Below, one piece after another: positions 1 through 64,000 of a stretch of DNA of 64,000 bases. Location of the stretch: contig NZ_ATTE01000001.1 of the NCBI RefSeq assembly GCF_000419525.1, forward strand, positions 3,966,501 through 4,030,500, in the 5' to 3' direction. Each line of letters starts with the position of its first letter. The first letter of the stretch is position 1. The position numbers and the translations under genes were made by a program. The notes beneath the pieces are model-generated. The model was not told where the DNA came from. It saw nothing but the letters and a program-made list of their open reading frames with translations, and made no database searches. Source of the stretch: Leucothrix mucor DSM 2157 (lineage in GTDB: Bacteria > Pseudomonadota > Gammaproteobacteria > Thiotrichales > Thiotrichaceae).

Positions 1-887
1 CCAATAATCCCACCAATCACTGATACGCTTAGAATAAACAGATGCAAATTGATAGCTGCCGGTGTCGCCAGTTCGGCTGTGGTGTGCGGCAGCAAGGCGG
101 CGGCAATGCCGACTTCATAAGTCCCTACGCCACCTGGCGCGTGAAATGGCAGCACGCTGGTTAGCTCGCCCGCGATCGCGCCGGATAGTCTGCTCATAAA
201 ATCCAGCGCAATAAACTGGCCCAAAATCCAAACCAGTACCAGTAACTTCAGCACCCAATTCATCCACGTCAGCGCCCAGCAACTAATGAAGCGCCAGTGG
301 GAGTCAGGTAGGCCGCTCAGCCCTTTTTTGGCCAACCTTTTCCAGCCTTTTTCATCCTCGGAATTGCCCAGTTTACCCAGTAGAAAATTCCGTAAAATAT
401 AGACTGCCACCGGCATCGCCAGCCAGCCAATTAATACTAAGGCAGATAGCCATATCGAAAACCCATCCGGCACCAGTGATAACATCCCAAGCGCCAAAAT
501 AGTGTGCAAATCCAGCAGGCGAAACCACAATAAGGCGGGCAGGGAGCGGCTGTAATCAATGGCGAAATAGCGCTTCATGAGGAGTGGAAAACTGACTTCG
601 CCACTGCGCATTGGCATGATGTTATTTAAGATATTATGGATTAACACCAACTTCACACAGAGCCACCATCTACCTCGGATATCTTGCAAAAAGTAGTCAT
701 AAATACGCAAGGTACGTAACTGATAAGACACAATAATAAGACAGGCCGCCAGTAGAATGGCCGGCCATGATAATTGTGTCCAAGGACGCAGTATTTCGCC
801 CCATCCCCAGAACCACTGGACTCCCAAAATAAATGCTACTAAAACCAGCAGGGAGAGTAACTTTTTAGTTGTATCAGCTTTAAGCAT
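1..887 (-). CDS. Flippase-like integral membrane protein (lysylphosphatidylglycerol synthase TM / UPF0104 family), 3' end cut by window edge
   Basis: The minus strand is open from an ATG at 885-887 to the window edge, so the C terminus is missing. The translation is almost all hydrophobic segments. It carries the motif APGGVGTYE near the truncated end, which matches the PGG-G-x-E signature of the lysyl-PG-synthase transmembrane family (AglD/UPF0104). Members are thought to flip or help modify lipid-linked groups. There is no aminoacyl-transferase domain in the visible part. The start has only a weak ribosome site. It is divergent from a polyprenol-phosphate glycosyltransferase and an epimerase, which supports a role in glycolipid or surface-glycan handling. 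The family is fairly clear; the substrate is unknown. Confidence 0.7.
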   Translation of the reverse strand, partial: MLKADTTKKLLSLLVLVAFILGVQWFWGWGEILRPWTQLSWPAILLAACLIIVSYQLRTLRIYDYFLQDIRGRWWLCVKLVLIHNILNNIMPMRSGEVSFPLLMKRYFAIDYSRSLPALLWFRLLDLHTILALGMLSLVPDGFSIWLSALVLIGWLAMPVAVYILRNFLLGKLGNSEDEKGWKRLAKKGLSGLPDSHWRFISCWALTWMNWVLKLLVLVWILGQFIALDFMSRLSGAIAGELTSVLPFHAPGGVGTYEVGIAAALLPHTTAELATPAAINLHLFILSVSVIGGII

Positions 888-930
888 ATAGGGATATAAT
901 GAGCTATTTATTTTTTTGGGGGCAAAAACA

Positions 931-1929
931 TTGCATAAGAACAGTGTAAGTATTATCGCACCGCTGTACAACGAAGAAGGCAATGTTAAGCCGTTAATTG
1001 ATGCGGTCGAAGCAGCTTTGGCCAATTACGACTTGCCGTGGGAGCTATTGATTGTTGATGATGGCAGTACCGACAGCACTCTCGACATCATGCGTGAATG
1101 CGCTGAGAAAGCTGGCCCACATGTACACGTGGTTGAGCTGCAGCGTAATTACGGCCAGACCGCTGCAATGCAAGCTGGTATTGATGCCGCTCAAGGTAGT
1201 TTGTTAGTCACGTTGGATGGTGATTTACAGAATGACCCCGCTGATATCCCCGCCATGATTGATGACCTGCTAGCCCGCGATCTGGATTTACTACAGGGCT
1301 GGCGCAAGAACCGCAAAGATACCCTGATCATGCGCAAAATTCCGTCGCGCATTGCCAATAAACTGATTCGAAAAGTCACCGGTGTAGACCTTCACGACTA
1401 CGGCTGCAGCCTGAAAGTGTACCGCGCATCGGCCATGAAAAATGTTCGTCTATACGGCGAAATGCACCGCTTTATTCCGGCTTGGGTCGTGATGTCTGTT
1501 GCACCGAAGCGAATCGGCGAAATCGTCGTCAATCATCGCGAACGTAATAGCGGCGAATCCAAATACGGTATTTCTCGCACTTTCCGCGTGGTGCTGGATT
1601 TATTATTCGTCTGGTTCTTTATGAAGTACCGCACGCGCCCTGGTCACTTCTTCGGAAGCATCGGTTTGTTCGTTGGAGCACTCGGCACTCTGCTATTTAT
1701 GTGGCTGGGCTTTGATAAGCTGGTACTGGGTAATGACATTGGCGGGCGCCCATTACTGATGATCGCCGTATTGTTGATGATTGGCTCGGTGCAGTTCCTA
1801 ACCACCGGTTTGCTCAGTGAGCTACTCACGCGTATCTACTTTGAGTCCTCCAGCAAACGTTCTTATGAAACCCGCAAAGAAGCTGATGATATGCCTCGGG
1901 GCTGGTTTAAAAGCGAGACAGAAAAATGA
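931..1929 (+). CDS. Family 2 glycosyltransferase, polyprenol-phosphate sugar transferase type (DPM1/ArnC-like)
   Basis: This predicted membrane-linked GT2 enzyme would move a sugar from a nucleotide donor to a polyprenyl phosphate on the cytoplasmic face. The sequence shows SIIAPLYNEEGNV at the N terminus, a VDDGSTDST nucleotide-binding motif, the metal-binding LDGDLQNDP, and RNYGQTAAMQAG typical of DPM1-like enzymes. Two hydrophobic segments in the last 100 residues match the ArnC-type anchor. Length is about 332 residues. I chose the TTG at 931 because GGGGG at 918-922 sits 8 bases upstream; a TTG at 916 in the same frame would add five residues. Its stop overlaps the next gene's start by four bases (ATGA), so the two are likely translationally coupled. 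Confidence 0.85.
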   Translation: MHKNSVSIIAPLYNEEGNVKPLIDAVEAALANYDLPWELLIVDDGSTDSTLDIMRECAEKAGPHVHVVELQRNYGQTAAMQAGIDAAQGSLLVTLDGDLQNDPADIPAMIDDLLARDLDLLQGWRKNRKDTLIMRKIPSRIANKLIRKVTGVDLHDYGCSLKVYRASAMKNVRLYGEMHRFIPAWVVMSVAPKRIGEIVVNHRERNSGESKYGISRTFRVVLDLLFVWFFMKYRTRPGHFFGSIGLFVGALGTLLFMWLGFDKLVLGNDIGGRPLLMIAVLLMIGSVQFLTTGLLSELLTRIYFESSSKRSYETRKEADDMPRGWFKSETEK

Positions 1930-2933
1930 AAATATTAGTGACAGGTTCGGCCGGGTTTATCGGCTTCCATTTGGTTAAAGCGCTACTCAAGCGTGGTGAT
2001 CAGGTTATGGGTATTGATAATCTAAATGATTATTACGACCCGTCACTTAAGCAAGATCGCCTGCAGGATCTGGAGCTGTTTGTCGAAGCGCATGAATTAC
2101 AGCGGGAATATCGCTTTCAGGTAATGGATTTGGCTGATCGCGAGCAAATTGCTGGTTTATTTGCAGACAACCAGTTTGATGCGGTAGTGAATTTAGCAGC
2201 GCAAGCGGGGGTTCGTTACTCGATTGATAACCCTGCTGCGTATGTCGATGCTAACTTAGTCGGCTTTGCCAATATCCTTGAAGGTTGCCGTAATAGCAAA
2301 ATTAAGCACTTGGTTTATGCCTCTTCAAGTTCGGTGTATGGCATGAATACCAAGCAACCGTTTAGTACAGGTGATCCGGTGGACTACCCAATCAGCCTGT
2401 ATGCGGCGACTAAAAAGTCCAATGAACTGATGGCGCACTCTTACAGCCATTTGTTTGATATTCCGGTGACGGGTTTGCGCTTCTTTACGGTCTATGGCCC
2501 ATGGGGACGCCCGGATATGGCGTACTTTAAGTTCACCAAGGCGATTTTGGCTGACCAGCCGATCGACGTGTACAACCACGGCGATATGATCCGCGACTTC
2601 ACGTATATCGATGACATTGTGGAGGGCGTTGTCAGAGTAATTGACCGTCCACCTGAGCCTCAAGTCAGCGAGATTACGACGGCTAAAGCGCCATTCAAAG
2701 TGTACAACATTGGTAATAATCAGCCGATTAAACTGCGACGTTTTATCACAGCTTTAGAAACCAGTTGCGGTAAAAAAGCGGTTGAGAATTTACTGCCAAT
2801 GCAAGCCGGTGATGTGCCACTGACTTATGCCGATATTGACCCGTTGATGCAGGATTTTGGCTTCAAACCGGATACCGAAATTGAAGAAGGTATTGAGCAA
2901 TTTATGCAGTGGTATCGCGGCTACTACAGCTAA
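1926..2933 (+). CDS. NAD-dependent nucleotide-sugar epimerase (UDP-glucuronate 4-epimerase-like, extended SDR)
   Basis: This is an extended short-chain dehydrogenase acting on UDP-sugars, most like the UDP-glucuronate 4-epimerase group. The Rossmann motif GSAGFIG is at residues 7-13. The catalytic serine lies in YASSSSVYG around 131-139, and the YxxxK pair is Tyr159/Lys163 (YAATK). The segment FFTVYGPWGRPDMA is characteristic of this epimerase group, and DNLNDYYDP at 31-39 is also typical. Length is 335 residues, normal for the family. It starts inside the stop codon of the glycosyltransferase, so it probably supplies that enzyme or a neighbour with an epimerised sugar nucleotide. The exact sugar cannot be fixed from sequence. 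Confidence 0.85.
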   Translation: MKILVTGSAGFIGFHLVKALLKRGDQVMGIDNLNDYYDPSLKQDRLQDLELFVEAHELQREYRFQVMDLADREQIAGLFADNQFDAVVNLAAQAGVRYSIDNPAAYVDANLVGFANILEGCRNSKIKHLVYASSSSVYGMNTKQPFSTGDPVDYPISLYAATKKSNELMAHSYSHLFDIPVTGLRFFTVYGPWGRPDMAYFKFTKAILADQPIDVYNHGDMIRDFTYIDDIVEGVVRVIDRPPEPQVSEITTAKAPFKVYNIGNNQPIKLRRFITALETSCGKKAVENLLPMQAGDVPLTYADIDPLMQDFGFKPDTEIEEGIEQFMQWYRGYYS

Positions 2934-2942
2934 GGTTTATGT

Positions 2943-2965
2943 ATTCAGGGCGTATTGCTCTGAAT
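2943..2965. terminator. Hairpin between convergent genes
   Basis: The arms ATTCAGGGC (2943-2951) and GCTCTGAAT (2957-2965) pair over nine positions, including one G-U, around a five-base loop. The hairpin lies between the convergent epimerase and RIO kinase genes. It has only a short AT-rich tail and no long T run, so termination is likely but not certain. Confidence 0.4.
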
Positions 2966-2986
2966 AAAATACCTGCCGCAGAGTAT

Positions 2987-3841
2987 TTACTCCTCGGCAG
3001 CCTCACGTATACGCTCCAGACGCGCTTGTTCCTCATCAAAGGCAGCTTTGATCTGCTCCATCACGGAGTCCACATCGGCCGCTTCGTTGTTTTCCTCAAA
3101 CTCGCCTGTTAGCACGGTATCTGGCCTCAGTTTACCGTCTTCATACAGCGCCCAGATCTCTTTGCCGAAGTTCGTCTCCAGCAAGTCCGGTGAAAACTGA
3201 CCAAAGTATTGCGTCATATTATCCACGTCACGCTCTAGCATGGCTTTTGCATTGTTATTCGCAGAGGCGTTTACCGCTTGTGGTAGATCGATAATGACCG
3301 GGCCGTACTCATCCAGTAGCACGTTAAATTCAGATAAGTCACCATGTACCAAGCCTGCGCAGAGCATGCGTACAATATCCTGCATCACAAAGGCGTGATG
3401 GCCAATCGCTTCCTCATCGGTCATGGTCACATCGCCAAGGCGCGGGGCAACATCACCAGCTGCATCGGTAATCAATTCCATCAACAAAACCCCATCCAAA
3501 CAACCATAGGGTTCTGGAACACGCACGCCCGCTTCTGCCAATAAATACAGCGCATCGACTTCGGCATTTTGCCAGGTTTGCTCTTGTTCTTTACGGCCAA
3601 ATTTGGAGCCTTTTTCCATCGCGCGGGCGCGTCGGCTATTGCGAACTTTGCGTCCTTCCGTGTACTGGGCGGCCTTTTTAAAGCTACGTTTTGCAGTATC
3701 TTTATACACTTTTGCACAGCGTAATTCATCGCCGGTGCGTACCACATAAACGTCGGCTTCTTTACCGCTCATCAATCGGCTTAAGACTTCATCAACTAGG
3801 CCATCTTCGACTAGAGGCTGTATGCGTTTTGGTATTTTCAT
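2987..3841 (-). CDS. RIO-type serine protein kinase (RIO1 family)
   Basis: This is a bacterial member of the RIO atypical kinases. The nucleotide loop is SGKEADVYVV (residues 25-34), the likely ATP-anchoring lysine is in RCAKVYKD, the catalytic loop is HGDLSEFN (166-173), and the metal-binding aspartate is in VIIDLPQAV (Asp185). The basic region between residues 50 and 85 is usual for RIO1. The protein is 284 residues and cytosolic. The C terminus is acidic and Glu-rich. Substrates of bacterial RIO kinases are poorly known; archaeal and eukaryotic relatives act in small-subunit ribosome maturation. It is divergent from the TspO-like gene with 93 bases between the starts. Confidence 0.85.
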   Translation of the reverse strand: MKIPKRIQPLVEDGLVDEVLSRLMSGKEADVYVVRTGDELRCAKVYKDTAKRSFKKAAQYTEGRKVRNSRRARAMEKGSKFGRKEQEQTWQNAEVDALYLLAEAGVRVPEPYGCLDGVLLMELITDAAGDVAPRLGDVTMTDEEAIGHHAFVMQDIVRMLCAGLVHGDLSEFNVLLDEYGPVIIDLPQAVNASANNNAKAMLERDVDNMTQYFGQFSPDLLETNFGKEIWALYEDGKLRPDTVLTGEFEENNEAADVDSVMEQIKAAFDEEQARLERIREAAEE

Positions 3842-3934
3842 CGCGTCTTTTTACCCTATTTATGTGTATGATGGAATACAGCGTTGATAAACATTACCGG
3901 TGGATGCCGGTTTATTTAAGGAGCAGTTCACGAC

Positions 3935-4705
3935 ATGGAAAGAACACTTGCCGAGCGTAGCGGCGCGGTCATAGCATTTATATTCGTCATCATCATTAAT
4001 TTCTTATCAAACTATCTGCCACTCAATGGCATGACTCCAAAAGACGTTTCCGACAAGTACCCATCATTATTTACCCCTGAGTCGTTCACGTTCTCAATTT
4101 GGGGTGTCATCTACCTTGGCTTGTTAGGCTATGTCATTTATCAGGCGTTGCCCGGTCAGCGACGTAGTGAGTTACTCTCAAGAGTCAGCAAGTTGTTTAT
4201 GTTGAGTTGCGCAGCCAACATCGCTTGGATTTTCGCATGGCATTTTAACTTTTTGTGGCTGTCCTTGCTAATCATGTTCGCTATTTTGGGCTTTTTAGTG
4301 CTCATTTACCGAAATTTATCCTACGAGCCTGCTACTTTTGGCCGTTGGTTATTTGTGAATGTGCCATTTAGTTTGTATGTCGCATGGATTGTGGTCGCCA
4401 GTATTGCCAATTTGAGCGTGCTACAAGTGGCGATGGGCTGGGAAAACTACGGCTTGGATAATCTCAGCTGGACCTTGCTGAAGCTGGCACTGGCTGGCGT
4501 AGTGACCGCTGTAGTGGTTACCCGCCGTAGCGATATCGCCTTTGGCTTGGTCACCGCTTGGGCAGCTTATGGCATTATGGTGAAGCAGGTCGCGACGCCG
4601 GAAGTGTCCGGTGCCGCTGGCATGTTAGCTGCGATGGTCATTATCTTAGTGGCGTATCAGGGCATCCGGGCTGTGATGTTTTCGCCCGTACCTCCAACGG
4701 AGTGA
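3935..4705 (+). CDS. TspO/MBR-related tryptophan-rich membrane protein
   Basis: A 256-residue integral membrane protein with about seven hydrophobic segments and many tryptophans. The motif FTFSIWGVIYLGL near residues 51-63 is the hallmark of the tryptophan-rich sensory protein relatives of TspO. It is longer than classical TspO (about 160 residues, five helices), so it belongs to the larger relatives of unknown ligand. An AAGGAG ribosome site at 3918-3923 supports the ATG at 3935. Its last 49 bases overlap the end of the convergent ABC1 kinase gene. Family is fairly clear from composition and motif; function is unknown (porphyrin or other hydrophobic ligand is only an analogy). Confidence 0.65.
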   Translation: MERTLAERSGAVIAFIFVIIINFLSNYLPLNGMTPKDVSDKYPSLFTPESFTFSIWGVIYLGLLGYVIYQALPGQRRSELLSRVSKLFMLSCAANIAWIFAWHFNFLWLSLLIMFAILGFLVLIYRNLSYEPATFGRWLFVNVPFSLYVAWIVVASIANLSVLQVAMGWENYGLDNLSWTLLKLALAGVVTAVVVTRRSDIAFGLVTAWAAYGIMVKQVATPEVSGAAGMLAAMVIILVAYQGIRAVMFSPVPPTE

Positions 4706-6030
4706 TGTTGAGTTGCTAAAAATAACTCGCGCACATTCACTCGCGCTTTAATCCGCGCAGCCAACAAGTACAGACCGCCTAGCTTACGATGCAAAAATAA
4801 GGCATCAGCAGGCGGTGTGTGCCAATACTCCTGCTCCATACTTAGCGCCATTCCTGCATCTTTAATGCGTTGTGCCAGCTTTGAGCTTCCAAAGTCATAC
4901 ACGCCATCCACGCTCAGTGGCTCGCAGGCTTGCTGAAATAGGTCAATCACCGCCTCACGCTGTTCGGCTTTAATCTCTGCCTTAAAAAAGCCAATCTTTT
5001 CTGCTGCATCCTGCATGGCATCACGATCACCCACGGAGCCTGCCTGCATCATTTGATAATAGGCATCGGCAATTGCGGCGGGATATTCACGGGTCGCACC
5101 AAAATCCAACAAAATCAGTTTCTTGGTTTCGCTATCATATTGATAATTGGCGAAGTTTGGATCGGTTTGAATTAAGCGGAATTCAAATATTTCACGGAAT
5201 AATAAGGCCAGCAGCAAGCTTATAGCGCGATCACGGTCTTCTTGTGTGCCCTGCTCCAAAGCCTCAATGGGTGAGCCGGTCACAAATGACATGGCTAGTA
5301 CATTCGGCGTAGTGAAGTCATCATAAACCTCTGGCAGGATAAACTCTGGCGCATCGGCTAATAACTCACGGTATTGCTTAATCCATCTGGCTTCTTGCTC
5401 ATAATCGGCTTCGCAGTGCAGTTGCTGTTTGGCATCTTCCAAGAGTGGCTTGTATTCAAGTGATTTGGGAATGAGTCCTGAAATACGCAGCAGCGTTGCC
5501 ACATTGTCGACATCACTATCGATACTCTCGCGCACACCGGGATATTGGACTTTTAGGGCTAGATGGCGGCCGTCTTTAGTGTGTGCGGAGTGCACTTGCC
5601 CAATCGACGCGGCCGCAACCGGCTCAAATGAAAACTGTTTGAATTTCAGATTCCAACCCTTGCCCCAGTTATCATCTAGCACTTTGGCGAGCTGGCTTAG
5701 TGGCATGGATTTGGCATCGGAGCGCAAGCGGCCCAGAATTTCAGTGAGTTCCGGCGGCAATACATCGCCCGTATCCATCGACATTAGCTGGCCGACTTTC
5801 ATAGCGGCGCCACGTAGTTGGGATAACTGTTCGGCAACTCGCTTAGCATTGCCCGGTGTGAGCAGCATTTCACTGGCTTTCGGGCGATTGCCTTTGGCGA
5901 GTTGACGGGCACCTTCTGCAAGCATGCCACCAGCTACGCCGGTCGCTAAAGAGCCAAGTTTGGCGAGGCGTGATAAACGTCCGCCGGGTACCGCTGAGCT
6001 GTTGTTTTGTTTCTTATCAGACTCATTCAT
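4657..6030 (-). CDS. ABC1/UbiB (AarF/ADCK) family atypical kinase
   Basis: This 457-residue protein has the ABC1 hallmarks in order: the KxGQ motif in AAMKVGQLMSMD, the alanine-rich loop AAASIGQVH, the lysine of LALKVQYPG, the glutamate region EADYEQEA, the catalytic DPNFAN, and the metal-binding LLDFGA. UbiB relatives are ATPases that support ubiquinone or lipid metabolism; this one lacks the C-terminal membrane anchor of true UbiB and resembles the shorter ADCK-type proteins. I prefer the ATG at 6028-6030, which has GAGAGGAAGG upstream, over one 14 codons earlier. The 3' end overlaps the TspO-like gene tail to tail by 49 bases. Confidence 0.85.
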   Translation of the reverse strand: MNESDKKQNNSSAVPGGRLSRLAKLGSLATGVAGGMLAEGARQLAKGNRPKASEMLLTPGNAKRVAEQLSQLRGAAMKVGQLMSMDTGDVLPPELTEILGRLRSDAKSMPLSQLAKVLDDNWGKGWNLKFKQFSFEPVAAASIGQVHSAHTKDGRHLALKVQYPGVRESIDSDVDNVATLLRISGLIPKSLEYKPLLEDAKQQLHCEADYEQEARWIKQYRELLADAPEFILPEVYDDFTTPNVLAMSFVTGSPIEALEQGTQEDRDRAISLLLALLFREIFEFRLIQTDPNFANYQYDSETKKLILLDFGATREYPAAIADAYYQMMQAGSVGDRDAMQDAAEKIGFFKAEIKAEQREAVIDLFQQACEPLSVDGVYDFGSSKLAQRIKDAGMALSMEQEYWHTPPADALFLHRKLGGLYLLAARIKARVNVRELFLATQHHSVGGTGENITARMP

Positions 6031-6204
6031 GGTGTACACCTTCCTCTCGGAACGGTAAAAGAATAAGCGCATTATCCGGCCTGCTGCACAGGACTACCAG
6101 TTTATGCACTTCAATAAAGTCTATTTGCTTTTCTGTGAAAAAAATCTGCTATGCTCAAAGGCTGATTACATTTAGATCAGTAACGTTAAAGGAAATAACT
6201 AATA

Positions 6205-6918
6205 ATGAAACCAACCTTGATGTTCCTACCAGGGCTGATGTGTGATCGCGATGTGTGGCAGGAGCAAATCACTGCTTTTGCTGGCGACTATGCAATGCGT
6301 CTGGTCAATTATGATTTGGCCAGTAGTCTGGCTTCGATGGCTCGCTGTGTATTGGAGCAAGCCCCTGAAGGCCCATTGGCGATTATTGGCCATTCGATGG
6401 GTGGTCGGGTCGCGTTAGAAGTGTACCGGCAGTCACCTATGCGAGTCAGTCATTTGGCTTTACTCAATACCGGCGCTCAGGCAGTTGCTAAGGGCGAAGC
6501 GGGAGAACAAGAACGTGAAGGGCGCGAGGCCTTGCTAGAACAAGCACGGTCCGAAGGTATGAAAGCCATGGCCAGAGCCTGGGCAACCCCCATGGTACAT
6601 CCTGATCACTTAAATACACCCATGTTTGAATCCGTTGTCGACATGATTGCGCATAGCACCCCTAGTATTTTTGAAGCTCAGATACAAGCTTTACTCACGC
6701 GTCCGGATGCCAGCGATGTACTGCAAAGCATTCAAGTGCCGAGTTTGTTTTTAACGGGTGTGGAAGATCATTGGTCGTCACCGGCACAACATGTGGCGAT
6801 GGCAGATCAAGTCGCGAATGCGCAATTAGAGGTGTTGGAAAACTGTGGGCACATGTCACCCATGGAAGCGCCCGAGCAGGTTACTCAGGCGCTTAAGGCA
6901 TTACTTAGTCAGTCGTAA
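6205..6918 (+). CDS. Alpha/beta-fold hydrolase
   Basis: A 237-residue cytosolic alpha/beta hydrolase. The nucleophile elbow is GHSMG with Ser64, the acid is probably Asp188 in LFLTGVEDHW, and the base is His216 in ENCGHMSPME. The N-terminal LPGLMCDRDVW supplies the oxyanion region. It resembles the small carboxylesterase/BioH-like group, but no substrate can be named. An AAAGGAAA site precedes the ATG. It is divergent from the ABC1 kinase gene, with 174 bases between starts, and convergent with the small secreted protein at 6930. Confidence 0.85.
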   Translation: MKPTLMFLPGLMCDRDVWQEQITAFAGDYAMRLVNYDLASSLASMARCVLEQAPEGPLAIIGHSMGGRVALEVYRQSPMRVSHLALLNTGAQAVAKGEAGEQEREGREALLEQARSEGMKAMARAWATPMVHPDHLNTPMFESVVDMIAHSTPSIFEAQIQALLTRPDASDVLQSIQVPSLFLTGVEDHWSSPAQHVAMADQVANAQLEVLENCGHMSPMEAPEQVTQALKALLSQS

Positions 6919-6929
6919 ATCGTTAGTGA

Positions 6930-7409
6930 TTAACGAACTATACGGTCATCCCGGACGCTGCGCTCGTCACGTTCCTTGCGCTCGGCCCGGGCGTTTGGAT
7001 TGCGAACGTTATTGTTCAGCATGGTGATAATGTTTTTACGAGCGGTGCTAAGCTTGTCTTTCATTGTCACTGTTTCGTAGTTGCTGTAACCATTAGGGCG
7101 GAAACGCGTTTCCAGCGTAATGATCATCGCTTGCTCAGCACGTAGCTTCTTCACTTCATCAGTGGTTAACGAGCCGTTAGCAATGCCATTAGCAATTAGC
7201 TGGCCCTGATTCGCCTGCTCGTTATCAATATACTGCTGAGTTGTTAATGCACGTGCTGGCGCAGTGGTTGCCGGTGGCGCAATGCGCGATGTCGCTGTCG
7301 GAGACACTTCAGTCGCCGTAATTGAAATTGTGTCTGCTGTTGCAGTGGCTTGCAGAGTGAATAATAAACCAACTGCTGCGATGCTCTTAACCAAGATACT
7401 TTTGTTCAT
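6930..7409 (-). CDS. Small secreted protein of unknown function
   Basis: A 159-residue protein with a clear Sec signal peptide (charged start, hydrophobic core, cleavage likely after ATATA near residue 25). The mature part has a Thr/Pro/Ala-rich stretch and then a helical region, QGQLIANGIANGSLTTDEV, of a type seen in many secreted proteobacterial proteins where an N-x-Q-x-x-I-x-x-G-hinge-L-T-x-x-E pattern forms a helix pair. The C terminus is highly charged (repeated RxERKERDERSVRDDR-like residues). GGAG lies 8 bases before the ATG. I do not recognise a function. Confidence 0.7.
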   Translation of the reverse strand: MNKSILVKSIAAVGLLFTLQATATADTISITATEVSPTATSRIAPPATTAPARALTTQQYIDNEQANQGQLIANGIANGSLTTDEVKKLRAEQAMIITLETRFRPNGYSNYETVTMKDKLSTARKNIITMLNNNVRNPNARAERKERDERSVRDDRIVR

Positions 7410-7517
7410 TGTGAATACTCCATTTCATAATATTAAATACTGCGCTTCTGCCATGTAATGCGCGGAACCAACCAATAACAGCTCAAACTTTACACGCTCC
7501 TTACAGATATTAATGGG

Positions 7518-8900
7518 CTATTCGCTGAGCCCGAGGCGCTCCAGCAGTCTCGGCTCATCAAAATAACGCCGTCCGACAAAACTAATTGCATGATCTCCGA
7601 ATCGGCGCAGTGCGCCCGGATTTCTGACCCCCATCGGCCAGAATAGCCAACGCTCAGGGCGCTCAGAACCCGCCACATAGCCCCGTTGATTAAATACCGC
7701 CCGTGAGCCATTCGCAGTAGGCAGCATTAATAAGTCATCGAAAGGTTCCAGTGCATAGCCTGTAGTATCAGCATACGCCTTAGCAGGCTCAAGGTATCGG
7801 ATTTGATGGGTATCTTTCGTAACATAAATCGCCATTCGCTCAGCTGTTTCAACACGCTCTGCCAGCACAGGCTCTTGCCAGTAGCGATGGTTTGCGCGGA
7901 ACTTGGCGGTGTTAGGCAAAAATAGCCGATACCAGCAGCCGCATAAATGAATGCTGTCATAAGCCAAGACTTGACCTTGCTGATTCAGATTAACCCGAAA
8001 CACTAGCGCATCATGTTTGCCAGCAACCCAGTCAAACCGTTTCAGGTAGGGCCTTTGGCTAAACCAGAGCACATAATTGAGCTGGGTGAGCGGCTTGTTT
8101 TGCCAAAGGCCCTTAGAGACAAAGGCAAAGGTGGTTGCTTGCTGAGTGTCCACGTTTAGCTGGTTGGCTTGCCAGTAAGGTTTGCCCGGAAGATTGGCAG
8201 TGCTAGTGCTGTTGATTAGCCAGATTGGTGCGTGGCGGCTGAGTAAATCCTGTTGCTTTGTCGTAGCGGTATCGGGCTGATAGGCGTACCAACGTTGCCC
8301 CTGAATGTTGCCCCATTGACGTTTTATTTCTGCTTGCTCTTTAACCACGCCACGGCGAAATGGAAGAGTGGCTAAAGGATACAGTCCCGCAATTCGTGCG
8401 ACCGTTGAGTAGTCATTGTCGCGTGGTAACTGTTGAAGCAAGTGGCGGGTCTTGGCTGGGGTTTCCAATTGTTTTCGGACGGCCTGAGCGGCGCAATCAC
8501 GAATGAATTCAGGAGTCGTTTGCTCCACCTTATAACGTTTTCGCCAGTCTTTAACAGACTGCTTGTCGACATTGGATAATTCGAGCAATAATGCACTTTG
8601 AGCAAAAGTTGACTGATTGGTCAACAAGGCATGCAAATCGTCTGGGTTTGATTTACTATCAAGTTCGGCTTCAGATAAACGGTTGCTCCGCAGCCATGGC
8701 ATACCGCTAATGCGGTTGCCTTGCAGAGTCCCCGATTGACTAACAGCCAAATGATCCAAAGCCAGCATTGCGGCTAAACATTCCGGTTGCTTCGCAATGC
8801 CTCCTCCCCCTGTTTTGTCGGGCAAATAACTACAGCCTGCTAAGGCGCAAAACAGTAATGGATGACAACGTCGTTTAAGTAATAGCAAGAGTTTCATCAT
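7518..8900 (-). CDS. Predicted lipoprotein of unknown function
   Basis: A 460-residue protein with a lipoprotein signal: basic start, hydrophobic run and the lipobox LAGC at about residues 20-23, so it should be anchored in the outer membrane facing the periplasm. The mature part has the distinctive stretch DSIHLCGCWYRLF with two cysteines two residues apart. No catalytic signature is obvious. Two methionines at the N terminus (8900 and 8897) are both possible starts, and no strong ribosome site is visible. It is divergent from oppA, 95 bases away. I do not recognise the family. Confidence 0.65.
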   Translation of the reverse strand: MMKLLLLLKRRCHPLLFCALAGCSYLPDKTGGGGIAKQPECLAAMLALDHLAVSQSGTLQGNRISGMPWLRSNRLSEAELDSKSNPDDLHALLTNQSTFAQSALLLELSNVDKQSVKDWRKRYKVEQTTPEFIRDCAAQAVRKQLETPAKTRHLLQQLPRDNDYSTVARIAGLYPLATLPFRRGVVKEQAEIKRQWGNIQGQRWYAYQPDTATTKQQDLLSRHAPIWLINSTSTANLPGKPYWQANQLNVDTQQATTFAFVSKGLWQNKPLTQLNYVLWFSQRPYLKRFDWVAGKHDALVFRVNLNQQGQVLAYDSIHLCGCWYRLFLPNTAKFRANHRYWQEPVLAERVETAERMAIYVTKDTHQIRYLEPAKAYADTTGYALEPFDDLLMLPTANGSRAVFNQRGYVAGSERPERWLFWPMGVRNPGALRRFGDHAISFVGRRYFDEPRLLERLGLSE

Positions 8901-8995
8901 AACTAAACGATGCGCCGCACACCGGTTGATGTCCAGTTGTAATTGTCGCTAACTTGCCCGTTCGTATCGGGTTTTTTAAAGAAACGGAGTTTAAT

Positions 8996-10585
8996 ATGTC
9001 CTTATGGAAACACGCGCTACCGTTATTTTCTGCACTAAGCTTTTGCCTGATCGCTCAGGTTGCTTCTGCCGAAATGGTGTTAAACCGCGGTAATGGTGCA
9101 GAACCTCAATCCTTAGACCCTCAGATTAGTGAAGGCGTTCCAGCCAGTCACATTCAGCGGGATTTGTTTGAAGGTTTGGTCTCTGAAGACCCGGATGCCA
9201 AAGTGGTACCTGGCGTTGCAGAAAGCTGGGCGCTTGCCGAAGATGGTTTAAGCTATACCTTCAAGCTCAGGGATAACGCCAAGTGGACCAATGGCGAGCC
9301 TGTCACTGCGGGAGACTTTGTCTACGCTTATCGCCGTGGTGTTGATCCGGCAACCGGCTCTGCTTATTCCTTCCTGCTGTTTTCTATCCTAAATGCAGAA
9401 GCCATTGCCGAGGGCAAAATGAAGCCGGAAGAGCTGGGTGTGACTGCGGTTGATGACCATACACTGGAAATCAAACTGGCTGGCCCAACGCCTTACTTCC
9501 TGCAACTGCTAACGCATTCTGTAGCATTGCCAACTCCAAAAGCGACCATCGAGAAGTTTGGCGATAAGTGGACGTTACCTGAAAATATTGTGAGCAACGG
9601 CCCATTCAAAATGGAAGCTTGGGTACCACAAGGCAGTATTACACTGGTTAAAAGTGATAACTACTGGGATGCAGATGCGGTTAAGTTGGATAAAGTCGTG
9701 TTCTTCCCAACTGAAGATCAGTCTGCTGAGCTAAAAGCGTTTCAGGCCGGTGAGTTGGATTACACCTACGAAATTCCAAAAGATCAGATTGCCTTCATTC
9801 GTGAAAAATATTCTGATCAGCTGAATATCAAGCCTTACCTTGGAACCTACTACTACGGTTTAAACACCACCAAGCCACCATTTGATAATGCTGACTTGCG
9901 TCGTGCTTTTGATATGGCGCTGAACCGTGAGCTAATCACGTCTCGCGTAACCAATGCTGGTGAACTCCCTGCCTACAGCTTTGTACCTGCTGGTGTTGAT
10001 GGCTATGAGCCTGTGTATCTTGATTTTAAAGACATGGACTACAAAGAGCGTGCCGCTGAGGCTGTTAAACTGTATGAAAAAGCAGGCTATGGCAAAGATA
10101 AGCCTTTGGAAGTTGAGCTGCGTTATAACACCAGTGACAACCACAAACGTATTGCCTTAGCGGTTGCCGGAACGTGGCAGCGTGTGTTCCCTGGGTTGAA
10201 AGTGAATCTGGTGAATGAAGAGTGGAAAGTGTATCTGGAAAGCCGTAAAGCGAAGCAGGTCACACAGATCTTCCGTGCAGGCTGGATTGGCGATTATAAC
10301 GATGCCAATACCTTCCTTGAGCTATGGCAGTCAAAATCTGGTTTGAATGATACCGGCTACGACAGCACGACATTTGATCAGGCGCTGAAAGATGCCGGTC
10401 AGGAAGCGGATGCAGACAAGCGTAAGGCGCTGCTGCAAAAAGCGGAGCGTGATCTGCTGGATTCTCACTCTGTTATCCCAATCTACACCTATGTGACCAC
10501 TCACCTGATCAACCCTAAGGTTAAAGGCCTGTCGGGTAACGTGATGGATCACACCCGAGATAAGTACGTCACCATCGAAGAATAA
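8996..10585 (+). CDS. oppA: Periplasmic oligopeptide-binding protein of an ABC importer
   Basis: This is the solute-binding subunit (SBP_bac_5 family, 529 residues) that captures peptides in the periplasm for the Opp transporter. The signal peptide runs to about VASA (residue 23). The early mature sequence with EPQSLDPQ, DLFEGLV and LRDNAKWTNGEPVTAGDF is typical of E. coli-type OppA. I chose the ATG at 8996, preceded by ACGGAG and giving a clean signal peptide, over a TTG 14 codons upstream. It is the first gene of oppABCDF. A strong stem-loop follows it before oppB, which could raise oppA mRNA relative to the rest. Confidence 0.92.
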   Translation: MSLWKHALPLFSALSFCLIAQVASAEMVLNRGNGAEPQSLDPQISEGVPASHIQRDLFEGLVSEDPDAKVVPGVAESWALAEDGLSYTFKLRDNAKWTNGEPVTAGDFVYAYRRGVDPATGSAYSFLLFSILNAEAIAEGKMKPEELGVTAVDDHTLEIKLAGPTPYFLQLLTHSVALPTPKATIEKFGDKWTLPENIVSNGPFKMEAWVPQGSITLVKSDNYWDADAVKLDKVVFFPTEDQSAELKAFQAGELDYTYEIPKDQIAFIREKYSDQLNIKPYLGTYYYGLNTTKPPFDNADLRRAFDMALNRELITSRVTNAGELPAYSFVPAGVDGYEPVYLDFKDMDYKERAAEAVKLYEKAGYGKDKPLEVELRYNTSDNHKRIALAVAGTWQRVFPGLKVNLVNEEWKVYLESRKAKQVTQIFRAGWIGDYNDANTFLELWQSKSGLNDTGYDSTTFDQALKDAGQEADADKRKALLQKAERDLLDSHSVIPIYTYVTTHLINPKVKGLSGNVMDHTRDKYVTIEE

Positions 10586-10597
10586 GTACTCTCTTAA

Positions 10598-10626
10598 GAA
10601 TACCGGGTAATCGTTACCCGGTATTC
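10598..10626 (+). promoter_or_regulatory. Perfect 13-bp stem-loop between oppA and oppB
   Basis: The arms GAATACCGGGTAA (10598-10610) and TTACCCGGTATTC (10614-10626) are perfect complements around a three-base loop. No T run follows. It sits 13 bases after the oppA stop and 38 before the oppB start. Such hairpins often protect the 3' end of the binding-protein message or partly stop transcription, giving excess binding protein over permease. The structure is seen; the role is inferred. Confidence 0.75.
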
Positions 10627-10664
10627 CCTGCGCGTTCGCGCTATTTCGGACAAAGGCGTTGATT

Positions 10665-11645
10665 ATGTTACGTTATTTTTTGAGTCGCATTTTAATAGCG
10701 ATTCCTACTTTGTTTGCTGTGATTACCCTGTCATTTTTTCTGGTTCATGCCGCACCCGGCAGCCCATTTGACACTGAAAAACCACTTCCTCCTGTTATCC
10801 GTGCCAACCTCGATGCTAAATATGGCCTCGATAAACCGGTTTGGGAGCAATATTTACGCTACGTTGGCGGCTTAGTCTCGCTGCAACGTAAAGAAGGCGA
10901 TCTGCTACCCAGCATCGAACTGGATTTTGGCCCGTCTTATCAATACAAAGACCGTACGGTCACCTATTTCATCATGTCCGGCTTTCCGGTTTCACTCAAA
11001 TTGGGCTTGATGGCGATTGCCATTGCGCTGGTGGTGGGAGTCACCGCAGGCTCGCTCGCGGCCTTGCGGCAAAATACCTGGATTGATTACACCGTGATGG
11101 GGTTCTCAATGACGGGCATTACGGTGCCTAACTTCGTAGTCGGGCCGCTGCTGCAATTGATGGTGATTGGCATTATGTCGATGACGGCGGTGCAGCTATT
11201 CCCTATTACCGGCTGGGGCGATTCCTGGACACAAGCCATATTGCCCGTATTCGTATTGGCCTTGCCGCAAATCGCTTATATTGCCCGCCAAACCCGCGGC
11301 AGTATGATCGAAGTTTTGCGCTCCAACTACGTGCGTACGGCTCGCGCTAAAGGGATGCCAGAGCGGATTACATTGACGCGTCATGCACTCAAAGCGGCGA
11401 TATTACCGGTGGTTTCCTACCTTGGGCCTGCGGTGGCGGCGATTACCACTGGTTCGGTGGTGGTGGAGAAAATCTTCCGTATACCGGGCATTGGAACGCA
11501 CTTTGTTAACGGCGCACTAAACCGTGACTACACCATGGTGATGGGCGTGGTGATCTTCTTTGGCGCGATTATTATTATCGCCAATCTGATCGTCGACGTG
11601 CTCTACGGTGTGCTCGACCCGCGTGTACGCGCTTCCCACGATTAG
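10665..11645 (+). CDS. oppB: Oligopeptide ABC transporter permease
   Basis: First inner-membrane permease of the peptide importer, about 326 residues. The N-terminal MLRYFLSRILIAIPTLF and the HAAPGSPFD motif are typical of OppB/DppB. The EAA-loop segment YVRTARAKGMPERIT, which docks on the ATPases, is present. I prefer the ATG at 10665, with AAAGG upstream, over the TTG two codons earlier. It lies between oppA and oppC, 28 bases from oppC, in one operon. Confidence 0.92.
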   Translation: MLRYFLSRILIAIPTLFAVITLSFFLVHAAPGSPFDTEKPLPPVIRANLDAKYGLDKPVWEQYLRYVGGLVSLQRKEGDLLPSIELDFGPSYQYKDRTVTYFIMSGFPVSLKLGLMAIAIALVVGVTAGSLAALRQNTWIDYTVMGFSMTGITVPNFVVGPLLQLMVIGIMSMTAVQLFPITGWGDSWTQAILPVFVLALPQIAYIARQTRGSMIEVLRSNYVRTARAKGMPERITLTRHALKAAILPVVSYLGPAVAAITTGSVVVEKIFRIPGIGTHFVNGALNRDYTMVMGVVIFFGAIIIIANLIVDVLYGVLDPRVRASHD

Positions 11646-11673
11646 GCAACGGTAGTCAAACCAAGGACGTTTT

Positions 11674-12618
11674 ATGAGTACGACACACACAACGCCAGTG
11701 GGAACTCCGGTTGCGGAGGCTTTACCCAAAGGGCGATCGTTATGGGCTGATGCAGGCAAACGCTTTAGCCGAAACAAGCTGGCAATGGCCAGCGTAGTAG
11801 CACTGTTCATTATTATTGTGGTGGCCTTTTTAGCGCCATTATTAACCCCGTGGCCACATGACATCATTTTAAATAATGAAGCGATGTTCAGTGATCAGTT
11901 TGCGGCGTTTAATGACACCAACTTTCCGCGCAGGCCAGACTTTGCTAACTCACTCTGGTTTGGAACTGGCGTAAATGATCGGGATCTGTTTTATCGCTGC
12001 ATGATTGGCGTGCTGGTCTCTCTAGCCGTGGGTTTAACCGCGTCGATGGTGGCCTTAGTTATCGGTGTGGCGTATGGCGCAACCGCTGGCTATTTCGGTG
12101 GCCGTACCGATCAGGTGATGATGCGCATCGTGGATATCATTTATGCGCTGCCGTTTATGTTTATCGTGATTTTGCTGATGGTGCTATTCGGACGGAATTT
12201 TATTCTGATGTTTGCTGCCATTGGTGCGGTGGAGTGGCTGACCATGGCGCGGATTGTACGTGGCCAAACGCTGTCGCTTAAAAGTCGCGAATTCGTGATT
12301 GCCGCCCGTGCGTCTGGTGTTTCCAGTTTTAATATTATCCGGCGTCATATTATCCCGAATCTGTTAGGGCCGGTGATCGTGTACGTCACGCTGGTGGTGC
12401 CGCAGGTTATTCTGGTGGAGAGCTTTTTGAGCTTCTTGGGATTAGGCGTACAGGAGCCCAATACCAGCTTAGGCGTATTAATCAGTGAAGGGGCCAAGCG
12501 TCTTGAAGATGCGCCGCATACTTTGCTATTCCCGGCAGTGATTCTGGCCATCATTCTGTTTAGCCTTAACTTTATTGGTGATGGCTTGCGGGATGCTCTC
12601 GATCCTAAAGACCGCTAA
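11674..12618 (+). CDS. oppC: Oligopeptide ABC transporter permease
   Basis: Second permease subunit, 314 residues. It has the OppC-type cytoplasmic N terminus, a first helix near residue 45, a long periplasmic loop with the RDLFYRCM segment, and the EAA loop REFVIAARASGVSSF. The C-terminal NFIGDGLRDALDPKDR is a family hallmark. AAGGAC precedes the ATG. It follows oppB and sits nine bases before the preferred oppD start. Confidence 0.93.
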   Translation: MSTTHTTPVGTPVAEALPKGRSLWADAGKRFSRNKLAMASVVALFIIIVVAFLAPLLTPWPHDIILNNEAMFSDQFAAFNDTNFPRRPDFANSLWFGTGVNDRDLFYRCMIGVLVSLAVGLTASMVALVIGVAYGATAGYFGGRTDQVMMRIVDIIYALPFMFIVILLMVLFGRNFILMFAAIGAVEWLTMARIVRGQTLSLKSREFVIAARASGVSSFNIIRRHIIPNLLGPVIVYVTLVVPQVILVESFLSFLGLGVQEPNTSLGVLISEGAKRLEDAPHTLLFPAVILAIILFSLNFIGDGLRDALDPKDR

Positions 12619-12627
12619 GGGGTGATT

Positions 12628-13665
12628 ATGTCTGAGATAAAACAAAACCAGCCGGTGCTATCGGTGAGAGATCTGACAGTCACCTTCCAGACCAATGATG
12701 GTCCGGTGAGTGCGGTCAGTAATATGAGTTTCGATGTGGCCGCCGGTGAAACGGTGGGTGTGGTGGGTGAGTCGGGCTCCGGAAAGTCGCAAACCTTTCT
12801 GGCGATTATGGGCTTACTGGCCCAAAACGGTGAAGCTACTGGCTCGGCGATCTTGCATACCAAAGGCGAATCACATGAACTAGTGGGCATGAGTATCGAT
12901 AATCTGAACCGCTTGCGTGGTTCCAGTATGTCGATGATTTTTCAGGACCCGATGACCTCGCTTAACCCGTATTTAAAAATCCGTACGCAAATGATCGAAG
13001 TGCTGACATTTCATCAGGGAATGGATAAGAAAAGTGCCGAACAGCGAGCGTTGGAGCTGTTGGAGCGGGTGCGCATTCCGGAAGCTAAAGCGCGGTTAAA
13101 TCAATACCCGCATGAGCTATCCGGTGGTATGCGTCAGCGGGTGATGATTGCCATGGCTCTACTCTGTGAGCCAGCCTTGCTGATTGCCGATGAGCCAACT
13201 ACGGCTTTGGATGTCACGGTACAAGCGCAGGTTTTACACTTGTTGAGTGATCTGAAACGTGACTTTAATACCGCGATCGTACTGATTACCCATGACTTGG
13301 GCGTGGTAGCCGGTGTATGTGATCGGGTACAGGTCATGTATGGCGGCCGCTTAGCGGAAATTGCGCCAGTCGATAATATTTTCTACCAGCCGCAACACCC
13401 CTACACGCGCGGTTTACTGCACTCCACGCCAATTATTGGTGTACGTGGTGACAAGGGCAATCATGGCTTGTTGGCAACCATTGATGGGCAACCTCCCAAT
13501 CTGCAGCATTTACCGGAAGGTTGCGCTTTTGCGCCACGCTGTGCTCATGTTATGGGTCAGTGCACCGTAACGCCACCTGCGCTCTCTGCGGTTGATTCAG
13601 GGCATCAGCGGGCCTGCTATGCGCCATTATTTGATAATACTGCCACGCAAGGAGACTCCGTATGA
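12628..13665 (+). CDS. oppD: Oligopeptide ABC transporter ATP-binding protein
   Basis: First ATPase of the importer, about 345 residues. Walker A is GESGSGKS, the signature is LSGGMRQRV, and Walker B is LLIADEPTTALD. The C-terminal oligopeptide-transporter extension has the cysteine-containing motif CAFAPRCAHVMGQC. I chose the ATG at 12628 with AAGGGG upstream; a GTG two codons earlier is possible. The stop overlaps the oppF start by four bases (ATGA), so the two ATPases are translationally coupled. Confidence 0.93.
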   Translation: MSEIKQNQPVLSVRDLTVTFQTNDGPVSAVSNMSFDVAAGETVGVVGESGSGKSQTFLAIMGLLAQNGEATGSAILHTKGESHELVGMSIDNLNRLRGSSMSMIFQDPMTSLNPYLKIRTQMIEVLTFHQGMDKKSAEQRALELLERVRIPEAKARLNQYPHELSGGMRQRVMIAMALLCEPALLIADEPTTALDVTVQAQVLHLLSDLKRDFNTAIVLITHDLGVVAGVCDRVQVMYGGRLAEIAPVDNIFYQPQHPYTRGLLHSTPIIGVRGDKGNHGLLATIDGQPPNLQHLPEGCAFAPRCAHVMGQCTVTPPALSAVDSGHQRACYAPLFDNTATQGDSV

Positions 13666-14687
13666 GCCGTGCACCGGTTATTCTTGAAGTCGAAAACCTC
13701 AAAGTCTGGTTTCCAACCATTGTGAATCAAGGCTTATGGGGCAAGCGCCGCTATGTCAAAGCGATTGATGGCATCTCATTTAATGTGCGTGAGGGTGAAG
13801 TATTAGGGGTGGTTGGTGAGTCTGGCTGCGGTAAGTCGACTATGGGTATGGCGGTATTAAACCTGCTAAAACCCACGGATGGTCGTGCCGTTTGGATGGG
13901 TGAAGATCTGTACACCATGTCATCCAGTAAGCTGCAAAAAGTCCGGCAAAATCTGCAGGTGATTTTTCAGGACCCCGTTGCTAGCTTGGACCCACGCATG
14001 ACGGTTGGCCAGATTATTGCTGAGCCATTGATTACCCATCAGCCGGAGCTGAGCAAGCAGGAAGTGCATGAGCAAGTGCACGCCGTGATGAAGAAAGTGG
14101 GCTTACTGCCGGAGATGATTAATCGTTATCCGCATGAGTTCTCCGGTGGACAAGCACAGCGTATTGGCATTGCGCGGGCGATTATTCTACGCCCTAAGCT
14201 GATTGTCTGTGATGAAGCGGTCTCGGCGCTGGATGTATCAATTCAGGCGCAGATTATCAATCTGCTCAAGGCCTTGCGCGATGAAATGGGCTTAAGCCTG
14301 ATTTTTATCTCGCACAATATGAGTGTAGTGCACCATATTTCAGACCGTATTTTGGTGCTGTATTTAGGGAAAGTGATGGAAGTGGCAGATGCGGATGACC
14401 TGATCTATGCCCCGCAACACCCGTACAGTAAAGCCTTGATTTCAGCGGTGCCAATTGCCGATCCACGTAAATACCGTGCGAATAAAATGATTGAATTGAC
14501 GGGTGATATTCCCTCGCCACTTAATCCACCACCGGGCTGTGTGTTTTCAACGCGTTGCCCGCTGGCAGATGAGCAATGCAAGCGTGATGCACCGGCCTTG
14601 CAGGAGATTCAGGCACAAACTGACGAGCTCGAAGCGCATCAAGTCGCCTGTCATTACTATCAGCGAATTGATGAAGTTGGCGCTTAA
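13662..14687 (+). CDS. oppF: Oligopeptide ABC transporter ATP-binding protein
   Basis: Second ATPase, 341 residues, expected to form a heterodimer with OppD on the OppBC channel. Walker A is GESGCGKST, the signature is FSGGQAQRIG, and Walker B is LIVCDEAVSALDVS. The C-terminal motif CVFSTRCPLADEQC matches the peptide-transporter extension. It starts inside the oppD stop and ends the operon. A hairpin about 75 bases downstream probably ends transcription. Confidence 0.93.
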   Translation: MSRAPVILEVENLKVWFPTIVNQGLWGKRRYVKAIDGISFNVREGEVLGVVGESGCGKSTMGMAVLNLLKPTDGRAVWMGEDLYTMSSSKLQKVRQNLQVIFQDPVASLDPRMTVGQIIAEPLITHQPELSKQEVHEQVHAVMKKVGLLPEMINRYPHEFSGGQAQRIGIARAIILRPKLIVCDEAVSALDVSIQAQIINLLKALRDEMGLSLIFISHNMSVVHHISDRILVLYLGKVMEVADADDLIYAPQHPYSKALISAVPIADPRKYRANKMIELTGDIPSPLNPPPGCVFSTRCPLADEQCKRDAPALQEIQAQTDELEAHQVACHYYQRIDEVGA

Positions 14688-15022
14688 CTGAGCAGCTAAG
14701 ACCGACCACACTATTAGCGAACGGGTGAGGCTGGCAATTAAATAATCAATTAAGATCGACCGCAGGCTTTGGGTTTTCAAATAAACAAAGCCTGCGTCAT
14801 CCAACCCCAGAAAAATCGGTGGTTTTTTTAGGGTGAACTATACTCATTAATAATAAAAAGTCTGGTTTGTCACTCTGCTAATTGGTGCTATTGCTTGCTG
14901 CGTTTATCAATAACAATTATTGGTATGGCTCAGGCAGGTTTTATTGATGCTGCTACATCGCTGGGTGAATAAATCAAAGGACTCAAACGATCCATCCTAT
15001 TGATCTTTGTGAGGATAGTCCT
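14688..15022. other. Intergenic region after oppF
   Basis: About 335 bases without a convincing gene. It holds a hairpin at 14761-14796 and an AT-rich stretch from about 14815 to 14920 that may carry the promoter of the next gene; a TATACT box is at 14839-14844 but no good -35 box stands 17 bases upstream. A 15-codon open frame from an ATG near 14923 has no support. Nothing else is visible. Confidence 0.6.
14761..14796 (+). terminator. Hairpin downstream of oppF
   Basis: The arms CGCAGGCTTTG (14761-14771) and CAAAGCCTGCG (14786-14796) are perfect 11-bp complements around a 14-base loop. There is no T run directly after it. It is the most likely end of the opp operon transcript, by position. 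Confidence 0.55.
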
Positions 15023-15502
15023 ATGAATAGCTTTACCTTTAACCACTCCATTAAGCTGACTAAAACGCCGTTGGCGCTGGCATTCGCAGCCCTATTTTTA
15101 AACACAGCAGCTTCTGCGCTGGTTGTCCCTGCCAATCCTGTACAGGCGTTTTATAATTCTGAAAATTACACCTATTGTGATGCCAAGCTATTGTCGGCTT
15201 ATTGGGGAAATTCGCCGTGGGATGCCAAAGTACGGGCCGGCAATAAGGCCCTCAATAATGAATACACGGTGATTGAGGACTATCTGCGCTCAGCCCGCAA
15301 CTATGCCGTGGAGCATAATGTGCGCTGTACTTGGGATGATGGAAATAACCCCGATTACAGCTATGACGATGCCAAGCAATTAGCCAACTACTGGGGCAAG
15401 GCAACCCCTTGGGACGCCAAGCTGAAAATCGGCACAATGTTGCAGGATGGTGATAATAAGTTGGTGATTGAAGCCTTAAGTCGTGCTCGTCGTGGCGGTT
15501 AA
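15023..15502 (+). CDS. Secreted protein with two internal repeats and a C-terminal Arg-Gly-Gly
   Basis: A 159-residue protein with a Sec signal peptide (residues 1 to about 32, cleavage near ASA). The mature part contains two copies of a roughly 45-residue unit, about 49-92 and 111-156. Each has a Y-x-Y-x-DAK-x-L-x-x-YWG core followed by PWDAK and a helix ending in a [S/R]-A-R. The protein ends in RARRGG, then the stop. AGGA stands seven bases before the ATG. The amidoligase gene starts only seven bases later, so the pair should be co-translated. I do not recognise the repeat family; no function is claimed. Confidence 0.75.
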   Translation: MNSFTFNHSIKLTKTPLALAFAALFLNTAASALVVPANPVQAFYNSENYTYCDAKLLSAYWGNSPWDAKVRAGNKALNNEYTVIEDYLRSARNYAVEHNVRCTWDDGNNPDYSYDDAKQLANYWGKATPWDAKLKIGTMLQDGDNKLVIEALSRARRGG

Positions 15503-15508
15503 ACCTGC

Positions 15509-16615
15509 TTGAGTAAGGTCGCGGAGCCAGTACAGCTGGCATGGAAAATTGGCATTGAGGTTGAGTTGTTAGCGCCGCTGGGTCGCAGCCGTTTAGATCT
15601 GGCTCAGGCGTTGGCTGATCAATGCGGTGGCCACGTGCAGCGATTTTTTCATCCGCAATCAGAACCGAGTCAGGTGGCCGGTGCGCCAGTGTTTGAAAAC
15701 CTGACTTTGGGCTTTAAAGTGTTGGATGCGCAAGGGCAATTAGTGGCCAATTGTGTGGATGACCTGACCTTGCAAAAGGACTTGGTACGACAACGATTAC
15801 CACGACCTGATTGGTATCGGATTGTGAGCGATGATAGTCGCATGATTCGCTTAATTATGCGGCAAGCCGATGCCTCTGAGACTTGTACGCAGGTGCTGGA
15901 GCCGCTGGCAGAGCTATTTGGCTCCGAGCTTGCGATAAATCCCGATGGTATGGTGCGCCTAAGCGATGATACCGGCATGTCGATAGCCATTGCAGCACCA
16001 TTACCCGGTGAGCGGGAACGCCCCTGTGAGCTGATTACGGTGCCTATTGAAGACCATCACCACCAACGACTGGAAGGTCTTCTATCTGTCGCCAATAAGC
16101 TGGAGTTCTACGTACCCGTTGAAGGCGCAACCCATATTCATTTTGATGCCGAAGCCCTGTGCTCGGCATCGGTGTTGGCTAATCTGATCAATGTGCTACA
16201 AGTGCATGGGGCTGGTTTGCGTCGTTTAGTTGGTGCGAATGCCAACTGCACACGCCTCGGTGACTGGCCTGATGCTTTGTACGATGTCGTGAAACAAGAT
16301 GATTTTATTGATTTAACGTGGGAGCAAGTCCAAGCTCAATTGAGTGCGGTAAAGCTCACTAAATTCTGTGACTTTAATATCAAGAATATGATTGAGGGAA
16401 CGCCAGATAAGCATACGTTTGAAGTGCGTATTTTTCCGGTGTGGCTGGAAGCAGAGCCTATTTTAGAAGCCGCTGGCTTATTCGAAGCGATTTTGAATTG
16501 GGCGATTGAGGCCGGACCGGTTCGAGCGGAGGTGCCATCCGCGTTATCTGGCTTGCTTGAGACCGTTCCAATGAATGCCTCATTGCGTGATTGCTGGCTT
16601 AATCGCTTGGCTTGA
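15509..16615 (+). CDS. Predicted amidoligase (COOH-NH2 ligase, glutamine-synthetase-like fold)
   Basis: A 368-residue cytosolic protein with hallmarks of the putative amidoligase family: KIGIEVELLAPLG near the N terminus, THIHFDAEALCS in the middle, and KFCDFNIKN...TFEVRIFPVW towards the end. This family shares the fold of glutamine synthetase and gamma-glutamylcysteine ligase and is predicted to join a carboxyl to an amino group using ATP. The only in-frame start that fits is a TTG at 15509, seven bases after the preceding stop, with no strong ribosome site of its own; translation is probably coupled to the upstream secreted protein. No glutamine amidotransferase partner, common in other loci, is present. 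Substrate unknown. Confidence 0.7.
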   Translation: MSKVAEPVQLAWKIGIEVELLAPLGRSRLDLAQALADQCGGHVQRFFHPQSEPSQVAGAPVFENLTLGFKVLDAQGQLVANCVDDLTLQKDLVRQRLPRPDWYRIVSDDSRMIRLIMRQADASETCTQVLEPLAELFGSELAINPDGMVRLSDDTGMSIAIAAPLPGERERPCELITVPIEDHHHQRLEGLLSVANKLEFYVPVEGATHIHFDAEALCSASVLANLINVLQVHGAGLRRLVGANANCTRLGDWPDALYDVVKQDDFIDLTWEQVQAQLSAVKLTKFCDFNIKNMIEGTPDKHTFEVRIFPVWLEAEPILEAAGLFEAILNWAIEAGPVRAEVPSALSGLLETVPMNASLRDCWLNRLA

Positions 16616-16790
16616 GTGGAAGTGATTGCGGCTTATACCAGATATAAAGTCCCGATTTGTTTTAAGTTGTTGATTAATTATCCTAAATATTTATATATTG
16701 GCAGAGTATTTTCTGATCTGTTGCTTGTTTACTGCAGAGATCTGGTGGCTATAAGACGATCTAATCTAAATATTTTGGGAGCAATGGACA

Positions 16791-17561
16791 ATGCCTGTAA
16801 ACGCCAAACGCTGGACGACACCGCTGGTTGCAACACTCTTTATCTCATCGCTAAGCATGACAGTAATGGCGTCAGAGTATCGCTGCGGCTGGCTGGAAAA
16901 CCCCACGGCGGATAATTTTTGGCTCAATGATAAAGATGGTAATTGGACGATTACCTCTCAGGATGGCTATTCGGTCGGTGCTGATTCGATCGACAAGCTG
17001 CCAGAAGTGAATGATGATGAATACGTAAAAACCAATGGCTACTACGGCTACTCTTGTGGCTGCCTGAGCGTAACCACCGATCAAAATCTGAAGCGTATTA
17101 TCAGTGTCGACACCAAGGGTAAGCAGGAGCTGTTGAAAACCTGCCTTGAGAATCGTGACCTGACGCCTAAAAAGGTCGTGCTAAACCAACCTCCTGTGGC
17201 CACTGCAGCCGCGAGTGCACCTGCGGTTACAGTCAATACTGCAGCACCTGTGGCCGCTGCTCCAGCTCCAGTCGTTGCACAACCGGTGGCGGTTCCCGTT
17301 GAGCAACAGCCTCATATGATTCAGATTTTCTCTAGTTACGATGTGAATAAAGCCAATCGGCTGCAACGGGTACTTAACCAAAATACGTTTCCAATCTTGG
17401 TGCAACCCGGTGAGTACAAAGGAAGGCCGATTTATCGTGTTCGAGTTGGGCCATTTCCAACTAAGCAGGCTGCTATTGCTAAGCAAAACGCGATCAAGCG
17501 CATGTTTAAAGACAATCAGTCGATACAAAGCAGTATTGTAATCAGAGTGGGTGGCTGGTAA
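16791..17561 (+). CDS. Secreted DUF4087-like protein with C-terminal SPOR domain
   Basis: A 256-residue exported protein. After a signal peptide ending near VMAS (residue 28) comes a domain starting YRCGWLENPTADNFWL, which matches my memory of DUF4087; it holds several cysteines, including CGC near residue 90. A Pro/Ala/Val-rich linker spans about 133-172. The last 80 residues form a SPOR domain (IQIFSSYDVNKAN ... YRVRVGPFPTKQAA), which binds peptidoglycan lacking stem peptides, usually at division sites. GGGAGC precedes the ATG. The combination suggests a periplasmic protein targeted to the septum or wall; the role of the first domain is unknown. Confidence 0.75.
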   Translation: MPVNAKRWTTPLVATLFISSLSMTVMASEYRCGWLENPTADNFWLNDKDGNWTITSQDGYSVGADSIDKLPEVNDDEYVKTNGYYGYSCGCLSVTTDQNLKRIISVDTKGKQELLKTCLENRDLTPKKVVLNQPPVATAAASAPAVTVNTAAPVAAAPAPVVAQPVAVPVEQQPHMIQIFSSYDVNKANRLQRVLNQNTFPILVQPGEYKGRPIYRVRVGPFPTKQAAIAKQNAIKRMFKDNQSIQSSIVIRVGGW

Positions 17562-17643
17562 CGCTATCTTCGATTAAATCCATAGAAAAACTGGCTTGGT
17601 ATATTCGTATGCCAAGTCGTTTGTAGCTTGATCCCATCCCTTG

Positions 17644-18501
17644 CTAGTCTGGGCCCTTATCCTTTTCCGGAGTCACGGCCTCTTCCACTTTTTCGACCAT
17701 ATCCTCTACCTTTTCCGACAGATCATGCATTTTAGAGGACATTTTCTCTTTTTGTGAATTCACGTGCTGGTGGATTTTCTCGCCTACTTTATTAATATTT
17801 GCGTCGATATGCTGGTTCAGAATGCGCTCTTTTTTGGCTTTTATCCTGCGCCACTTCCAGCGAATCGTAATGCGCAGTCGCCGGATTCCTCTGCCTAACA
17901 ATGGAATCTTCTCAATATAAGTCAGCAGAATGGTGATTAAAATAAAGTCGAGATAAGGCTGTATCCATGAGCGCCAAATATTATGGAAGAAGACAAACAT
18001 CATCGTCATCAGTTTCAAGATCAGCGTCAGAAATTTAGCCAGCGAAAAGCTTTTTAGTAGCAGCGTAACGGCTTCCAGAACCCCGAAAAACCAGAGCAAG
18101 ACAGAGGCAGGGATTGAGCCAAAAATAACGGTATAGGTTTTCTGCCAAAGGTTAGAGGCTTTGAATATCGACCAGCGTATTTTCAGATAGCGACTGATGG
18201 GGTGGATCAGGGGTTTAGCAATCCGGTCGTTAAAAAAGCCGCTGACCGTATTGATAATGGCACGCTTGCTAAGCGCTAGTGAGGAGCTGACAAACACATG
18301 CTTCCAAGCGACGGTGGCCAGCGAAATAATGCCATCTTTAAAGAAGAACTTCTTAGCGATCAGGATTAGTTTGAAGATGAATTTCTTGGCCAGTAACATG
18401 CCCAGCAGCAAGATATTGAGCAGTACTTCATCGAATAAGACTGACAGCACAACCCCGACACAGAGAACTAAAGTGATGAATAGTTTAACGTTTTTATTCA
18501 T
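17644..18501 (-). CDS. Membrane protein of unknown function with basic and coiled-coil C terminus
   Basis: A 285-residue protein. The N-terminal half has several hydrophobic stretches separated by Lys/Phe-rich segments such as LIAKKFFFKDG. A strongly basic region follows (RRLRITIRWKWRRIKAKKER near 210-230). The last 50 residues are charged and look like a coiled coil (KMHDLSEKVEDMVEKVEEA). AGGAGG lies 11 bases before the ATG. It is followed on the opposite strand side by another small membrane protein upstream (18587-18994), same direction, so the two may be co-transcribed. I do not recognise the family. Confidence 0.6.
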   Translation of the reverse strand: MNKNVKLFITLVLCVGVVLSVLFDEVLLNILLLGMLLAKKFIFKLILIAKKFFFKDGIISLATVAWKHVFVSSSLALSKRAIINTVSGFFNDRIAKPLIHPISRYLKIRWSIFKASNLWQKTYTVIFGSIPASVLLWFFGVLEAVTLLLKSFSLAKFLTLILKLMTMMFVFFHNIWRSWIQPYLDFILITILLTYIEKIPLLGRGIRRLRITIRWKWRRIKAKKERILNQHIDANINKVGEKIHQHVNSQKEKMSSKMHDLSEKVEDMVEKVEEAVTPEKDKGPD

Positions 18502-18586
18502 AGCGCTTTAATCCTCCTGTGGTCGGTGTTGGTATCGTTATCCTATGAGAATGCCTGATATGCCGTTTTGAAATGGTTTAGGCAAT

Positions 18587-18994
18587 TTATTCCGTATCCG
18601 CGTCATCAACGGTACGAGTCTTAAACATAGAGTACTTAAGGCGTGGATAAAACATGCCCCAGAAAAAGAACAAGTACAGCACCGCAATCACAAACCAAGC
18701 CGTCGAATTCTGACCGCTAAAGACCTGCATGGTGTAGGCAATAAAGGTTGCCAGAGCCAGCACGATAACGAAAATAAACTTGCCGACGAATTCTGTGGTG
18801 CGCCACGATGACCAAAAGAAGAACAAAATAATGCACAGAAGCACGCCACCCAGCAGCGCCATAAAGCCACTCTCTGTGTTGACTGCCCAATCATAATTGA
18901 GTGCATAGTGGATGTAGCTGTAACCCGTCGGGTTGGCAAACGCCACCAGTGACAATAAGGCGATGATTGTGAACAGCTTTCCGAAAATAGCCAT
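18587..18994 (-). CDS. Small four-helix membrane protein (DUF6524-like)
   Basis: A 135-residue inner-membrane protein with four hydrophobic segments, the motif NPTGYSYIHY near residue 21, and an FWSSWRTTEFVGK loop. The pattern of an N-terminal helix, a conserved NP-[ST]-G-[WY]-S-Y motif and three more helices fits what I recall of the DUF6524 family; that match is from memory and moderate. GGAGACC precedes the ATG. It lies upstream of and in the same direction as the unknown membrane protein at 17644, 85 bases apart. Function unknown. Confidence 0.65.
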   Translation of the reverse strand: MAIFGKLFTIIALLSLVAFANPTGYSYIHYALNYDWAVNTESGFMALLGGVLLCIILFFFWSSWRTTEFVGKFIFVIVLALATFIAYTMQVFSGQNSTAWFVIAVLYLFFFWGMFYPRLKYSMFKTRTVDDADTE

Positions 18995-19248
18995 GAATAT
19001 CAGGTCTCCGATTATTAAAATAATATAAATTTATTGGCGGATGGCGACATTTTTGTCGATCATTATTCCCATACATTATAAGTACTTGTAGCTGTCAAAG
19101 AAACAAAATGCGACGTAATGACAGTTTTTTCGCACACTACAATTTAAAAACAATCCAATCCACTTTGAGAAACAATGCCGTAACTCCTTACAACAAGTTC
19201 ATCTGAGCTTTGTAAGCACGATCAAATTCGATTGTTGAGGAGTTATCT

Positions 19249-20718
19249 ATGAAAGTACATCACACACTAACGGTTGCAGCGCTGGCATTAGCCGTATCAA
19301 CTGCGACCCACGCATCCAGTCACCGCGAAGCGCCATTCATTACTGAGAACCCTAAAGTCGATGCCACTGACTTTTATGCGTTCCGCAGCTATGAGCCAGG
19401 TCGGGCAGGCTATGTTACTTTAATTGCCAACTACAACCCTCTTCAAGATGCTTACGGTGGACCGAACTATTTCAGCTTATCACCCGATGCGCTGTACGAA
19501 ATGCACGTTGATAACACGGGTGACGGTCAGGAAGATTTAACCTTCCAATTCCGTATTAACAATGCCCTAGGTAATGGCGGAAACGGTATTACCTTACCAA
19601 TTGATGGCAAAGACATCGCAGTGCCATTAAAGAACATTGGCCCTGTAACTAGTGATGACAACTCCAGTCTAAACTTTAAAGAGTCATTCGGCCTTACCAT
19701 GGTCTCTGGTGATCGCCGTACCGGAACCGCTAAAATCGCTAAGAACGCAACGACCGGTGCAACCAGCTTCGCCAAACCTTATGACAACGTTGGTGAGAAA
19801 ACATTCGGTACGCAGCCGTATGAAGAGTATGCCAACAGCTTTATTCACGATGTCACGCTAACAGGCTGCCCGACTGGCTCCCAGGATGGACGCGTATTTG
19901 TTGGTCAACGTAAAGACTCATTCGCAGTGAATCTGGGTGAAATCTTCGACTTAGTGAATACCGACCCATTAGGCAGTACCGATGGGGAAACGGATAATCT
20001 AGCCGATAAAAACATCACGACTTTCGCACTTGAAGTTCCAGTGAAGTGTCTGACTAATAATAATGAGAACGGCATTATTGGTACTTGGATTACGGCTAGC
20101 TTGCCACAGGTTCGGGTGTTAGATCCAACACCTAGAAATCTGGTTGCACAAGTCTCCGGTGGTGCATGGACACAGGTTTCACGCTTAGGGATGCCTTTGG
20201 TGAATGAGATTGTCATCGGCTTACCAGATAAAAATCTGTTTAACGCCAGTGAGCCAAAGGATGATGGCCAGTTTATTGACTACGTGACCAGCCCAAGCTT
20301 GCCAGTGTTGCTGAATGTATTGTTTGGTGTAACCCCACCAACTGCTGAAGGTCGTCCTGATTTGGTCGCTGCTTTCTTAACGGGTTTAGATGGCGTGAAT
20401 AAAAATGGTTCTGCCGCTGAAATGGTTCGGTTAAATACAAAGCTGGCTGTAACTGCAAAAGGTGCTCAGAAGAACTTGGGTGTGGCTGCAGGTGATGTCG
20501 CTGGCTTCCCGAATGGTCGTCGCCCTGGTGATGATGTGGTTGATGCTGAGTTGCGTGTTGCAATGGGCTTGTTATGTCATCTTGAGCTAGGCTTATGTGA
20601 TCCAGATGATGCCAAAAGCGGTGATCTGCCTTATACCGACGGTGTAACACAAAATGCGGCCCAGTTTGATAATGCATTCCCTTACTTAACTACGCCGTTG
20701 GCTGGTTCAACTAACTAA
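19249..20718 (+). CDS. Exported DUF4331 family protein
   Basis: A 489-residue protein with a signal peptide ending at THA (about residue 22), then SSHREAPFITENPKVDATDFYAFRSY, the hallmark N terminus of DUF4331 proteins. The motif YGGPNYFSLSPDALYEMHVDN and the RRPGDDVVDAELR segment near the end also fit. The function of this family is not established; members are predicted periplasmic or outer-surface proteins and are often linked with ECF sigma factors. GAGGAG lies before the ATG. The 254-base upstream region contains a CTTACAA/TTGTAAG inverted repeat (19187-19193 and 19210-19216). A small lipoprotein gene follows after 15 bases. Confidence 0.85.
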   Translation: MKVHHTLTVAALALAVSTATHASSHREAPFITENPKVDATDFYAFRSYEPGRAGYVTLIANYNPLQDAYGGPNYFSLSPDALYEMHVDNTGDGQEDLTFQFRINNALGNGGNGITLPIDGKDIAVPLKNIGPVTSDDNSSLNFKESFGLTMVSGDRRTGTAKIAKNATTGATSFAKPYDNVGEKTFGTQPYEEYANSFIHDVTLTGCPTGSQDGRVFVGQRKDSFAVNLGEIFDLVNTDPLGSTDGETDNLADKNITTFALEVPVKCLTNNNENGIIGTWITASLPQVRVLDPTPRNLVAQVSGGAWTQVSRLGMPLVNEIVIGLPDKNLFNASEPKDDGQFIDYVTSPSLPVLLNVLFGVTPPTAEGRPDLVAAFLTGLDGVNKNGSAAEMVRLNTKLAVTAKGAQKNLGVAAGDVAGFPNGRRPGDDVVDAELRVAMGLLCHLELGLCDPDDAKSGDLPYTDGVTQNAAQFDNAFPYLTTPLAGSTN

Positions 20719-20733
20719 GCGAAGGAGTCTGTC

Positions 20734-20994
20734 ATGAAGAATTTAAATGGAGTCATTCTGCTTAGTGCACTGTTTGCGATTACGCTAACCGCTTGTAATA
20801 ACGGCAGTAGTTCATCCTCTGCCAATCAGCTAAGCAGTGGTTTTGCAGCGAAAGCAGCCAATGATGAACCGGATGCAATCTATGATCCGCAGAAGCTACA
20901 AAGCGATATCAATACACTGTTTGGTGGCCCAAATTCAGAGCCGGTTGCGGTGGATGATGGGGATACACTAAAGAGTGTGATTAATCGTCAGTAA
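20734..20994 (+). CDS. Small lipoprotein downstream of DUF4331 gene
   Basis: An 86-residue predicted lipoprotein. The lipobox is LTAC at about residues 18-21, followed by Asn/Ser-rich linker NNGSSSSSAN. The mature part is short and acidic, with DPQKLQSDINTLFGG as its only structured-looking stretch. AAGGAG stands six bases before the ATG. The 15-base gap from the DUF4331 gene and the shared terminator at 21034 make it the second gene of a two-gene unit, so it is probably a partner of that protein at the membrane. Family not recognised. Confidence 0.7.
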   Translation: MKNLNGVILLSALFAITLTACNNGSSSSSANQLSSGFAAKAANDEPDAIYDPQKLQSDINTLFGGPNSEPVAVDDGDTLKSVINRQ

Positions 20995-21033
20995 TTCGTA
21001 CCAACAATATCCGGTGTAAAAGCCGGATACACA

Positions 21034-21056
21034 AAAGGGGCATTTAATGCCCCTTT
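21034..21056. terminator. Strong terminator between convergent genes
   Basis: The arms AAAGGGGCAT (21034-21043) and ATGCCCCTTT (21047-21056) pair perfectly around a three-base loop, followed by CGTTT. A second small hairpin, TATCCGG/CCGGATA, stands at 21009-21029. The A and T edges let it serve both the lipoprotein gene and the convergent cupin gene. Confidence 0.8.
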
Positions 21057-21083
21057 CGTTTGCCTGCTAAAAACACAAACCGA

Positions 21084-21557
21084 TTAGATCGGCAGTGGTC
21101 CTTTCAGATAGATCAATGCGCCAGTCGGTGTCCAGTGCTTACCGTGTTTCATGCCCGCATCGGCATAATGGTAGTCACCTTTTTCCAGGTGCAGATCACC
21201 CATCCATAGCTCACCTTCCAACATAATGCATTCCTCACCAAAGGCGTGCACATGGCTTGGCATTTCAAAGCCAGGGTTTAGGCGAGCCAGATACGTTAAC
21301 GAACCATGCTCATCTGCTTCCTTAAGGATTTTAATAAATCCACCGGGTAAGGCTTCCATCCAGCCGTCTTCACTGGCGCGCACAGTAATAAAGCCGGGGC
21401 CAACCCCTGCTTGCTCTTGTGCAACTTTTTCCATAAGGTTGCCGCGCATTTTGGCTTTCAGCCCTGCGGGTAGTTCTACCGTTTCCTGCTTTTCTGAAAG
21501 CAGCTGCAGAATATCTTCATCCAAAACGTTGGCAAACGCTAATTTAGGCTTGTTCAT
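21084..21557 (-). CDS. ChrR-like cupin protein, probable anti-sigma partner
   Basis: A 157-residue protein with a cupin domain in its C-terminal half: PSHVHAFGEECIMLEGEL and GDYHYADAGMKHGKH supply the metal-binding histidines and glutamate. This is the cupin of the ChrR family, whose members bind and inhibit ECF sigma factors until a stress such as singlet oxygen. Unlike classical ChrR, I see no N-terminal His/Cys zinc-binding anti-sigma motif, so its mode of sigma binding is uncertain. Its start lies 14 bases inside the sigma gene, which ties the two together. AAGGGGG precedes the ATG. Confidence 0.75.
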   Translation of the reverse strand: MNKPKLAFANVLDEDILQLLSEKQETVELPAGLKAKMRGNLMEKVAQEQAGVGPGFITVRASEDGWMEALPGGFIKILKEADEHGSLTYLARLNPGFEMPSHVHAFGEECIMLEGELWMGDLHLEKGDYHYADAGMKHGKHWTPTGALIYLKGPLPI

Positions 21558-22137
21558 AATAATCCCCCTTAATTAAGTTGGATTTTGTCATCGCACCCCG
21601 CAAGATGGCTTGCGATCGGCGTAACGTGGTTTTTACAGTACCCAAAGGTTCGCCGGTGTATTCAGCAATTTCTCTGTGGCTCATGTCGCGATAAAAGGCC
21701 AGACCAATCATTTGCCGCTGCTGCTCATTGAGCAATTGCAGGGATTCTTCAAGCATAGAGCCGCGCTCTACACCTAAGGTGGTCATGAAGGGCTCAGGTG
21801 ACTCCAGGTCAGGCGCATCGAAATGCTCCGGAATAGGCTCCTGATTTTTAGTGCGGGATGTCTCACGACGAAGCGCGTCAATGGCGCGACTTCTGGCCAT
21901 CATTAGTAGCCAGCCGATCGGATTTGCCCGCTCTGCTTCAAAACTCGTTGCTGTACGCCATACCTGTAAATAAACATCGCTGACGATTTCTTCAGCAAGC
22001 TGTTTATTAGTCGTTAGTTTCAGCACAAAACCAAACAAACGGTTGACGGTAGCATCATAAAGCTCGCCAAGCGCCTGTTGATCTTCCTGCTGAATGCGTT
22101 CCAGCAATAAGTACAACCCATCCTGATCTTCGGGCAT
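21544..22137 (-). CDS. ECF-type RNA polymerase sigma factor
   Basis: A 197-residue ECF sigma factor. Region 2 is RLFGFVLKLTTNKQLAEEIVSDVYLQVW, compared in parts (AEEIVSDVYLQVWR is the -10-contacting helix), with the MARSRAIDALRR segment. Region 4 ends with YTGEPLGTVKTTLRRSQ, the -35-binding helix-turn-helix. GGAG lies seven bases before the ATG. The cupin gene overlaps its 3' end by 14 bases, a standard sigma/anti-sigma layout. The convergent DUF4331-lipoprotein unit is a likely target, an inference from position only. I could not find a shared promoter motif by eye. Confidence 0.9.
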   Translation of the reverse strand: MPEDQDGLYLLLERIQQEDQQALGELYDATVNRLFGFVLKLTTNKQLAEEIVSDVYLQVWRTATSFEAERANPIGWLLMMARSRAIDALRRETSRTKNQEPIPEHFDAPDLESPEPFMTTLGVERGSMLEESLQLLNEQQRQMIGLAFYRDMSHREIAEYTGEPLGTVKTTLRRSQAILRGAMTKSNLIKGDYYEQA

Positions 22138-22317
22138 TTATGCACTCCGGTTATTAATTCTCTATTAGTTTAACATAGTGACATTAGTCCCGATCGGACA
22201 CAACAATACCGCAGGCCAGGAAGGCCTAAAGTTCTTTCGCGTTCATAAGTAGTACGCAACTTAGGGGTGTTCTGGATTTACCGCTGATCGTTATAGTTTT
22301 AGTAGTGATCCGGCATG

Positions 22318-22354
22318 AAAAAGCCCGGCGCATTGACTGCAGCCGGGCTTTTTT
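22318..22354 (-). terminator. Rho-independent terminator of icd
   Basis: The arms AAAAAGCCCGGC (22318-22329) and GCCGGGCTTTTTT (22342-22354) form a GC-rich stem with a 12-base loop. Read on the minus strand it lies 18 bases past the icd stop and ends in a run of five Ts. This is a textbook intrinsic terminator. Confidence 0.9.
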
Positions 22355-22372
22355 AAACGACGTGCGTGTTAC

Positions 22373-24607
22373 TTAAGACTTCGCTGCTTGTAACGCTGCG
22401 TTTAATGTGGCGCTAGGGCACATTGCGGCAGTTGTTTTAGCAGGGTCTGGCATGTAGTAACCACCGATATCAACTGGCTTACCTTGAACCGCTTCCAGCT
22501 CAGACAAGATTTTCGCTTCGTTCTCAGCCAATGTCTTAGCCAGTGATGAGAACTTAGCTGCCAGAGCAGCATCTTCAGTCTGTGCAGCCAGTGCTTCTGC
22601 CCAGTACATTGCCAGGTAGAAGTGACTACCACGGTTATCCAGCTCACCCGTACGACGTGAAGGTGACTTGTTGTTATCCAACAATTTACCTGTCGCTTCA
22701 TCCAGTGTAGTGGCCAGAATCTTAGCCGCTTTGCTGCCCGTTTTAAGGCTGACATCTTCCAGTGATACGGCAATCGCCAGGAACTCACCCAGTGAATCCC
22801 AACGCAGGTGGTTTTCTTCAACCAATTGCTTTACGTGCTTCGGTGCTGAACCACCCGCGCCTGTCTCAAACAGACCGCCACCAGCCATCAATGGAACGAT
22901 AGACAGCATCTTGGCGCTGGTGCCCAGCTCCATGATTGGGAACAAGTCAGTCAGGTAGTCGCGCAGGATGTTACCCGTTACAGAAATCGTGTCTTTACCG
23001 CGGATAATACGCTCCAGAGAGAAACGCATAGAACGCAGTGGTGACATGATCTGAATATCGCAGCCAGCCAAGTCATGGTCTTTCAGGTAAACACGAACTT
23101 TCTTGATCAGCTCAGCATCGTGTGGACGGTACTCATCCAACCAGAAGATTGTTGGAACGCCAGTTTGCTTTGCACGGCTAACCGCCAGCTTCACCCAGTC
23201 ACGTACTGGTGCATCTTTAGTCTGGCACATTCTCCAGATATCGCCTTTTTCAACTTTTTGCTCCAGCAGTACTGTGCCGTCATCGCGAACGATGCGAGCA
23301 GTACCAGCCGCAGGAACTTCGAAAGTCTTATCGTGAGAACCGTATTCTTCCGCTTTCTGCGCCATCAGACCAACGTTTGGTACCGTACCCATAGTCGCAG
23401 GGTCGAATGCACCGTTAGTCTTACAGAAGTTAATGATTTCCTGGTAGATACGCGCATAAGTACTTTCAGGCATCAGTGCCTTAGTATCCTTAGTCTTACC
23501 ATCCGGGCCCCACATCTGGCCACCGCTGCGAATCATCGCAGGCATAGACGCATCAACGATTACGTCGTTTGGCGCGTGCAGGTTAGAGATACCTTTTGCA
23601 GAGTCAACCATTGCCAACTCAGGACGCTCAGCGTAGCAAGCGTGGATATCGCGCTCGATTTCTTCGCGGAATGAGCTAGGCAGTTCTTTGATTTTCTCGT
23701 AAACGCTGCTGATACCGTTGTTTGGGTTTACGCCCAGCTTCTTGAACAGCTCGCCGTATTTCTGGAACAAATCTTTGTAGAACACAGTAACCGCGTGGCC
23801 AAATACGATCGGGTGAGACACCTTCATCATGGTCGCTTTTACGTGCAGAGACAGCATTACGCCGGTTTCTTTGGCATCTTCCATTTCAGATTCAAAGAAA
23901 TCACGCAGCGCACTACAGCTCATGTACATGCTATCGATGATTTCGCCTTCCAGCAGGCTTGTCTTTTCTTTCAGTACGATAGTCTTGCCATCGTTAGTGA
24001 CCAGATCCATTTTCACATCGCAGTCGCGATCCATGGTCATGCACTTTTCACTGGAGTAGAAGTCGCCTTTTTTCATGTGGGCGACGTGAGTGCGTGAAGC
24101 CGGGCTCCATTTAGTCATGGAGTGCGGGTTCTTTTGCGCATAACGCTTAACCGCTGGTGGTGCACGACGGTCAGAGTTACCTTCACGCAATACCGGGTTT
24201 ACAGCACTACCCAGAATTTTAGAGAAACGCTTGGCGATGCTTCTTTCTTCATCGCTTTGTGGGTCTTCCGGGAAGTCCGGAATATTGTAACCTTTGCTCT
24301 GCAGCTCTTTTACCGCAGAAATCAATTGGTTGATTGAGGCACTGATGTTTGGCAGCTTAATGATGTTGGTATCAGGCTCTTGAGTCAGTGCGCCAAGTTC
24401 TGCCAGATTATCCGGCACTTGTTGTGCGTCAGTCAGATAGTCTGAAAATTCACCTAAAACACGGGCAGCAACGGAAATGTCACTGGTAACAACATCAATA
24501 TCAGCAGCAGAAGTGAATGTTCTGATAATCGGAAGCAAGGAGTGAGTCGCAAGTAGCGGTGCTTCGTCAGTAAGGGTGTAGATAATTTTTGGTTGTTTGG
24601 TACTCAT
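22373..24607 (-). CDS. icd: NADP-dependent isocitrate dehydrogenase, monomeric type
   Basis: This TCA-cycle enzyme oxidises isocitrate to 2-oxoglutarate and CO2 with NADP. It is the monomeric class (about 740 residues; here 744), unrelated in length to the dimeric E. coli enzyme. The N terminus [20 protein letters not shown] and internal motifs such as [36 protein letters not shown]-like (seen as [17 protein letters not shown]) and [12 protein letters not shown] are characteristic. I chose the ATG at 24605-24607 with AGGGA six bases upstream; a longer frame of 19 codons lacks support and homology. It has its own terminator and probably its own promoter in the 210-base upstream gap. Confidence 0.93.
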
Positions 24608-24721
24608 GTATTTCCCTGGCGATAACTTCATGTATGACGTCCAGGTTAATCCATCGTAAGGCATCAGCCCTCGAAGCGTACTATTAGCCTGGATGATGAG
24701 ATTGCAACAGGCATTATATCC

Positions 24722-24779
24722 AGAAACGCCTATGCAAAAAAGAATAATTCACTTTTGGAGGCTGCATAGGCGGATTTCT
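24722..24779. repeat. Long inverted repeat between choV and icd
   Basis: The arms are AGAAACGCCTATGCA (24722-24736) and TGCATAGGCGGATTTCT (24763-24779): 15 paired bases with a two-base bulge around a 26-base loop. It lies 39 bases past the choV stop and 115 before the icd start, both on the minus strand. It could end the choline operon or sit in the icd leader. No T run accompanies it. Confidence 0.65.
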
Positions 24780-24817
24780 AAAGGATACTATTAATCACAG
24801 CGATAGTTATTTTTTGG

Positions 24818-26035
24818 CTAACTATCTGTTATTTCTGCGGATTCTGCCGTGTCTTGGATGCGCAGCAAACCATGGAAGATTTCATTGCCACCAATCACGC
24901 CAACCAGCTTTCCTTTGCTCACTAGTGGCACTGGAAGCCCTGTTCGGTAGCGAATGTTGATTGCGGTGCGCATCAGAATGTCTGGTTTGGCGTACAACAT
25001 GGTGTCGGGATTTTTGTCCTGAAAGTTGCTCAAATCCATGCCTTCTTCGTACTTCAGCAAGCTGGCTGGGCGCTCGCAAATGGAGGCGCTGGCGATGGCC
25101 CCTTGCTCATCAATTTTCAGGCAGTTTTGACCGGACCAATCCAGTACGTAGTCCTCGCCATCACGATTCATTTCTTTAACCGGCAGCATTAATGAGGCCG
25201 CACGCAGCACATTAATTGGATTCATGTGAGCGACAAATTCGGCGACGTAGTCATTCGCAGGGTTTAAGACGATATCTTCCGGCTCGCCATATTGAACGAT
25301 GCGGCCACCTTCCATAATCGCGATGTGAGTCCCAATTTTCATGGCTTCATCAAGGTCATGGCTCACGAAAATGATGGTCTTTTTCAGATCGCGCTGCAGG
25401 TCTAATAGCTCATCCTGCAGCTTGTCACGAATCAAAGGATCAAGCGCGGAGAATGGCTCATCCATCAGCAAGATATCGGCATCGGTAGCAAAGGCGCGTG
25501 CCAAGCCTACTCGTTGCTGCATACCGCCGGACAGCTCGTGAGCGTATTTATCCGCCCAATCACTCAAGCCAACCAGCTTCAATTTATCGTCCACCATGGC
25601 TTCGCGCTCAGCCTTGCGCATGCCTTTTAGCTCTAAACCTAGGCCGACATTTTGACGAACGGTACGCCAAGGCAATAACGCAAACTGCTGGAATACCATC
25701 GCCACTTTGCTGGTGCGCAGCTGACGCAAGGTTTGTGCATCGCAGGTCGCGACATTGATTTGCTGGCCTTCGTTTTCAACCAGAATGTCGCCACGGCTGA
25801 CTTTGTTTAAGCCGTTAACCGCACGCAACAATGTCGACTTACCGGAGCCGGATAAGCCCATCAATACACAAATCTCACCTTCTTCAATTTCAAGTGAGGC
25901 ATCGGCAGCACCTAATACATTGCCGGTTTTTTCCTGAATTTCCTGACGGTTGAAGCCCTGATCCAAGAGCTCAAGCGCCTTGTTTGGAGACTCACCAAAC
26001 ATGATATCAACATTTTTAAAGGTAACAGCGGCCAT
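24818..26035 (-). CDS. choV: Choline ABC transporter ATP-binding protein
   Basis: The 405-residue ATPase energises choline (or betaine) uptake through ChoW. Walker A is GLSGSGKST, the signature is LSGGMQQRV, and Walker B is ILLMDEPFSALD. The N-terminal extension with LLDQGFNRQEIQEKTG is typical of ProV/ChoV quaternary-amine ATPases. The last 100 residues carry a CBS-like region (PLVSKGKLVGVIGGNEIF) that in relatives senses ionic strength or ligands. The start overlaps the choW stop by one base (TAATG). It is the last gene of choXWV. Confidence 0.9.
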   Translation of the reverse strand: MAAVTFKNVDIMFGESPNKALELLDQGFNRQEIQEKTGNVLGAADASLEIEEGEICVLMGLSGSGKSTLLRAVNGLNKVSRGDILVENEGQQINVATCDAQTLRQLRTSKVAMVFQQFALLPWRTVRQNVGLGLELKGMRKAEREAMVDDKLKLVGLSDWADKYAHELSGGMQQRVGLARAFATDADILLMDEPFSALDPLIRDKLQDELLDLQRDLKKTIIFVSHDLDEAMKIGTHIAIMEGGRIVQYGEPEDIVLNPANDYVAEFVAHMNPINVLRAASLMLPVKEMNRDGEDYVLDWSGQNCLKIDEQGAIASASICERPASLLKYEEGMDLSNFQDKNPDTMLYAKPDILMRTAINIRYRTGLPVPLVSKGKLVGVIGGNEIFHGLLRIQDTAESAEITDS

Positions 26036-26880
26036 TATTTAGTCTCCGTCGGATCTTTTTGTTTGCAAATTCGGTCCAGCAAAATAGCGATAACCACGAT
26101 CGCCAAGCCTGCTTCAAAGCCTTGAGCAATGTTTACAGTATTTAGCGCGCGCAGTACCGGAATACCTAGCCCCGGAGCGCCAACCATAGCGGCGATAACC
26201 ACCATTGAAAGTGACAACATAATGCACTGAGTGACGCCAGCCATAATGGTGGGCAGCGCGTAGGGCAGCTCGACCTTCCACAGCAACTGGCTAGAGGTTG
26301 CGCCAAATGAGGACGCGGCCTCTTTAAGGGCTTTAGGGGTGCCAGAAACGCCGAGATACGTCAGACGAATCGGCGCAGGAATTGCGAAAATCACAGTAGA
26401 AATCAGACCAGGAACAACCCCCAAACCAAACATAATCATGGTTGGAATCAGGTAAACAAAGGTCGGGATGGTTTGCATTAAATCCAGAATCGGACGCAGG
26501 ATGCTGTAGAGCCAAGGTCGATGCGCAGCCGCAATACCCAATGGTACGCCAACCACCACACTAACAAGCGTGGCAAATAGAACCAGCCCAAGGGTTTGCA
26601 GCGTTTCTTCCCAATAGCCCAGATTGATGACCAGCAATAAGCTAATCACAATTAAGGCGACCAGCTTCCAGCTTCGGTGTAGTGCAAAGGCAATGCCAGA
26701 AAAGATAGCGATCATAACGAGTGGATGAAACCACAACATGCCAGAGACAAAGCTTTCGATAAGAAATTCCATGCTCTCTGCAAAGGCATCAAATAGCCAG
26801 GTTGCATTGTCTAGTAGCCACTCGACGCCGGATTTGATCCATTTGCCCAGCGGTAGCTTATGATCGGTTAGCCAGTCCAT
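26035..26880 (-). CDS. choW: Choline ABC transporter permease
   Basis: A 281-residue inner-membrane permease of the ProW/ChoW family. The N-terminal part resembles the amphipathic leader of ProW, followed by about six helices. The conserved stretch MQTIPTFVYLIPTMIMFGLG is split here as MQTIPTFVYLIP and MIMFGLGVVPG, and the EAA-type loop is near APIRLTYLGVSGTPKAL. It lies between choX and choV and is coupled to choV by a one-base stop/start overlap. A terminator-like hairpin separates it from choX. Confidence 0.9.
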   Translation of the reverse strand: MDWLTDHKLPLGKWIKSGVEWLLDNATWLFDAFAESMEFLIESFVSGMLWFHPLVMIAIFSGIAFALHRSWKLVALIVISLLLVINLGYWEETLQTLGLVLFATLVSVVVGVPLGIAAAHRPWLYSILRPILDLMQTIPTFVYLIPTMIMFGLGVVPGLISTVIFAIPAPIRLTYLGVSGTPKALKEAASSFGATSSQLLWKVELPYALPTIMAGVTQCIMLSLSMVVIAAMVGAPGLGIPVLRALNTVNIAQGFEAGLAIVVIAILLDRICKQKDPTETK

Positions 26881-26902
26881 TCTAAGTTCCTGTTATATAA
26901 TT

Positions 26903-26940
26903 AAAAAAGCCAGCCGAATAGCAGTTGTATAGGGCTGGCT
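26903..26940 (-). terminator. Terminator-like hairpin between choX and choW
   Basis: The arms AGCCAGCC (26908-26915) and GGCTGGCT (26933-26940) pair around a 17-base loop. On the minus strand the stem is followed by TTTTTT (26908-26903). It lies inside the operon, 24 bases past the choX stop and 22 before choW. It may partly stop transcription so that binding protein exceeds permease. Structure seen; effect inferred. Confidence 0.75.
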
Positions 26941-26964
26941 GAGAGACGTTGTTGTTACACGATA

Positions 26965-27912
26965 TTAAAGGTCAAATGAGGCCTTAGCTGCTGCCAATGC
27001 CGGCTCACCAGAGAAGGTAGTGACATCTTTAAACCAAGCATCTAACATTTCAGGATTCTTCTTAATCCAAGCTTCTGCCACTTTTTCCGCTTCTTCGCCA
27101 TCATTGATGATGCCGCCCATGATTTCGTTTTCCATGGCCAGTGTGAAGGTCAGGTTAGATAAAAACTTCCCAACATTCGGGCACTCATCGGCATAGCCGC
27201 CACGCACGTTGGTGTAAATCTCTGCACCACCCAGATTTGGGCCGAAGATATCATCACCGCCTTCAAGGTAAGTCAGTTCGAAGTTGGCGTTCATTGGGTG
27301 TGGTTCCCAACCTAAGAAGATGACTGGGTCTTTCTTACGGGTTGCACGGGCAACTTGTGCCAACATGCCTTGCTCGCTTGACTCAACAACATTGAAGTCT
27401 TTCAACTCGAAAGTGCCCGCGTCAATCATGTCCTGAATCAGGCGGTTACCATCGTTGCCTGGCTCGATACCGTAAATTTTGTCATCCAGTGCATCAGCGT
27501 GCTTTGCAATGTCTGCGAAGTTTTTGATGCCTAGCTCTGCGCCGTATTTGTTAGTGGCTAGTGTGTACTTAGCGCCTTCCAGATTTTTAACCAGTGTATC
27601 AACCGACTCATCTTCACGGTACGGCTTAATATCCGCTTCCATAGTGGGCATCCAGTTACCTAAAAACACATCAATGTCTTTATTCTTCATGCTCACATAA
27701 GTAACCGGTACAGACAGTACTTTGGTTTCTGGCTCATAGCCGATTGCATTTAAGAGAACGGAAGCGGTAGCGGTGGTTGCGGTAATATCGGTCCAGCCAA
27801 CATCAGAAAAGCGAACACTTTTGCAGGACTCATTGTCGGCGGCGAATGCACCGGTGCCGGATAAGAGAAGAGCTAAACTGGCAATAGCGGTCGTTTTTTG
27901 TAATCTGAGCAT
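26965..27912 (-). CDS. choX: Periplasmic choline-binding protein
   Basis: A 315-residue solute-binding protein of the OpuAC/ChoX type. The signal peptide ends near AFA (residue 24). Aromatic residues expected to form the cage for the trimethylammonium group are in DVGWTDITATTA, FLGNWMPTME, TNKYGAE and FLGWEPHPMN. That pattern fits ChoX better than ProX. GAGGAAA precedes the ATG. It is the first gene of choXWV and is divergent from the betI-like regulator, so the 156-base gap between them should hold the control region. Confidence 0.88.
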   Translation of the reverse strand: MLRLQKTTAIASLALLLSGTGAFAADNESCKSVRFSDVGWTDITATTATASVLLNAIGYEPETKVLSVPVTYVSMKNKDIDVFLGNWMPTMEADIKPYREDESVDTLVKNLEGAKYTLATNKYGAELGIKNFADIAKHADALDDKIYGIEPGNDGNRLIQDMIDAGTFELKDFNVVESSEQGMLAQVARATRKKDPVIFLGWEPHPMNANFELTYLEGGDDIFGPNLGGAEIYTNVRGGYADECPNVGKFLSNLTFTLAMENEIMGGIINDGEEAEKVAEAWIKKNPEMLDAWFKDVTTFSGEPALAAAKASFDL

Positions 27913-28006
27913 ACTTGTTTCCTCGTATAAAAAACTGGATCTGCGTTAACAGGTTGCGTAGATGATTAATTTTTTTGAAAAACTTTGCAACATGGCGTTC
28001 AGTTTA

Positions 28007-28040
28007 TTTTATTTTATATGATCATTCAATTAAAATAAAA
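28007..28040. promoter_or_regulatory. Dyad in the choX-betI control region, candidate BetI operator
   Basis: A 10-bp inverted repeat, TTTTATTTTA (28007-28016) and TAAAATAAAA (28031-28040), surrounds an 8-bp palindrome ATGATCAT (28018-28025). It lies 28 bases before the betI start and about 95 before choX. Position and symmetry suit autoregulation by the TetR-type protein, but the AT-rich arms could also be promoter elements. Confidence 0.5.
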
Positions 28041-28068
28041 ATGACACCATTTAACAGGACAGGCACCA

Positions 28069-28665
28069 ATGCCAAAAGTCGGGATGCAGCCCATCAGGCG
28101 CAAACAGCTAATCAATGCCACGATTCAGTGTATCTATCGGGAGGGTCTATTAGGCACGACGGTGAAGAAAGTGAGTCAGGAAGCCGGCGTTTCCAGTGGT
28201 ATTATTAATCACTATTTCGGCGGCAAAGACCACATGCTAGAGGCGACGATGCGGGAAGTGCTGCTTCGCCATCAGCAGGCTGGCATCCTTCGTTTGCGGG
28301 ATTGCCAAACGCATGAAGACAGAATTCGCACGATTATAGAGATTAACTTTTCGCCGCTACAAACCGACCCTGCAACCGTTTGTACTTGGTTGGCGTTCTG
28401 GGCGCAGGCGATGCACGTCCCTGCTTTGGCGCGTTTACAAAAGTTAAACACCAAGCGCTTATACAGTAATTTATTGTATTCCTTGAAACACTTGTTATGC
28501 CCTGAGCAGGCGGTATTTATGGCCGAAGGATTGGCGGCTCTAATCGATGGATTATGGCTACGAGGCGCGTTTGCAGAGGATGGAATTGATTCAGAGCATG
28601 CTTTTAAGGTGGTGTGGTCGTTTTACCAAAGTCAGCTGATGGCCAGCCGAGCGCTAGAGTCTTAA
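28069..28665 (+). CDS. betI: TetR-family regulator, BetI type (choline-responsive repressor)
   Basis: A 198-residue TetR-family protein. The N terminus MPKVGMQPIRRKQLINAT is nearly the BetI signature, followed by the helix-turn-helix EAGVSSGIINHYFGGKDHML. The C-terminal EGLAALIDGLWLRGAF also matches BetI. In other bacteria BetI represses choline uptake and glycine betaine synthesis genes until choline is present. Here it is divergent from choXWV, which it probably controls; betA and betB are not in this window. The ATG at 28069 is clear. Confidence 0.88.
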   Translation: MPKVGMQPIRRKQLINATIQCIYREGLLGTTVKKVSQEAGVSSGIINHYFGGKDHMLEATMREVLLRHQQAGILRLRDCQTHEDRIRTIIEINFSPLQTDPATVCTWLAFWAQAMHVPALARLQKLNTKRLYSNLLYSLKHLLCPEQAVFMAEGLAALIDGLWLRGAFAEDGIDSEHAFKVVWSFYQSQLMASRALES

Positions 28666-28694
28666 CAGGTCACTAAGTGAGTTTGAATAACAGG

Positions 28695-28722
28695 CTCTCT
28701 TAGTGTTATTAGTGCTAGAGAG
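28695..28722. terminator. Hairpin between convergent betI and EAL genes
   Basis: The arms CTCTCTTAG (28695-28703) and CTAGAGAG (28715-28722) pair with one bulged base, followed by TTTAAA. It lies between two convergent genes whose stops are 58 bases apart. Probable but imperfect terminator. Confidence 0.45.
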
Positions 28723-28723
28723 T

Positions 28724-31249
28724 TTAAACCTCTGACTGATAAATCTGAGGTCGTCCCAGCAAAGAATGAATGGACATAGGCTTGTCTAGCAGCCAACCTT
28801 GTAAACGCTCAGCGCCGAGGTCTTTAAACAGTTCAGCTTGTTGCCAATGCTCAACCCCTTCAACCACAATGCGCATATCTAGCCGTTGTGCCAAGCCAAT
28901 AATACTTTCCACAATCGCCGCTGTTTTAGGCTCTGCGTAGCAGTCGGTATAAGACTTATCAATTTTCAGCTCATTAGCAGGCAGCTTTTGCAAATACGCC
29001 AGCGAAGCAAAGCCCGATCCAAAGTCATCAATCGAAATATCAAAGCCACGCTCTTGCAGCTTTTTGATGTTTTTAAGCGCTTTAGAGTAGTCGTTAATCA
29101 TCATAGATTCGGTGATTTCAAGCGTGATGAAAGGCACTAGTTCAGGTGCCTGCGCTACCTTGCTATCCATGTATTCAATTAGCGAGTTGTCATTTAAATC
29201 TCTGGATGACAGGTTGATCGATACTTCAATACCCGGATGCTTTTCCTGCAATGCAGGCAGGTCTTTAAAGACCTGACCAATTACCCAATGCGACAAGCTA
29301 CAAATGCGGGTCGAACGCTCTAATAAGGGAATAAAGATATCCGGACCAATTAAGCCATATTCATGATGCTGCCAACGAGTCAGTACTTCAGCGCCAGAGA
29401 GCTTATTGTTCACCGCATTGTATTGTGGCTGCCATAATAGGAAGAACTCATCATCTTCCAGTGACTTTTGAAAGTCGTTTAACAGCGTAATGCGTTGGCG
29501 TTCATCAAAGCCGATTTGTGGGTTGTAGTACTTGAACGTCTTGTTATTTTTGATGCTGTAAGACAATGCCTGATTGGTTCTAAGCATCACCGTTTGATAG
29601 TCAGTGCTAACAGGGCAGAACTCATGAGCACCGGTCATTACTTCCAGGTCAATGCTGTTTTGATTGATGTGGCGAATACTTTCAGTGGCTTGGTTAAGTT
29701 GTGCGACTAACCCACGACGGCTGTCATAATCCAGCGCCTGACACAGTAGGCAAAAGGTATTCTTATCGATGTGAAATAAGGGGACGCTGTATTCGTTATT
29801 ATTGTCAGCACTCACCAGATTTGGATTGCCTGCCAGTACTTGACGCATCTCGGTAGCAATGTCTTCAATAAAGCGGGCGTATAGCGTCGGACCAAAGGTG
29901 ATTTCCAGCTTATCCAGTCCGGATACCCAAATCTTTATCAGTGTTTGATGCTCAGTGTCTTTGTTATTTAAAAAGTGTCTTTCCAGCGCCCGTTCATTCG
30001 GTAAATGGCTGACGTGATGGGAGAACTTCTCACGCTGGTACTCGGTGTTGCTTTTGCGAATATTGAGAAATAGGATGCCTGAAATCAGCATGACTTCCAG
30101 AATGACCGAGAAAAAGAGTACAAAGTCAGCAAACCAGTTAAGTGGGATAAGCCCTAATCTGGCGATTAGATGCAGTACCACAGCTGGCACAAACACAACT
30201 AACACAACCCGTAAAATCATTAGCTTGGGGTCGTTGTTAGACAGCTTTTTCGCATGGCGCATGGTTGGATGAAATAACCGAACCAGCCCGATTACCACGC
30301 CCATACAAATCTGGATAGAAATCAGGCGTATCAGGTATTCATAAGGAATAAACAAAACGCCCGCCAGTAGCAGATAACCACTCCAGTACATCAAAGCATG
30401 TAAGCGCCTGACGGTTGCGGTATGCGCATCCACATTGTTCATTATTCTGATAAAGGACAACAGAGATAAGTAGGCAGTTAGCAGGGAGGTGGCAGTTATT
30501 TTTTGCAAGATCTCAACATTATAGAGATCGAGCCATAAGCTTAAGTAGCCATAATCATTGATTAGATACACTAAAACGGAGAGCAGATAGCCTATGTGCA
30601 GTGCAAACGCTTTATGTCGTGTTGATAGATAAATAACGAAGTTATAAAAAGAAATCAAAACGATCAATAACACATACGACAACACCCACTGATTTTTCTG
30701 GGTGGCGTTATGTTCTACATTAATCGGGTTGTCGATTGTAAAGCTGCCCACAATCGGGTTTTTACTGTTGATGCGCAGCCACAGTAAATATTTGGTGTTT
30801 GGCTTCAGCGATAGTGTGACATGGCTAAGGTTTGCTTCGGCCTCGATGTGATAATCCGTTGGCATTGTGCCTTTGCCGAGCGCAAATGTTTGCCGGTGTC
30901 CGCCTTCATCCTGCACATACAGAGTAATGCGATCCATGGATTTATGCAGAACGAGCGCAACGTCGGATGCGTCACTACCGACGGTTTGCAGCCGGGTACG
31001 AACCCACAGTGGTGAGTTCACAAAGCCTAATTGAAATTGTTCACGGTTAAAGCGTCCCCAATTTTTTTCAGAGAGGCTCATAACCGTATCGATACCCGCA
31101 GTGTCGCTACTATCGTAATAAAACACGCTGTCGTCGAGCAAACTGGTACTAACAATGTTATCCAGATTGACCGTTTGCCATACATTTTTCGCGCTCACTG
31201 GGAGCGTGCTAAATAGCATCAGCAATGTAATGATAAGGAGACGATACAT
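28724..31249 (-). CDS. 7TM-DISM receptor with degenerate GGDEF and intact-looking EAL domain (c-di-GMP phosphodiesterase)
   Basis: An 841-residue membrane signalling protein. After a signal peptide (to about SAKN) comes a periplasmic 7TMR-DISM extracellular domain (residues 30-180), seven membrane helices (about 190-400), a GGDEF-like domain and an EAL domain. The GGDEF motif is lost: the expected site reads HIDKNTFCLL, so no cyclase activity is likely. The EAL domain keeps its key residues: Glu621 in GAEVLTRW, INLSSRDL, LEITESMM, DDFGSGFASL, LKIDKS, VVEGVE and QGWLL, so it should hydrolyse c-di-GMP. The start has no clear ribosome site and is preceded by a leader with nested inverted repeats. 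Confidence 0.88.
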   Translation of the reverse strand: MYRLLIITLLMLFSTLPVSAKNVWQTVNLDNIVSTSLLDDSVFYYDSSDTAGIDTVMSLSEKNWGRFNREQFQLGFVNSPLWVRTRLQTVGSDASDVALVLHKSMDRITLYVQDEGGHRQTFALGKGTMPTDYHIEAEANLSHVTLSLKPNTKYLLWLRINSKNPIVGSFTIDNPINVEHNATQKNQWVLSYVLLIVLISFYNFVIYLSTRHKAFALHIGYLLSVLVYLINDYGYLSLWLDLYNVEILQKITATSLLTAYLSLLSFIRIMNNVDAHTATVRRLHALMYWSGYLLLAGVLFIPYEYLIRLISIQICMGVVIGLVRLFHPTMRHAKKLSNNDPKLMILRVVLVVFVPAVVLHLIARLGLIPLNWFADFVLFFSVILEVMLISGILFLNIRKSNTEYQREKFSHHVSHLPNERALERHFLNNKDTEHQTLIKIWVSGLDKLEITFGPTLYARFIEDIATEMRQVLAGNPNLVSADNNNEYSVPLFHIDKNTFCLLCQALDYDSRRGLVAQLNQATESIRHINQNSIDLEVMTGAHEFCPVSTDYQTVMLRTNQALSYSIKNNKTFKYYNPQIGFDERQRITLLNDFQKSLEDDEFFLLWQPQYNAVNNKLSGAEVLTRWQHHEYGLIGPDIFIPLLERSTRICSLSHWVIGQVFKDLPALQEKHPGIEVSINLSSRDLNDNSLIEYMDSKVAQAPELVPFITLEITESMMINDYSKALKNIKKLQERGFDISIDDFGSGFASLAYLQKLPANELKIDKSYTDCYAEPKTAAIVESIIGLAQRLDMRIVVEGVEHWQQAELFKDLGAERLQGWLLDKPMSIHSLLGRPQIYQSEV

Positions 31250-31260
31250 GAGGTGTTTAG

Positions 31261-31374
31261 TTACCGAAAGAGACAGGCGTGATCACACAAAGAACACAAA
31301 TATATCGTATCAGAGCTGACGCCTGTATGAACGTATTGTTAATGCATACGTTTTGGATTCACTTTTTTCGGTAA
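31261..31374 (-). promoter_or_regulatory. Leader with nested inverted repeats upstream of the EAL protein gene
   Basis: The 133-base gap between the ligase stop and the EAL start contains three nested complements. The outer pair is TTACCGAAA (31261-31269) with TTTCGGTAA (31366-31374). Inside it are ACAGGCGT (31273-31280) with ACGCCTGT (31319-31326), and AACGTAT (31330-31336) with ATACGTT (31346-31352). Together they would fold as a closed three-way junction just before the start codon. I compared it by eye with c-di-GMP riboswitches and saw no match. Structure is seen; RNA function is inferred. Confidence 0.5.
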
Positions 31375-31382
31375 AGTTCGGC

Positions 31383-33236
31383 CTATTTCATGATCATAGC
31401 TTGATACTCTAGTTCTGTAACAACCTGAGTACCGAGTGCTTGGGCTTTTTCAATTTTTTTAGCGCCAACTTTGTCGCCAATCACCAGAATTTCCGTTTTC
31501 TTATTCACACTGCTTTGAACATTAGCACCGAGCTTACGGGCTTTTTCCTGCATTTCTTCGCGAGGCATGCTCATGGAGCCGGTAAATACGATGTGTTTGC
31601 CAGTGATTGGGCTGTCCACCGTTGCAACAGGTTCATCTGAGAGCAGATTGAAGTTTAAAGCGATCATTGCCTCGATCACTGGCCAACGTAGTGCCAGAGA
31701 GCGCGGTATGGCCTCTGCGGTAATATCACCAAAGCCTGAAATCTCTAATAAGTCATCACCACTTAGGGTGTTTAAGGTTTCAAGCTTGTGCGCCCGTAAC
31801 AGTTTGCGTGAATCGCCGCGCCCAAGGTGATTGATACCGAATGCTGCTAAAAAACGCCAATCCTCAACCGCTTCAGTGCGAGAGCGGCTTAGTTGTTCAA
31901 CCAAATTACTCGCTTGTTTTGCACCAAAGCCCATGCCTTCAAAGTCGGACGCTTCCAGCTTGTAGATTTCCGGCAATTCACGAATACCATTTTCAACCAG
32001 AATCGCAATGGCGCGTGGGCCAAATAAGTCCACATTGCCTAGTACTGAGAAGAAGTGCAGCAAGCGTGCCTCAATCTGCGCAACACACTCCTCCCCCTTG
32101 CACACCAGAAAGTCGCGCTCCATTTCGGCTGGCGCATTACACGCTGGGCACGTATCCGGAATGACCGCTTCTGCGCCTTCTTTGATGACGCCAAGTAGCT
32201 TAGGAATCACTTCGCCACTTCGTACAATCTCAATTTCAGCGCCAACACCGACATTCAAATTACGAATATTACCGGCGTTATGCCCTGTCACATTGGAAAT
32301 ATCCGCACCGGATAAGTTGATGGTTTGTACATTTAAGACAGGTGTAATGCGTCCGGTACGGCCCGTTTGCCAAGTGATACTATTCACGGTGGTAGTGGCG
32401 GTTTCACCTTTTAATTTCTTAGCAATCTGCCAGTTATGGTGGTGGTTGGTGGACCCCATCGCTTCACGTAAAGCAGGGTTGGTCACATCAATTACGCTAC
32501 CATCCACCGGATATTCACAGGCCGACTCGACCTGCAAGCACAGCGCTTCAGATTCGGTGCGTAGTGCTTCAGTAGTACACTCAATAGCATCTAGTTGGGA
32601 ATACGGTACAAAGCGCACAACGCCATCTTGCATCGCTTCTACGGCTTCTTTACTCAGCGTATCCGCGCCAATTAAGCCGGTAACGAAATTACGTGGGTGA
32701 GAGAACTGATCACTTAGATTTTCAGCAAAGTAAGCCGCGCTAATAACAATCTCACCAACGCCGGTATTTTCACCACCAACGGTGACCAGGCCGCGCTGCA
32801 AATTCCGTGAAATATCATTGCCTAACTGACCATTACCGCGTGTTGCCAGAATGCCACTTTCATAATTAGCCGCCATGCCATCCAGCTTGGGCGTAATGCG
32901 GAATCGTAAGTCAGATTCGGCAATTTCCAGCTTCTCGGCAAATTTAATCACCCGAGTGACATACGCTGTTATTTCTTCCTGTGTGTAGGCTTTATCGGTT
33001 GATAGCATCGGTTTTAAGTGACGAATTTTAGTACTACCAACATCCGTTTCCGGCTCCACCGCGTTCAAGTAAGGGTGATCCGGATCACGTAGCTTCAATT
33101 CCGCCAGATATACGAGGTCATACGTGGCATCGGTAATAATGGCTTCGCCGTTTCGGTAGGCAGTATTGGCTTGTTCGAGGAAGCTTACCAGCTCTTCTGT
33201 GGTCATTTCAGTGGCGGGTTTAATGGCTTGGCTCAC
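31383..33236 (-). CDS. Divergent NAD-dependent DNA ligase (LigA-like)
   Basis: A 617-residue protein with the LigA domain order: Ia helices (TDATYDLVYLAEL), adenylation domain with the active-site lysine in ITPKLDGMAA (Lys117), OB-fold (TGRTGRITPVLNVQTINLSG), four-cysteine zinc finger (CPACNA and CKGEEC), helix-hairpin-helix repeats, and a C-terminal BRCT domain (GKHIVFTGSMSMPREEM). It seals nicked DNA using NAD in relatives. It is about 50 residues shorter than usual LigA, and several motifs differ (RGNGQLGNDISRNL instead of the common RGDGxxGEDVTxN), so it may be a second ligase. The GTG start at 33236 has GGAG six bases upstream. Confidence 0.82.
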   Translation of the reverse strand: MSQAIKPATEMTTEELVSFLEQANTAYRNGEAIITDATYDLVYLAELKLRDPDHPYLNAVEPETDVGSTKIRHLKPMLSTDKAYTQEEITAYVTRVIKFAEKLEIAESDLRFRITPKLDGMAANYESGILATRGNGQLGNDISRNLQRGLVTVGGENTGVGEIVISAAYFAENLSDQFSHPRNFVTGLIGADTLSKEAVEAMQDGVVRFVPYSQLDAIECTTEALRTESEALCLQVESACEYPVDGSVIDVTNPALREAMGSTNHHHNWQIAKKLKGETATTTVNSITWQTGRTGRITPVLNVQTINLSGADISNVTGHNAGNIRNLNVGVGAEIEIVRSGEVIPKLLGVIKEGAEAVIPDTCPACNAPAEMERDFLVCKGEECVAQIEARLLHFFSVLGNVDLFGPRAIAILVENGIRELPEIYKLEASDFEGMGFGAKQASNLVEQLSRSRTEAVEDWRFLAAFGINHLGRGDSRKLLRAHKLETLNTLSGDDLLEISGFGDITAEAIPRSLALRWPVIEAMIALNFNLLSDEPVATVDSPITGKHIVFTGSMSMPREEMQEKARKLGANVQSSVNKKTEILVIGDKVGAKKIEKAQALGTQVVTELEYQAMIMK

Positions 33237-33256
33237 GTGTTGCTCCGGTGCTAATC

Positions 33257-33285
33257 AGTTAGTGAGGTGGATTCTATCACTAACT
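33257..33285. promoter_or_regulatory. Perfect inverted repeat before the ligase start
   Basis: The arms AGTTAGTGA (33257-33265) and TCACTAACT (33277-33285) are exact 9-bp complements with an 11-base spacer. They lie 21-49 bases upstream of the GTG of the DNA ligase-like gene. It could be a regulator site (spacing of about two helical turns) or an RNA hairpin in the leader. Confidence 0.5.
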
Positions 33286-33377
33286 ACTTAGGCATTTCTT
33301 CACAAACCGCCAGAGCGTTATAGCGGCGAATTAGTGTCTGAAAACCTAGGCTCCTCACGACCACAGGTAGCCAGAAT

Positions 33378-33473
33378 ATGATTGAAATAGAAGCATATGG
33401 CTGTATTTTTAGTTTGTTTTTTGTTCTAATTGGCCTTTTTTATTCCATTGTAGCCTTGAGTTGTGAACTCTAA
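33378..33473 (+). CDS. Possible 31-residue single-span membrane peptide
   Basis: An ATG at 33378 opens a 31-codon frame ending in TAA. The peptide starts with an acidic MIEIEAYG and then is one hydrophobic helix (IFSLFFVLIGLFYSIVAL). That layout is typical of small membrane proteins missed by annotation. A weak AGG site lies about 10 bases upstream. There is no other support, and short hydrophobic frames arise by chance in AT-rich DNA. Confidence 0.3.
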   Translation: MIEIEAYGCIFSLFFVLIGLFYSIVALSCEL

Positions 33474-33613
33474 GGAATTATCGTTGATCTCAATAATTGT
33501 GTGATTGCTTATTTTCTGTGGAATGAATAAACAATACGAATGAGCTATCAGTGGTCGATTTGACTATGATGCAGTGGCGAAACTGACTTAACCAAGACAG
33601 GAGTGTACCCAAT

Positions 33614-34543
33614 ATGTTTTTACAGAAAGGCAATGGCCGCCGAGTTGCCTTTACGCTGTTATTGGGTGCCTGCAGTGCGCAGGCCATGGCGGTAGAGTGT
33701 GATGATTATGTTCAGCGCAGTGCGCAGCAACAAGAGCGTAACTTACTGAATCTGTGTGGCTATCGTGGTTCCCACTGGCAATCGACCGAAGCAAGCTTAC
33801 GTGCTGAATGTGCTGTGATGAGTGATAAAGACCGCACTCAACGCTTATCAATGAGAGATCAATTCCTACAGCGCTGCCCTGCGATTAACTACGCCGGTGT
33901 TGGCCGCAATCGCCAACGCAAACTCAGCATGGCACTGTTACAGGCCGTTTCCAGAAAAGATATTCGCCTAGCGCAGAGCTTAATTGATGCCGGTGTTCAT
34001 TTGACGGCTCAGCCTGAGTTGTCATCGTCCCCGCTATTTCTTGCTGTTAAGCAAAATGACATTCACATGGCGCGTTTTCTAATGCGACAAGGCGCTAAGC
34101 CGGAAGCGTTAGCCAAAGGTGAAACCAGTTTAGTGAGCTTGGTGTTAAGTCGTTTGCCGGTAAATTACGCGTTTTTGGAGTCTTTGTTACAGCAAGGTGC
34201 TAACCCCAATGCACGCAATGCGGCGGCCAACCAAGAATATCCGATCGTCATGGCGGCGACTAATGGAGACATCCGTTCGGTGTTGTTGCTGCTGAAATTT
34301 GGGGCTGACCCTAACTTATTCCTGCACAAACCTGCACTGCAGTTGGCGGTCAAGTTGGATCATTTTCCAATGGTGCGCGCGTTATTGCAACGCGGCGCAA
34401 AGCCTAACTTAGGTGCGGGGCATAAAACGTGTGAGAGTGAAACGGCGTTGGATATTGCCTTTAAGAAGGCAGGCAGTGAGCGCATGGTTAACCTGTTGAT
34501 GGATAACCGGGCGCTCACTCTATTTGAGTGCAGACGAAACTAA
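33614..34543 (+). CDS. Periplasmic ankyrin-repeat protein
   Basis: A 309-residue exported protein with a signal peptide (to AMA, about residue 26). The N-terminal mature part has several cysteines. From about residue 105 there are at least five ankyrin repeats, visible as LLQAVSRKDIRLAQSLIDAG, LFLAVKQNDIHMARFLMRQGA, FLESLLQQGANPNARN, VMAATNGDIRSVLLLLKFGAD and LQLAVKLDHFPMVRALLQRGA (each read in parts). It probably mediates protein binding in the periplasm; no partner is known. AGGAG precedes the ATG. Its stop directly abuts the stop of tatC on the other strand with no base between. Confidence 0.8.
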   Translation: MFLQKGNGRRVAFTLLLGACSAQAMAVECDDYVQRSAQQQERNLLNLCGYRGSHWQSTEASLRAECAVMSDKDRTQRLSMRDQFLQRCPAINYAGVGRNRQRKLSMALLQAVSRKDIRLAQSLIDAGVHLTAQPELSSSPLFLAVKQNDIHMARFLMRQGAKPEALAKGETSLVSLVLSRLPVNYAFLESLLQQGANPNARNAAANQEYPIVMAATNGDIRSVLLLLKFGADPNLFLHKPALQLAVKLDHFPMVRALLQRGAKPNLGAGHKTCESETALDIAFKKAGSERMVNLLMDNRALTLFECRRN

Positions 34544-35707
34544 TCAGTCGTTATCTGAGCTCTTATCGTTGCTATCAGTCGTTGGATTCTCTGAATCGCT
34601 AGGCTGATCAGCCTTTGCATCAGTACGTTCTTCCGACTTAGTACGCTCATCTTCGTCGATGGCATCTAACTCTGCATCTAGCTCATCTTCACTTAGCGGA
34701 TGATAGTCTTCAAAGTCCTGATAAGCTTTTGCATTCTCAGCATCAATATAGCTGGTGTCATCTTCTTCCGAATCGCTATCTGATTGATCTTCAGTGTTAT
34801 CAGAGTCTGACCACAATGCATTCGCCTGATCGGCAACGGCGGTTGCAGCAACAGCGCCACCGATTGCTGCGACAGTACTATTGCTGGAGCTTGAGTCATC
34901 AGCCGCCGCATCTGAGGCTTCACGCTCAGCTTGCTTGCGCTCTTCAATGGCGGTACCTGCTTCCTTAACCCGTTGGTTAAAGAACTGACTCAGGAATAGT
35001 CCTGCTTCAAACAGTAGCCACATCGGCACGGCTAATAGAATCTGCGAAATCACGTCTGGCGGCGTTAAAATCATACCGACCACAAACGCACCCACGATCA
35101 CATAAGGACGCTTCTTAGCAAGGCTCTCTGCAGTGGTAGTGCCTGTGCTGATCAGCAAAATCGTGGCAATAGGCATTTCAAAACTAAACCCAAATGCGAT
35201 AAACATCATCATCACAAAGTCAAAGTAGGAGCCAATGTCTGGGCTGTAGGTAGTGTTTTCCGGTGTGAACATTGGCAATACAATGAACATCATCGGTAAC
35301 AATACGAAATAAGCAAACGCCACGCCTAGGTAGAATAGGCCTACGCTGGAGCTAAGCAGTGGGAAGACTAAGCGCTTTTCATGTTTGTACAAACCTGGCG
35401 CTACAAACTGCCAAATTTGATAAAACACGTAAGGCAGGGCAATTAAGAATGCCACCATCAAAGTCAGCTTATAAGGAACCAGCAATGGCGCTGCAACTCC
35501 GATAATAAGCATGTTGACGCCGTCAGGTAAGGTGTCTGTCAGCGGCTTGGCAAAGATGGCATAGATGTCTTTGGCAAACGGTGCCAATACCAAAAACACG
35601 ACCCCCACGGCAATTACCATGCGCAGCAGGCGGTCGCGTAACTCGACCAAATGCGTTACAAAACTACCGAGTTTGGATTCTTCTTCAGGCGCAGTGGCAT
35701 TAGTCAT
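34544..35707 (-). CDS. tatC: Twin-arginine translocase subunit TatC with a long acidic C-terminal tail
   Basis: TatC is the signal-peptide receptor of the Tat export system for folded proteins. Residues 1 to about 250 align well with E. coli TatC: FVTHLVELRDRLLR, PLTDTLP, FVAPGLYKHEKR, FGFSFEMPI and KKRPYVIVGAFVVGMILTPPD. The family is usually near 250-260 residues; here 387. The extra 130 residues hold a Ser-rich turn, an alanine/glycine hydrophobic stretch (residues 278-299) and a very acidic Asp/Glu/Ser segment to the end. The start overlaps the tatB stop by eight bases. It ends the his-tat gene row. Confidence 0.95.
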   Translation of the reverse strand: MTNATAPEEESKLGSFVTHLVELRDRLLRMVIAVGVVFLVLAPFAKDIYAIFAKPLTDTLPDGVNMLIIGVAAPLLVPYKLTLMVAFLIALPYVFYQIWQFVAPGLYKHEKRLVFPLLSSSVGLFYLGVAFAYFVLLPMMFIVLPMFTPENTTYSPDIGSYFDFVMMMFIAFGFSFEMPIATILLISTGTTTAESLAKKRPYVIVGAFVVGMILTPPDVISQILLAVPMWLLFEAGLFLSQFFNQRVKEAGTAIEERKQAEREASDAAADDSSSSNSTVAAIGGAVAATAVADQANALWSDSDNTEDQSDSDSEEDDTSYIDAENAKAYQDFEDYHPLSEDELDAELDAIDEDERTKSEERTDAKADQPSDSENPTTDSNDKSSDND

Positions 35708-36050
35708 TGTGTTTAGGGCTGGCAGGTTGAGAGTTGGTGTTCGTTACATTCTCAAGGCCAGCTTTAATGTCGCTTTGCACTTCGCTGGCCTGAGTATGAA
35801 TGTCATGCTTGGTATCGTCCATGAAGGAGCGCAGCTCATCGATTTCTTTCTTCTGGCTTTGCAGTAACTCACGCATTTCGCTGGCATTTATCTCCCGCTC
35901 AATATCCGCTTTTGTGGTATCCACAAAGCGACGTGCTTTACCAATCAAGCTACCAATCTTGCTGGCAACGCCCGGCAGTCGTTCTGGTCCGACAACCAAT
36001 AAAGCGATTACGCCGATAACCAGAACTTCCAGAAAACCTGCATCAAACAT
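35700..36050 (-). CDS. tatB: Twin-arginine translocase subunit TatB
   Basis: A 116-residue single-span protein that joins TatC in the receptor complex. The N terminus MFDAGFLEVLVIGVIALLV is the TatB membrane anchor, followed by the hinge VGPERLPG and an amphipathic helix. A Gln/Lys/Glu helix continues to the end. Length is a bit shorter than E. coli TatB (171). It lies between tatA and tatC; its 3' end overlaps tatC by eight bases. Confidence 0.93.
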   Translation of the reverse strand: MFDAGFLEVLVIGVIALLVVGPERLPGVASKIGSLIGKARRFVDTTKADIEREINASEMRELLQSQKKEIDELRSFMDDTKHDIHTQASEVQSDIKAGLENVTNTNSQPASPKHND

Positions 36051-36073
36051 GGCAATACCTGTCTATGTAGGGT

Positions 36074-36331
36074 TTAGACTTTGTCTTGGTCTTTTACTTT
36101 AACTTCAGCATCAATCACTTTAGAGTTATCCTGAGTGACTTTTTCAACCGGCTTCTCGTCGGCTTCTTCAGTGCCGTTCTTGGCATCATTCAATGATTTC
36201 TTGAAGTTCTTGATTGCACCACCTAAGTCGCCACCCGCATCGCGCAGACGCTTAGTACCAAACAGAACCAATACAATCACTAGAATTAAAACTAGCGAGC
36301 CAACACCCGGCATACCTATTGCTAATAACAT
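36074..36331 (-). CDS. tatA: Twin-arginine translocase subunit TatA
   Basis: An 85-residue protein forming the Tat pore. The N-terminal membrane helix (GSLVLILVIVLVLFG) is followed by the FGTKRLRDAGGDLGGAIKNFKKS motif, split as FGTKRLRDAG and DLGGAIKNFKKS, diagnostic of TatA. The acidic and Lys-rich C terminus is usual. AGGAG lies seven bases before the ATG. It starts the tatABC unit directly after hisE, 17 bases away, as in pseudomonads. Confidence 0.94.
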   Translation of the reverse strand: MLLAIGMPGVGSLVLILVIVLVLFGTKRLRDAGGDLGGAIKNFKKSLNDAKNGTEEADEKPVEKVTQDNSKVIDAEVKVKDQDKV

Positions 36332-36348
36332 TACTTCTCTCCTAAGAA

Positions 36349-36672
36349 TTAATTTTGTGTTCGGCTGGCTTTTTCCACCAGTCCGGAAGTGCCGAAACGA
36401 CGCTGGAGTTCATCCAATACCGCATCCGGGTGTAAATTCTGTTGTGCCAGTAACACCATAGTATGAAACCATAGGTCTGCCACTTCATAAACAATCTTAT
36501 CCGGCTCGCCATCTTTGGCCGCCATTACCACTTCAGTGGCTTCCTCACCAATCTTTTTCAGAATGGCATCGGTGCCTTTATGGTACAGCTTGGCCACGTA
36601 AGAGCTATCTGCATCGGCAGACTTGCGCGATTCCAATACAGCCGCAACGTTGCTGAGTGTATCCTGTGTCAT
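36349..36672 (-). CDS. hisE: Phosphoribosyl-ATP pyrophosphohydrolase
   Basis: HisE removes pyrophosphate from phosphoribosyl-ATP in the second step of histidine synthesis. The 107-residue sequence has the metal-binding helix motif [16 protein letters not shown] and the following [13 protein letters not shown], which define the family. It is a stand-alone HisE; the partner hisI cyclohydrolase is not next to it in this window. The start overlaps the hisF stop by four bases (ATGA). Confidence 0.93.
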
Positions 36673-37442
36673 AGACGAACCTCAATGCCTTGATCAGCCA
36701 TAAACGCTTTGGCTTCACCAACCGTGTATTCTGCGAAATGGAAAATGCTGGCAGCCAATACGGCATCTGCACCACCCAGTGTCACACCATCGGCTAAGTG
36801 CTGTAAATTACCCACACCGCCAGAGGCAATCACCGGTATATTAACCGCATCTGTGATGGCTTTTGTTAAGGGCAGATTAAATCCTGCTTTTGTTCCATCG
36901 CGATCCATACTGGTAACCAGTAATTCACCGGCACCGTACTCTGCCATTTTGATGGCCCACTCAACCGCATCAATCCCGGTATCGCGACGTCCGCCATGGG
37001 TGAAAATATCCCAACGGTCTGGCTCGCCTTCAGCACTGACTTTTTTCGCATCAATGGCAACCACAATGCATTGAGAACCAAAGTAGTTAGTGGCTTCGCG
37101 CACCAGCTCGGGATTAAAAATCGCGGCGGTGTTAATCGCTACTTTATCAGCACCGGCATTCAGCATGCGACGAACATCTTCCAGTTCACGGATACCACCA
37201 CCGACAGTTAGTGGGATAAACACTTCTGAGGCGATTTTCTCGACCATGTGTACCGTGGTTTCACGGTTATCGGAACTGGCAGTAATATCCAGAAAGGTGA
37301 TCTCATCCGCGCCTTCCCGATTGTAACGGGCAGCCACTTCAACCGGATCACCAGCATCGCGGATGTTCACAAAGTTTACCCCTTTCACCACGCGACCATT
37401 GTCAACGTCGAGGCAGGGAATGATGCGTTTTGCTAAGCCCAT
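36669..37442 (-). CDS. hisF: Imidazole glycerol phosphate synthase cyclase subunit
   Basis: HisF is the cyclase half of IGP synthase and takes ammonia from HisH to make IGP and AICAR. The 257-residue TIM barrel begins with [19 protein letters not shown], read in parts, with the catalytic aspartate in [18 protein letters not shown] and [11 protein letters not shown] are the phosphate-binding loops. It follows hisA by one base and overlaps hisE by four. Confidence 0.96.
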
Positions 37443-37443
37443 A

Positions 37444-38181
37444 TCAGCCAGCCACCGAATCTACATACTTTTGCGCTTCAGCCAGATCAATGGTGCCTTC
37501 GTAAATCGAACGGCCCAGAATGGTTCCGGTGACGCCGCGAGACTCCACTGCACACAAGCCTTTAATGTCATCCATATTGGTCACGCCGCCAGAGGCAATC
37601 ACTGGAATCGAAATGCTTTCAGCCAGTCGTACCGTCTCATCAATGTTTACACCCTGCATCATGCCATCACGGGCAATATCGGTATAAACAATGGCGCTAA
37701 CGCCGGCTTTCTCAAACTTCTGGGCCAGATCAATGGCAGAAGTGGTGGACTCTTCTGCCCAGCCATCGGTCGCTACCATGCCATTTTTAGCATCGATACC
37801 CACAATAATATGACCGGGGAATTTCGCGCACAGGTCAATCACAAACTGAGGGTCCTGAACCGCTTTAGTGCCGATAATGCAATACTGAACGCCGGCATCT
37901 AAATAAGCTTGTACCGTTTCGGCATCGCGAATACCGCCGCCGATTTGGATCGGCAGATCAGGGTAAGCCTGAGCAATTGCTTTAACCACATCACCATTGA
38001 CCGGCTTGCCTTCAAAAGCACCGTTCAAATCAACCAGATGTAGGCGCTTAGTGCCAGCTTCAACCCAACGTGTCGCCATATCCACCGGATTATCGGAGAA
38101 CACAGTAACATCATCCATCAAGCCCTGACGCAGGCGTACACATTTTCCATCTTTCAAATCAATCGCGGGGATCAATAACAT
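37444..38181 (-). CDS. hisA: Phosphoribosylformimino-5-aminoimidazole carboxamide ribotide isomerase
   Basis: HisA isomerises ProFAR in histidine synthesis. The barrel starts [20 protein letters not shown]; key parts are [12 protein letters not shown], the IGGGIRD loop and the second phosphate loop [11 protein letters not shown]. The catalytic aspartates fall in AIDL and in [10 protein letters not shown] chose the ATG at 38179-38181, which overlaps the hisH stop in TGATG, giving 245 residues as usual; an upstream start would add six residues. Part of hisBHAFE. Confidence 0.95.
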
Positions 38182-38834
38182 CAGCTTTGCCCATCCCATT
38201 GGGTGAAATTTCGTAACAGTTGCAGGCCATCATCCGCACTTTTTTCCGGATGTGCCTGAATGGCGAATACGTTATCGCGCGCAATGGCGCTAGTGTACTC
38301 AATGCCGTAATCAGTGGTGCCAGCGGTTAGCGTTGCATCTTTTGGCTCAACAAAGTAGCTGTGCACAAAATAGAAACGACTGCCCGACTCAATGCCATTC
38401 CATAACACATGGTCTTGCGTGTGTTCGACGCGATTCCAACCCATCTGTGGAATCTTCAGGCGCTCACCGGCAGCATCGCGGCGGCCAATCACTCCTTCAA
38501 AATGACGCACATTGCCGGGGTATAAACCCATACAATTAACCCCGCCATTTTCTTCGCTATGATCCATAAGTACTTGCATACCCATGCAGATACCGAGAAA
38601 CGGCTTAGTTTTTGCAGCTTGCATCACAACGTCGATGAGTTCGCGCTGTTGCAATTCGCTCATGCAGTCGCGTGCCGCACCCTGTCCGGGAAACACTACG
38701 CGGTCGGCTTGCAGAATGACATCGGCATCCGAAGTGATTTTGATTTCAGTATGAGTCGGGGCAACGTGCTGCAGGGCCTGAGTGACCGAGCGCAGATTGC
38801 CCATGTTATAATCGACAACAGCAATAATTGACAT
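38181..38834 (-). CDS. hisH: Imidazole glycerol phosphate synthase glutamine amidotransferase subunit
   Basis: HisH supplies ammonia from glutamine to HisF. The 217-residue class I amidotransferase has the nucleophilic cysteine in [10 protein letters not shown] and the His/Glu pair in [11 protein letters not shown], with the oxyanion loop FPGQGAA. It begins [17 protein letters not shown]. It overlaps hisA by one base and lies 13 bases after hisB. Confidence 0.96.
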
Positions 38835-38847
38835 GAGTCAGTAAACC

Positions 38848-39441
38848 TTAGAGAGCGCCTTTAGTCGACGGTAGAATGCCTTGCATGCGTGGGTCGAGCT
38901 CTGTCGCCATGCGCAGGGTACGTCCGAATGCCTTAAAGATAGTCTCTGCGATGTGGTGCGCATTGCGGCCACGCAGGTTATCAAGGTGCAGCGATACCAT
39001 AGAGTGATTCACAAAACCCTGGAAGAACTCGTGGAACAGGTCGGTATCGAAGTTGCCAAGGTGGCTACGCTTGTAGTCAACCGTATCGATGAGTGAAGGG
39101 CGTCCGCAGAAGTCGATAACCACGCGTGACAGTGCTTCATCTAAAGGCACATAAGCATGGCCATAACGACGAATGCCTTTCTTATTACCAATCGCTTTAG
39201 CAAATGCCTGACCTAAAGTGATGCCGATATCTTCAACTGTGTGGTGTTGATCAATGTGCAAATCACCTTTAGCCGTGATTTCAAGGTCAATCATGCCATG
39301 GCGGGCAACTTGCTCAAGCATGTGCTCCAGAAAAGGAATCTCCGTATCAAAGCGTGCTTTGCCGGTACCATCTAAATTAACTGTGACGGAGATCTGAGTT
39401 TCCAGAGTGTCGCGTTCAACAGTTGCTGTACGTTCTGCCAT
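38848..39441 (-). CDS. hisB: Imidazoleglycerol-phosphate dehydratase
   Basis: HisB dehydrates IGP to imidazole acetol phosphate. The 197-residue monofunctional form has the metal-binding motifs [27 protein letters not shown], and [17 protein letters not shown] near the end. There is no fused histidinol phosphatase, unlike E. coli HisB. It is the first gene of the hisB-H-A-F-E-tatABC row, so the operon promoter should lie upstream of 39441. Confidence 0.96.
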
Positions 39442-39949
39442 AGTGTGCTGCCTTCTATAAAGTGGTCACATGATAACACAAGAAATCAGGCTGATAACCC
39501 TCTGATAACTGCTCCGTGACGGGGTGTATTAGTTTTAATATGGATACATTCTGATGAAAAACAATAGTGCAGTTGGTCGGGGTAATCGTGGGCAAATGAA
39601 CTTTTGCAAAAAAGCGGTGGTCTTTGATTGCAGTGCCTTATGCAGAGAGAGTATCTGGCTGATATTGAGTGGGATGTTTCTGGAATGAAATCCTGATCAA
39701 AGTGGATGAATTTGGCTCTCGGGCGGATGGTGCGGTGCAGCAATTTTTTTTTCGAAATTTTGCTTTTGCTGCTACCACTGGTCCTATCTTTTCATGAAAT
39801 AGCGATTTTGTTGCTAAATTGTAACACAAATAACTTGTTTTTAGGCTTAAATACAACAAAACTCGCTTGAACTGGGAAGAAACCCGCTATAAGATTCCCC
39901 CATCTTTGATTAAGGACCCCTCGACAATTTTACTTGGGGACAAGCGTAT
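39442..39949. other. Divergent intergenic region between hisB and the 3D-domain gene
   Basis: A 508-base gap. A good sigma-70-type promoter for the plus-strand gene is at 39867-39895. The hisB promoter must also be here, but I could not pick it. The stretch 39735-39860 is rich in T runs and AT. Reading frames on the minus strand (for example 39486-39743) lack ribosome sites and credible composition. Confidence 0.6.
39867..39895 (+). promoter_or_regulatory. Sigma-70-type promoter for the 3D-domain gene
   Basis: TTGAAC (39867-39872) and TAAGAT (39890-39895) are separated by 17 bases, a standard spacing. They lie about 55 bases upstream of the ATG at 39950. Confidence 0.6.
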
Positions 39950-40600
39950 ATGAATGTTTTAAAGTTTAAACGTTCGATAGTGTTGGCAGTTATGATGTTT
40001 ATTTTGCCATTATCGAATGTAGGTTTTTCGAAAGAAGGATCTGAAGATTATGATTACAAACAATTGATTTCCGATGTTGCTGTGCTCTACCGACAGCATA
40101 AGCTTTCAGAAACTGCAAGCGACCTCGGCGAAGCCATCAAGGCACTGAGCGACACCGCAACAAAGAAAGCAATTGTTAGTCAGAACACTAAAGCCGGCAA
40201 AGCCACTAAAAAGACCACAATAACAAAAAAGAAGGTCAAGACTGGTGGGCAGCTAGCAAGCAAATCTAAAAGCCAGAAGAAGTCAGCGACTAAAACAATG
40301 ACTGTTACTGCGACTGCATACACTTCACATGCAAACCAAACTGATAGCACGCCAAATATCGCTGCTTGGGGCGATCGCCTGAAGCCTGGTATGAAAGCCA
40401 TTGCGGTATCTCGCGATATGCTACACAAGTACGGTCTTAAGCACCGTTCCAAAGTCCGCATCAAAGGCCTGAAAGGCGAGTATGTGGTACTGGATAAAAT
40501 GAATAAGCGCTGGAATAAGAAAATCGACATTTATATGGGCAAAGACTTGAAGAAAGCATTCAAGTGGGGTCGTAGAAAGGTTGAGCTTGAGTGGAATTAA
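39950..40600 (+). CDS. Secreted 3D-domain protein (double-psi beta-barrel)
   Basis: A 216-residue exported protein. A signal peptide spans residues 1 to about 27. A Lys/Thr/Ser-rich linker (about 70-120) leads to a C-terminal 3D domain: TATAYTSHANQTDS, AAWGDRLKPGMKAIAVS, and VVLDKMNKR...KIDIYMG. The aspartates in these blocks match the three conserved Asp residues that name the domain, as in MltA and Gram-positive Rpf-like proteins, which act on peptidoglycan glycan strands. The domain may have lytic transglycosylase activity or only bind wall. It has its own promoter and terminator. Confidence 0.8.
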   Translation: MNVLKFKRSIVLAVMMFILPLSNVGFSKEGSEDYDYKQLISDVAVLYRQHKLSETASDLGEAIKALSDTATKKAIVSQNTKAGKATKKTTITKKKVKTGGQLASKSKSQKKSATKTMTVTATAYTSHANQTDSTPNIAAWGDRLKPGMKAIAVSRDMLHKYGLKHRSKVRIKGLKGEYVVLDKMNKRWNKKIDIYMGKDLKKAFKWGRRKVELEWN

Positions 40601-40633
40601 TCCTCTAACTCGCTAAAGCACCAGTGATAGAAG

Positions 40634-40665
40634 AGCCTCCCGCACGCTGTGTCGGAGGCTTTTTT
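40634..40665 (+). terminator. Rho-independent terminator after the 3D-domain gene
   Basis: The arms AGCCTCC (40634-40640) and GGAGGCT (40654-40660) are followed by TTTTTT. It lies 34 bases past the stop and is a classic intrinsic terminator. Confidence 0.85.
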
Positions 40666-40860
40666 GTGTCTGTCATAACGAGCTATACACCCAACCTAGT
40701 TGCTATGGTATTGATTATACAGGCTAATTATTTTACAAAAAACTAACAAACTCCTTGTGGATTTACTGCTATATTCAAGAGAGTTGTAAGGCTATAGACC
40801 AAAAACAATAAAGCTTTGCCGGGGAATTATTCGATACAGTAAGTTTCCAGGGAGTGTGTG

Positions 40861-43800
40861 ATGTTATTACGTAAGAGTGGCTTGCCATTGGCGCTGTCGC
40901 TAATAGTAACGATGGGTTTAAGTGGTTGTGAGCTTAGCGATGTCGAGGCGGCCTCATTAGAGGCAACAGATGCTAGCACCGGACTTGATCCGACAACGGC
41001 CATTGCGTTTGACTGGTTAAAAGTCAGCGGTTGGCATACGCAGGGTATGATCCCGCGTAACTCACCAATCCGGGTGGCGTTTAACCGCGATGTGGTCAGT
41101 GCCGATATGGTGGGTAAGCCTGCCGATAAGGTAATGACACTTACCCCTGATGTGCCGGGAAAAGCCACTTTTGTCTCCACCACCGAAATTGTATTGGTTC
41201 CGGATGAGCCCCTAAAGTCAGGCGCTAGTTATAGTGTATTGATCTCATCGGCTGGTCTTAAAGACATTCCTCCCCTTGCCTCCCCTTACCGCTTTGACTT
41301 CAGCATTGTTCCGATGGAATTTGAAGTCCGCAATACCGGTTTAACGGCAACCGCTGATGACAGCGACCATATGACGCTAAACGGCGAGGTGTTAACCTCT
41401 GACCGCGTGATGCCGGATGATGTTAAAAAACTCCTCTCTGCCTCGTTCCAAAGTAAATCATTGCCAATTGAATGGGTATTCGGGGATGACGGCAAACGCC
41501 ATCAGTTCCTGATTCGCGGTATTAAGCGTGAAACCTTTGCCAGCGACGTGCTGCTGAAATGGAATGGTAAAGCCATTGGCATTGCACAAGCGGGTGAGCA
41601 GGAAGTTGCGGTACCGGTACTGAATAAGTTTGATGTGCTGGATGTCGCGATTATTCACAGCGCTGGCTCTAATCCTTATGTACAGGTTAGCTTCTCCGAC
41701 CCATTAGATAAGTCGTTGAATCTGCAAGGTTTGGTACAAATTGAGGATGAAGATAAAGATGATTATCAGGTCGCCGCCGAAGGCAATCTGATCAAAGTAT
41801 TCCCTAAAGATAATTTGATGGGCGAGTACAAACTGATTATCAATCCGGGCCTGAAAAGCGAAAGCGGCCTGAAGATCTCTGAAAAAATTACCCGCAGCTT
41901 GCGTTTCGATGCGCAAAAGCCGCAAGTACGCTTTGTTGGCAATGGCTCCATCCTGCCAGAGAACAGCACACTGCAAGTGCCGTTTGAAGCGGTGGCAGTA
42001 AACTCGGTAGAAGTGAGCGCTTTTGAGATTTACCCCGATAATATGGGGCAGTTTCTACAGGTGAATGGCTTTGATGGTGGCTCAGACACCGGTCGGGTCG
42101 GTCGCTACTTATGGAAGAAAACCATTCCGTTGACTTCAGCCAATCCTAATCAGTGGAATCGCTACTCGATTGATGTCACCGATTTGATGAAGAACTACCA
42201 CGGCAGCTTGGTACGTTTGAAGCTCAATGTGAATCGTAGTCACTCGGCTTATGAGTGCCTAACGCAAGAGCCGATCACCACTGCCAGTGCCCCACTGCAA
42301 AATGCAGAAGATCAGAATGTTAAAGAAGCCAGCGGCTGGGATGGCATTAGCGACTGGTCGGAAAATATCTGGGAAAACTATGTGTGGGCGGAGCGTAACG
42401 ATCCTTGTAAGGATTCTTACTACGCTGAGAACGAAGATAAGGTTACCGCTGAGAATAACTTTATCGCCAGCAATATTGGTTTGATCGCCAAAATGGATGC
42501 GCATGGCAATCTGCATGTGATTTCCACCGATTTGCGTGATGCCAAGCCACTCACCGGTGTTGAGCTGGAAGTGCGTAACTATCAGGGACAAGTACTCACC
42601 AAAGGCCTAACCGATGGCTCTGGCTTTGCTGACCTGAAACTGGATAAAACACCTTTCTTATTAGTCGCCAAGAAATTTGCCGATACGACTTACCTGAAAC
42701 TCAACGCCAAAACAGCATTGACCGTCAGTCATTTCGATGTTGGCGGCAAGAAGCTGGAAAATGGTCTGAAAGGAACCATCTACGGCGAGCGCGGTGTGTG
42801 GCGTCCGGGTGATGATATGCACCTGACCTTTGCTTTGTTCGATAAAGATCAAAGCCTGCCAGATAACCATCCGGTGACGATGCAGTTGATTGATCCACGT
42901 GGTCGCGTGGTGGCTAGCCGGGTGAGTACCGAGTCAGTCGGTGACTTGTACCCATTCACCTTTAAAACGGATGAAAAAGACCCAACCGGCAGTTGGTTAG
43001 CCCGTGCCAGCTTAGGTGGCAGTCGCTTTAGCAAAAGCCTGACGGTAGAAACGGTTCGCCCCAATCGCCTGAAAGTGGAATTAGATTTTGGCGGTGATAC
43101 ACTTTATAAGTCCGATGGCGCACCAAAAGGCTTGCTGAGTAGTCAGTGGCTACACGGTGCAACCGCTGAAGATTTAAAAGCGGATGTGTCGGTACGCTTT
43201 AGAAGTAAGAACACACAGTTCACTCGCTTCAGCGATTACAGCTTTGATGACCCTGCGCGTAGTTTTAGCGGTGATGACAATGCCATTCTTGAAGGGCGTT
43301 TAGATAAAGAAGGCAAGCTGCAGTTCAACAAAGACTTTGCACCCAAAGGCACGCCTCCGGGCATGTTGAGTGCACGCTTTACTAGTCGTGTATTTGAAAA
43401 CAGCGGCGCATTCAGCATTAGCCAGCAAACTCTCGACTACCACCCGTACACCAATTACATCGGTGTAAAGTTGCCAAAAGGCGATGCAGAGCGTGGCATG
43501 TTGCTAACCGATGTAAAGCACAAGGTTGAGCTAGGCAGTTTAACCGCCAAAGGCGAGCCGGTCAGCTTAAGTAAAGTGCGCGTTTCCTTATTTAAAGTGA
43601 ATTGGAAATGGTGGTGGGATAAATCCTCCGAGTCCTTAGCGGAATACGCGGATAGCGAAAGCACCTCCAAATTGCAGGAAAGTATTGTTAGCACCAAAGA
43701 GGGCGTTGGCAGCTGGGAGTTTGAAATCAAATATCCGGACTGGGGTCGTTATTTGATCCGCGCCTGCGATATGGATGGCAAACACTGCAGCGGAAAAGTC

Positions 43801-46683
43801 ATGTATGTGGACTGGCCTGGTTGGGCAGGTCGCGCACAAGAAGAAGGCAGTGGTGCTGCTAGCCGCCTAAACGTATTCACCGATAAAAATGCCTATATGG
43901 TGGGTGAGACAGCCATCGTGCAATTGCCAGAAGCCAGCGAAGGCCGTGCATTAATGACGGTTGAAACCGGCAGCGAGATTCTGAGCCAGCAATGGATTGA
44001 GTTTAATGATAAGCGGACTCAGGTGAAGCTGCCAATTACCGCGAAAATGGCTCCCAATGCGTATGTCAGCATTACTTTGCTGCAGCCCCATCAAAATAAA
44101 CAGAATGAGCGTCCGCTCCGCCTGTACGGCATTGTGCCAATTGAAGTGGCTGACCCTGGCACTTACCTGAAACCGCTGATTACGGCAGAAGATGAGTGGA
44201 AACCAGAAACCACACAAACGATTACGGTTGCAGAAAGCGACGGTAAAGCCATGAACTACACCCTTGCAGTGGTGGATGAAGGCTTGCTGGGGCTGACCAA
44301 CTTTAAAACACCGGACCTGCATCGCGAGTTCTATGTTAAAGAAGCGTTGGGCATTAAAACCTGGGACTTATTTGACTCCGTGATTGGTGCGTATAACGGC
44401 AAGCTGGAGCGCATGCTGGCAATCGGTGGTGGTAAGGCAGAAGTTAATCCTGATGCCAACCGCAAGCGTCGTTTCCCGCCAGTGGTTAAAGTACTGGGTC
44501 CATTCCACTTAAATGCTGGCGATACGGCGAAGCATGAAGTCACCTTGCCACCGTATATTGGTGCAGTGCGCGTTATGTTGGTTGCGGCTGAGCAGGGTGC
44601 ATACGGTAAAACGGATAAAGAGATCTTTGTTCGCCAGCCATTAATTATGCAAGCCAGCCTGCCACGGGTACTTGGCCCTGAAGAAACGTTCGATGTGCCA
44701 GTGAGCTTGTTTGTTACTGATGAAGGCATTAAAAACGTCAAATTGGATGTGGTGACTGATGGCTTCTTTGAAGTGGTTGGTGATGCCTCCAAATCGATTG
44801 CCTTTGATAAGACTGGTGAGAAGCTGGGCTTCCTGACGCTGAAAACGCGCAAGCAAGTCGGTCAGGCTAAGCTTAAGTTTATTGCCAGCAGTGGCGAGCA
44901 TCGCTCTGAGTCGGAGGTGTTTATTGATATTCGCCAAGCCAACTCAGCAACGACACGCGTCACAACGCAAACGATTGATCCGGGTAAAACATGGCAGACT
45001 GACCTGAAGCCATACGGCTTACCCGGTACCAATACGGCCTCGCTGGAAATGTCGGCGGTGCCTGCGATGAATCTGGATCGTCACTTAAACTATCTGCTGC
45101 GTTATCCGCATGGCTGTTTAGAGCAAACCACTTCAGCGGCCTTCCCGCAGCTGTATTTGGATCGCTTAATGCAGTTGAGCGATGAGCGTAAGCAGAAGAT
45201 TCAAGTGCATGTGAGCTCGGCTGTTGAGCAAATGCGCAAGTTCCAAACCCCACAAGGTGAGTTTAACTACTGGCCGGGTGGTGGATCGCATAACGCATGG
45301 GCGAGTATTTATGCCGGTCACTTCCTGGTTGAAGCGCAGAAACAAGGCTATCTGGTTCCGCCAGAAGTGTTGTCAAACTGGTTAATTTACCAAGGTACGG
45401 CTGCGCAGCGCTGGACTCAATCGAATGATACTAACGACTCACACACTCAGGCTTATCGCTTGTATGTCTTGTCGTTGGCTGGCAAGCCACAAATGAGTGC
45501 CATGAACCGCCTGCGTGAGTCTAAAGACCTGAACCGCAAAGCGCGCTGGATGTTGGCATCGGCTTATCAGTCGATTGGCCAGCCAGATGCCGCCGCAAGC
45601 GTGGTAGAAGGTTTGGTGCCTACCGATGACATCGTCCCAACTAAAGACGATACCTTTAGCTCACAACTGGGCGACTTGGGTATGCAGCTGGACAACCTGG
45701 TTTCGCTGGATAAAACACAGGATGCCAGTTTGTTGCTGGAGAAGATTGCCGAAGCTCTGGGTAAAGATGACTTCCAAAGCACGCAGGGTATTTCCTGGGC
45801 GCTGATGGGTGCATCACGTTACTTAGGCGATGATAAGCAATTCTTCAAAGCCTCGTATCGCTTAGGTGAGGCGGGTGCTGCGGAAATCGACAGTAACAAA
45901 CCGGTTGCGTCCACAGCCTTATCCACAACACAGGAAGCGCCATTGGCGATCACCAATACCAGCGGCATTCGCTTGTATGCCAGCGTGATTACTAACGGTG
46001 TGCCTGAAACCGGCGATGAGCAGGATCTTAGCAAAGGACTGAGCCTGAGCACCTTGTATGAGGATAATAAGCAGGACAGCGCCATCGCTTGGGGCAGTTT
46101 GCCAAATGGCAGCCGCATCCCACAGGGTACTGATATTAAAGTCAGTGTTACGGTTAAAAATGATAGTCGCGATAAAGCGGATTATCTGGCGCTAACCATT
46201 CCGGTTGCGGCGGGTTGGGAAATTCTGAATGATCTGGAACAGCCCAAAGCGGAGTCTAGCTATGAGTACCGTGATCAGCGCGATGACCGTGTTCAGTACT
46301 ACTTCAATCTGAAAAAAGGTGAGGAGAAAACCTTTACGCTGGTGGCTAATGCCGCGTATCTTGGTCAATTCTACGTGCCTGCTGTCAGTGTTGAAGCAAT
46401 GTACGATGGCAATCTGCAAGCGCGTGAGCGTGGTAAATGGGTACACATTGTGAATGAGGCTGAAGCGGCCAAACCTGCAATCGTGAAAACCATTAAAACC
46501 AAGCGCTCAACTTTGTACGATGGCACTGCGGATGATTCTGCAACCAAGATGTACGTGATCGCCGGAGACAAGGTGACCGTACTTAAGGAAGCCAACGATG
46601 ATGCTGGCAGACTCTGGTACTTCGTACGCTTTGAAGGCAAGAAAGTGATTGAAAAATGGATCAAAGCCGACACCGTCGAGTAG
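40861..46683 (+). CDS. Bacterial alpha-2-macroglobulin lipoprotein with thioester motif
   Basis: A 1940-residue protein with a lipoprotein signal (lipobox LSGC near residue 23), so it should be anchored to a membrane in the periplasm. It has repeated MG beta-sandwich domains, a bait-type middle region, and the thioester motif GCLEQ, with Cys1419 and Gln1422, in the C-terminal complement-like domain. Such proteins trap proteases that breach the outer membrane. It is longer than E. coli YfhM (about 1650); the last 70 residues look like a bacterial SH3 domain, an unusual addition. pbpC follows directly, the known pairing with cell-wall repair. The ATG at 40861 has AGGGAG upstream. Confidence 0.92.
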   Translation: MLLRKSGLPLALSLIVTMGLSGCELSDVEAASLEATDASTGLDPTTAIAFDWLKVSGWHTQGMIPRNSPIRVAFNRDVVSADMVGKPADKVMTLTPDVPGKATFVSTTEIVLVPDEPLKSGASYSVLISSAGLKDIPPLASPYRFDFSIVPMEFEVRNTGLTATADDSDHMTLNGEVLTSDRVMPDDVKKLLSASFQSKSLPIEWVFGDDGKRHQFLIRGIKRETFASDVLLKWNGKAIGIAQAGEQEVAVPVLNKFDVLDVAIIHSAGSNPYVQVSFSDPLDKSLNLQGLVQIEDEDKDDYQVAAEGNLIKVFPKDNLMGEYKLIINPGLKSESGLKISEKITRSLRFDAQKPQVRFVGNGSILPENSTLQVPFEAVAVNSVEVSAFEIYPDNMGQFLQVNGFDGGSDTGRVGRYLWKKTIPLTSANPNQWNRYSIDVTDLMKNYHGSLVRLKLNVNRSHSAYECLTQEPITTASAPLQNAEDQNVKEASGWDGISDWSENIWENYVWAERNDPCKDSYYAENEDKVTAENNFIASNIGLIAKMDAHGNLHVISTDLRDAKPLTGVELEVRNYQGQVLTKGLTDGSGFADLKLDKTPFLLVAKKFADTTYLKLNAKTALTVSHFDVGGKKLENGLKGTIYGERGVWRPGDDMHLTFALFDKDQSLPDNHPVTMQLIDPRGRVVASRVSTESVGDLYPFTFKTDEKDPTGSWLARASLGGSRFSKSLTVETVRPNRLKVELDFGGDTLYKSDGAPKGLLSSQWLHGATAEDLKADVSVRFRSKNTQFTRFSDYSFDDPARSFSGDDNAILEGRLDKEGKLQFNKDFAPKGTPPGMLSARFTSRVFENSGAFSISQQTLDYHPYTNYIGVKLPKGDAERGMLLTDVKHKVELGSLTAKGEPVSLSKVRVSLFKVNWKWWWDKSSESLAEYADSESTSKLQESIVSTKEGVGSWEFEIKYPDWGRYLIRACDMDGKHCSGKVMYVDWPGWAGRAQEEGSGAASRLNVFTDKNAYMVGETAIVQLPEASEGRALMTVETGSEILSQQWIEFNDKRTQVKLPITAKMAPNAYVSITLLQPHQNKQNERPLRLYGIVPIEVADPGTYLKPLITAEDEWKPETTQTITVAESDGKAMNYTLAVVDEGLLGLTNFKTPDLHREFYVKEALGIKTWDLFDSVIGAYNGKLERMLAIGGGKAEVNPDANRKRRFPPVVKVLGPFHLNAGDTAKHEVTLPPYIGAVRVMLVAAEQGAYGKTDKEIFVRQPLIMQASLPRVLGPEETFDVPVSLFVTDEGIKNVKLDVVTDGFFEVVGDASKSIAFDKTGEKLGFLTLKTRKQVGQAKLKFIASSGEHRSESEVFIDIRQANSATTRVTTQTIDPGKTWQTDLKPYGLPGTNTASLEMSAVPAMNLDRHLNYLLRYPHGCLEQTTSAAFPQLYLDRLMQLSDERKQKIQVHVSSAVEQMRKFQTPQGEFNYWPGGGSHNAWASIYAGHFLVEAQKQGYLVPPEVLSNWLIYQGTAAQRWTQSNDTNDSHTQAYRLYVLSLAGKPQMSAMNRLRESKDLNRKARWMLASAYQSIGQPDAAASVVEGLVPTDDIVPTKDDTFSSQLGDLGMQLDNLVSLDKTQDASLLLEKIAEALGKDDFQSTQGISWALMGASRYLGDDKQFFKASYRLGEAGAAEIDSNKPVASTALSTTQEAPLAITNTSGIRLYASVITNGVPETGDEQDLSKGLSLSTLYEDNKQDSAIAWGSLPNGSRIPQGTDIKVSVTVKNDSRDKADYLALTIPVAAGWEILNDLEQPKAESSYEYRDQRDDRVQYYFNLKKGEEKTFTLVANAAYLGQFYVPAVSVEAMYDGNLQARERGKWVHIVNEAEAAKPAIVKTIKTKRSTLYDGTADDSATKMYVIAGDKVTVLKEANDDAGRLWYFVRFEGKKVIEKWIKADTVE

Positions 46684-46704
46684 TCGTTGATCTAAGCAAT
46701 AGCC

Positions 46705-46735
46705 AGCCTGCGTTGCCGTTATTGGCGCGCAGGCT
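46705..46735 (+). terminator. Hairpin between the macroglobulin gene and pbpC
   Basis: The arms AGCCTGCG (46705-46712) and CGCAGGCT (46728-46735) are perfect complements with a 15-base loop. No T run follows. It may reduce read-through into pbpC or protect the upstream message. Confidence 0.45.
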
Positions 46736-46759
46736 AGCTTACTCCTACCGAATTCATCC

Positions 46760-49138
46760 ATGTTGAAACGACTTAAACGCCATTCGCTCTGGTTGCTGGC
46801 ACTCTTACTAGCGGCTGGAATTGGCTTCTATCAGTGCCTGCCTGAGCAACTGTTTAATTCCCCCTATTCCAGTATTGCACTCAGCCGTGAAGGTCGCTTA
46901 TTAGGCGCGCACATTGCCAGTGATGAGCAATGGCGATTCCCACCCGTTGAGCAAGTGCCGGAGAAGTTTGCGGTCAGCCTGATCGCCTTTGAAGATAAGC
47001 GCTTTTACCAACACCCCGGCGTTGATCCAGTGGCAGTGGCGCGGGCGCTGTATTTGAATATTAGTCGTGGGCATGTGGTCAGCGGCGGTAGTACTTTAAG
47101 TATGCAGGTGATTCGTCTATCCCAGCAAAACCCGCCGCGAACGCTGTGGAATAAAGCACTGGAAGCAGTTCGGGCATTGCGCCTGGAAACACTGCATAGC
47201 AAAGCGGAAATTCTCAATTTATACGCCAGCCATGCGCCGTTTGGTGGCAATGTGGTTGGTTTGGAAGCGGCCGCTTGGCGTTACTTCGGGCGCGGTGCCG
47301 ATCAGCTATCTTGGGCAGAAAGTGCCATGCTGGCCGTGTTGCCCAATAGCCCCGGATTGATCCACGTGAACCGTTCGCGCAATAAGCTCAAAGCCAAGCG
47401 CGACCGTTTGCTGAAAAAGCTTGAAGAACAGGGTGTGCTCTCTGAACTGGATTACACTCTGGCTGTTGCTGAGTCTTTACCGCAACGCCCGAAAGACTTG
47501 CCACGCCTTGCGCCACACTTATTAGATACCATGATGTTGGAGCATCGGCGCGCTACACCAGATAAGCCGCCACGCTTTAATACCACACTGAAATATTCCA
47601 CTCAGCGTGCCGCCATGGAAGTGGCTAAGCATCAGGGGGAGGCGCTGGCCTTGCAGGAAATACATAACCTTGCGATGTTGGTGATTGATAATAGAAGCTT
47701 CGAAGTGCTGGCCTATGTCGGTAATACGCCCACTGAGCGCGCCGATGAAAATGGGCAGGCAATTGATTTAACGCAGCGCCCACGCAGTACTGGCAGCACG
47801 CTTAAGCCATTCCTATTTGCCAATATGATTCAGCAGGGTGAAATCCTACCGGAAACGCTGGTTTCGGATACGCCAGTGCGTTATTCCGGTTACTCGCCAA
47901 ATAATTTTAGTCGGGACTTTCGGGGTGCAGTCGTGGCGCGTGCGGCGCTTGCCAGTTCGCTAAATATCCCTGCCGTGAATATGCTCAGCTATCACGGCGT
48001 TGAGCGCTTTTTAGATGCCTTGCGCCAAATGGGCATGGAGCATTTACATCGCAATGCCCGCGACTATGGTTTGCCGTTGGTATTGGGTGGGGGCGAAGGC
48101 ACGCTTTGGGAGCTAACCGGCATGTATGCCAACTTGGCCTCATTGGCACAGCAAATGCAGCCGCCCAAAGCCTTGTACTACCAGCAGCCGGTAGTGAAAA
48201 AAGGCCAAGCCACACAAACCAAACGCCGCAGCGCCATTAGCCCTGCCGCTTCATGGATGACCTTGCAAGCACTGCTGGAAGTGGCACGCCCTGGTAATGA
48301 AGGCTATTGGAAAAGCTTTAACAGCACGCACAAAATTGCCTGGAAAACCGGCACCAGCTTTGGCTTTCGCGATGCTTGGGCAATTGGCACCACGCCGGAA
48401 TATACCGTTGGCGTGTGGATTGGCAATGCCTCCGGCGAAGGGCGGCCCGCAATGACTGGCGTGACTGTTGCTGCACCGGTTATGTTTGAAATGTTCAACC
48501 GCTTACCACTGGAAGTCGACTGGTTTGAAAAGCCAACCGCACAAATGAAAACTGTCCGACTCTGTAAGGACGATGGCTTCTTAGCAAATGATTTATGCGA
48601 TGCTAAAGATTATCTGATTCCGCAGGATAGCCATTTTTCGCGGTCTTCACCCAATCATCAGCGCATTCATATTATAGAAGAGGATGGCCAAACTTGGCGG
48701 GTACACAGCGGTTGTGAATCCGTATCGCGAATGCAGACTAAAAACTGGTTTGTATTGCCGCCCGATCAGGCCTTTTATTTCAGGCAGTATCATGCGAATT
48801 ATCAGGAACTGCCGCCGTGGCGTGAAGATTGTAAAAATGAAATGCTGGCTTTGCCGGATGACAATCCGATCTCGCTGATTTATCCACGGAATAATACACA
48901 GATCTATATTCCGAAAGATTTAGGTAATGAGCGCAGTAAAGTCGTATTTAAAGCTGTGCATCGCGATTCAGAAGCGCGTTTATTCTGGCATTTGGATAAT
49001 ACCTTTTTAGGTACGACGCAGGATTTTCATGAGCAGGCAGTGTGGATTGGTGCGGGTGAGCATGTGCTGACATTAGTAGATGAGGCAGGGCATCAGCAGG
49101 AGCAATTATTTACTGTGCTGAGTGAGGATGACGAGTGA
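46760..49138 (+). CDS. pbpC: Penicillin-binding protein 1C (bifunctional glycosyltransferase/transpeptidase)
   Basis: A 792-residue class A penicillin-binding protein. After one N-terminal membrane helix the GT51 domain has Glu78 in AFEDKRFYQHPGVDP and GGSTLSMQVIRL. The transpeptidase domain shows the active serine Ser346 in TGSTLKP, the SLN motif in ASSLNIPAV, and KTGTS starting at residue 529. The C-terminal BiPBP_C domain (after about 700) identifies PbpC. It builds or repairs peptidoglycan and is commonly paired with alpha-2-macroglobulin, as here. No strong ribosome site is visible before the ATG. Confidence 0.94.
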   Translation: MLKRLKRHSLWLLALLLAAGIGFYQCLPEQLFNSPYSSIALSREGRLLGAHIASDEQWRFPPVEQVPEKFAVSLIAFEDKRFYQHPGVDPVAVARALYLNISRGHVVSGGSTLSMQVIRLSQQNPPRTLWNKALEAVRALRLETLHSKAEILNLYASHAPFGGNVVGLEAAAWRYFGRGADQLSWAESAMLAVLPNSPGLIHVNRSRNKLKAKRDRLLKKLEEQGVLSELDYTLAVAESLPQRPKDLPRLAPHLLDTMMLEHRRATPDKPPRFNTTLKYSTQRAAMEVAKHQGEALALQEIHNLAMLVIDNRSFEVLAYVGNTPTERADENGQAIDLTQRPRSTGSTLKPFLFANMIQQGEILPETLVSDTPVRYSGYSPNNFSRDFRGAVVARAALASSLNIPAVNMLSYHGVERFLDALRQMGMEHLHRNARDYGLPLVLGGGEGTLWELTGMYANLASLAQQMQPPKALYYQQPVVKKGQATQTKRRSAISPAASWMTLQALLEVARPGNEGYWKSFNSTHKIAWKTGTSFGFRDAWAIGTTPEYTVGVWIGNASGEGRPAMTGVTVAAPVMFEMFNRLPLEVDWFEKPTAQMKTVRLCKDDGFLANDLCDAKDYLIPQDSHFSRSSPNHQRIHIIEEDGQTWRVHSGCESVSRMQTKNWFVLPPDQAFYFRQYHANYQELPPWREDCKNEMLALPDDNPISLIYPRNNTQIYIPKDLGNERSKVVFKAVHRDSEARLFWHLDNTFLGTTQDFHEQAVWIGAGEHVLTLVDEAGHQQEQLFTVLSEDDE

Positions 49139-49230
49139 TTGTGAAACTAAAGCTATCGTCTTAAAGTGGTAAAAAATTAACTAAATCAAATAGGTAATGC
49201 ACTAACTAGCTATGCTTTTATCAGGTTTTC

Positions 49231-49259
49231 CAATTTGGCACACACTGCGTGCCAAATTG
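49231..49259. terminator. Perfect 11-bp hairpin between convergent pbpC and gspC
   Basis: The arms CAATTTGGCAC (49231-49241) and GTGCCAAATTG (49249-49259) pair fully around a seven-base loop. It lies between two convergent genes. There is no clear T run on either side, so termination is inferred from position. Confidence 0.55.
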
Positions 49260-49314
49260 CTTAAGTAGTATTGCGAGGTCTTTATTGAAGCAGGGTGAGT
49301 GACTTAGACATAAA

Positions 49315-50460
49315 TCAGAACTCGTATCGGAATGTCTCTTCTTCCTGACCACGCATTACGCTAATCGATAACTGATCAGCACTAATAAAGTTATACAACG
49401 CCTGCTGCACCGTTGATGGATCATTTAGGCGTACGCCATTCAGCTCAGTCACCACATCACCAGGGCGGAATCCCACCTGATATAACAAGCGCAGGCGGTT
49501 AGTTAAATGCAGCCGGAAGCCCTTCACCTGTCCATCCATAATCAATGGCTCGGGCGCGGTAAACTGGGCCAGTAACGACACATCATTCATCACATCCTCA
49601 CGCAGCTTTTGTAAATCCTGCTGGCCTAAATTCTGGCCACGCTTGCGAGGATCAGATGAGGCATTTGAATTAACCTGAAATGACGACTGACCCGCATTAA
49701 TACTGGCCGATTCCGCTGAGGTTGATCGGGCCTCTTGGGCCATTTCAGTGGTTTCGCCATCCACTAAATAAATCTCTTGTCGAACGCCACGATTATCAAT
49801 CACCACTTTATCCACAAAGATTTCCACAACGTTTACGCCGTCAGTAATCGAGTCGCCTTCGGAGTACATGCCTTGCTCGCCGCCAGTTTGTGAGATCACG
49901 GCAATGGCTTTGTTTTTGCTATCGCTAATGGGCGCAGAACTTTTAGCTAACAGCGCAATGGAGCGGTCGGGTGCTGGTTTTGCTTTTGGCTCTGGCTCAA
50001 ATAATGATGAGGAGCCAAACAAAGCATCCAGATCGGAGCTGATTTTAGCCACGATGGTTTTTTCAATGGCTTTGGTGGTATCGACTAAAGTTGCTTTGTA
50101 GTTACTTTCAGCGGCCCCATCGGAGCGCTTTTTAGCCCACAAACCATGCAAACTTAAAGCCACGGGTGGCAATGCAGGTTTTGCCGGAGGAGGTGGTGCT
50201 TGGCGTACGACCGGTGCTGCAATGGCACGGCGCTTCACTTCACCAAATAAATGCGTGCTAGCAATCATTTGCCCAAAGTTTTGCGGTGCCTGAAATTGAG
50301 TTTGGCTCATGGCTTGCGGAATCGGGCTGGCAGCCACATCTTGCGGCGGCGCTAAACCCATCCAAAGCAACTTCGCTAAGGACGCCGACAATGCCATAAC
50401 CAGCAACGGGGTAATAAAACCCGGTAGGCGCTGGATCAATGTAGGATTGTGGTTACTCAT
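49315..50460 (-). CDS. gspC: Type II secretion system protein GspC
   Basis: GspC links the inner-membrane platform of the type II secretion system to the GspD secretin. This 381-residue protein has a short cytoplasmic start, one membrane helix (about 16-32), a Pro-rich stretch, the HR domain (LSLHGLWAKK ... AIAVISQTGGEQGMYSEGDSI), split by an insertion of about 70 residues, and a C-terminal PDZ domain (FRPGDVVTELNGVRLNDPS). The length is above the usual 270-310. No other gsp gene is adjacent, so it is a detached member whose partners must lie elsewhere. Confidence 0.85.
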   Translation of the reverse strand: MSNHNPTLIQRLPGFITPLLVMALSASLAKLLWMGLAPPQDVAASPIPQAMSQTQFQAPQNFGQMIASTHLFGEVKRRAIAAPVVRQAPPPPAKPALPPVALSLHGLWAKKRSDGAAESNYKATLVDTTKAIEKTIVAKISSDLDALFGSSSLFEPEPKAKPAPDRSIALLAKSSAPISDSKNKAIAVISQTGGEQGMYSEGDSITDGVNVVEIFVDKVVIDNRGVRQEIYLVDGETTEMAQEARSTSAESASINAGQSSFQVNSNASSDPRKRGQNLGQQDLQKLREDVMNDVSLLAQFTAPEPLIMDGQVKGFRLHLTNRLRLLYQVGFRPGDVVTELNGVRLNDPSTVQQALYNFISADQLSISVMRGQEEETFRYEF

Positions 50461-50600
50461 AGCGGTGGCAAACTCTGGAAAAATATTATTGTTATGATCA
50501 TTCGACTAATTGTCGGGTATCTGCACAGATGCTATCAGCAGATTTAGCGAAGCGCCAAAATTTCCGACCTGTGCGATAGTATCTGCGACCAAACCAAGCT

Positions 50601-51332
50601 TTATAAATCGCCCCAGCGTTGTTGGAGCGAAGCCAGCCCTGCAATCACTGCCGTTTCAGCGCGTAAAATGCGCGGCCCAAACGTAATGGTTTGCACCGAT
50701 TGCGCCTGCATTAACGCCACTTCATCATCATGAAAACCACCCTCTGGCCCCACTAATAATGATAGCGCTTGAGCATCTGGCATATCCAATCCCGCTAAGG
50801 ACTGCGTGGCTTCCGGTAGCATGGCTAAGCGTAAAGTATCGTCTTCACTTTGCAGATAATCGGCAAAGCTTATCACTGGTAAGAGATCAGGTACTTTGGT
50901 GCGGCCCGACTGCTCACACGCACTATTAATCACGCCTTGCCAGTGCAGCATTTTCTTCTCAGCACGGCTGGCTTTGAGGTTTAGCACGCTGCGCATCGCT
51001 ACTACCGGCTGAATCCGCGTAATCCCCATTTCCACCGCTTTTTGCACGGCAAAGTCGAATTTATCCGGCTTAATCAGCGCTAATACTAAAGTAATGGCCA
51101 GTGGCGATTCGCGATCAACCGGATCAAACGCCGTGATTTCAATGGTCGAGTCCCGCTTATTCACTTCAGTGAAGTGCGCATGGTATTCGCCCCCCTGACC
51201 ATTAAAGACGATCAGTTGATCACTCACTTTACTGCGCAACACTTGCACGGCATGGCGATGTAGAGCATCCGGCAACGCCAGTGTTTGTGGCGCGTCTAAA
51301 GGCTGATCAAGGTAATAGCGTGGGATTCGCAC
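50601..51332 (-). CDS. rsmE: 16S rRNA (uracil-1498-N3)-methyltransferase
   Basis: RsmE methylates U1498 of 16S rRNA using S-adenosylmethionine. The 243-residue SPOUT-class protein begins MRIPRYYLDQPL and has the PUA-like start, KPDKFDFAVQKAVEMGI, and the SAM-binding knot with LLVGPEGGFHDDE and FGPRILRAETA. The start is a GTG at 51332 with GGAG eight bases upstream. It is a housekeeping gene with no obvious operon partner here. Confidence 0.95.
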   Translation of the reverse strand: MRIPRYYLDQPLDAPQTLALPDALHRHAVQVLRSKVSDQLIVFNGQGGEYHAHFTEVNKRDSTIEITAFDPVDRESPLAITLVLALIKPDKFDFAVQKAVEMGITRIQPVVAMRSVLNLKASRAEKKMLHWQGVINSACEQSGRTKVPDLLPVISFADYLQSEDDTLRLAMLPEATQSLAGLDMPDAQALSLLVGPEGGFHDDEVALMQAQSVQTITFGPRILRAETAVIAGLASLQQRWGDL

Positions 51333-51403
51333 AGCGGCATCTCCGGAGCGGTAATTCAGGGAGCTTTATAATAATGGGCTTAACCGCTGCGCGCTATTAA
51401 ATC

Positions 51404-52036
51404 TCAGGGCTTTCGCAATAAGCTAATCAGCGATAAGGTCATGCGTGCCGTCGCGCCCCACAAAACATAACCGTTATACGGCTCAAAAAAGATCACCGGA
51501 AATCGCGACTCCCCAATCGTACGCTCCTGCACCCGATGATTCGCAGGGTCTGCCAGCCAACGCAGCGGAATGGTAAATGCCGCTGCGACTTCGGCGACTT
51601 CCAGCGTCAGCTGATACGGCCATGGCAGGGTGCCAACCACTGGAGTGATCTGGTAATTGCTAATGCTATGGTGATGGTTTAGCTCGCCCAGCACTTCCAC
51701 ATCATCCGGATTCACGCCAATTTCTTCGTGGGTTTCACGTAAGGCGGTCATTTCCAGGGAAGTATCGGTTTCTTCATAGCGGCCACCGGCAAATGCCACC
51801 TGACCACTGTGCCGATCGTTTTCACGTTCGCTGCGCTTAATAAATAATAAATGCCATTCATCCGCTTCCCGTACAAAGGGAACCAATACCGCCGCTTGCT
51901 TATTCGGGGCACTGCCGCCGGGTAGGTCATACGTGGTATTTAAAGGTCGTTGTAAACGCGCGCGAATGTCGTGTTCTGTAATCGTTGCAAGTTCGTTCAA
52001 TGCACTGCCTCTTGTTGTTTTGTATAAGGGCCACAT
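51404..52036 (-). CDS. Nudix hydrolase, CoA pyrophosphatase type
   Basis: A 210-residue Nudix enzyme of the NudL/CoA-diphosphatase group. The Nudix box reads GRYEETDTSLEMTALRETHEEIG, given here as GRYEETD and RETHEEIG, and the preceding HSGQVAFAGG plus LLFIKRSEREN are the CoAse (UPF0035) marks. It probably splits CoA or related nucleotides into 3',5'-ADP and phosphopantetheine. Start choice is open: ATG at 52036 lacks a ribosome site, while a TTG at 51999 has AGAGG seven bases upstream. It is divergent from the globin gene. Confidence 0.85.
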   Translation of the reverse strand: MWPLYKTTRGSALNELATITEHDIRARLQRPLNTTYDLPGGSAPNKQAAVLVPFVREADEWHLLFIKRSERENDRHSGQVAFAGGRYEETDTSLEMTALRETHEEIGVNPDDVEVLGELNHHHSISNYQITPVVGTLPWPYQLTLEVAEVAAAFTIPLRWLADPANHRVQERTIGESRFPVIFFEPYNGYVLWGATARMTLSLISLLRKP

Positions 52037-52081
52037 CCATAATCATAACCTGTTTAATTTTAGCAAACCAATGGGTATAAC

Positions 52082-52504
52082 ATGCATATTGATAATGCAT
52101 CCGGGCCGCGCGCATACGGACAGGGTGACCACAGTTTTCAAACCGCCGGTGGTGAAGCAGGGATTCGCCATCTCGTGACTGAGTTCTACCATCAAATGGC
52201 GACCTTACCAGAGGCGCAGCATATCCGCAGTTTGCACCCCGAAGATCAGGAAGAGTCGATCGATAAGCTCGCCTGCTTTCTAACCGGCTGGATGGGCGGG
52301 CCGCCGCGCTACGATGAGAAGTACGGACGCATTAGCATTCCGGGGGCGCATTACCACATTGATATCGGGATTGCCGAGCGCGATGCTTGGCTGCTGTGTA
52401 TGGAAAAGGCGTTGGAATTGGAAGCGGAATACCCACAAGATTTTCGGGAGTATTTAATGAAACAACTGAGTTTTCCCGCGAATTTGTGCCGTAATCGCGA
52501 TTAA
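52082..52504 (+). CDS. Group II truncated haemoglobin
   Basis: A 140-residue 2-over-2 globin. The core LVTEFYHQMATLPEAQHIR and FLTGWMGGPPRYDEKYG are typical of group II, with the proximal histidine in the HYHIDIG segment and Trp in AERDAWLLCM at position G8. Such proteins bind oxygen or NO and are linked to redox or nitrosative stress. The ATG at 52082 has only a weak upstream site. A 24-copy octamer array begins two bases past the stop codon. Confidence 0.9.
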   Translation: MHIDNASGPRAYGQGDHSFQTAGGEAGIRHLVTEFYHQMATLPEAQHIRSLHPEDQEESIDKLACFLTGWMGGPPRYDEKYGRISIPGAHYHIDIGIAERDAWLLCMEKALELEAEYPQDFREYLMKQLSFPANLCRNRD

Positions 52505-52506
52505 AA

Positions 52507-52698
52507 TGGCTAAGTGGCTAAGTGGCTAAGTGGCTAAGTGGCTAAGTGGCTAAGTGGCTAAGTGGCTAAGTGGCTAAGTGGCTAAGTGGCTAAGTGGCTA
52601 AGTGGCTAAGTGGCTAAGTAGCTAAATGGCTAAATGGCTAAATGGCTAAATGGCTAAGTGGCTAAGTGGCTAAGTGGCTAAGTGGCTAAATGGCTAAG
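52507..52698. repeat. Tandem octamer array, 24 copies
   Basis: Twenty-four head-to-tail copies of TGGCTAAG fill 192 bases. Nineteen are exact. Copies 16-18 (52627-52650) and 23 (52683-52690) read TGGCTAAA, and copy 15 (52619-52626) reads TAGCTAAA. Since eight is not a multiple of three, every reading frame meets a stop, so it cannot code for a repeat peptide. It starts two bases after the globin stop and ends 49 bases before the stop of the convergent DMT gene. Such arrays change length by slippage. Confidence 0.98.
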
Positions 52699-52706
52699 CG
52701 AGTGAT

Positions 52707-52737
52707 GGGTTGGCAGTTTGAGTGTGACTGCCAACCC
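52707..52737. terminator. Hairpin between the octamer array and the DMT gene
   Basis: The arms GGGTTGGCAGT (52707-52717) and ACTGCCAACCC (52727-52737) are exact 11-bp complements around a nine-base loop. It lies 11 bases past the DMT stop. There is no T run, but position suggests a terminator for one or both convergent genes. Confidence 0.6.
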
Positions 52738-52747
52738 GCTATTCAAA

Positions 52748-53626
52748 TTAATGCACCTTAACCGGCACCACCACCACTTTACGGCTGCGCAGTAAGGTAT
52801 AAATACCGCCGCCAATAATAATGGCACTGCCCAATAAGGTCATAAAGTCTGGTCGCTCTGAAAACACCAAAGCACCCACAACCAAGGCAAACACTAAGCG
52901 CGTATAACGAAATGGCGTTACCACGGAGACTTCGCCAGTGCGCATCGCCACCGTCAGCGAATAATAAGCCAGCGTCCCAAATATCGTGGCACCGACAATC
53001 TGAGCGGCTGATAAGGCACTCGGAATCACGCCACCACCGGTATACAGCAGCATCACCAAGCCAGTCGGGACCATAATAAAGAAGCCATACACGCCCAGTT
53101 GCATATTAGATAATGCAGGCGGTGCTGCGCGGGTGGCCAGATCACGGCCAGCAAAGCCCAACATACCGATCAAGGCTAATAATGAGGAGGCTTCAAAGCC
53201 TTCCAAGCCGGGTCGAATAATCATTAACACGCCGATAAAGCCGATCATAATTGCCATCCAGCGACGCCAGCCGACTTTCTCACCGAAGAAAATTGCCGCA
53301 CCCATGACTACTACTAAAGGTGTCGCTTGCAAAATTGCTGAGGCACTGGAGATGGGTGTTAGCGCAAGAGCCAGTGTAAAAAACACCCGTCCTGTCACTT
53401 CGCAAATCACGCGCAGTAAAATCGGTTTAGAGAGAATCGCCGGATGTATCACGCGCTCTTTACGTCGCCAAGTGAGCAGGATAAAAGCACACATACCGCC
53501 AAAGCCGAACAGGGCTAATATTTCCCCGACGGGTATTTGTGCTGCAGCGGATTTGATAAACATATCTTCCAGCGCAAACGCGGCCATCGCGATGACCATG
53601 TAGAGACTTCCCCGCGTATTATCCAA
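52748..53626 (-). CDS. EamA/DMT-family transporter
   Basis: An inner-membrane transporter of about 292 residues with ten hydrophobic segments in two EamA halves. The N-terminal DNTRGSLYMVIAMAAFALEDMF, read in part, matches this drug/metabolite group. Substrate unknown. I prefer a TTG start at 53624-53626, which has AGGAG seven bases upstream and leads straight into the conserved DNTRG. A longer frame from 53656 and an ATG at 53599 (with GGGGAAG) are alternatives. A basic tail RSRKVVVVPVKVH ends it. Confidence 0.85.
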   Translation of the reverse strand: MDNTRGSLYMVIAMAAFALEDMFIKSAAAQIPVGEILALFGFGGMCAFILLTWRRKERVIHPAILSKPILLRVICEVTGRVFFTLALALTPISSASAILQATPLVVVMGAAIFFGEKVGWRRWMAIMIGFIGVLMIIRPGLEGFEASSLLALIGMLGFAGRDLATRAAPPALSNMQLGVYGFFIMVPTGLVMLLYTGGGVIPSALSAAQIVGATIFGTLAYYSLTVAMRTGEVSVVTPFRYTRLVFALVVGALVFSERPDFMTLLGSAIIIGGGIYTLLRSRKVVVVPVKVH

Positions 53627-53716
53627 AGCCTGGCTCCTGTGTGATTGAGTGCCCAATTGAGCGCCGAGTGTAGCACGCGTTAAGGCTTTGACAACCTCAC
53701 TAGAGCCTTTGAATCA

Positions 53717-54682
53717 TTAAAGTTCGAGGCGCAGCTGGCTCTCAAAAAATTGTGGCTCGCCAGTGATTGGATCAGTAAACTCCAAGGTCTTAGCCAGCAG
53801 CTGCAAGGGCGCAGAATAATCCTCGCCTTTATTGGCTAATAATTCAGGATAAAACGGGTCATTTAATATCGGGCAGCCAAGCGCAGTCATGTGAATGCGC
53901 AGCTGATGTTGCTTGCCGGTGACTGGTTTTAGCCGATAGCGCGCTAAGTCGCCTTTGACTTCAACTCTATCCACCAGCGTTTCGGCATTTGGCTCACCGG
54001 GCGCTTCCTTTTGCAGGAAAAATGGCTCACTTGGCACAATATTGCTGCGATAAATAAAGGGATACTCTCGCTCAATATTCGGCGCAATCGCCTCGTAAGT
54101 TTTACGCACTTCCCGATTTTGAAACAGGTTTTGATAAGCACCACGAAAATCAGCATCGCAGCTAAATAACATCACGCCCGCCGTTTCGCGATCCAGCCGG
54201 TGAATCGGGCTAATGGCCTCAATCTGAAACCGGTGTTTCAAACGGCTAAGTAAGCTCTCTTTTACAAATCGACCAATCGGTGTGACCGGAATAAAGTGCG
54301 GCTTATCGACCACGATTAGATGGTCGTTTTTAAATAAAATGGTTTCCTGAAACGGAATGCGTGGCTCATCCGGAATTTCGCGGTAATAAAACAAAAAACT
54401 GGCTTCGGGATAAGGCGTGTCCGCTGCATATGGCGTGCCGTGTTGATCGACCATGCCCCCGAGCGCTAAACGTTCACGTAAAATGTCTTCAGGAATAAAC
54501 GGAAAACGTTCCAACAGAAAATCCAGCACCGTATCCCAGTGGCCATAAAACTCGCCGGGCTGCTTTAAGCTGCCGCACTTTGGCAACCAAACCCGGCTGG
54601 AAGACACGCCATCGCGCATCGGTAGTGGCGAGGCTGGCTTTTGTTTAGATGGTTTTTTTTCGCGTTTGGTATTGATAGTCAT
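53717..54682 (-). CDS. RluA-family pseudouridine synthase
   Basis: A 321-residue RNA pseudouridine synthase. The catalytic motif is HRLDRETAGVMLF with the nucleophilic aspartate. Other family marks are LIVVDKPHFIPVTP, VRKTYEAI and KPVTGKQHQLRIHM. It isomerises specific uridines in rRNA or tRNA; the target site cannot be set from sequence. A basic N-terminal tail of about 25 residues precedes the domain, and the SxxL-like start GEFYGHWDTVLDFLLERFP suggests a partial S4-like domain. No neighbour shares its direction within 60 bases except the DMT gene downstream. Confidence 0.88.
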   Translation of the reverse strand: MTINTKREKKPSKQKPASPLPMRDGVSSSRVWLPKCGSLKQPGEFYGHWDTVLDFLLERFPFIPEDILRERLALGGMVDQHGTPYAADTPYPEASFLFYYREIPDEPRIPFQETILFKNDHLIVVDKPHFIPVTPIGRFVKESLLSRLKHRFQIEAISPIHRLDRETAGVMLFSCDADFRGAYQNLFQNREVRKTYEAIAPNIEREYPFIYRSNIVPSEPFFLQKEAPGEPNAETLVDRVEVKGDLARYRLKPVTGKQHQLRIHMTALGCPILNDPFYPELLANKGEDYSAPLQLLAKTLEFTDPITGEPQFFESQLRLEL

Positions 54683-54948
54683 GAACCGCTGAAGCTGAGT
54701 AAGGGATGAGTCAAGATCGAGGCGTGATTATAACGGGGCAGCGTGTGCGAAGGGAAAATATCCTTAGCGGGATTATTGGCCGCGTCATATTGAGTGTAAA
54801 ATCCAAACGCCGCTCAGTAGATAAAGCGCGGCGTAATAAAACCCAACAGGATAATCAGTAGGGGACAAATACAGTGCGCTAAACGGCTGGCCTTACCCTG
54901 AAAACGCGTTATTATGGCCCGCTCTACTTAATTGATTACGGGGTTAAT

Positions 54949-55917
54949 ATGTCTGAACAAATCGTTTTTCTGGATGCATCCACCATTGGCCCCGGCGTTG
55001 TTGTTGGCCGACCGGCGTTTGACCACCAATGGCAGGAATACGAGCGTACCGAACCTGAGCAAGTGGTAGCGCGTTTAGCCGGTGCCAGCATCGCAATCAG
55101 CAATAAAGTCGCCATTACCCCGGCGATGTTAGAACAACTGCCAGACTTAAAACTGATCGCCGTGGCAGCCACTGGCTACAATATTGTCGACTTAGAGGCC
55201 TGCAACGCGCATGGCGTAACCGTCTGCAATATCCGTGGCTATGCGGTTAATACCGTACCGGAGCACACCTTTTCACTGATTCTGGCACTGCGCCGCAATC
55301 TGGTGGAATACCGCGAACAAGTGCTGGATGGCGAATGGGTGCGCTCTAATCAGTTCTGCTTTTTTAATCGTCCGATTCGTGATCTGGCTGGATCAAACCT
55401 CGGCATTATCGGCGCAGGCGCATTGGGGCAGTCGGTTGGGCGCATTGGCTTAGCCTTTGGCATGAACGTGATGTATCTCAATCAACACATTCGCACAGCG
55501 CCTGATCATGGCCAGCTGGTTTCGCTGGAAGAAATGCGTGCACAGGCTGATGTACTCACGCTGCACTGCCCGTTAACGGCTGAAACGCACAATATTATCG
55601 ATGCTGAATTTTTGCAGGGTATGAAAGACTCTGCGATTGTGGTGAATACCGGTCGCGGCGGTTTGATTGATGAAACAGCACTGGCCGAAGCCTTGAAAGC
55701 AGGCGTGATTGCCGGTGCCGGTTTGGATGTGACTGAGGTCGAGCCCGCCGCGATGGATTCGGCCATGATGCAAGTGGCGGATTTACCCAATGTGATCGTT
55801 ACCCCGCACGTGGCTTGGGCCAGTGTCGGCGGCATGCAAACGCTGGTCGATCAACTCATCGTCAACCTTGAAGCGTTTGCACGCGGCGAGCCTAAAAACG
55901 TATTAGGTCGGGATTAA
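54949..55917 (+). CDS. D-2-hydroxyacid dehydrogenase (hydroxypyruvate/glycerate type)
   Basis: A 322-residue NAD(P)-dependent D-2-hydroxyacid dehydrogenase. The Rossmann motif is GAGALG (155-160). The catalytic set is Arg236 in NTGRGGLIDE, Glu264 in VTEVEPA, and His287 in TPHVAW. The substrate-loop ATGYNIVDL matches glycerate dehydrogenase (HprA). It probably reduces hydroxypyruvate or glyoxylate. The ATG follows ACGGGG. Its last 15 bases overlap the end of the convergent NodB-like gene. The upstream region has a small ACGCCGC/GCGGCGT dyad at 54807-54834. Confidence 0.9.
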   Translation: MSEQIVFLDASTIGPGVVVGRPAFDHQWQEYERTEPEQVVARLAGASIAISNKVAITPAMLEQLPDLKLIAVAATGYNIVDLEACNAHGVTVCNIRGYAVNTVPEHTFSLILALRRNLVEYREQVLDGEWVRSNQFCFFNRPIRDLAGSNLGIIGAGALGQSVGRIGLAFGMNVMYLNQHIRTAPDHGQLVSLEEMRAQADVLTLHCPLTAETHNIIDAEFLQGMKDSAIVVNTGRGGLIDETALAEALKAGVIAGAGLDVTEVEPAAMDSAMMQVADLPNVIVTPHVAWASVGGMQTLVDQLIVNLEAFARGEPKNVLGRD

Positions 55918-57567
55918 AAAGATATGGTGAATACCCTTGGTGCTGGTCAAATTAATGGTCGCACTCACGGTATTGCCATTGTACTGAGCCTTTAGCTGAT
56001 ACTGGCCCGCCGGAATCCGGAATAAATAACTCTGGGTATTGGCGGCAGTATCAATCAGCTTGCCGCTCATATCCTGAATCAAAAAATCAGCCTTAATAGG
56101 GCGGCGTGTCTGCCGCTCGGAGGCTGAAATTCGCAAGCTACCAAACGCCTCGCCAACCGGCGGAGTGCTCGGAGTTGTTGGTGGCGTAGGTGTGGGCGTC
56201 GGAGTCGGTGTGCTACCGCCCGAACCTTCTTCTGGAATCAGGAAAATATGATGAATACCCTGCGTTGCGGTCAGCAGGATTTCATTACTCACACTATTGC
56301 TGCCAACAATCGCACTTACCTGATAAGGCGCAGCGGGAATGCGGAATAAATGCGAGCTGGTATTACCGGCGGTATCCACGATTTTACCCGCCAGATCCTG
56401 CACCAGAAAATCAGCATTCACCGGACGACGCGTTCGCTTATCCGAGGCTGATAAACGCAAACTACCCAAACCACCAACCGGCGGTGTAGGAGGCGTTGGT
56501 GGAGTCGGTGTACTGCCGCTGCCACTCGCCGAAATCAGAAAAATATGGTGAATGCCTTTAGTCTGCGTCAGCTCGATCGTATCTGTTTTGGTAGTTCCCG
56601 CAGCGGTGGCGCTTACCCGATAGGTACCGACCGGAATCGAGAATTGCTGGCTAGAGATATTATTCGCCGTGGCAATCGTTTCGCCACTTAAGCTCTGAAT
56701 TTTAAAATTGGCTTTCAGTGGGCGTCGGCTTGGGGTTTCAGAAGCGGATAAACGCAAACTGCCCTTAACCGTCGTGCCACCACCGGGAGGCGGTGCTGTT
56801 CCGCCACCGCTACCGGAGCCGCCCGAACCACTGCCGCCTGATCCGCCACCTTGAGTCGGCGTACCATCTTTAAAATCAACCAACATGGCATCGTAATAAG
56901 GTACTGCCTGCAACTTTTGTGCTTTCACGTTTTTGATAAATGCATCAAAAATATCTTTTTTCACTGAGCCATTAAGCAACTCTTGGGTATGCACAAAAAT
57001 GGTAGACGACAAGCCCGCGCTATTGCGCTCGCTGGTGTAATCAAAAGCGCGCTGCACCGAATTCATGACGACAACCGGTGTATCCAGTCGGTTGCCGGTG
57101 CTGGGAGACCAGGCGCTACCAATGCCGCGCGCATATTTGATTCCGGGATATGAAATGCCTGGCTCCGGCCCTGCGCCCGAGCCGTGATATGACAGGGTCA
57201 ACGGCTTGCTCCCTGTCACATCCACAATGATTTGGCTGATGATATTGTAGACTTTCGTTTGTTCACTTTGGCTATTGCCAGAGGACAACGGATGCACCCC
57301 AAGCGTTACCAAATGGGGCGCTAATCCATAAATCAACGAGGCATTGGTGCGGTCAAATTCGTAGTTATTACTGGGGCTGGTGGCTTGCATAAACACCGTA
57401 ACGGGAATGCCGTTATCCACCAAAAACTTCACCACTTCATACGTGCCGCTGATGGTATTGCTGCCCGCGTGAATGTGGTCGATGGTAAACGAAACGCGGT
57501 CGAGTACCGGAGGATTAGCCGAAGCCTGATACTGAGTTTGGATAGTCGACAGGGTATACGCCGCCAT
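55903..57567 (-). CDS. Divergent NodB-like (polysaccharide deacetylase-fold) protein with three C-terminal repeats
   Basis: A 554-residue protein in two parts. Residues 20-235 resemble a polysaccharide deacetylase: SFTIDHIHAG, IPVTVFMQATSP, LGVHPLSSG and a YHGSGAG segment sit where the NodB motifs are expected, but the usual TFDDG and H-x-x-x-H are altered, so activity is doubtful. A Gly/Ser linker (239-256) leads to three 77-residue repeats (269-345, 368-444, 476-552), each starting GSLR[LI]SAS and ending KGIHHIFLI or QGIHHIFLI, joined by Pro/Thr linkers. No signal peptide is visible. GAGGTG precedes the ATG. Function unknown. Confidence 0.72.
   Translation of the reverse strand: MAAYTLSTIQTQYQASANPPVLDRVSFTIDHIHAGSNTISGTYEVVKFLVDNGIPVTVFMQATSPSNNYEFDRTNASLIYGLAPHLVTLGVHPLSSGNSQSEQTKVYNIISQIIVDVTGSKPLTLSYHGSGAGPEPGISYPGIKYARGIGSAWSPSTGNRLDTPVVVMNSVQRAFDYTSERNSAGLSSTIFVHTQELLNGSVKKDIFDAFIKNVKAQKLQAVPYYDAMLVDFKDGTPTQGGGSGGSGSGGSGSGGGTAPPPGGGTTVKGSLRLSASETPSRRPLKANFKIQSLSGETIATANNISSQQFSIPVGTYRVSATAAGTTKTDTIELTQTKGIHHIFLISASGSGSTPTPPTPPTPPVGGLGSLRLSASDKRTRRPVNADFLVQDLAGKIVDTAGNTSSHLFRIPAAPYQVSAIVGSNSVSNEILLTATQGIHHIFLIPEEGSGGSTPTPTPTPTPPTTPSTPPVGEAFGSLRISASERQTRRPIKADFLIQDMSGKLIDTAANTQSYLFRIPAGQYQLKAQYNGNTVSATINLTSTKGIHHIFLIPT
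55912..56763 (-). repeat. Three protein-coding repeats of 231 bases
   Basis: The repeats run 56533-56763, 56236-56466 and 55912-56142 within the NodB-like gene. Each codes for a beta-rich domain with R-R-P-x-x-A-[ND]-F near its start, a central F[RS]IP, and the ending GIHHIFLI. Spacers code for Pro/Thr-rich linkers. At the DNA level the copies have diverged, so this is an older duplication. Confidence 0.85.
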
Positions 57568-57872
57568 AATTCACCTCGATGTAAGCTGGTCTGTTACGAG
57601 TAAAGCAGGCCTTCGGGTGCGTCTTGGCACAGGCGCTACTGACACTTATTCGACAATCAACAGCGCTTAAGGGGGAAGCTATTGACTGATTCTGGTAGTC
57701 ATTGTGCCTTAATTTTAGTGAGGAATCGCGCTAAATGCTGTGGTTTTTGATGAGTATTTTTTTATCTGGGGAATAAGTGGGCGCTTTTGAAAGGTTGGCT
57801 GGCACTAGGAAAATTAAGTGCTTTTACAAAGTGATATGATTTGTTGATCGGTCTTAGTGGGAGGTAATAGTG
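57568..57872. other. Intergenic region before the orphan antitoxin
   Basis: A 305-base gap between divergent genes. It should hold promoters for both sides. I see a TATGAT box at 57836-57841 but no good -35 partner. No RNA gene, repeat or long frame is evident. Confidence 0.5.
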
Positions 57873-58076
57873 ATGTCTAGTCTTGTGGTAAGAGATATTA
57901 GCGATGAAGTCGTACAGGCGCTGGAGGACCATGCTCGACGCTTGGGTGTTAGTGCGGAGGTTGCTCACAGGCAGATTCTGGAGCAGGCACTTACTTCGCC
58001 AAACAAGAAAAGCTTTATTGAGATATTAAAAGCTATGCCAGATGTTGGTGAAGACAGTGATTTTAGGCGAGTTTAG
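57873..58076 (+). CDS. Ribbon-helix-helix antitoxin, FitA/VapB-like, apparently orphan
   Basis: A 67-residue protein. The start SSLVVRDISDEVVQALEDHA forms the ribbon and first helix of an Arc/FitA-type DNA-binding domain; the following RLGVSAEVAHRQILEQAL is the second helix region. FitA-type antitoxins repress their own operon and block a PIN-domain RNase. No toxin gene follows: the next ATG, three bases past the stop (58079), meets a stop after three codons. GGGAGG lies eight bases before the chosen ATG at 57873. It may protect against toxins made elsewhere or be a remnant. Confidence 0.7.
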   Translation: MSSLVVRDISDEVVQALEDHARRLGVSAEVAHRQILEQALTSPNKKSFIEILKAMPDVGEDSDFRRV

Positions 58077-58109
58077 AAATGGTAGCATGAACTTCAAAAT
58101 TCATTGTTA

Positions 58110-58178
58110 GTGCTATAAAAAAGATACCACTGTATCTATTTTTAGTTTTTGAGTGCTATATTAGATATAATAGTATCT
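58110..58178. promoter_or_regulatory. Duplicated operator-like sites before hipB
   Basis: Two similar blocks lie 41 bases apart (about four helical turns). Site 1: GTGCTATA (58110-58117), then the perfect dyad AGATAC-CACT-GTATCT (58122-58137). Site 2: GTGCTATA (58153-58160), then AGATAT-AATA-GTATCT (58163-58178). A perfect TATAAT -10 box (58166-58171) is inside site 2. The spacing and position fit cooperative autorepression by the HipB-like protein. Confidence 0.72.
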
Positions 58179-58191
58179 ATTTGGATGTGGT

Positions 58192-58470
58192 ATGACATTG
58201 CTCTCCTTACATTCCTCTGCCGATGTTCAGCAATTACTTGCTGATGCCATTCACCGCAAACGCAAAAAACTAAAGCTGTCCCGCGATGCCTTGGCTGAGC
58301 GTAGTACGGTGCCTGCTTCCACCATCAAAAAGTTTGAAACTACGGGCCAGATTTCATTGCGTCAGTTTTTACTGTTATGGCAGTCGGTTGACCGTTTGGA
58401 TAAATTGCTTGAATTGACCAAAGAGCCCGTTAAAACGCCGCTAACCATTGAGGATGTTTTAAAGTCATGA
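58192..58470 (+). CDS. hipB: HipB-like XRE-family antitoxin
   Basis: A 92-residue helix-turn-helix protein. The DNA-binding region is LLADAIHRKRKKLKLSRDALAERSTVPASTIKKFE, given here by its core LSRDALAERSTV and PASTIKKFE. Its likely roles are to repress the operon by binding the two dyads upstream and to neutralise HipA. The stop overlaps the hipA start by four bases (ATGA). The usual HipB C-terminal extension is short. The nearest ribosome site is a weak GGATG. Confidence 0.82.
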   Translation: MTLLSLHSSADVQQLLADAIHRKRKKLKLSRDALAERSTVPASTIKKFETTGQISLRQFLLLWQSVDRLDKLLELTKEPVKTPLTIEDVLKS

Positions 58471-59759
58471 AAGCCTCATTTAAGCCAGTGCAAACCTTGC
58501 AGGTGTATCGCCGTTTGAGTGATGGGCAGCAGGCGCTGGTCGGGCGATTAGCGCAAGATCAGCAGGGTACTTATTTCCAGTATGATGAGGCTTACCTTAG
58601 CCGCTACCACAGCCTTTCTCCGTTTAATCTGTCATTCAACCATGAGCTGAGTTTAGCGCCCAAGCGACCCCATCAAGGCTTGCAGGGTGTATTTGGCGAT
58701 TCCTTGCCGGATGGTTGGGGGTTGCTGCTAATGGATCGCCTGTTTCGCCAGCATGGTTTGTTATTAAACCAAGTCACAGCAATGGATCGCTTGGCTTTCA
58801 CGGGAAGCCGTGCAATGGGGGCATTGGCGTATCAGCCTGCCGTCGAGCTTGGGGATGGCGAAGCGCACTCTGTATCGTTGTGTGAGTTAGGCGAGCAAGC
58901 GACACAGATTTTTGATGGTGAAGCCTCTGAGGTACTTGAGCTATTGGCAGCAGCCGGAAGTTCTGGCGGCGCACGGCCTAAGGCGCTGATTTATCGCGAT
59001 GTAAAACAAGGCGATAGGGTTTCGACCGAAGCGCGTGAGGGGTTAGAGCCTTGGCTAATTAAGTTTACTTCAGAGCACCTAATGTTGGGCCATGAGGAAA
59101 GCGTGTGCGAGGCCGCCTATTTGGTCATGGCAAAGCAGGCAGGTTTGACCGTCCCTGATTGGGAGTTAATACAGGCACCTGAGCAGATGAAAGCGACTGC
59201 ATGGTTAGCGATGCGCCGTTTTGATTGTACGGGAGATGACTATCAGGGGCGCTATCACATGCATTCTCTATGTGGTTTGTTAGATGCCGATTTTCGGCAA
59301 CCATCGATGGATTACGAAGACCTGATTAAGGCGAGTCAGGTTTTATGCCAGAGTGCAGCGGTGGGTAAGGTGCAGTTTAAGCGAGCGATGTTTAATCTGT
59401 TTTCTTTAAATCAGGATGATCATACGAAGAACTGGGCATTTCTAATGGATGACTTTGGCCAGTGGTCGCCAACGCCTTTTTACGATGTGACATTCAGTCC
59501 AAACCCTCACAATCACCACATGACATCGTACGGTGGCTATGGAAGTCAGCCGCCATTGAAGACTATGCAGGCAATGGCTAATCAGGCAGCTTATAAGAAC
59601 TGGAAGGAAGCGCAGAAAGATATAGAGCAAGTGGTAAGTGCGTTAGCCAATTGGGCAGAAGTTGCCAAGGGGTTAGCGATTAGTAAGGCCAATATTGATC
59701 TGATACAAAGCCAGTTAGATAGGGTTTATCAGGAGAATAAGGCATTGCTGAACACCTGA
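58467..59759 (+). CDS. hipA: HipA-family serine kinase toxin
   Basis: A 430-residue HipA-family kinase. The N-terminal subdomain includes VFGDSLPDGWGLLLMD. The ATP-binding loop is GSSGGARPKAL, the catalytic loop is FSLNQDDHTKNWAFL, and the metal-binding aspartate is in PFYDVTFS. HipA relatives phosphorylate glutamyl-tRNA synthetase or other targets and slow growth. The catalytic residues look intact, so it should be active. It starts inside the hipB stop. It is at the usual size of about 430-440. Confidence 0.88.
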   Translation: MKASFKPVQTLQVYRRLSDGQQALVGRLAQDQQGTYFQYDEAYLSRYHSLSPFNLSFNHELSLAPKRPHQGLQGVFGDSLPDGWGLLLMDRLFRQHGLLLNQVTAMDRLAFTGSRAMGALAYQPAVELGDGEAHSVSLCELGEQATQIFDGEASEVLELLAAAGSSGGARPKALIYRDVKQGDRVSTEAREGLEPWLIKFTSEHLMLGHEESVCEAAYLVMAKQAGLTVPDWELIQAPEQMKATAWLAMRRFDCTGDDYQGRYHMHSLCGLLDADFRQPSMDYEDLIKASQVLCQSAAVGKVQFKRAMFNLFSLNQDDHTKNWAFLMDDFGQWSPTPFYDVTFSPNPHNHHMTSYGGYGSQPPLKTMQAMANQAAYKNWKEAQKDIEQVVSALANWAEVAKGLAISKANIDLIQSQLDRVYQENKALLNT

Positions 59760-59840
59760 GTTTAGTGTGATAACTATTGTAGTTGATGTCAGTATTTTGA
59801 ATATATACCCTTTAATTTATCCCGTTTCGAGGCAAATATT

Positions 59841-60614
59841 ATGGCTAGTAGTGCCCAAGAGAGCAGCGCCAACCCGCATAACATCGAACTCAAACCCATC
59901 CTAGCCATGTGGTCTGGCCCGCGTAACCTATCGACCGCGATGATGAGAGCTTGGGAAAACCGCCCAGACACCGAAGTCTGGGATGAGCCTTTCTACGCCG
60001 CCTACCTACAGCGAACAGGCTTAGATCATCCCATGGGCGCAGAGATCATCGCGCACCACGAAGCAGATGTGGACAAGGTCATCGAGCTTTGCACAACGCC
60101 CGCTGCCAGTGGATTTTTCTACCAAAAACACATGACGCATCACATGTTGCCGGAGTATCCGCTGGATTGGTTGGCAGAGTTGTCGCATTGCTTTTTACTG
60201 CGCGATCCGCGTGAGGTGTTGTTGTCTTACTCGCAAAAGCGCGAAGACGTGACGTTGGATGATATCGGTGTGCCGCAGCAGTTACGCTTATACGAATGGG
60301 TGTTGGCTAACCTGGAACAAAAGCCGTTGGTGATTGATGCGCGTGATTTTTTGCAGCAGCCACAAGCGTATTTAGAAGCCTTGTGTGCGCATGTGGGCAT
60401 TCCGTTTTATCCGGAAATGCTTAGCTGGCCAGCCGGTCGACGCGATAGTGATGGGGTCTGGTCAGAGCATTGGTATGACTCGGTCTGGAAGTCAACCGGC
60501 TTTGGAACGTGGCAAGCGCGGACTGGTGAGCTGGATGCGGCCTTATTGCCAATTTATCGCGAAGCGGATGAGATTTATCAGGCGATGCGGGAACAGCGTT
60601 TGCGTATTGATTAA
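59841..60614 (+). CDS. Sulfotransferase-family protein
   Basis: A 257-residue P-loop sulfotransferase-like protein. The first PAPS-binding motif is AMWSGPRNLSTAMMRAW near residue 23 and the second is FLLRDPREVLLSYSQKR near 128. This branch, with the WSGPRNLST start, is common in proteobacteria and its acceptor is unknown. GAGGC lies eight bases before the ATG. It stands alone after hipA, 81 bases away. Confidence 0.82.
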   Translation: MASSAQESSANPHNIELKPILAMWSGPRNLSTAMMRAWENRPDTEVWDEPFYAAYLQRTGLDHPMGAEIIAHHEADVDKVIELCTTPAASGFFYQKHMTHHMLPEYPLDWLAELSHCFLLRDPREVLLSYSQKREDVTLDDIGVPQQLRLYEWVLANLEQKPLVIDARDFLQQPQAYLEALCAHVGIPFYPEMLSWPAGRRDSDGVWSEHWYDSVWKSTGFGTWQARTGELDAALLPIYREADEIYQAMREQRLRID

Positions 60615-60731
60615 GTGTTTGTTGCTTAATAAAAACAGCGCTATCGGAATGACGCGCTATTAATCGCGGCGCTCAATGCGCTAATGGTTTCCCGCCTGCT
60701 ATTGAGAGCAAGCGGGAGCCAAAGTCTCAGC

Positions 60732-61415
60732 TTACGGCCTAGCCGGTCCTACATTTAAATCCTGTTCAATATCTTTAATCAGCATATCCATCGCGCTTTC
60801 AGTGGCTTGCTTGAGTAGTTCAGGCTGGCTAATCAGCAGTTGGGTCACGTTAATGCCGACCTGCCCACCAATATCAATATTCGCAGTCGCTTTATAGGCG
60901 CGCTTGTACGGTGCACTTTCTGGCGTGGCTTTCAGCAGGGTATTGGCGACTGCGGTGACATATTGGTGATTTGGCCCCAGCGTGTATTTGCTGGCAATGC
61001 TCAGTACTTTTGGCTCACGCAGTGGCGGTTTTGGGAAGGCATTGACCGGCATGGCTGTTGCATTCACGCGGATATCCGAATCAAAGCTTGGGCCTTGTAA
61101 GCCTTTTAATTTAGCAGCAAATATTTTTTTGGTATCGTAATTGCCTAGTGCCGTTAGGATCGGTGCAAAAGCAACGGTTCTTCTGGAGTTGATGGTGGCA
61201 TCGACGCCCGCGCTAACCGCTAAGCCCAGCAATCCACCGGTTGCGCCAGCGGTGCGGCTGCTGTCATATATTTCGTGAGTTAGTTTATCGGTGGAGACTA
61301 AATCAACCACCGAGACTTTATTGGCTTTCAGCGTATCGCGATTGAGTGAGGCTGGGTTTGAGGAGCAGCCAGCAGCAAATAGCAGGGTAAAAATCAGTGC
61401 GAGTGAATACTTCAT
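60732..61415 (-). CDS. Predicted lipoprotein of unknown function
   Basis: A 227-residue protein with a lipoprotein signal: lipobox AAGC at about residues 14-17, followed by SSNP. A Gly/Ala stretch near residues 58-68 (AGATGGLLGLAVSAG) could insert into a membrane. The rest is soluble with no known motif. It probably faces the periplasm from the outer membrane. I do not recognise the family. Confidence 0.7.
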   Translation of the reverse strand: MKYSLALIFTLLFAAGCSSNPASLNRDTLKANKVSVVDLVSTDKLTHEIYDSSRTAGATGGLLGLAVSAGVDATINSRRTVAFAPILTALGNYDTKKIFAAKLKGLQGPSFDSDIRVNATAMPVNAFPKPPLREPKVLSIASKYTLGPNHQYVTAVANTLLKATPESAPYKRAYKATANIDIGGQVGINVTQLLISQPELLKQATESAMDMLIKDIEQDLNVGPARP

Positions 61416-61519
61416 AGTGTGAAAAGCCCTTTGATTCTGTTTAATTATTAAGGGCTTAGTGTAGCAGTGAAGTGATTTCGTTTAATAATAGGCCTAAAAA
61501 CTCACAGCTGAGCACATCA

Positions 61520-62167
61520 CTAGTCCCACTCGACGTTAAAATGGGTGACCACATCTGAGATTTGCTCAGGCGTTAGCAAGTTGACGTCATAGCCTTTGAG
61601 TAGCATCGAGAGCTTGGCGGTTTCCTCCAGCTCTTCAATCGCATACACAGCGGCTTCAATGTCCTTTCCCGCGACTACTGGCCCATGAGCTGCCAGCATC
61701 ACTGCGGAGCGCTTACCTGCCAAGCCACGCACCGCATCGCCCATTGCAGGGTCACCGGGGCGAAAGTAGGGCAGCAATTTCACTTTTCCCAAGCGCATAA
61801 TCGAATAGGCCGTTAGCGGTGGCAAAAAGTTATCGGGGTCGACATCGGGCAATAAGGAGCGCGCAACCGAGTGACAGGAGTGCAGATGTACCACCGCGCC
61901 TGCCGTGGAGCGAGTCTCGTAAAAGGCGGAGTGTAAATTGATTTCTTTAGTGGGTGGCAGGCCTGAGAGCTGATTACCGTCGATATCAAAGCGACTCAAG
62001 GTGGCAGGGTCGAGCAGGCCAAAACAGGAGCCGGTTGGCGAGACTAGTAAGCCGCCATCCTCAGTACGCGCTGAAATATTGCCAGAGCTGCCGCCGGTTA
62101 GTCCACGATCAAACATGGATTTAGCCAGCAAGCACAGTTGTTCCCGAAGTCGGTTTTCTGCACTCAT
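61520..62167 (-). CDS. otnC: 3-oxo-tetronate 4-phosphate decarboxylase (class II aldolase family)
   Basis: A 215-residue class II aldolase/adducin-family enzyme. Motifs GGSSGNISAR, SPTGSCFG, and the zinc-binding histidines in VVHLHSCHSV and the later AAHGPVV are clear. Next to OtnK it is best read as OtnC, which decarboxylates 3-oxo-tetronate 4-phosphate to dihydroxyacetone phosphate in four-carbon acid sugar breakdown. Its start overlaps the otnK stop by four bases. Confidence 0.88.
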   Translation of the reverse strand: MSAENRLREQLCLLAKSMFDRGLTGGSSGNISARTEDGGLLVSPTGSCFGLLDPATLSRFDIDGNQLSGLPPTKEINLHSAFYETRSTAGAVVHLHSCHSVARSLLPDVDPDNFLPPLTAYSIMRLGKVKLLPYFRPGDPAMGDAVRGLAGKRSAVMLAAHGPVVAGKDIEAAVYAIEELEETAKLSMLLKGYDVNLLTPEQISDVVTHFNVEWD

Positions 62168-63417
62168 GCGGCACCTTGTTCCAGTTGGCTTATGGCTTTC
62201 TCAAAAAAGTCGGGCGCGCCGAAATTGCCTGATTTTAGGGCAATCACAAAGTCATCACCCGCCCGCATACACGGTACGCCGGGGTCAATTTCCGGGCCAA
62301 TTTCAGTGGCGTTAATATCCAATGCTTCCACTACTGCGCCTGAGGTTTCGCCACCAGCAACGATCAAGCGATTAAAGCCATTGGCGCGTAGGCATTTTGC
62401 GGTTTCGGCAAACAGATTTTCAATGGCTGTTGCAGAGGCTTCGCGGCCAAATTGCTCCTGAATGTTTTTAACCGTTTGTGGGTTAGCAGAGCTATAAACC
62501 AGTGGCGTGTCGGGTTGGTTTTGCATCCATTGGCAAATGCTTTCAGCGGTGATCGTGCCATCCATAATGCCTTGAACATTCACTTCAAGCGTGGGGTGGT
62601 ATTTCCCAAAAATTTCGAGTTGTTCGCGAGTGGCGCGCGAGCAGGAGCCAGAAATAATCGCGCAGCGGCCTTTTTCACCTTGCCAATGTCCGGCATTTTG
62701 GCCAATTAAACCTTGCTGGCGGAAGTTCTCTGGCAAGCCAAGCGCAACGCCCGAGCCACCAGTAATTAGTGGTAAGTCGGCAGCGGCTGCGCCAATCGTC
62801 ATTAAGTCTTCATCGCGAATCGCATCCACCACAATCAAGCTGCGGCTGGTTTCACTTTGTTTGAGTAATGCCTCCTTAGTCGCCGGTGCGCCTTGTAACA
62901 CAATCGATTCCGGTACATGGCCGACGCTGTGCTTAGTTTGTGGCGCGAGCCAGCGGCGAATGTCCGGATCGGTCATTGGCGTGAGTGGGTGGTTTTGCAT
63001 GCCGCACTCATTGAGCAGGGTATCATTTACAAACAAATGCCCTTGATACAGCGTGCGCCCGGCACCGGGAAAGGCGGGGCAAACAATCACGCAATCGGTG
63101 CCGATGGCTTCGGCGAGTGCATCGATTACGGGGCCGATATTGCCTTCGGGTGTGGAGTCAAAGGTGGAGCAGTACTTGAAGAAAAACTGTCGGCAGCCTT
63201 GGGCTTTTAGCCAATCCAGTGCCGCCAGTGCTTGCTCTACCGCTTGTGCAACGGGGATAGATCGGGACTTTAGCGCAATTACGCCAGCTTCAACATCGGG
63301 CGTGGCATTGGTGCTTGGTACACCCGTGTATTGCACCGTGCGCATGCCTTGCTTCGCTAGCGTATTTGCCAGATCCGAAGAGCCTGTAAAGTCGTCTCCA
63401 ATACATCCCAGTAACAT
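62164..63417 (-). CDS. otnK: 3-oxo-tetronate kinase (four-carbon acid sugar kinase, DUF1537)
   Basis: A 417-residue DUF1537 kinase. The start LGCIGDDFTGSSDLANTLAKQGMRT, read in parts (GDDFTGSSDLANTL), and the FFKYCSTFDSTPEGNIG and VAGGETSGAVV motifs identify the OtnK group. It phosphorylates 3-oxo-tetronate at O-4, and OtnC then decarboxylates the product. The two genes overlap by four bases. The dehydrogenase (LtnD/DtnD) and isomerase (OtnI) steps are not in the window and may lie past its end. Confidence 0.9.
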   Translation of the reverse strand: MLLGCIGDDFTGSSDLANTLAKQGMRTVQYTGVPSTNATPDVEAGVIALKSRSIPVAQAVEQALAALDWLKAQGCRQFFFKYCSTFDSTPEGNIGPVIDALAEAIGTDCVIVCPAFPGAGRTLYQGHLFVNDTLLNECGMQNHPLTPMTDPDIRRWLAPQTKHSVGHVPESIVLQGAPATKEALLKQSETSRSLIVVDAIRDEDLMTIGAAAADLPLITGGSGVALGLPENFRQQGLIGQNAGHWQGEKGRCAIISGSCSRATREQLEIFGKYHPTLEVNVQGIMDGTITAESICQWMQNQPDTPLVYSSANPQTVKNIQEQFGREASATAIENLFAETAKCLRANGFNRLIVAGGETSGAVVEALDINATEIGPEIDPGVPCMRAGDDFVIALKSGNFGAPDFFEKAISQLEQGAA

Positions 63418-63453
63418 GATTTCTCTCCGTTAGTTCAGCCCGCTGTTAACGGG

Positions 63454-64000
63454 CTATAATTGTGTAAGGTTATGTTTTTTCAGTATTTCAACCAGTAAAT
63501 TACCGGCTTTTTCGCGATGAATACGGTGAATACGGCGTGCAGTATCCGCATCTTTATTCTCGATAGCTGCCACTACATTGGCATGATCTTCATTAGACTT
63601 TAGCGGCATTGGGCGCAGTGATAAGGTCATCATGCGTACCCGATGCGATTGATCAATGTAGCGGTCAACCAGTTGAATCAGTCGCGAGTTGCCACACATG
63701 GCGACCAACAAGCGGTGAAACTTTTCATCCGAATTGGCCCAGGCTTTTAAGTCTTTATCCGCCAGGGCTTGTTCCATTTGTTCCACACTTTCGCGAAGCT
63801 CAGCGATCACTTCGGGTGGGTGATCTAACTGCGCTGCTTGCCAGGCCGCCATGGATTCCAGCGCGGTGAGTACCGCGTAGATTTCCATCATGTCTTTTAC
63901 GGAAATGCGTTTTACAATCATGCCGTGACGAGCGCGGATTTCGACCAGTCCTTCAGACTCCAGTCGCATCATCGCTTCACGGGCCGGGGTACGGCTAATG
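63454..64000 (-). CDS. GntR-family regulator (FadR/FCD type), 5' end cut by window edge
   Basis: The frame stays open to the window edge. The visible part starts in the recognition helix of the winged helix-turn-helix (SRTPAREAMMRLESEGLV, read in parts), followed by the wing IRARHGMIV and an FCD ligand domain with metal-binding histidine candidates in DEKFHRLLVAMCGN and SNEDHANVVAAI. It precedes otnK by 36 bases on the same strand and probably represses the acid-sugar genes until the substrate arrives. The true start is outside the window. Confidence 0.9.
   Translation of the reverse strand, partial: ISRTPAREAMMRLESEGLVEIRARHGMIVKRISVKDMMEIYAVLTALESMAAWQAAQLDHPPEVIAELRESVEQMEQALADKDLKAWANSDEKFHRLLVAMCGNSRLIQLVDRYIDQSHRVRMMTLSLRPMPLKSNEDHANVVAAIENKDADTARRIHRIHREKAGNLLVEILKKHNLTQL

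Follow-up and report, generated by a model that had tools for sequence, protein, structure and literature searches.

The window, a stretch of 64,000 nucleotides from Leucothrix mucor DSM 2157, carries a pair of adjacent genes on its forward strand. The upstream gene (15023..15502) encodes a protein of 159 residues with two three-helix repeats, and the downstream gene (15509..16615) encodes an amidoligase of 368 residues with a glutamine-synthetase-like fold. The TTG start of the latter at 15509 lies six bases past the stop of the repeat gene and is the sole ATG, GTG or TTG codon upstream of the WKIGxExEL start conserved in the homologues, which begin at about the same position. A first-pass annotation had described the pair as an exported-type protein with two repeats and a RARRGG end followed by a TTG-started amidoligase, and each of these features was confirmed. 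A scan for promoters and terminators gave no clear signal.

The repeat protein opens with a probable Sec signal peptide (residues 1-32; 15023..15118), recognised in the sequence by the basic residues K11 and K14, a hydrophobic core and an ASA/L junction. Profile matches delineate a first repeat spanning residues 42-89 (15146..15289), with C52, D53, W61 and K69, and a second spanning residues 109-153 (15347..15481), with D116, W124 and K133; the two are of about 48 residues each and share 39% identity. An AlphaFold2 model computed from 38 sequences has a mean pLDDT of 85, with values mostly of 93-97 in the repeats, and predicts helices at residues 51-61, 65-77 and 81-97 for the first repeat and at 114-124, 129-141 and 145-158 for the second. 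The C-terminal RARRGG (15482..15499) follows the second repeat. A Cytochrome_cB match to this protein was rejected, as its e-value of 0.014 fell below the cut-off and it did not recur among 47 homologues.

The amidoligase, the only PF12224 protein encoded in this genome, matches the Pfam Amidoligase_2 model with 38.7 bits over residues 12-325 (cut-off 22). It displays a GIEVE motif (residues 15-19) and an ERERPCE motif (residues 168-174), both of which are conserved. An alignment of 45 amidoligases revealed the shared signatures GxExE, HxH, ExR and ERxRxCE, with G15, E17, E19, H209, H211, E305 and R307 being invariant; the first three signatures resemble metal-site residues. The AlphaFold2 model (pLDDT 95, pTM 0.91) confidently shows a glutamine-synthetase-like fold. 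A sequence search of solved structures recovered nothing significant, while the best structural match of the model was the glutamate-cysteine ligase YbdK (1r8g/1tt4; Z 12.5-12.6 over about 215 residues, 18-19% identity), followed by glutamine synthetases and the depupylase Dop, each with Z about 11-12. The glutamine-synthetase fold proposed in the first-pass annotation is thus borne out by the Pfam match, the model and its structural neighbours. Judging by the conserved motifs and the fold matches, the protein is very probably active as an ATP-dependent ligase of the carboxylate-amine type. No signal peptide was seen in the amidoligases of the homologous loci.

To delineate the distribution of the pair, genome contigs were scanned with a profile of the amidoligase, which yielded 60 loci, and a profile of the repeat was then run on their flanks. 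The loci span at least six phyla and come from Cyanobacteria, Alpha- and Gammaproteobacteria, Verrucomicrobia, Actinomycetes, a Leptospiraceae MAG, a myxobacterial MAG and a contig labelled Oceanobacillus; the amidoligase of the last groups with alphaproteobacterial sequences and the contig may be mislabelled. A repeat gene was found within the 6 kb flanks in 51 of the 60 loci. Among the nine loci lacking an adjacent repeat, one (L039) has it 7.3 kb upstream of the amidoligase on the same strand, and three (L052, L057 and L064) are truncated where their contigs stop; for L052 the partner lies on another contig (L069), and the genomes of the other two encode repeats elsewhere. In L017, L029, L060, L067 and L068 the flank is sufficient and the repeat absent, and the amidoligase frame is broken by stops or frameshifts. 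These five are cyanobacterial pseudogenes or remnants, and no repeat protein was found in their whole genomes, indicating that the module decays as a unit. A broken amidoligase frame alongside a repeat was seen only in L054 and L066, and the 2x2 table of broken frames against absent repeats gives a Fisher p of 5e-6.

The same picture emerged when whole genomes were surveyed. Among 57 relatives, 3 encode the amidoligase and the identical 3 encode the repeat protein. Both were present in 4 of 292 cyanobacterial genomes, with 1 more retaining only a 53-codon amidoligase fragment with a stop, and the rest having neither. Likewise, of 201 Micromonosporaceae genomes, the 37 with the amidoligase are exactly the 37 with the repeat. 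The co-occurrence that the first-pass annotation had proposed to examine in homologues therefore holds for all 37 Micromonosporaceae and all 4 cyanobacterial genomes with an amidoligase. Across the 550 genomes of these three sets, 44 encode both proteins (two or three of which were already among the 60 loci), 505 encode neither, 1 has the amidoligase fragment only and 0 have the repeat alone.

Gene order and orientation vary among the loci, with the repeat gene lying upstream, downstream or divergent with respect to the amidoligase. Picosynechococcus PCC 7117 carries two such pairs. In actinomycetes with a single amidoligase (L102-L106) extra repeat proteins are encoded far from the enzyme gene, and an alphaproteobacterium (L107) encodes a similar unlinked extra copy. 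At L056 (1894-5986), a single amidoligase is preceded by a tandem array of three or four paralogous repeat proteins, of which the last is degenerate and has lost the invariant lysine described below. Beyond these two families, none was met repeatedly in the flanks, including among 75 flanking proteins that were examined; in particular, no exporter, protease or third enzyme was found to recur there, and neither glutamine amidotransferases nor Aig2 cyclotransferases were among the recurrent families of those 75 proteins. The divergence of the two proteins is moderately correlated (Spearman 0.42 over 946 locus pairs), a value that is uncorrected for relatedness and is not relied on here. The amidoligase and the repeat gene form a conserved, strictly paired two-gene module, and their association goes well beyond chance. 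Its co-retention and co-loss suggest a system that has not been described: searches of titles and abstracts of the open-access literature returned no description of such a module, and within the reach of these searches it is apparently new.

The amidoligase of the window falls in a loose group with sequences from Parabeggiatoa, Verrucomicrobia and Cyanobacteria, and that of L. pacifica is placed elsewhere on a long branch. The neighbourhoods of the two modules are unrelated, with the L. pacifica module lying on a different contig from the orthologue of the window's neighbour gene, and an empty-site comparison with other Leucothrix genomes detected no shared synteny around the module. These separate branches and unrelated neighbourhoods suggest that members of the genus Leucothrix probably gained the module on more than one occasion. 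Downstream of it in the window lies a gene (16791-17561) for a protein with a signal peptide, a DUF4087 domain and a C-terminal SPOR domain, orthologues of which occur in other Leucothrix genomes and never adjoin the amidoligase module. Directly upstream is an apparently complete oligopeptide ABC transporter operon (8954-14687) coding for a binding protein, two permeases and two ATPases; this transporter family does not recur beside the module at other loci. A mobile-element origin was also considered and rejected, as a cyanobacterial amidoligase has no homologue in plasmid or phage records and the profile has no match in viral contigs. Membership in an anti-phage defence system was rejected too, there being no match to any PADLOC model.

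The repeat, present in 1-5 copies per protein, is about 48 residues long and is typified by the pattern Y-x-Y-x-D-A-x-x-L-A-x-x-W-G ... A-K-x-x-I-G-x-K, with three helices predicted at high confidence (AlphaFold2, 38 sequences). Its tryptophan is conserved in 164 of 167 copies, and the acidic position is occupied by aspartate in 155 and glutamate in 10 of the 167. A lysine in the second helix is found in 162 of 165 copies and replaced by arginine in 0, with all 3 exceptions belonging to one degenerate paralogue; at three other basic positions of the same helix lysine and arginine swap freely. That arginine never appears there suggests that either the amine as such or a tight geometry is required. 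In the window protein the position corresponds to Lys69 of repeat 1 (codon 15227..15229) and Lys133 of repeat 2 (codon 15419..15421), which on the strength of this conservation are candidate modification sites. Neither Pfam nor NCBIfam contains a model of the repeat, and no recurrent match was obtained with 47 repeat proteins. Foldseek searches with the repeat returned no match at E<=0.001, and the best VIA-align hit was to a designed toroid (Z 3.6), a lack of structural matches that falls short of establishing a new fold.

Of 70 repeat proteins, 63 have a hydrophobic segment ahead of their first repeat. The first-pass annotation had itself objected that an export signal on the small protein sits ill with a ligase that looks cytosolic, and this discrepancy is real and extends to nearly all homologues. 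A cysteine preceding the aspartate of one repeat covaries with another cysteine located immediately ahead of the following repeat (24 proteins with both, 40 with neither, 2 with the first only; p = 5e-16, uncorrected for relatedness). This covariation points to a predicted disulfide, and thereby to an oxidising compartment; in the window protein it would join Cys52 (15176..15178) to Cys102 (15326..15328). The repeat proteins of L. pacifica and of an uncultured Thiotrichaceae have neither a signal nor such cysteines, which indicates that the partner can also be cytosolic; cytosolic repeat proteins include those of L055 and L069. The sequences beyond the repeats vary in both length and composition, with some tails of at least 100 residues and some bearing lectin or Ig-like domains. 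Thus, in L016 (1213-2202) the repeats are followed by ricin-type lectin repeats, and C-terminal tails of about 110 and about 380 residues extend past the repeats in L028 (4734-5936) and L011 (7052-8761), respectively; such long tails perhaps serve in surface or polysaccharide contact. Relatives of Actinoplanes (L062:4590-5989) show a further arrangement, in which an ECF sigma factor is directly followed by a single-pass membrane protein with its repeats outside, a layout reminiscent of anti-sigma factors in a protein with no recognised anti-sigma domain.

We infer that the repeat is a covalent substrate of the amidoligase. We give about even odds to the proposal that the repeat domain is modified by the enzyme while still in the cytosol, ahead of export, with the invariant lysine as the likeliest site. 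Under it, the cytosolic, ATP-dependent amidoligase of glutamine-synthetase fold would recognise the three-helix repeat and form an amide bond on it prior to export, with the invariant lysine of helix 2 of each repeat as the most likely site. The lysine could be acylated by a small carboxylate as donor or, by a different route, form a cross-link with the Asp/Glu that is nearly invariant in helix 1. A point against the scheme is that the amidoligase has no signal whereas most repeat proteins carry one, so that the modification would have to precede Sec export of an unfolded chain. The modified repeats would then act outside the cytoplasm, as secreted or membrane-anchored proteins, and inside it in a few bacteria. 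One enzyme with at least one repeat protein, and never repeats alone, is the pattern to be expected for an enzyme and its substrates, although a receptor for the product of the enzyme would fit as well. Similarly, several repeat proteins per single amidoligase would be expected if one enzyme had several substrates. The broader form of the proposal, a new protein-modification system, spread over at least six phyla, in which several repeat proteins of a cell share one enzyme that places an amide on the repeat lysine before export, we hold tentatively, as leaning somewhat to the doubtful side.

As the strongest alternative, the product of the amidoligase would be a small amide or peptide-like metabolite that exits the cell and is bound, carried or sensed by the exported repeats, with the conserved Lys, Trp and Asp lining a ligand pocket. 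The enzyme being cytosolic and the repeats outside is readily accommodated by such a scheme, as are the sensor-like placement of the membrane repeat protein immediately after an ECF sigma factor in the Actinoplanes relatives and the fact that the closest folds, YbdK and glutamine synthetase, are small-molecule ligases; a shared pathway would also account for co-loss. The shared history of the two genes could stem from a common pathway rather than from an enzyme-substrate pair, and the invariant Lys, Asp and Trp might have a structural role only, as in a buried salt bridge, or form a ligand site. However, no recurrent exporter or third enzyme lies nearby, cytosolic repeat proteins exist (L055, L069), and substrates would account no less well for the 1-5 repeats and for the presence of several repeat proteins per enzyme. 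We therefore consider a metabolite of this kind unlikely, though a serious contender. That the two genes are mere neighbours travelling together is very hard to credit: adjacency by itself gives co-inheritance, but the pair is kept across phyla in differing orders and orientations, extra unlinked repeats occur only where an amidoligase exists, and the two decay together.

A toxin-antitoxin-like arrangement, with a harmful repeat protein that the amidoligase neutralises inside the producer cell, would suit the patchy distribution, the small size of just two genes and the five broken, repeat-less amidoligases left as cyanobacterial remnants in repeat-free genomes. It is nevertheless improbable, since there is no defence-family match by PADLOC, the module was not found on plasmids, phages or viral contigs, no domain resembling a toxin is seen in the repeat, and additional unlinked copies of it do not seem to be selected against. 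Ubiquitin- or Pup-like tagging through an activated and ligated C-terminal Gly-Gly was suggested by the RARRGG end of the window protein and by Dop of the Pup pathway having the same fold. Yet only 1 of 70 homologues ends in GG, the others having termini such as QQAKP, RFARQ, LPIQP, NGLGY and IYRES, and some bearing the long tails described above, which makes such tagging exceedingly improbable. The proposed check for conservation of the Gly-Gly in homologues thus failed, and the caution of the first-pass annotation that two glycines can occur by chance was apt, the GG being due to chance or specific to the strain. The idea that the small protein is a substrate or partner of the amidoligase gained from the linkage of the genes and is now the leading one. 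Judged by what the first-pass annotation had itself named as refuting, the reactive Gly-Gly end falls with the unconserved C termini, whereas the linkage holds. In its place, the conserved candidate site suggested by the sequences is internal, the invariant lysine of each repeat.

The proposed modification of a protein substrate can be compared with several known systems. Members of PF12224 commonly, though not obligatorily, neighbour a glutamine amidotransferase or an Aig2-type cyclotransferase. The window enzyme belongs with them by its match above the curated cut-off and its full catalytic fold, whereas at these loci the repeat protein replaces such a neighbour. YbdK, the best structural match, acts on free amino acids, and differs from the window enzyme in that the two are 18-19% identical and the latter has an obligate protein partner gene. 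PafA uses the lysine epsilon-amine as acceptor, and the Pup-PafA/Dop pathway shares with the module an enzyme of the glutamine-synthetase fold, as seen in the match to Dop. However, Pup is a disordered tag, while the partner here is a predicted folded repeat that is mostly exported and lacks a conserved C-terminal GGE/GGQ, Glu/Gln or Gly-Gly. Graspetides also combine a ligase with a partner gene that has repeated units and a conserved acid and lysine, but their ligase is of the ATP-grasp type rather than of the glutamine-synthetase fold, and they have a short core peptide in place of folded helical repeats of about 48 residues with a Sec signal. Moreover, no dedicated transporter or protease recurs near the amidoligase and repeat pair.

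Ligases of the glutamine-synthetase fold that act on proteins are, to our knowledge, very few, PafA being the standard example. If the proposed modification is true, the widespread pairing of an amidoligase with a folded repeat would be a second, independent protein-directed ligase of this fold, and an unusual one in passing its product to the export pathway. The terminal Gly-Gly of the window protein is incidental to the module. As the functions of PF12224 are largely unassigned, one branch of the family gains a defined partner, and the restriction of the module to two genes makes it a directly testable pair.
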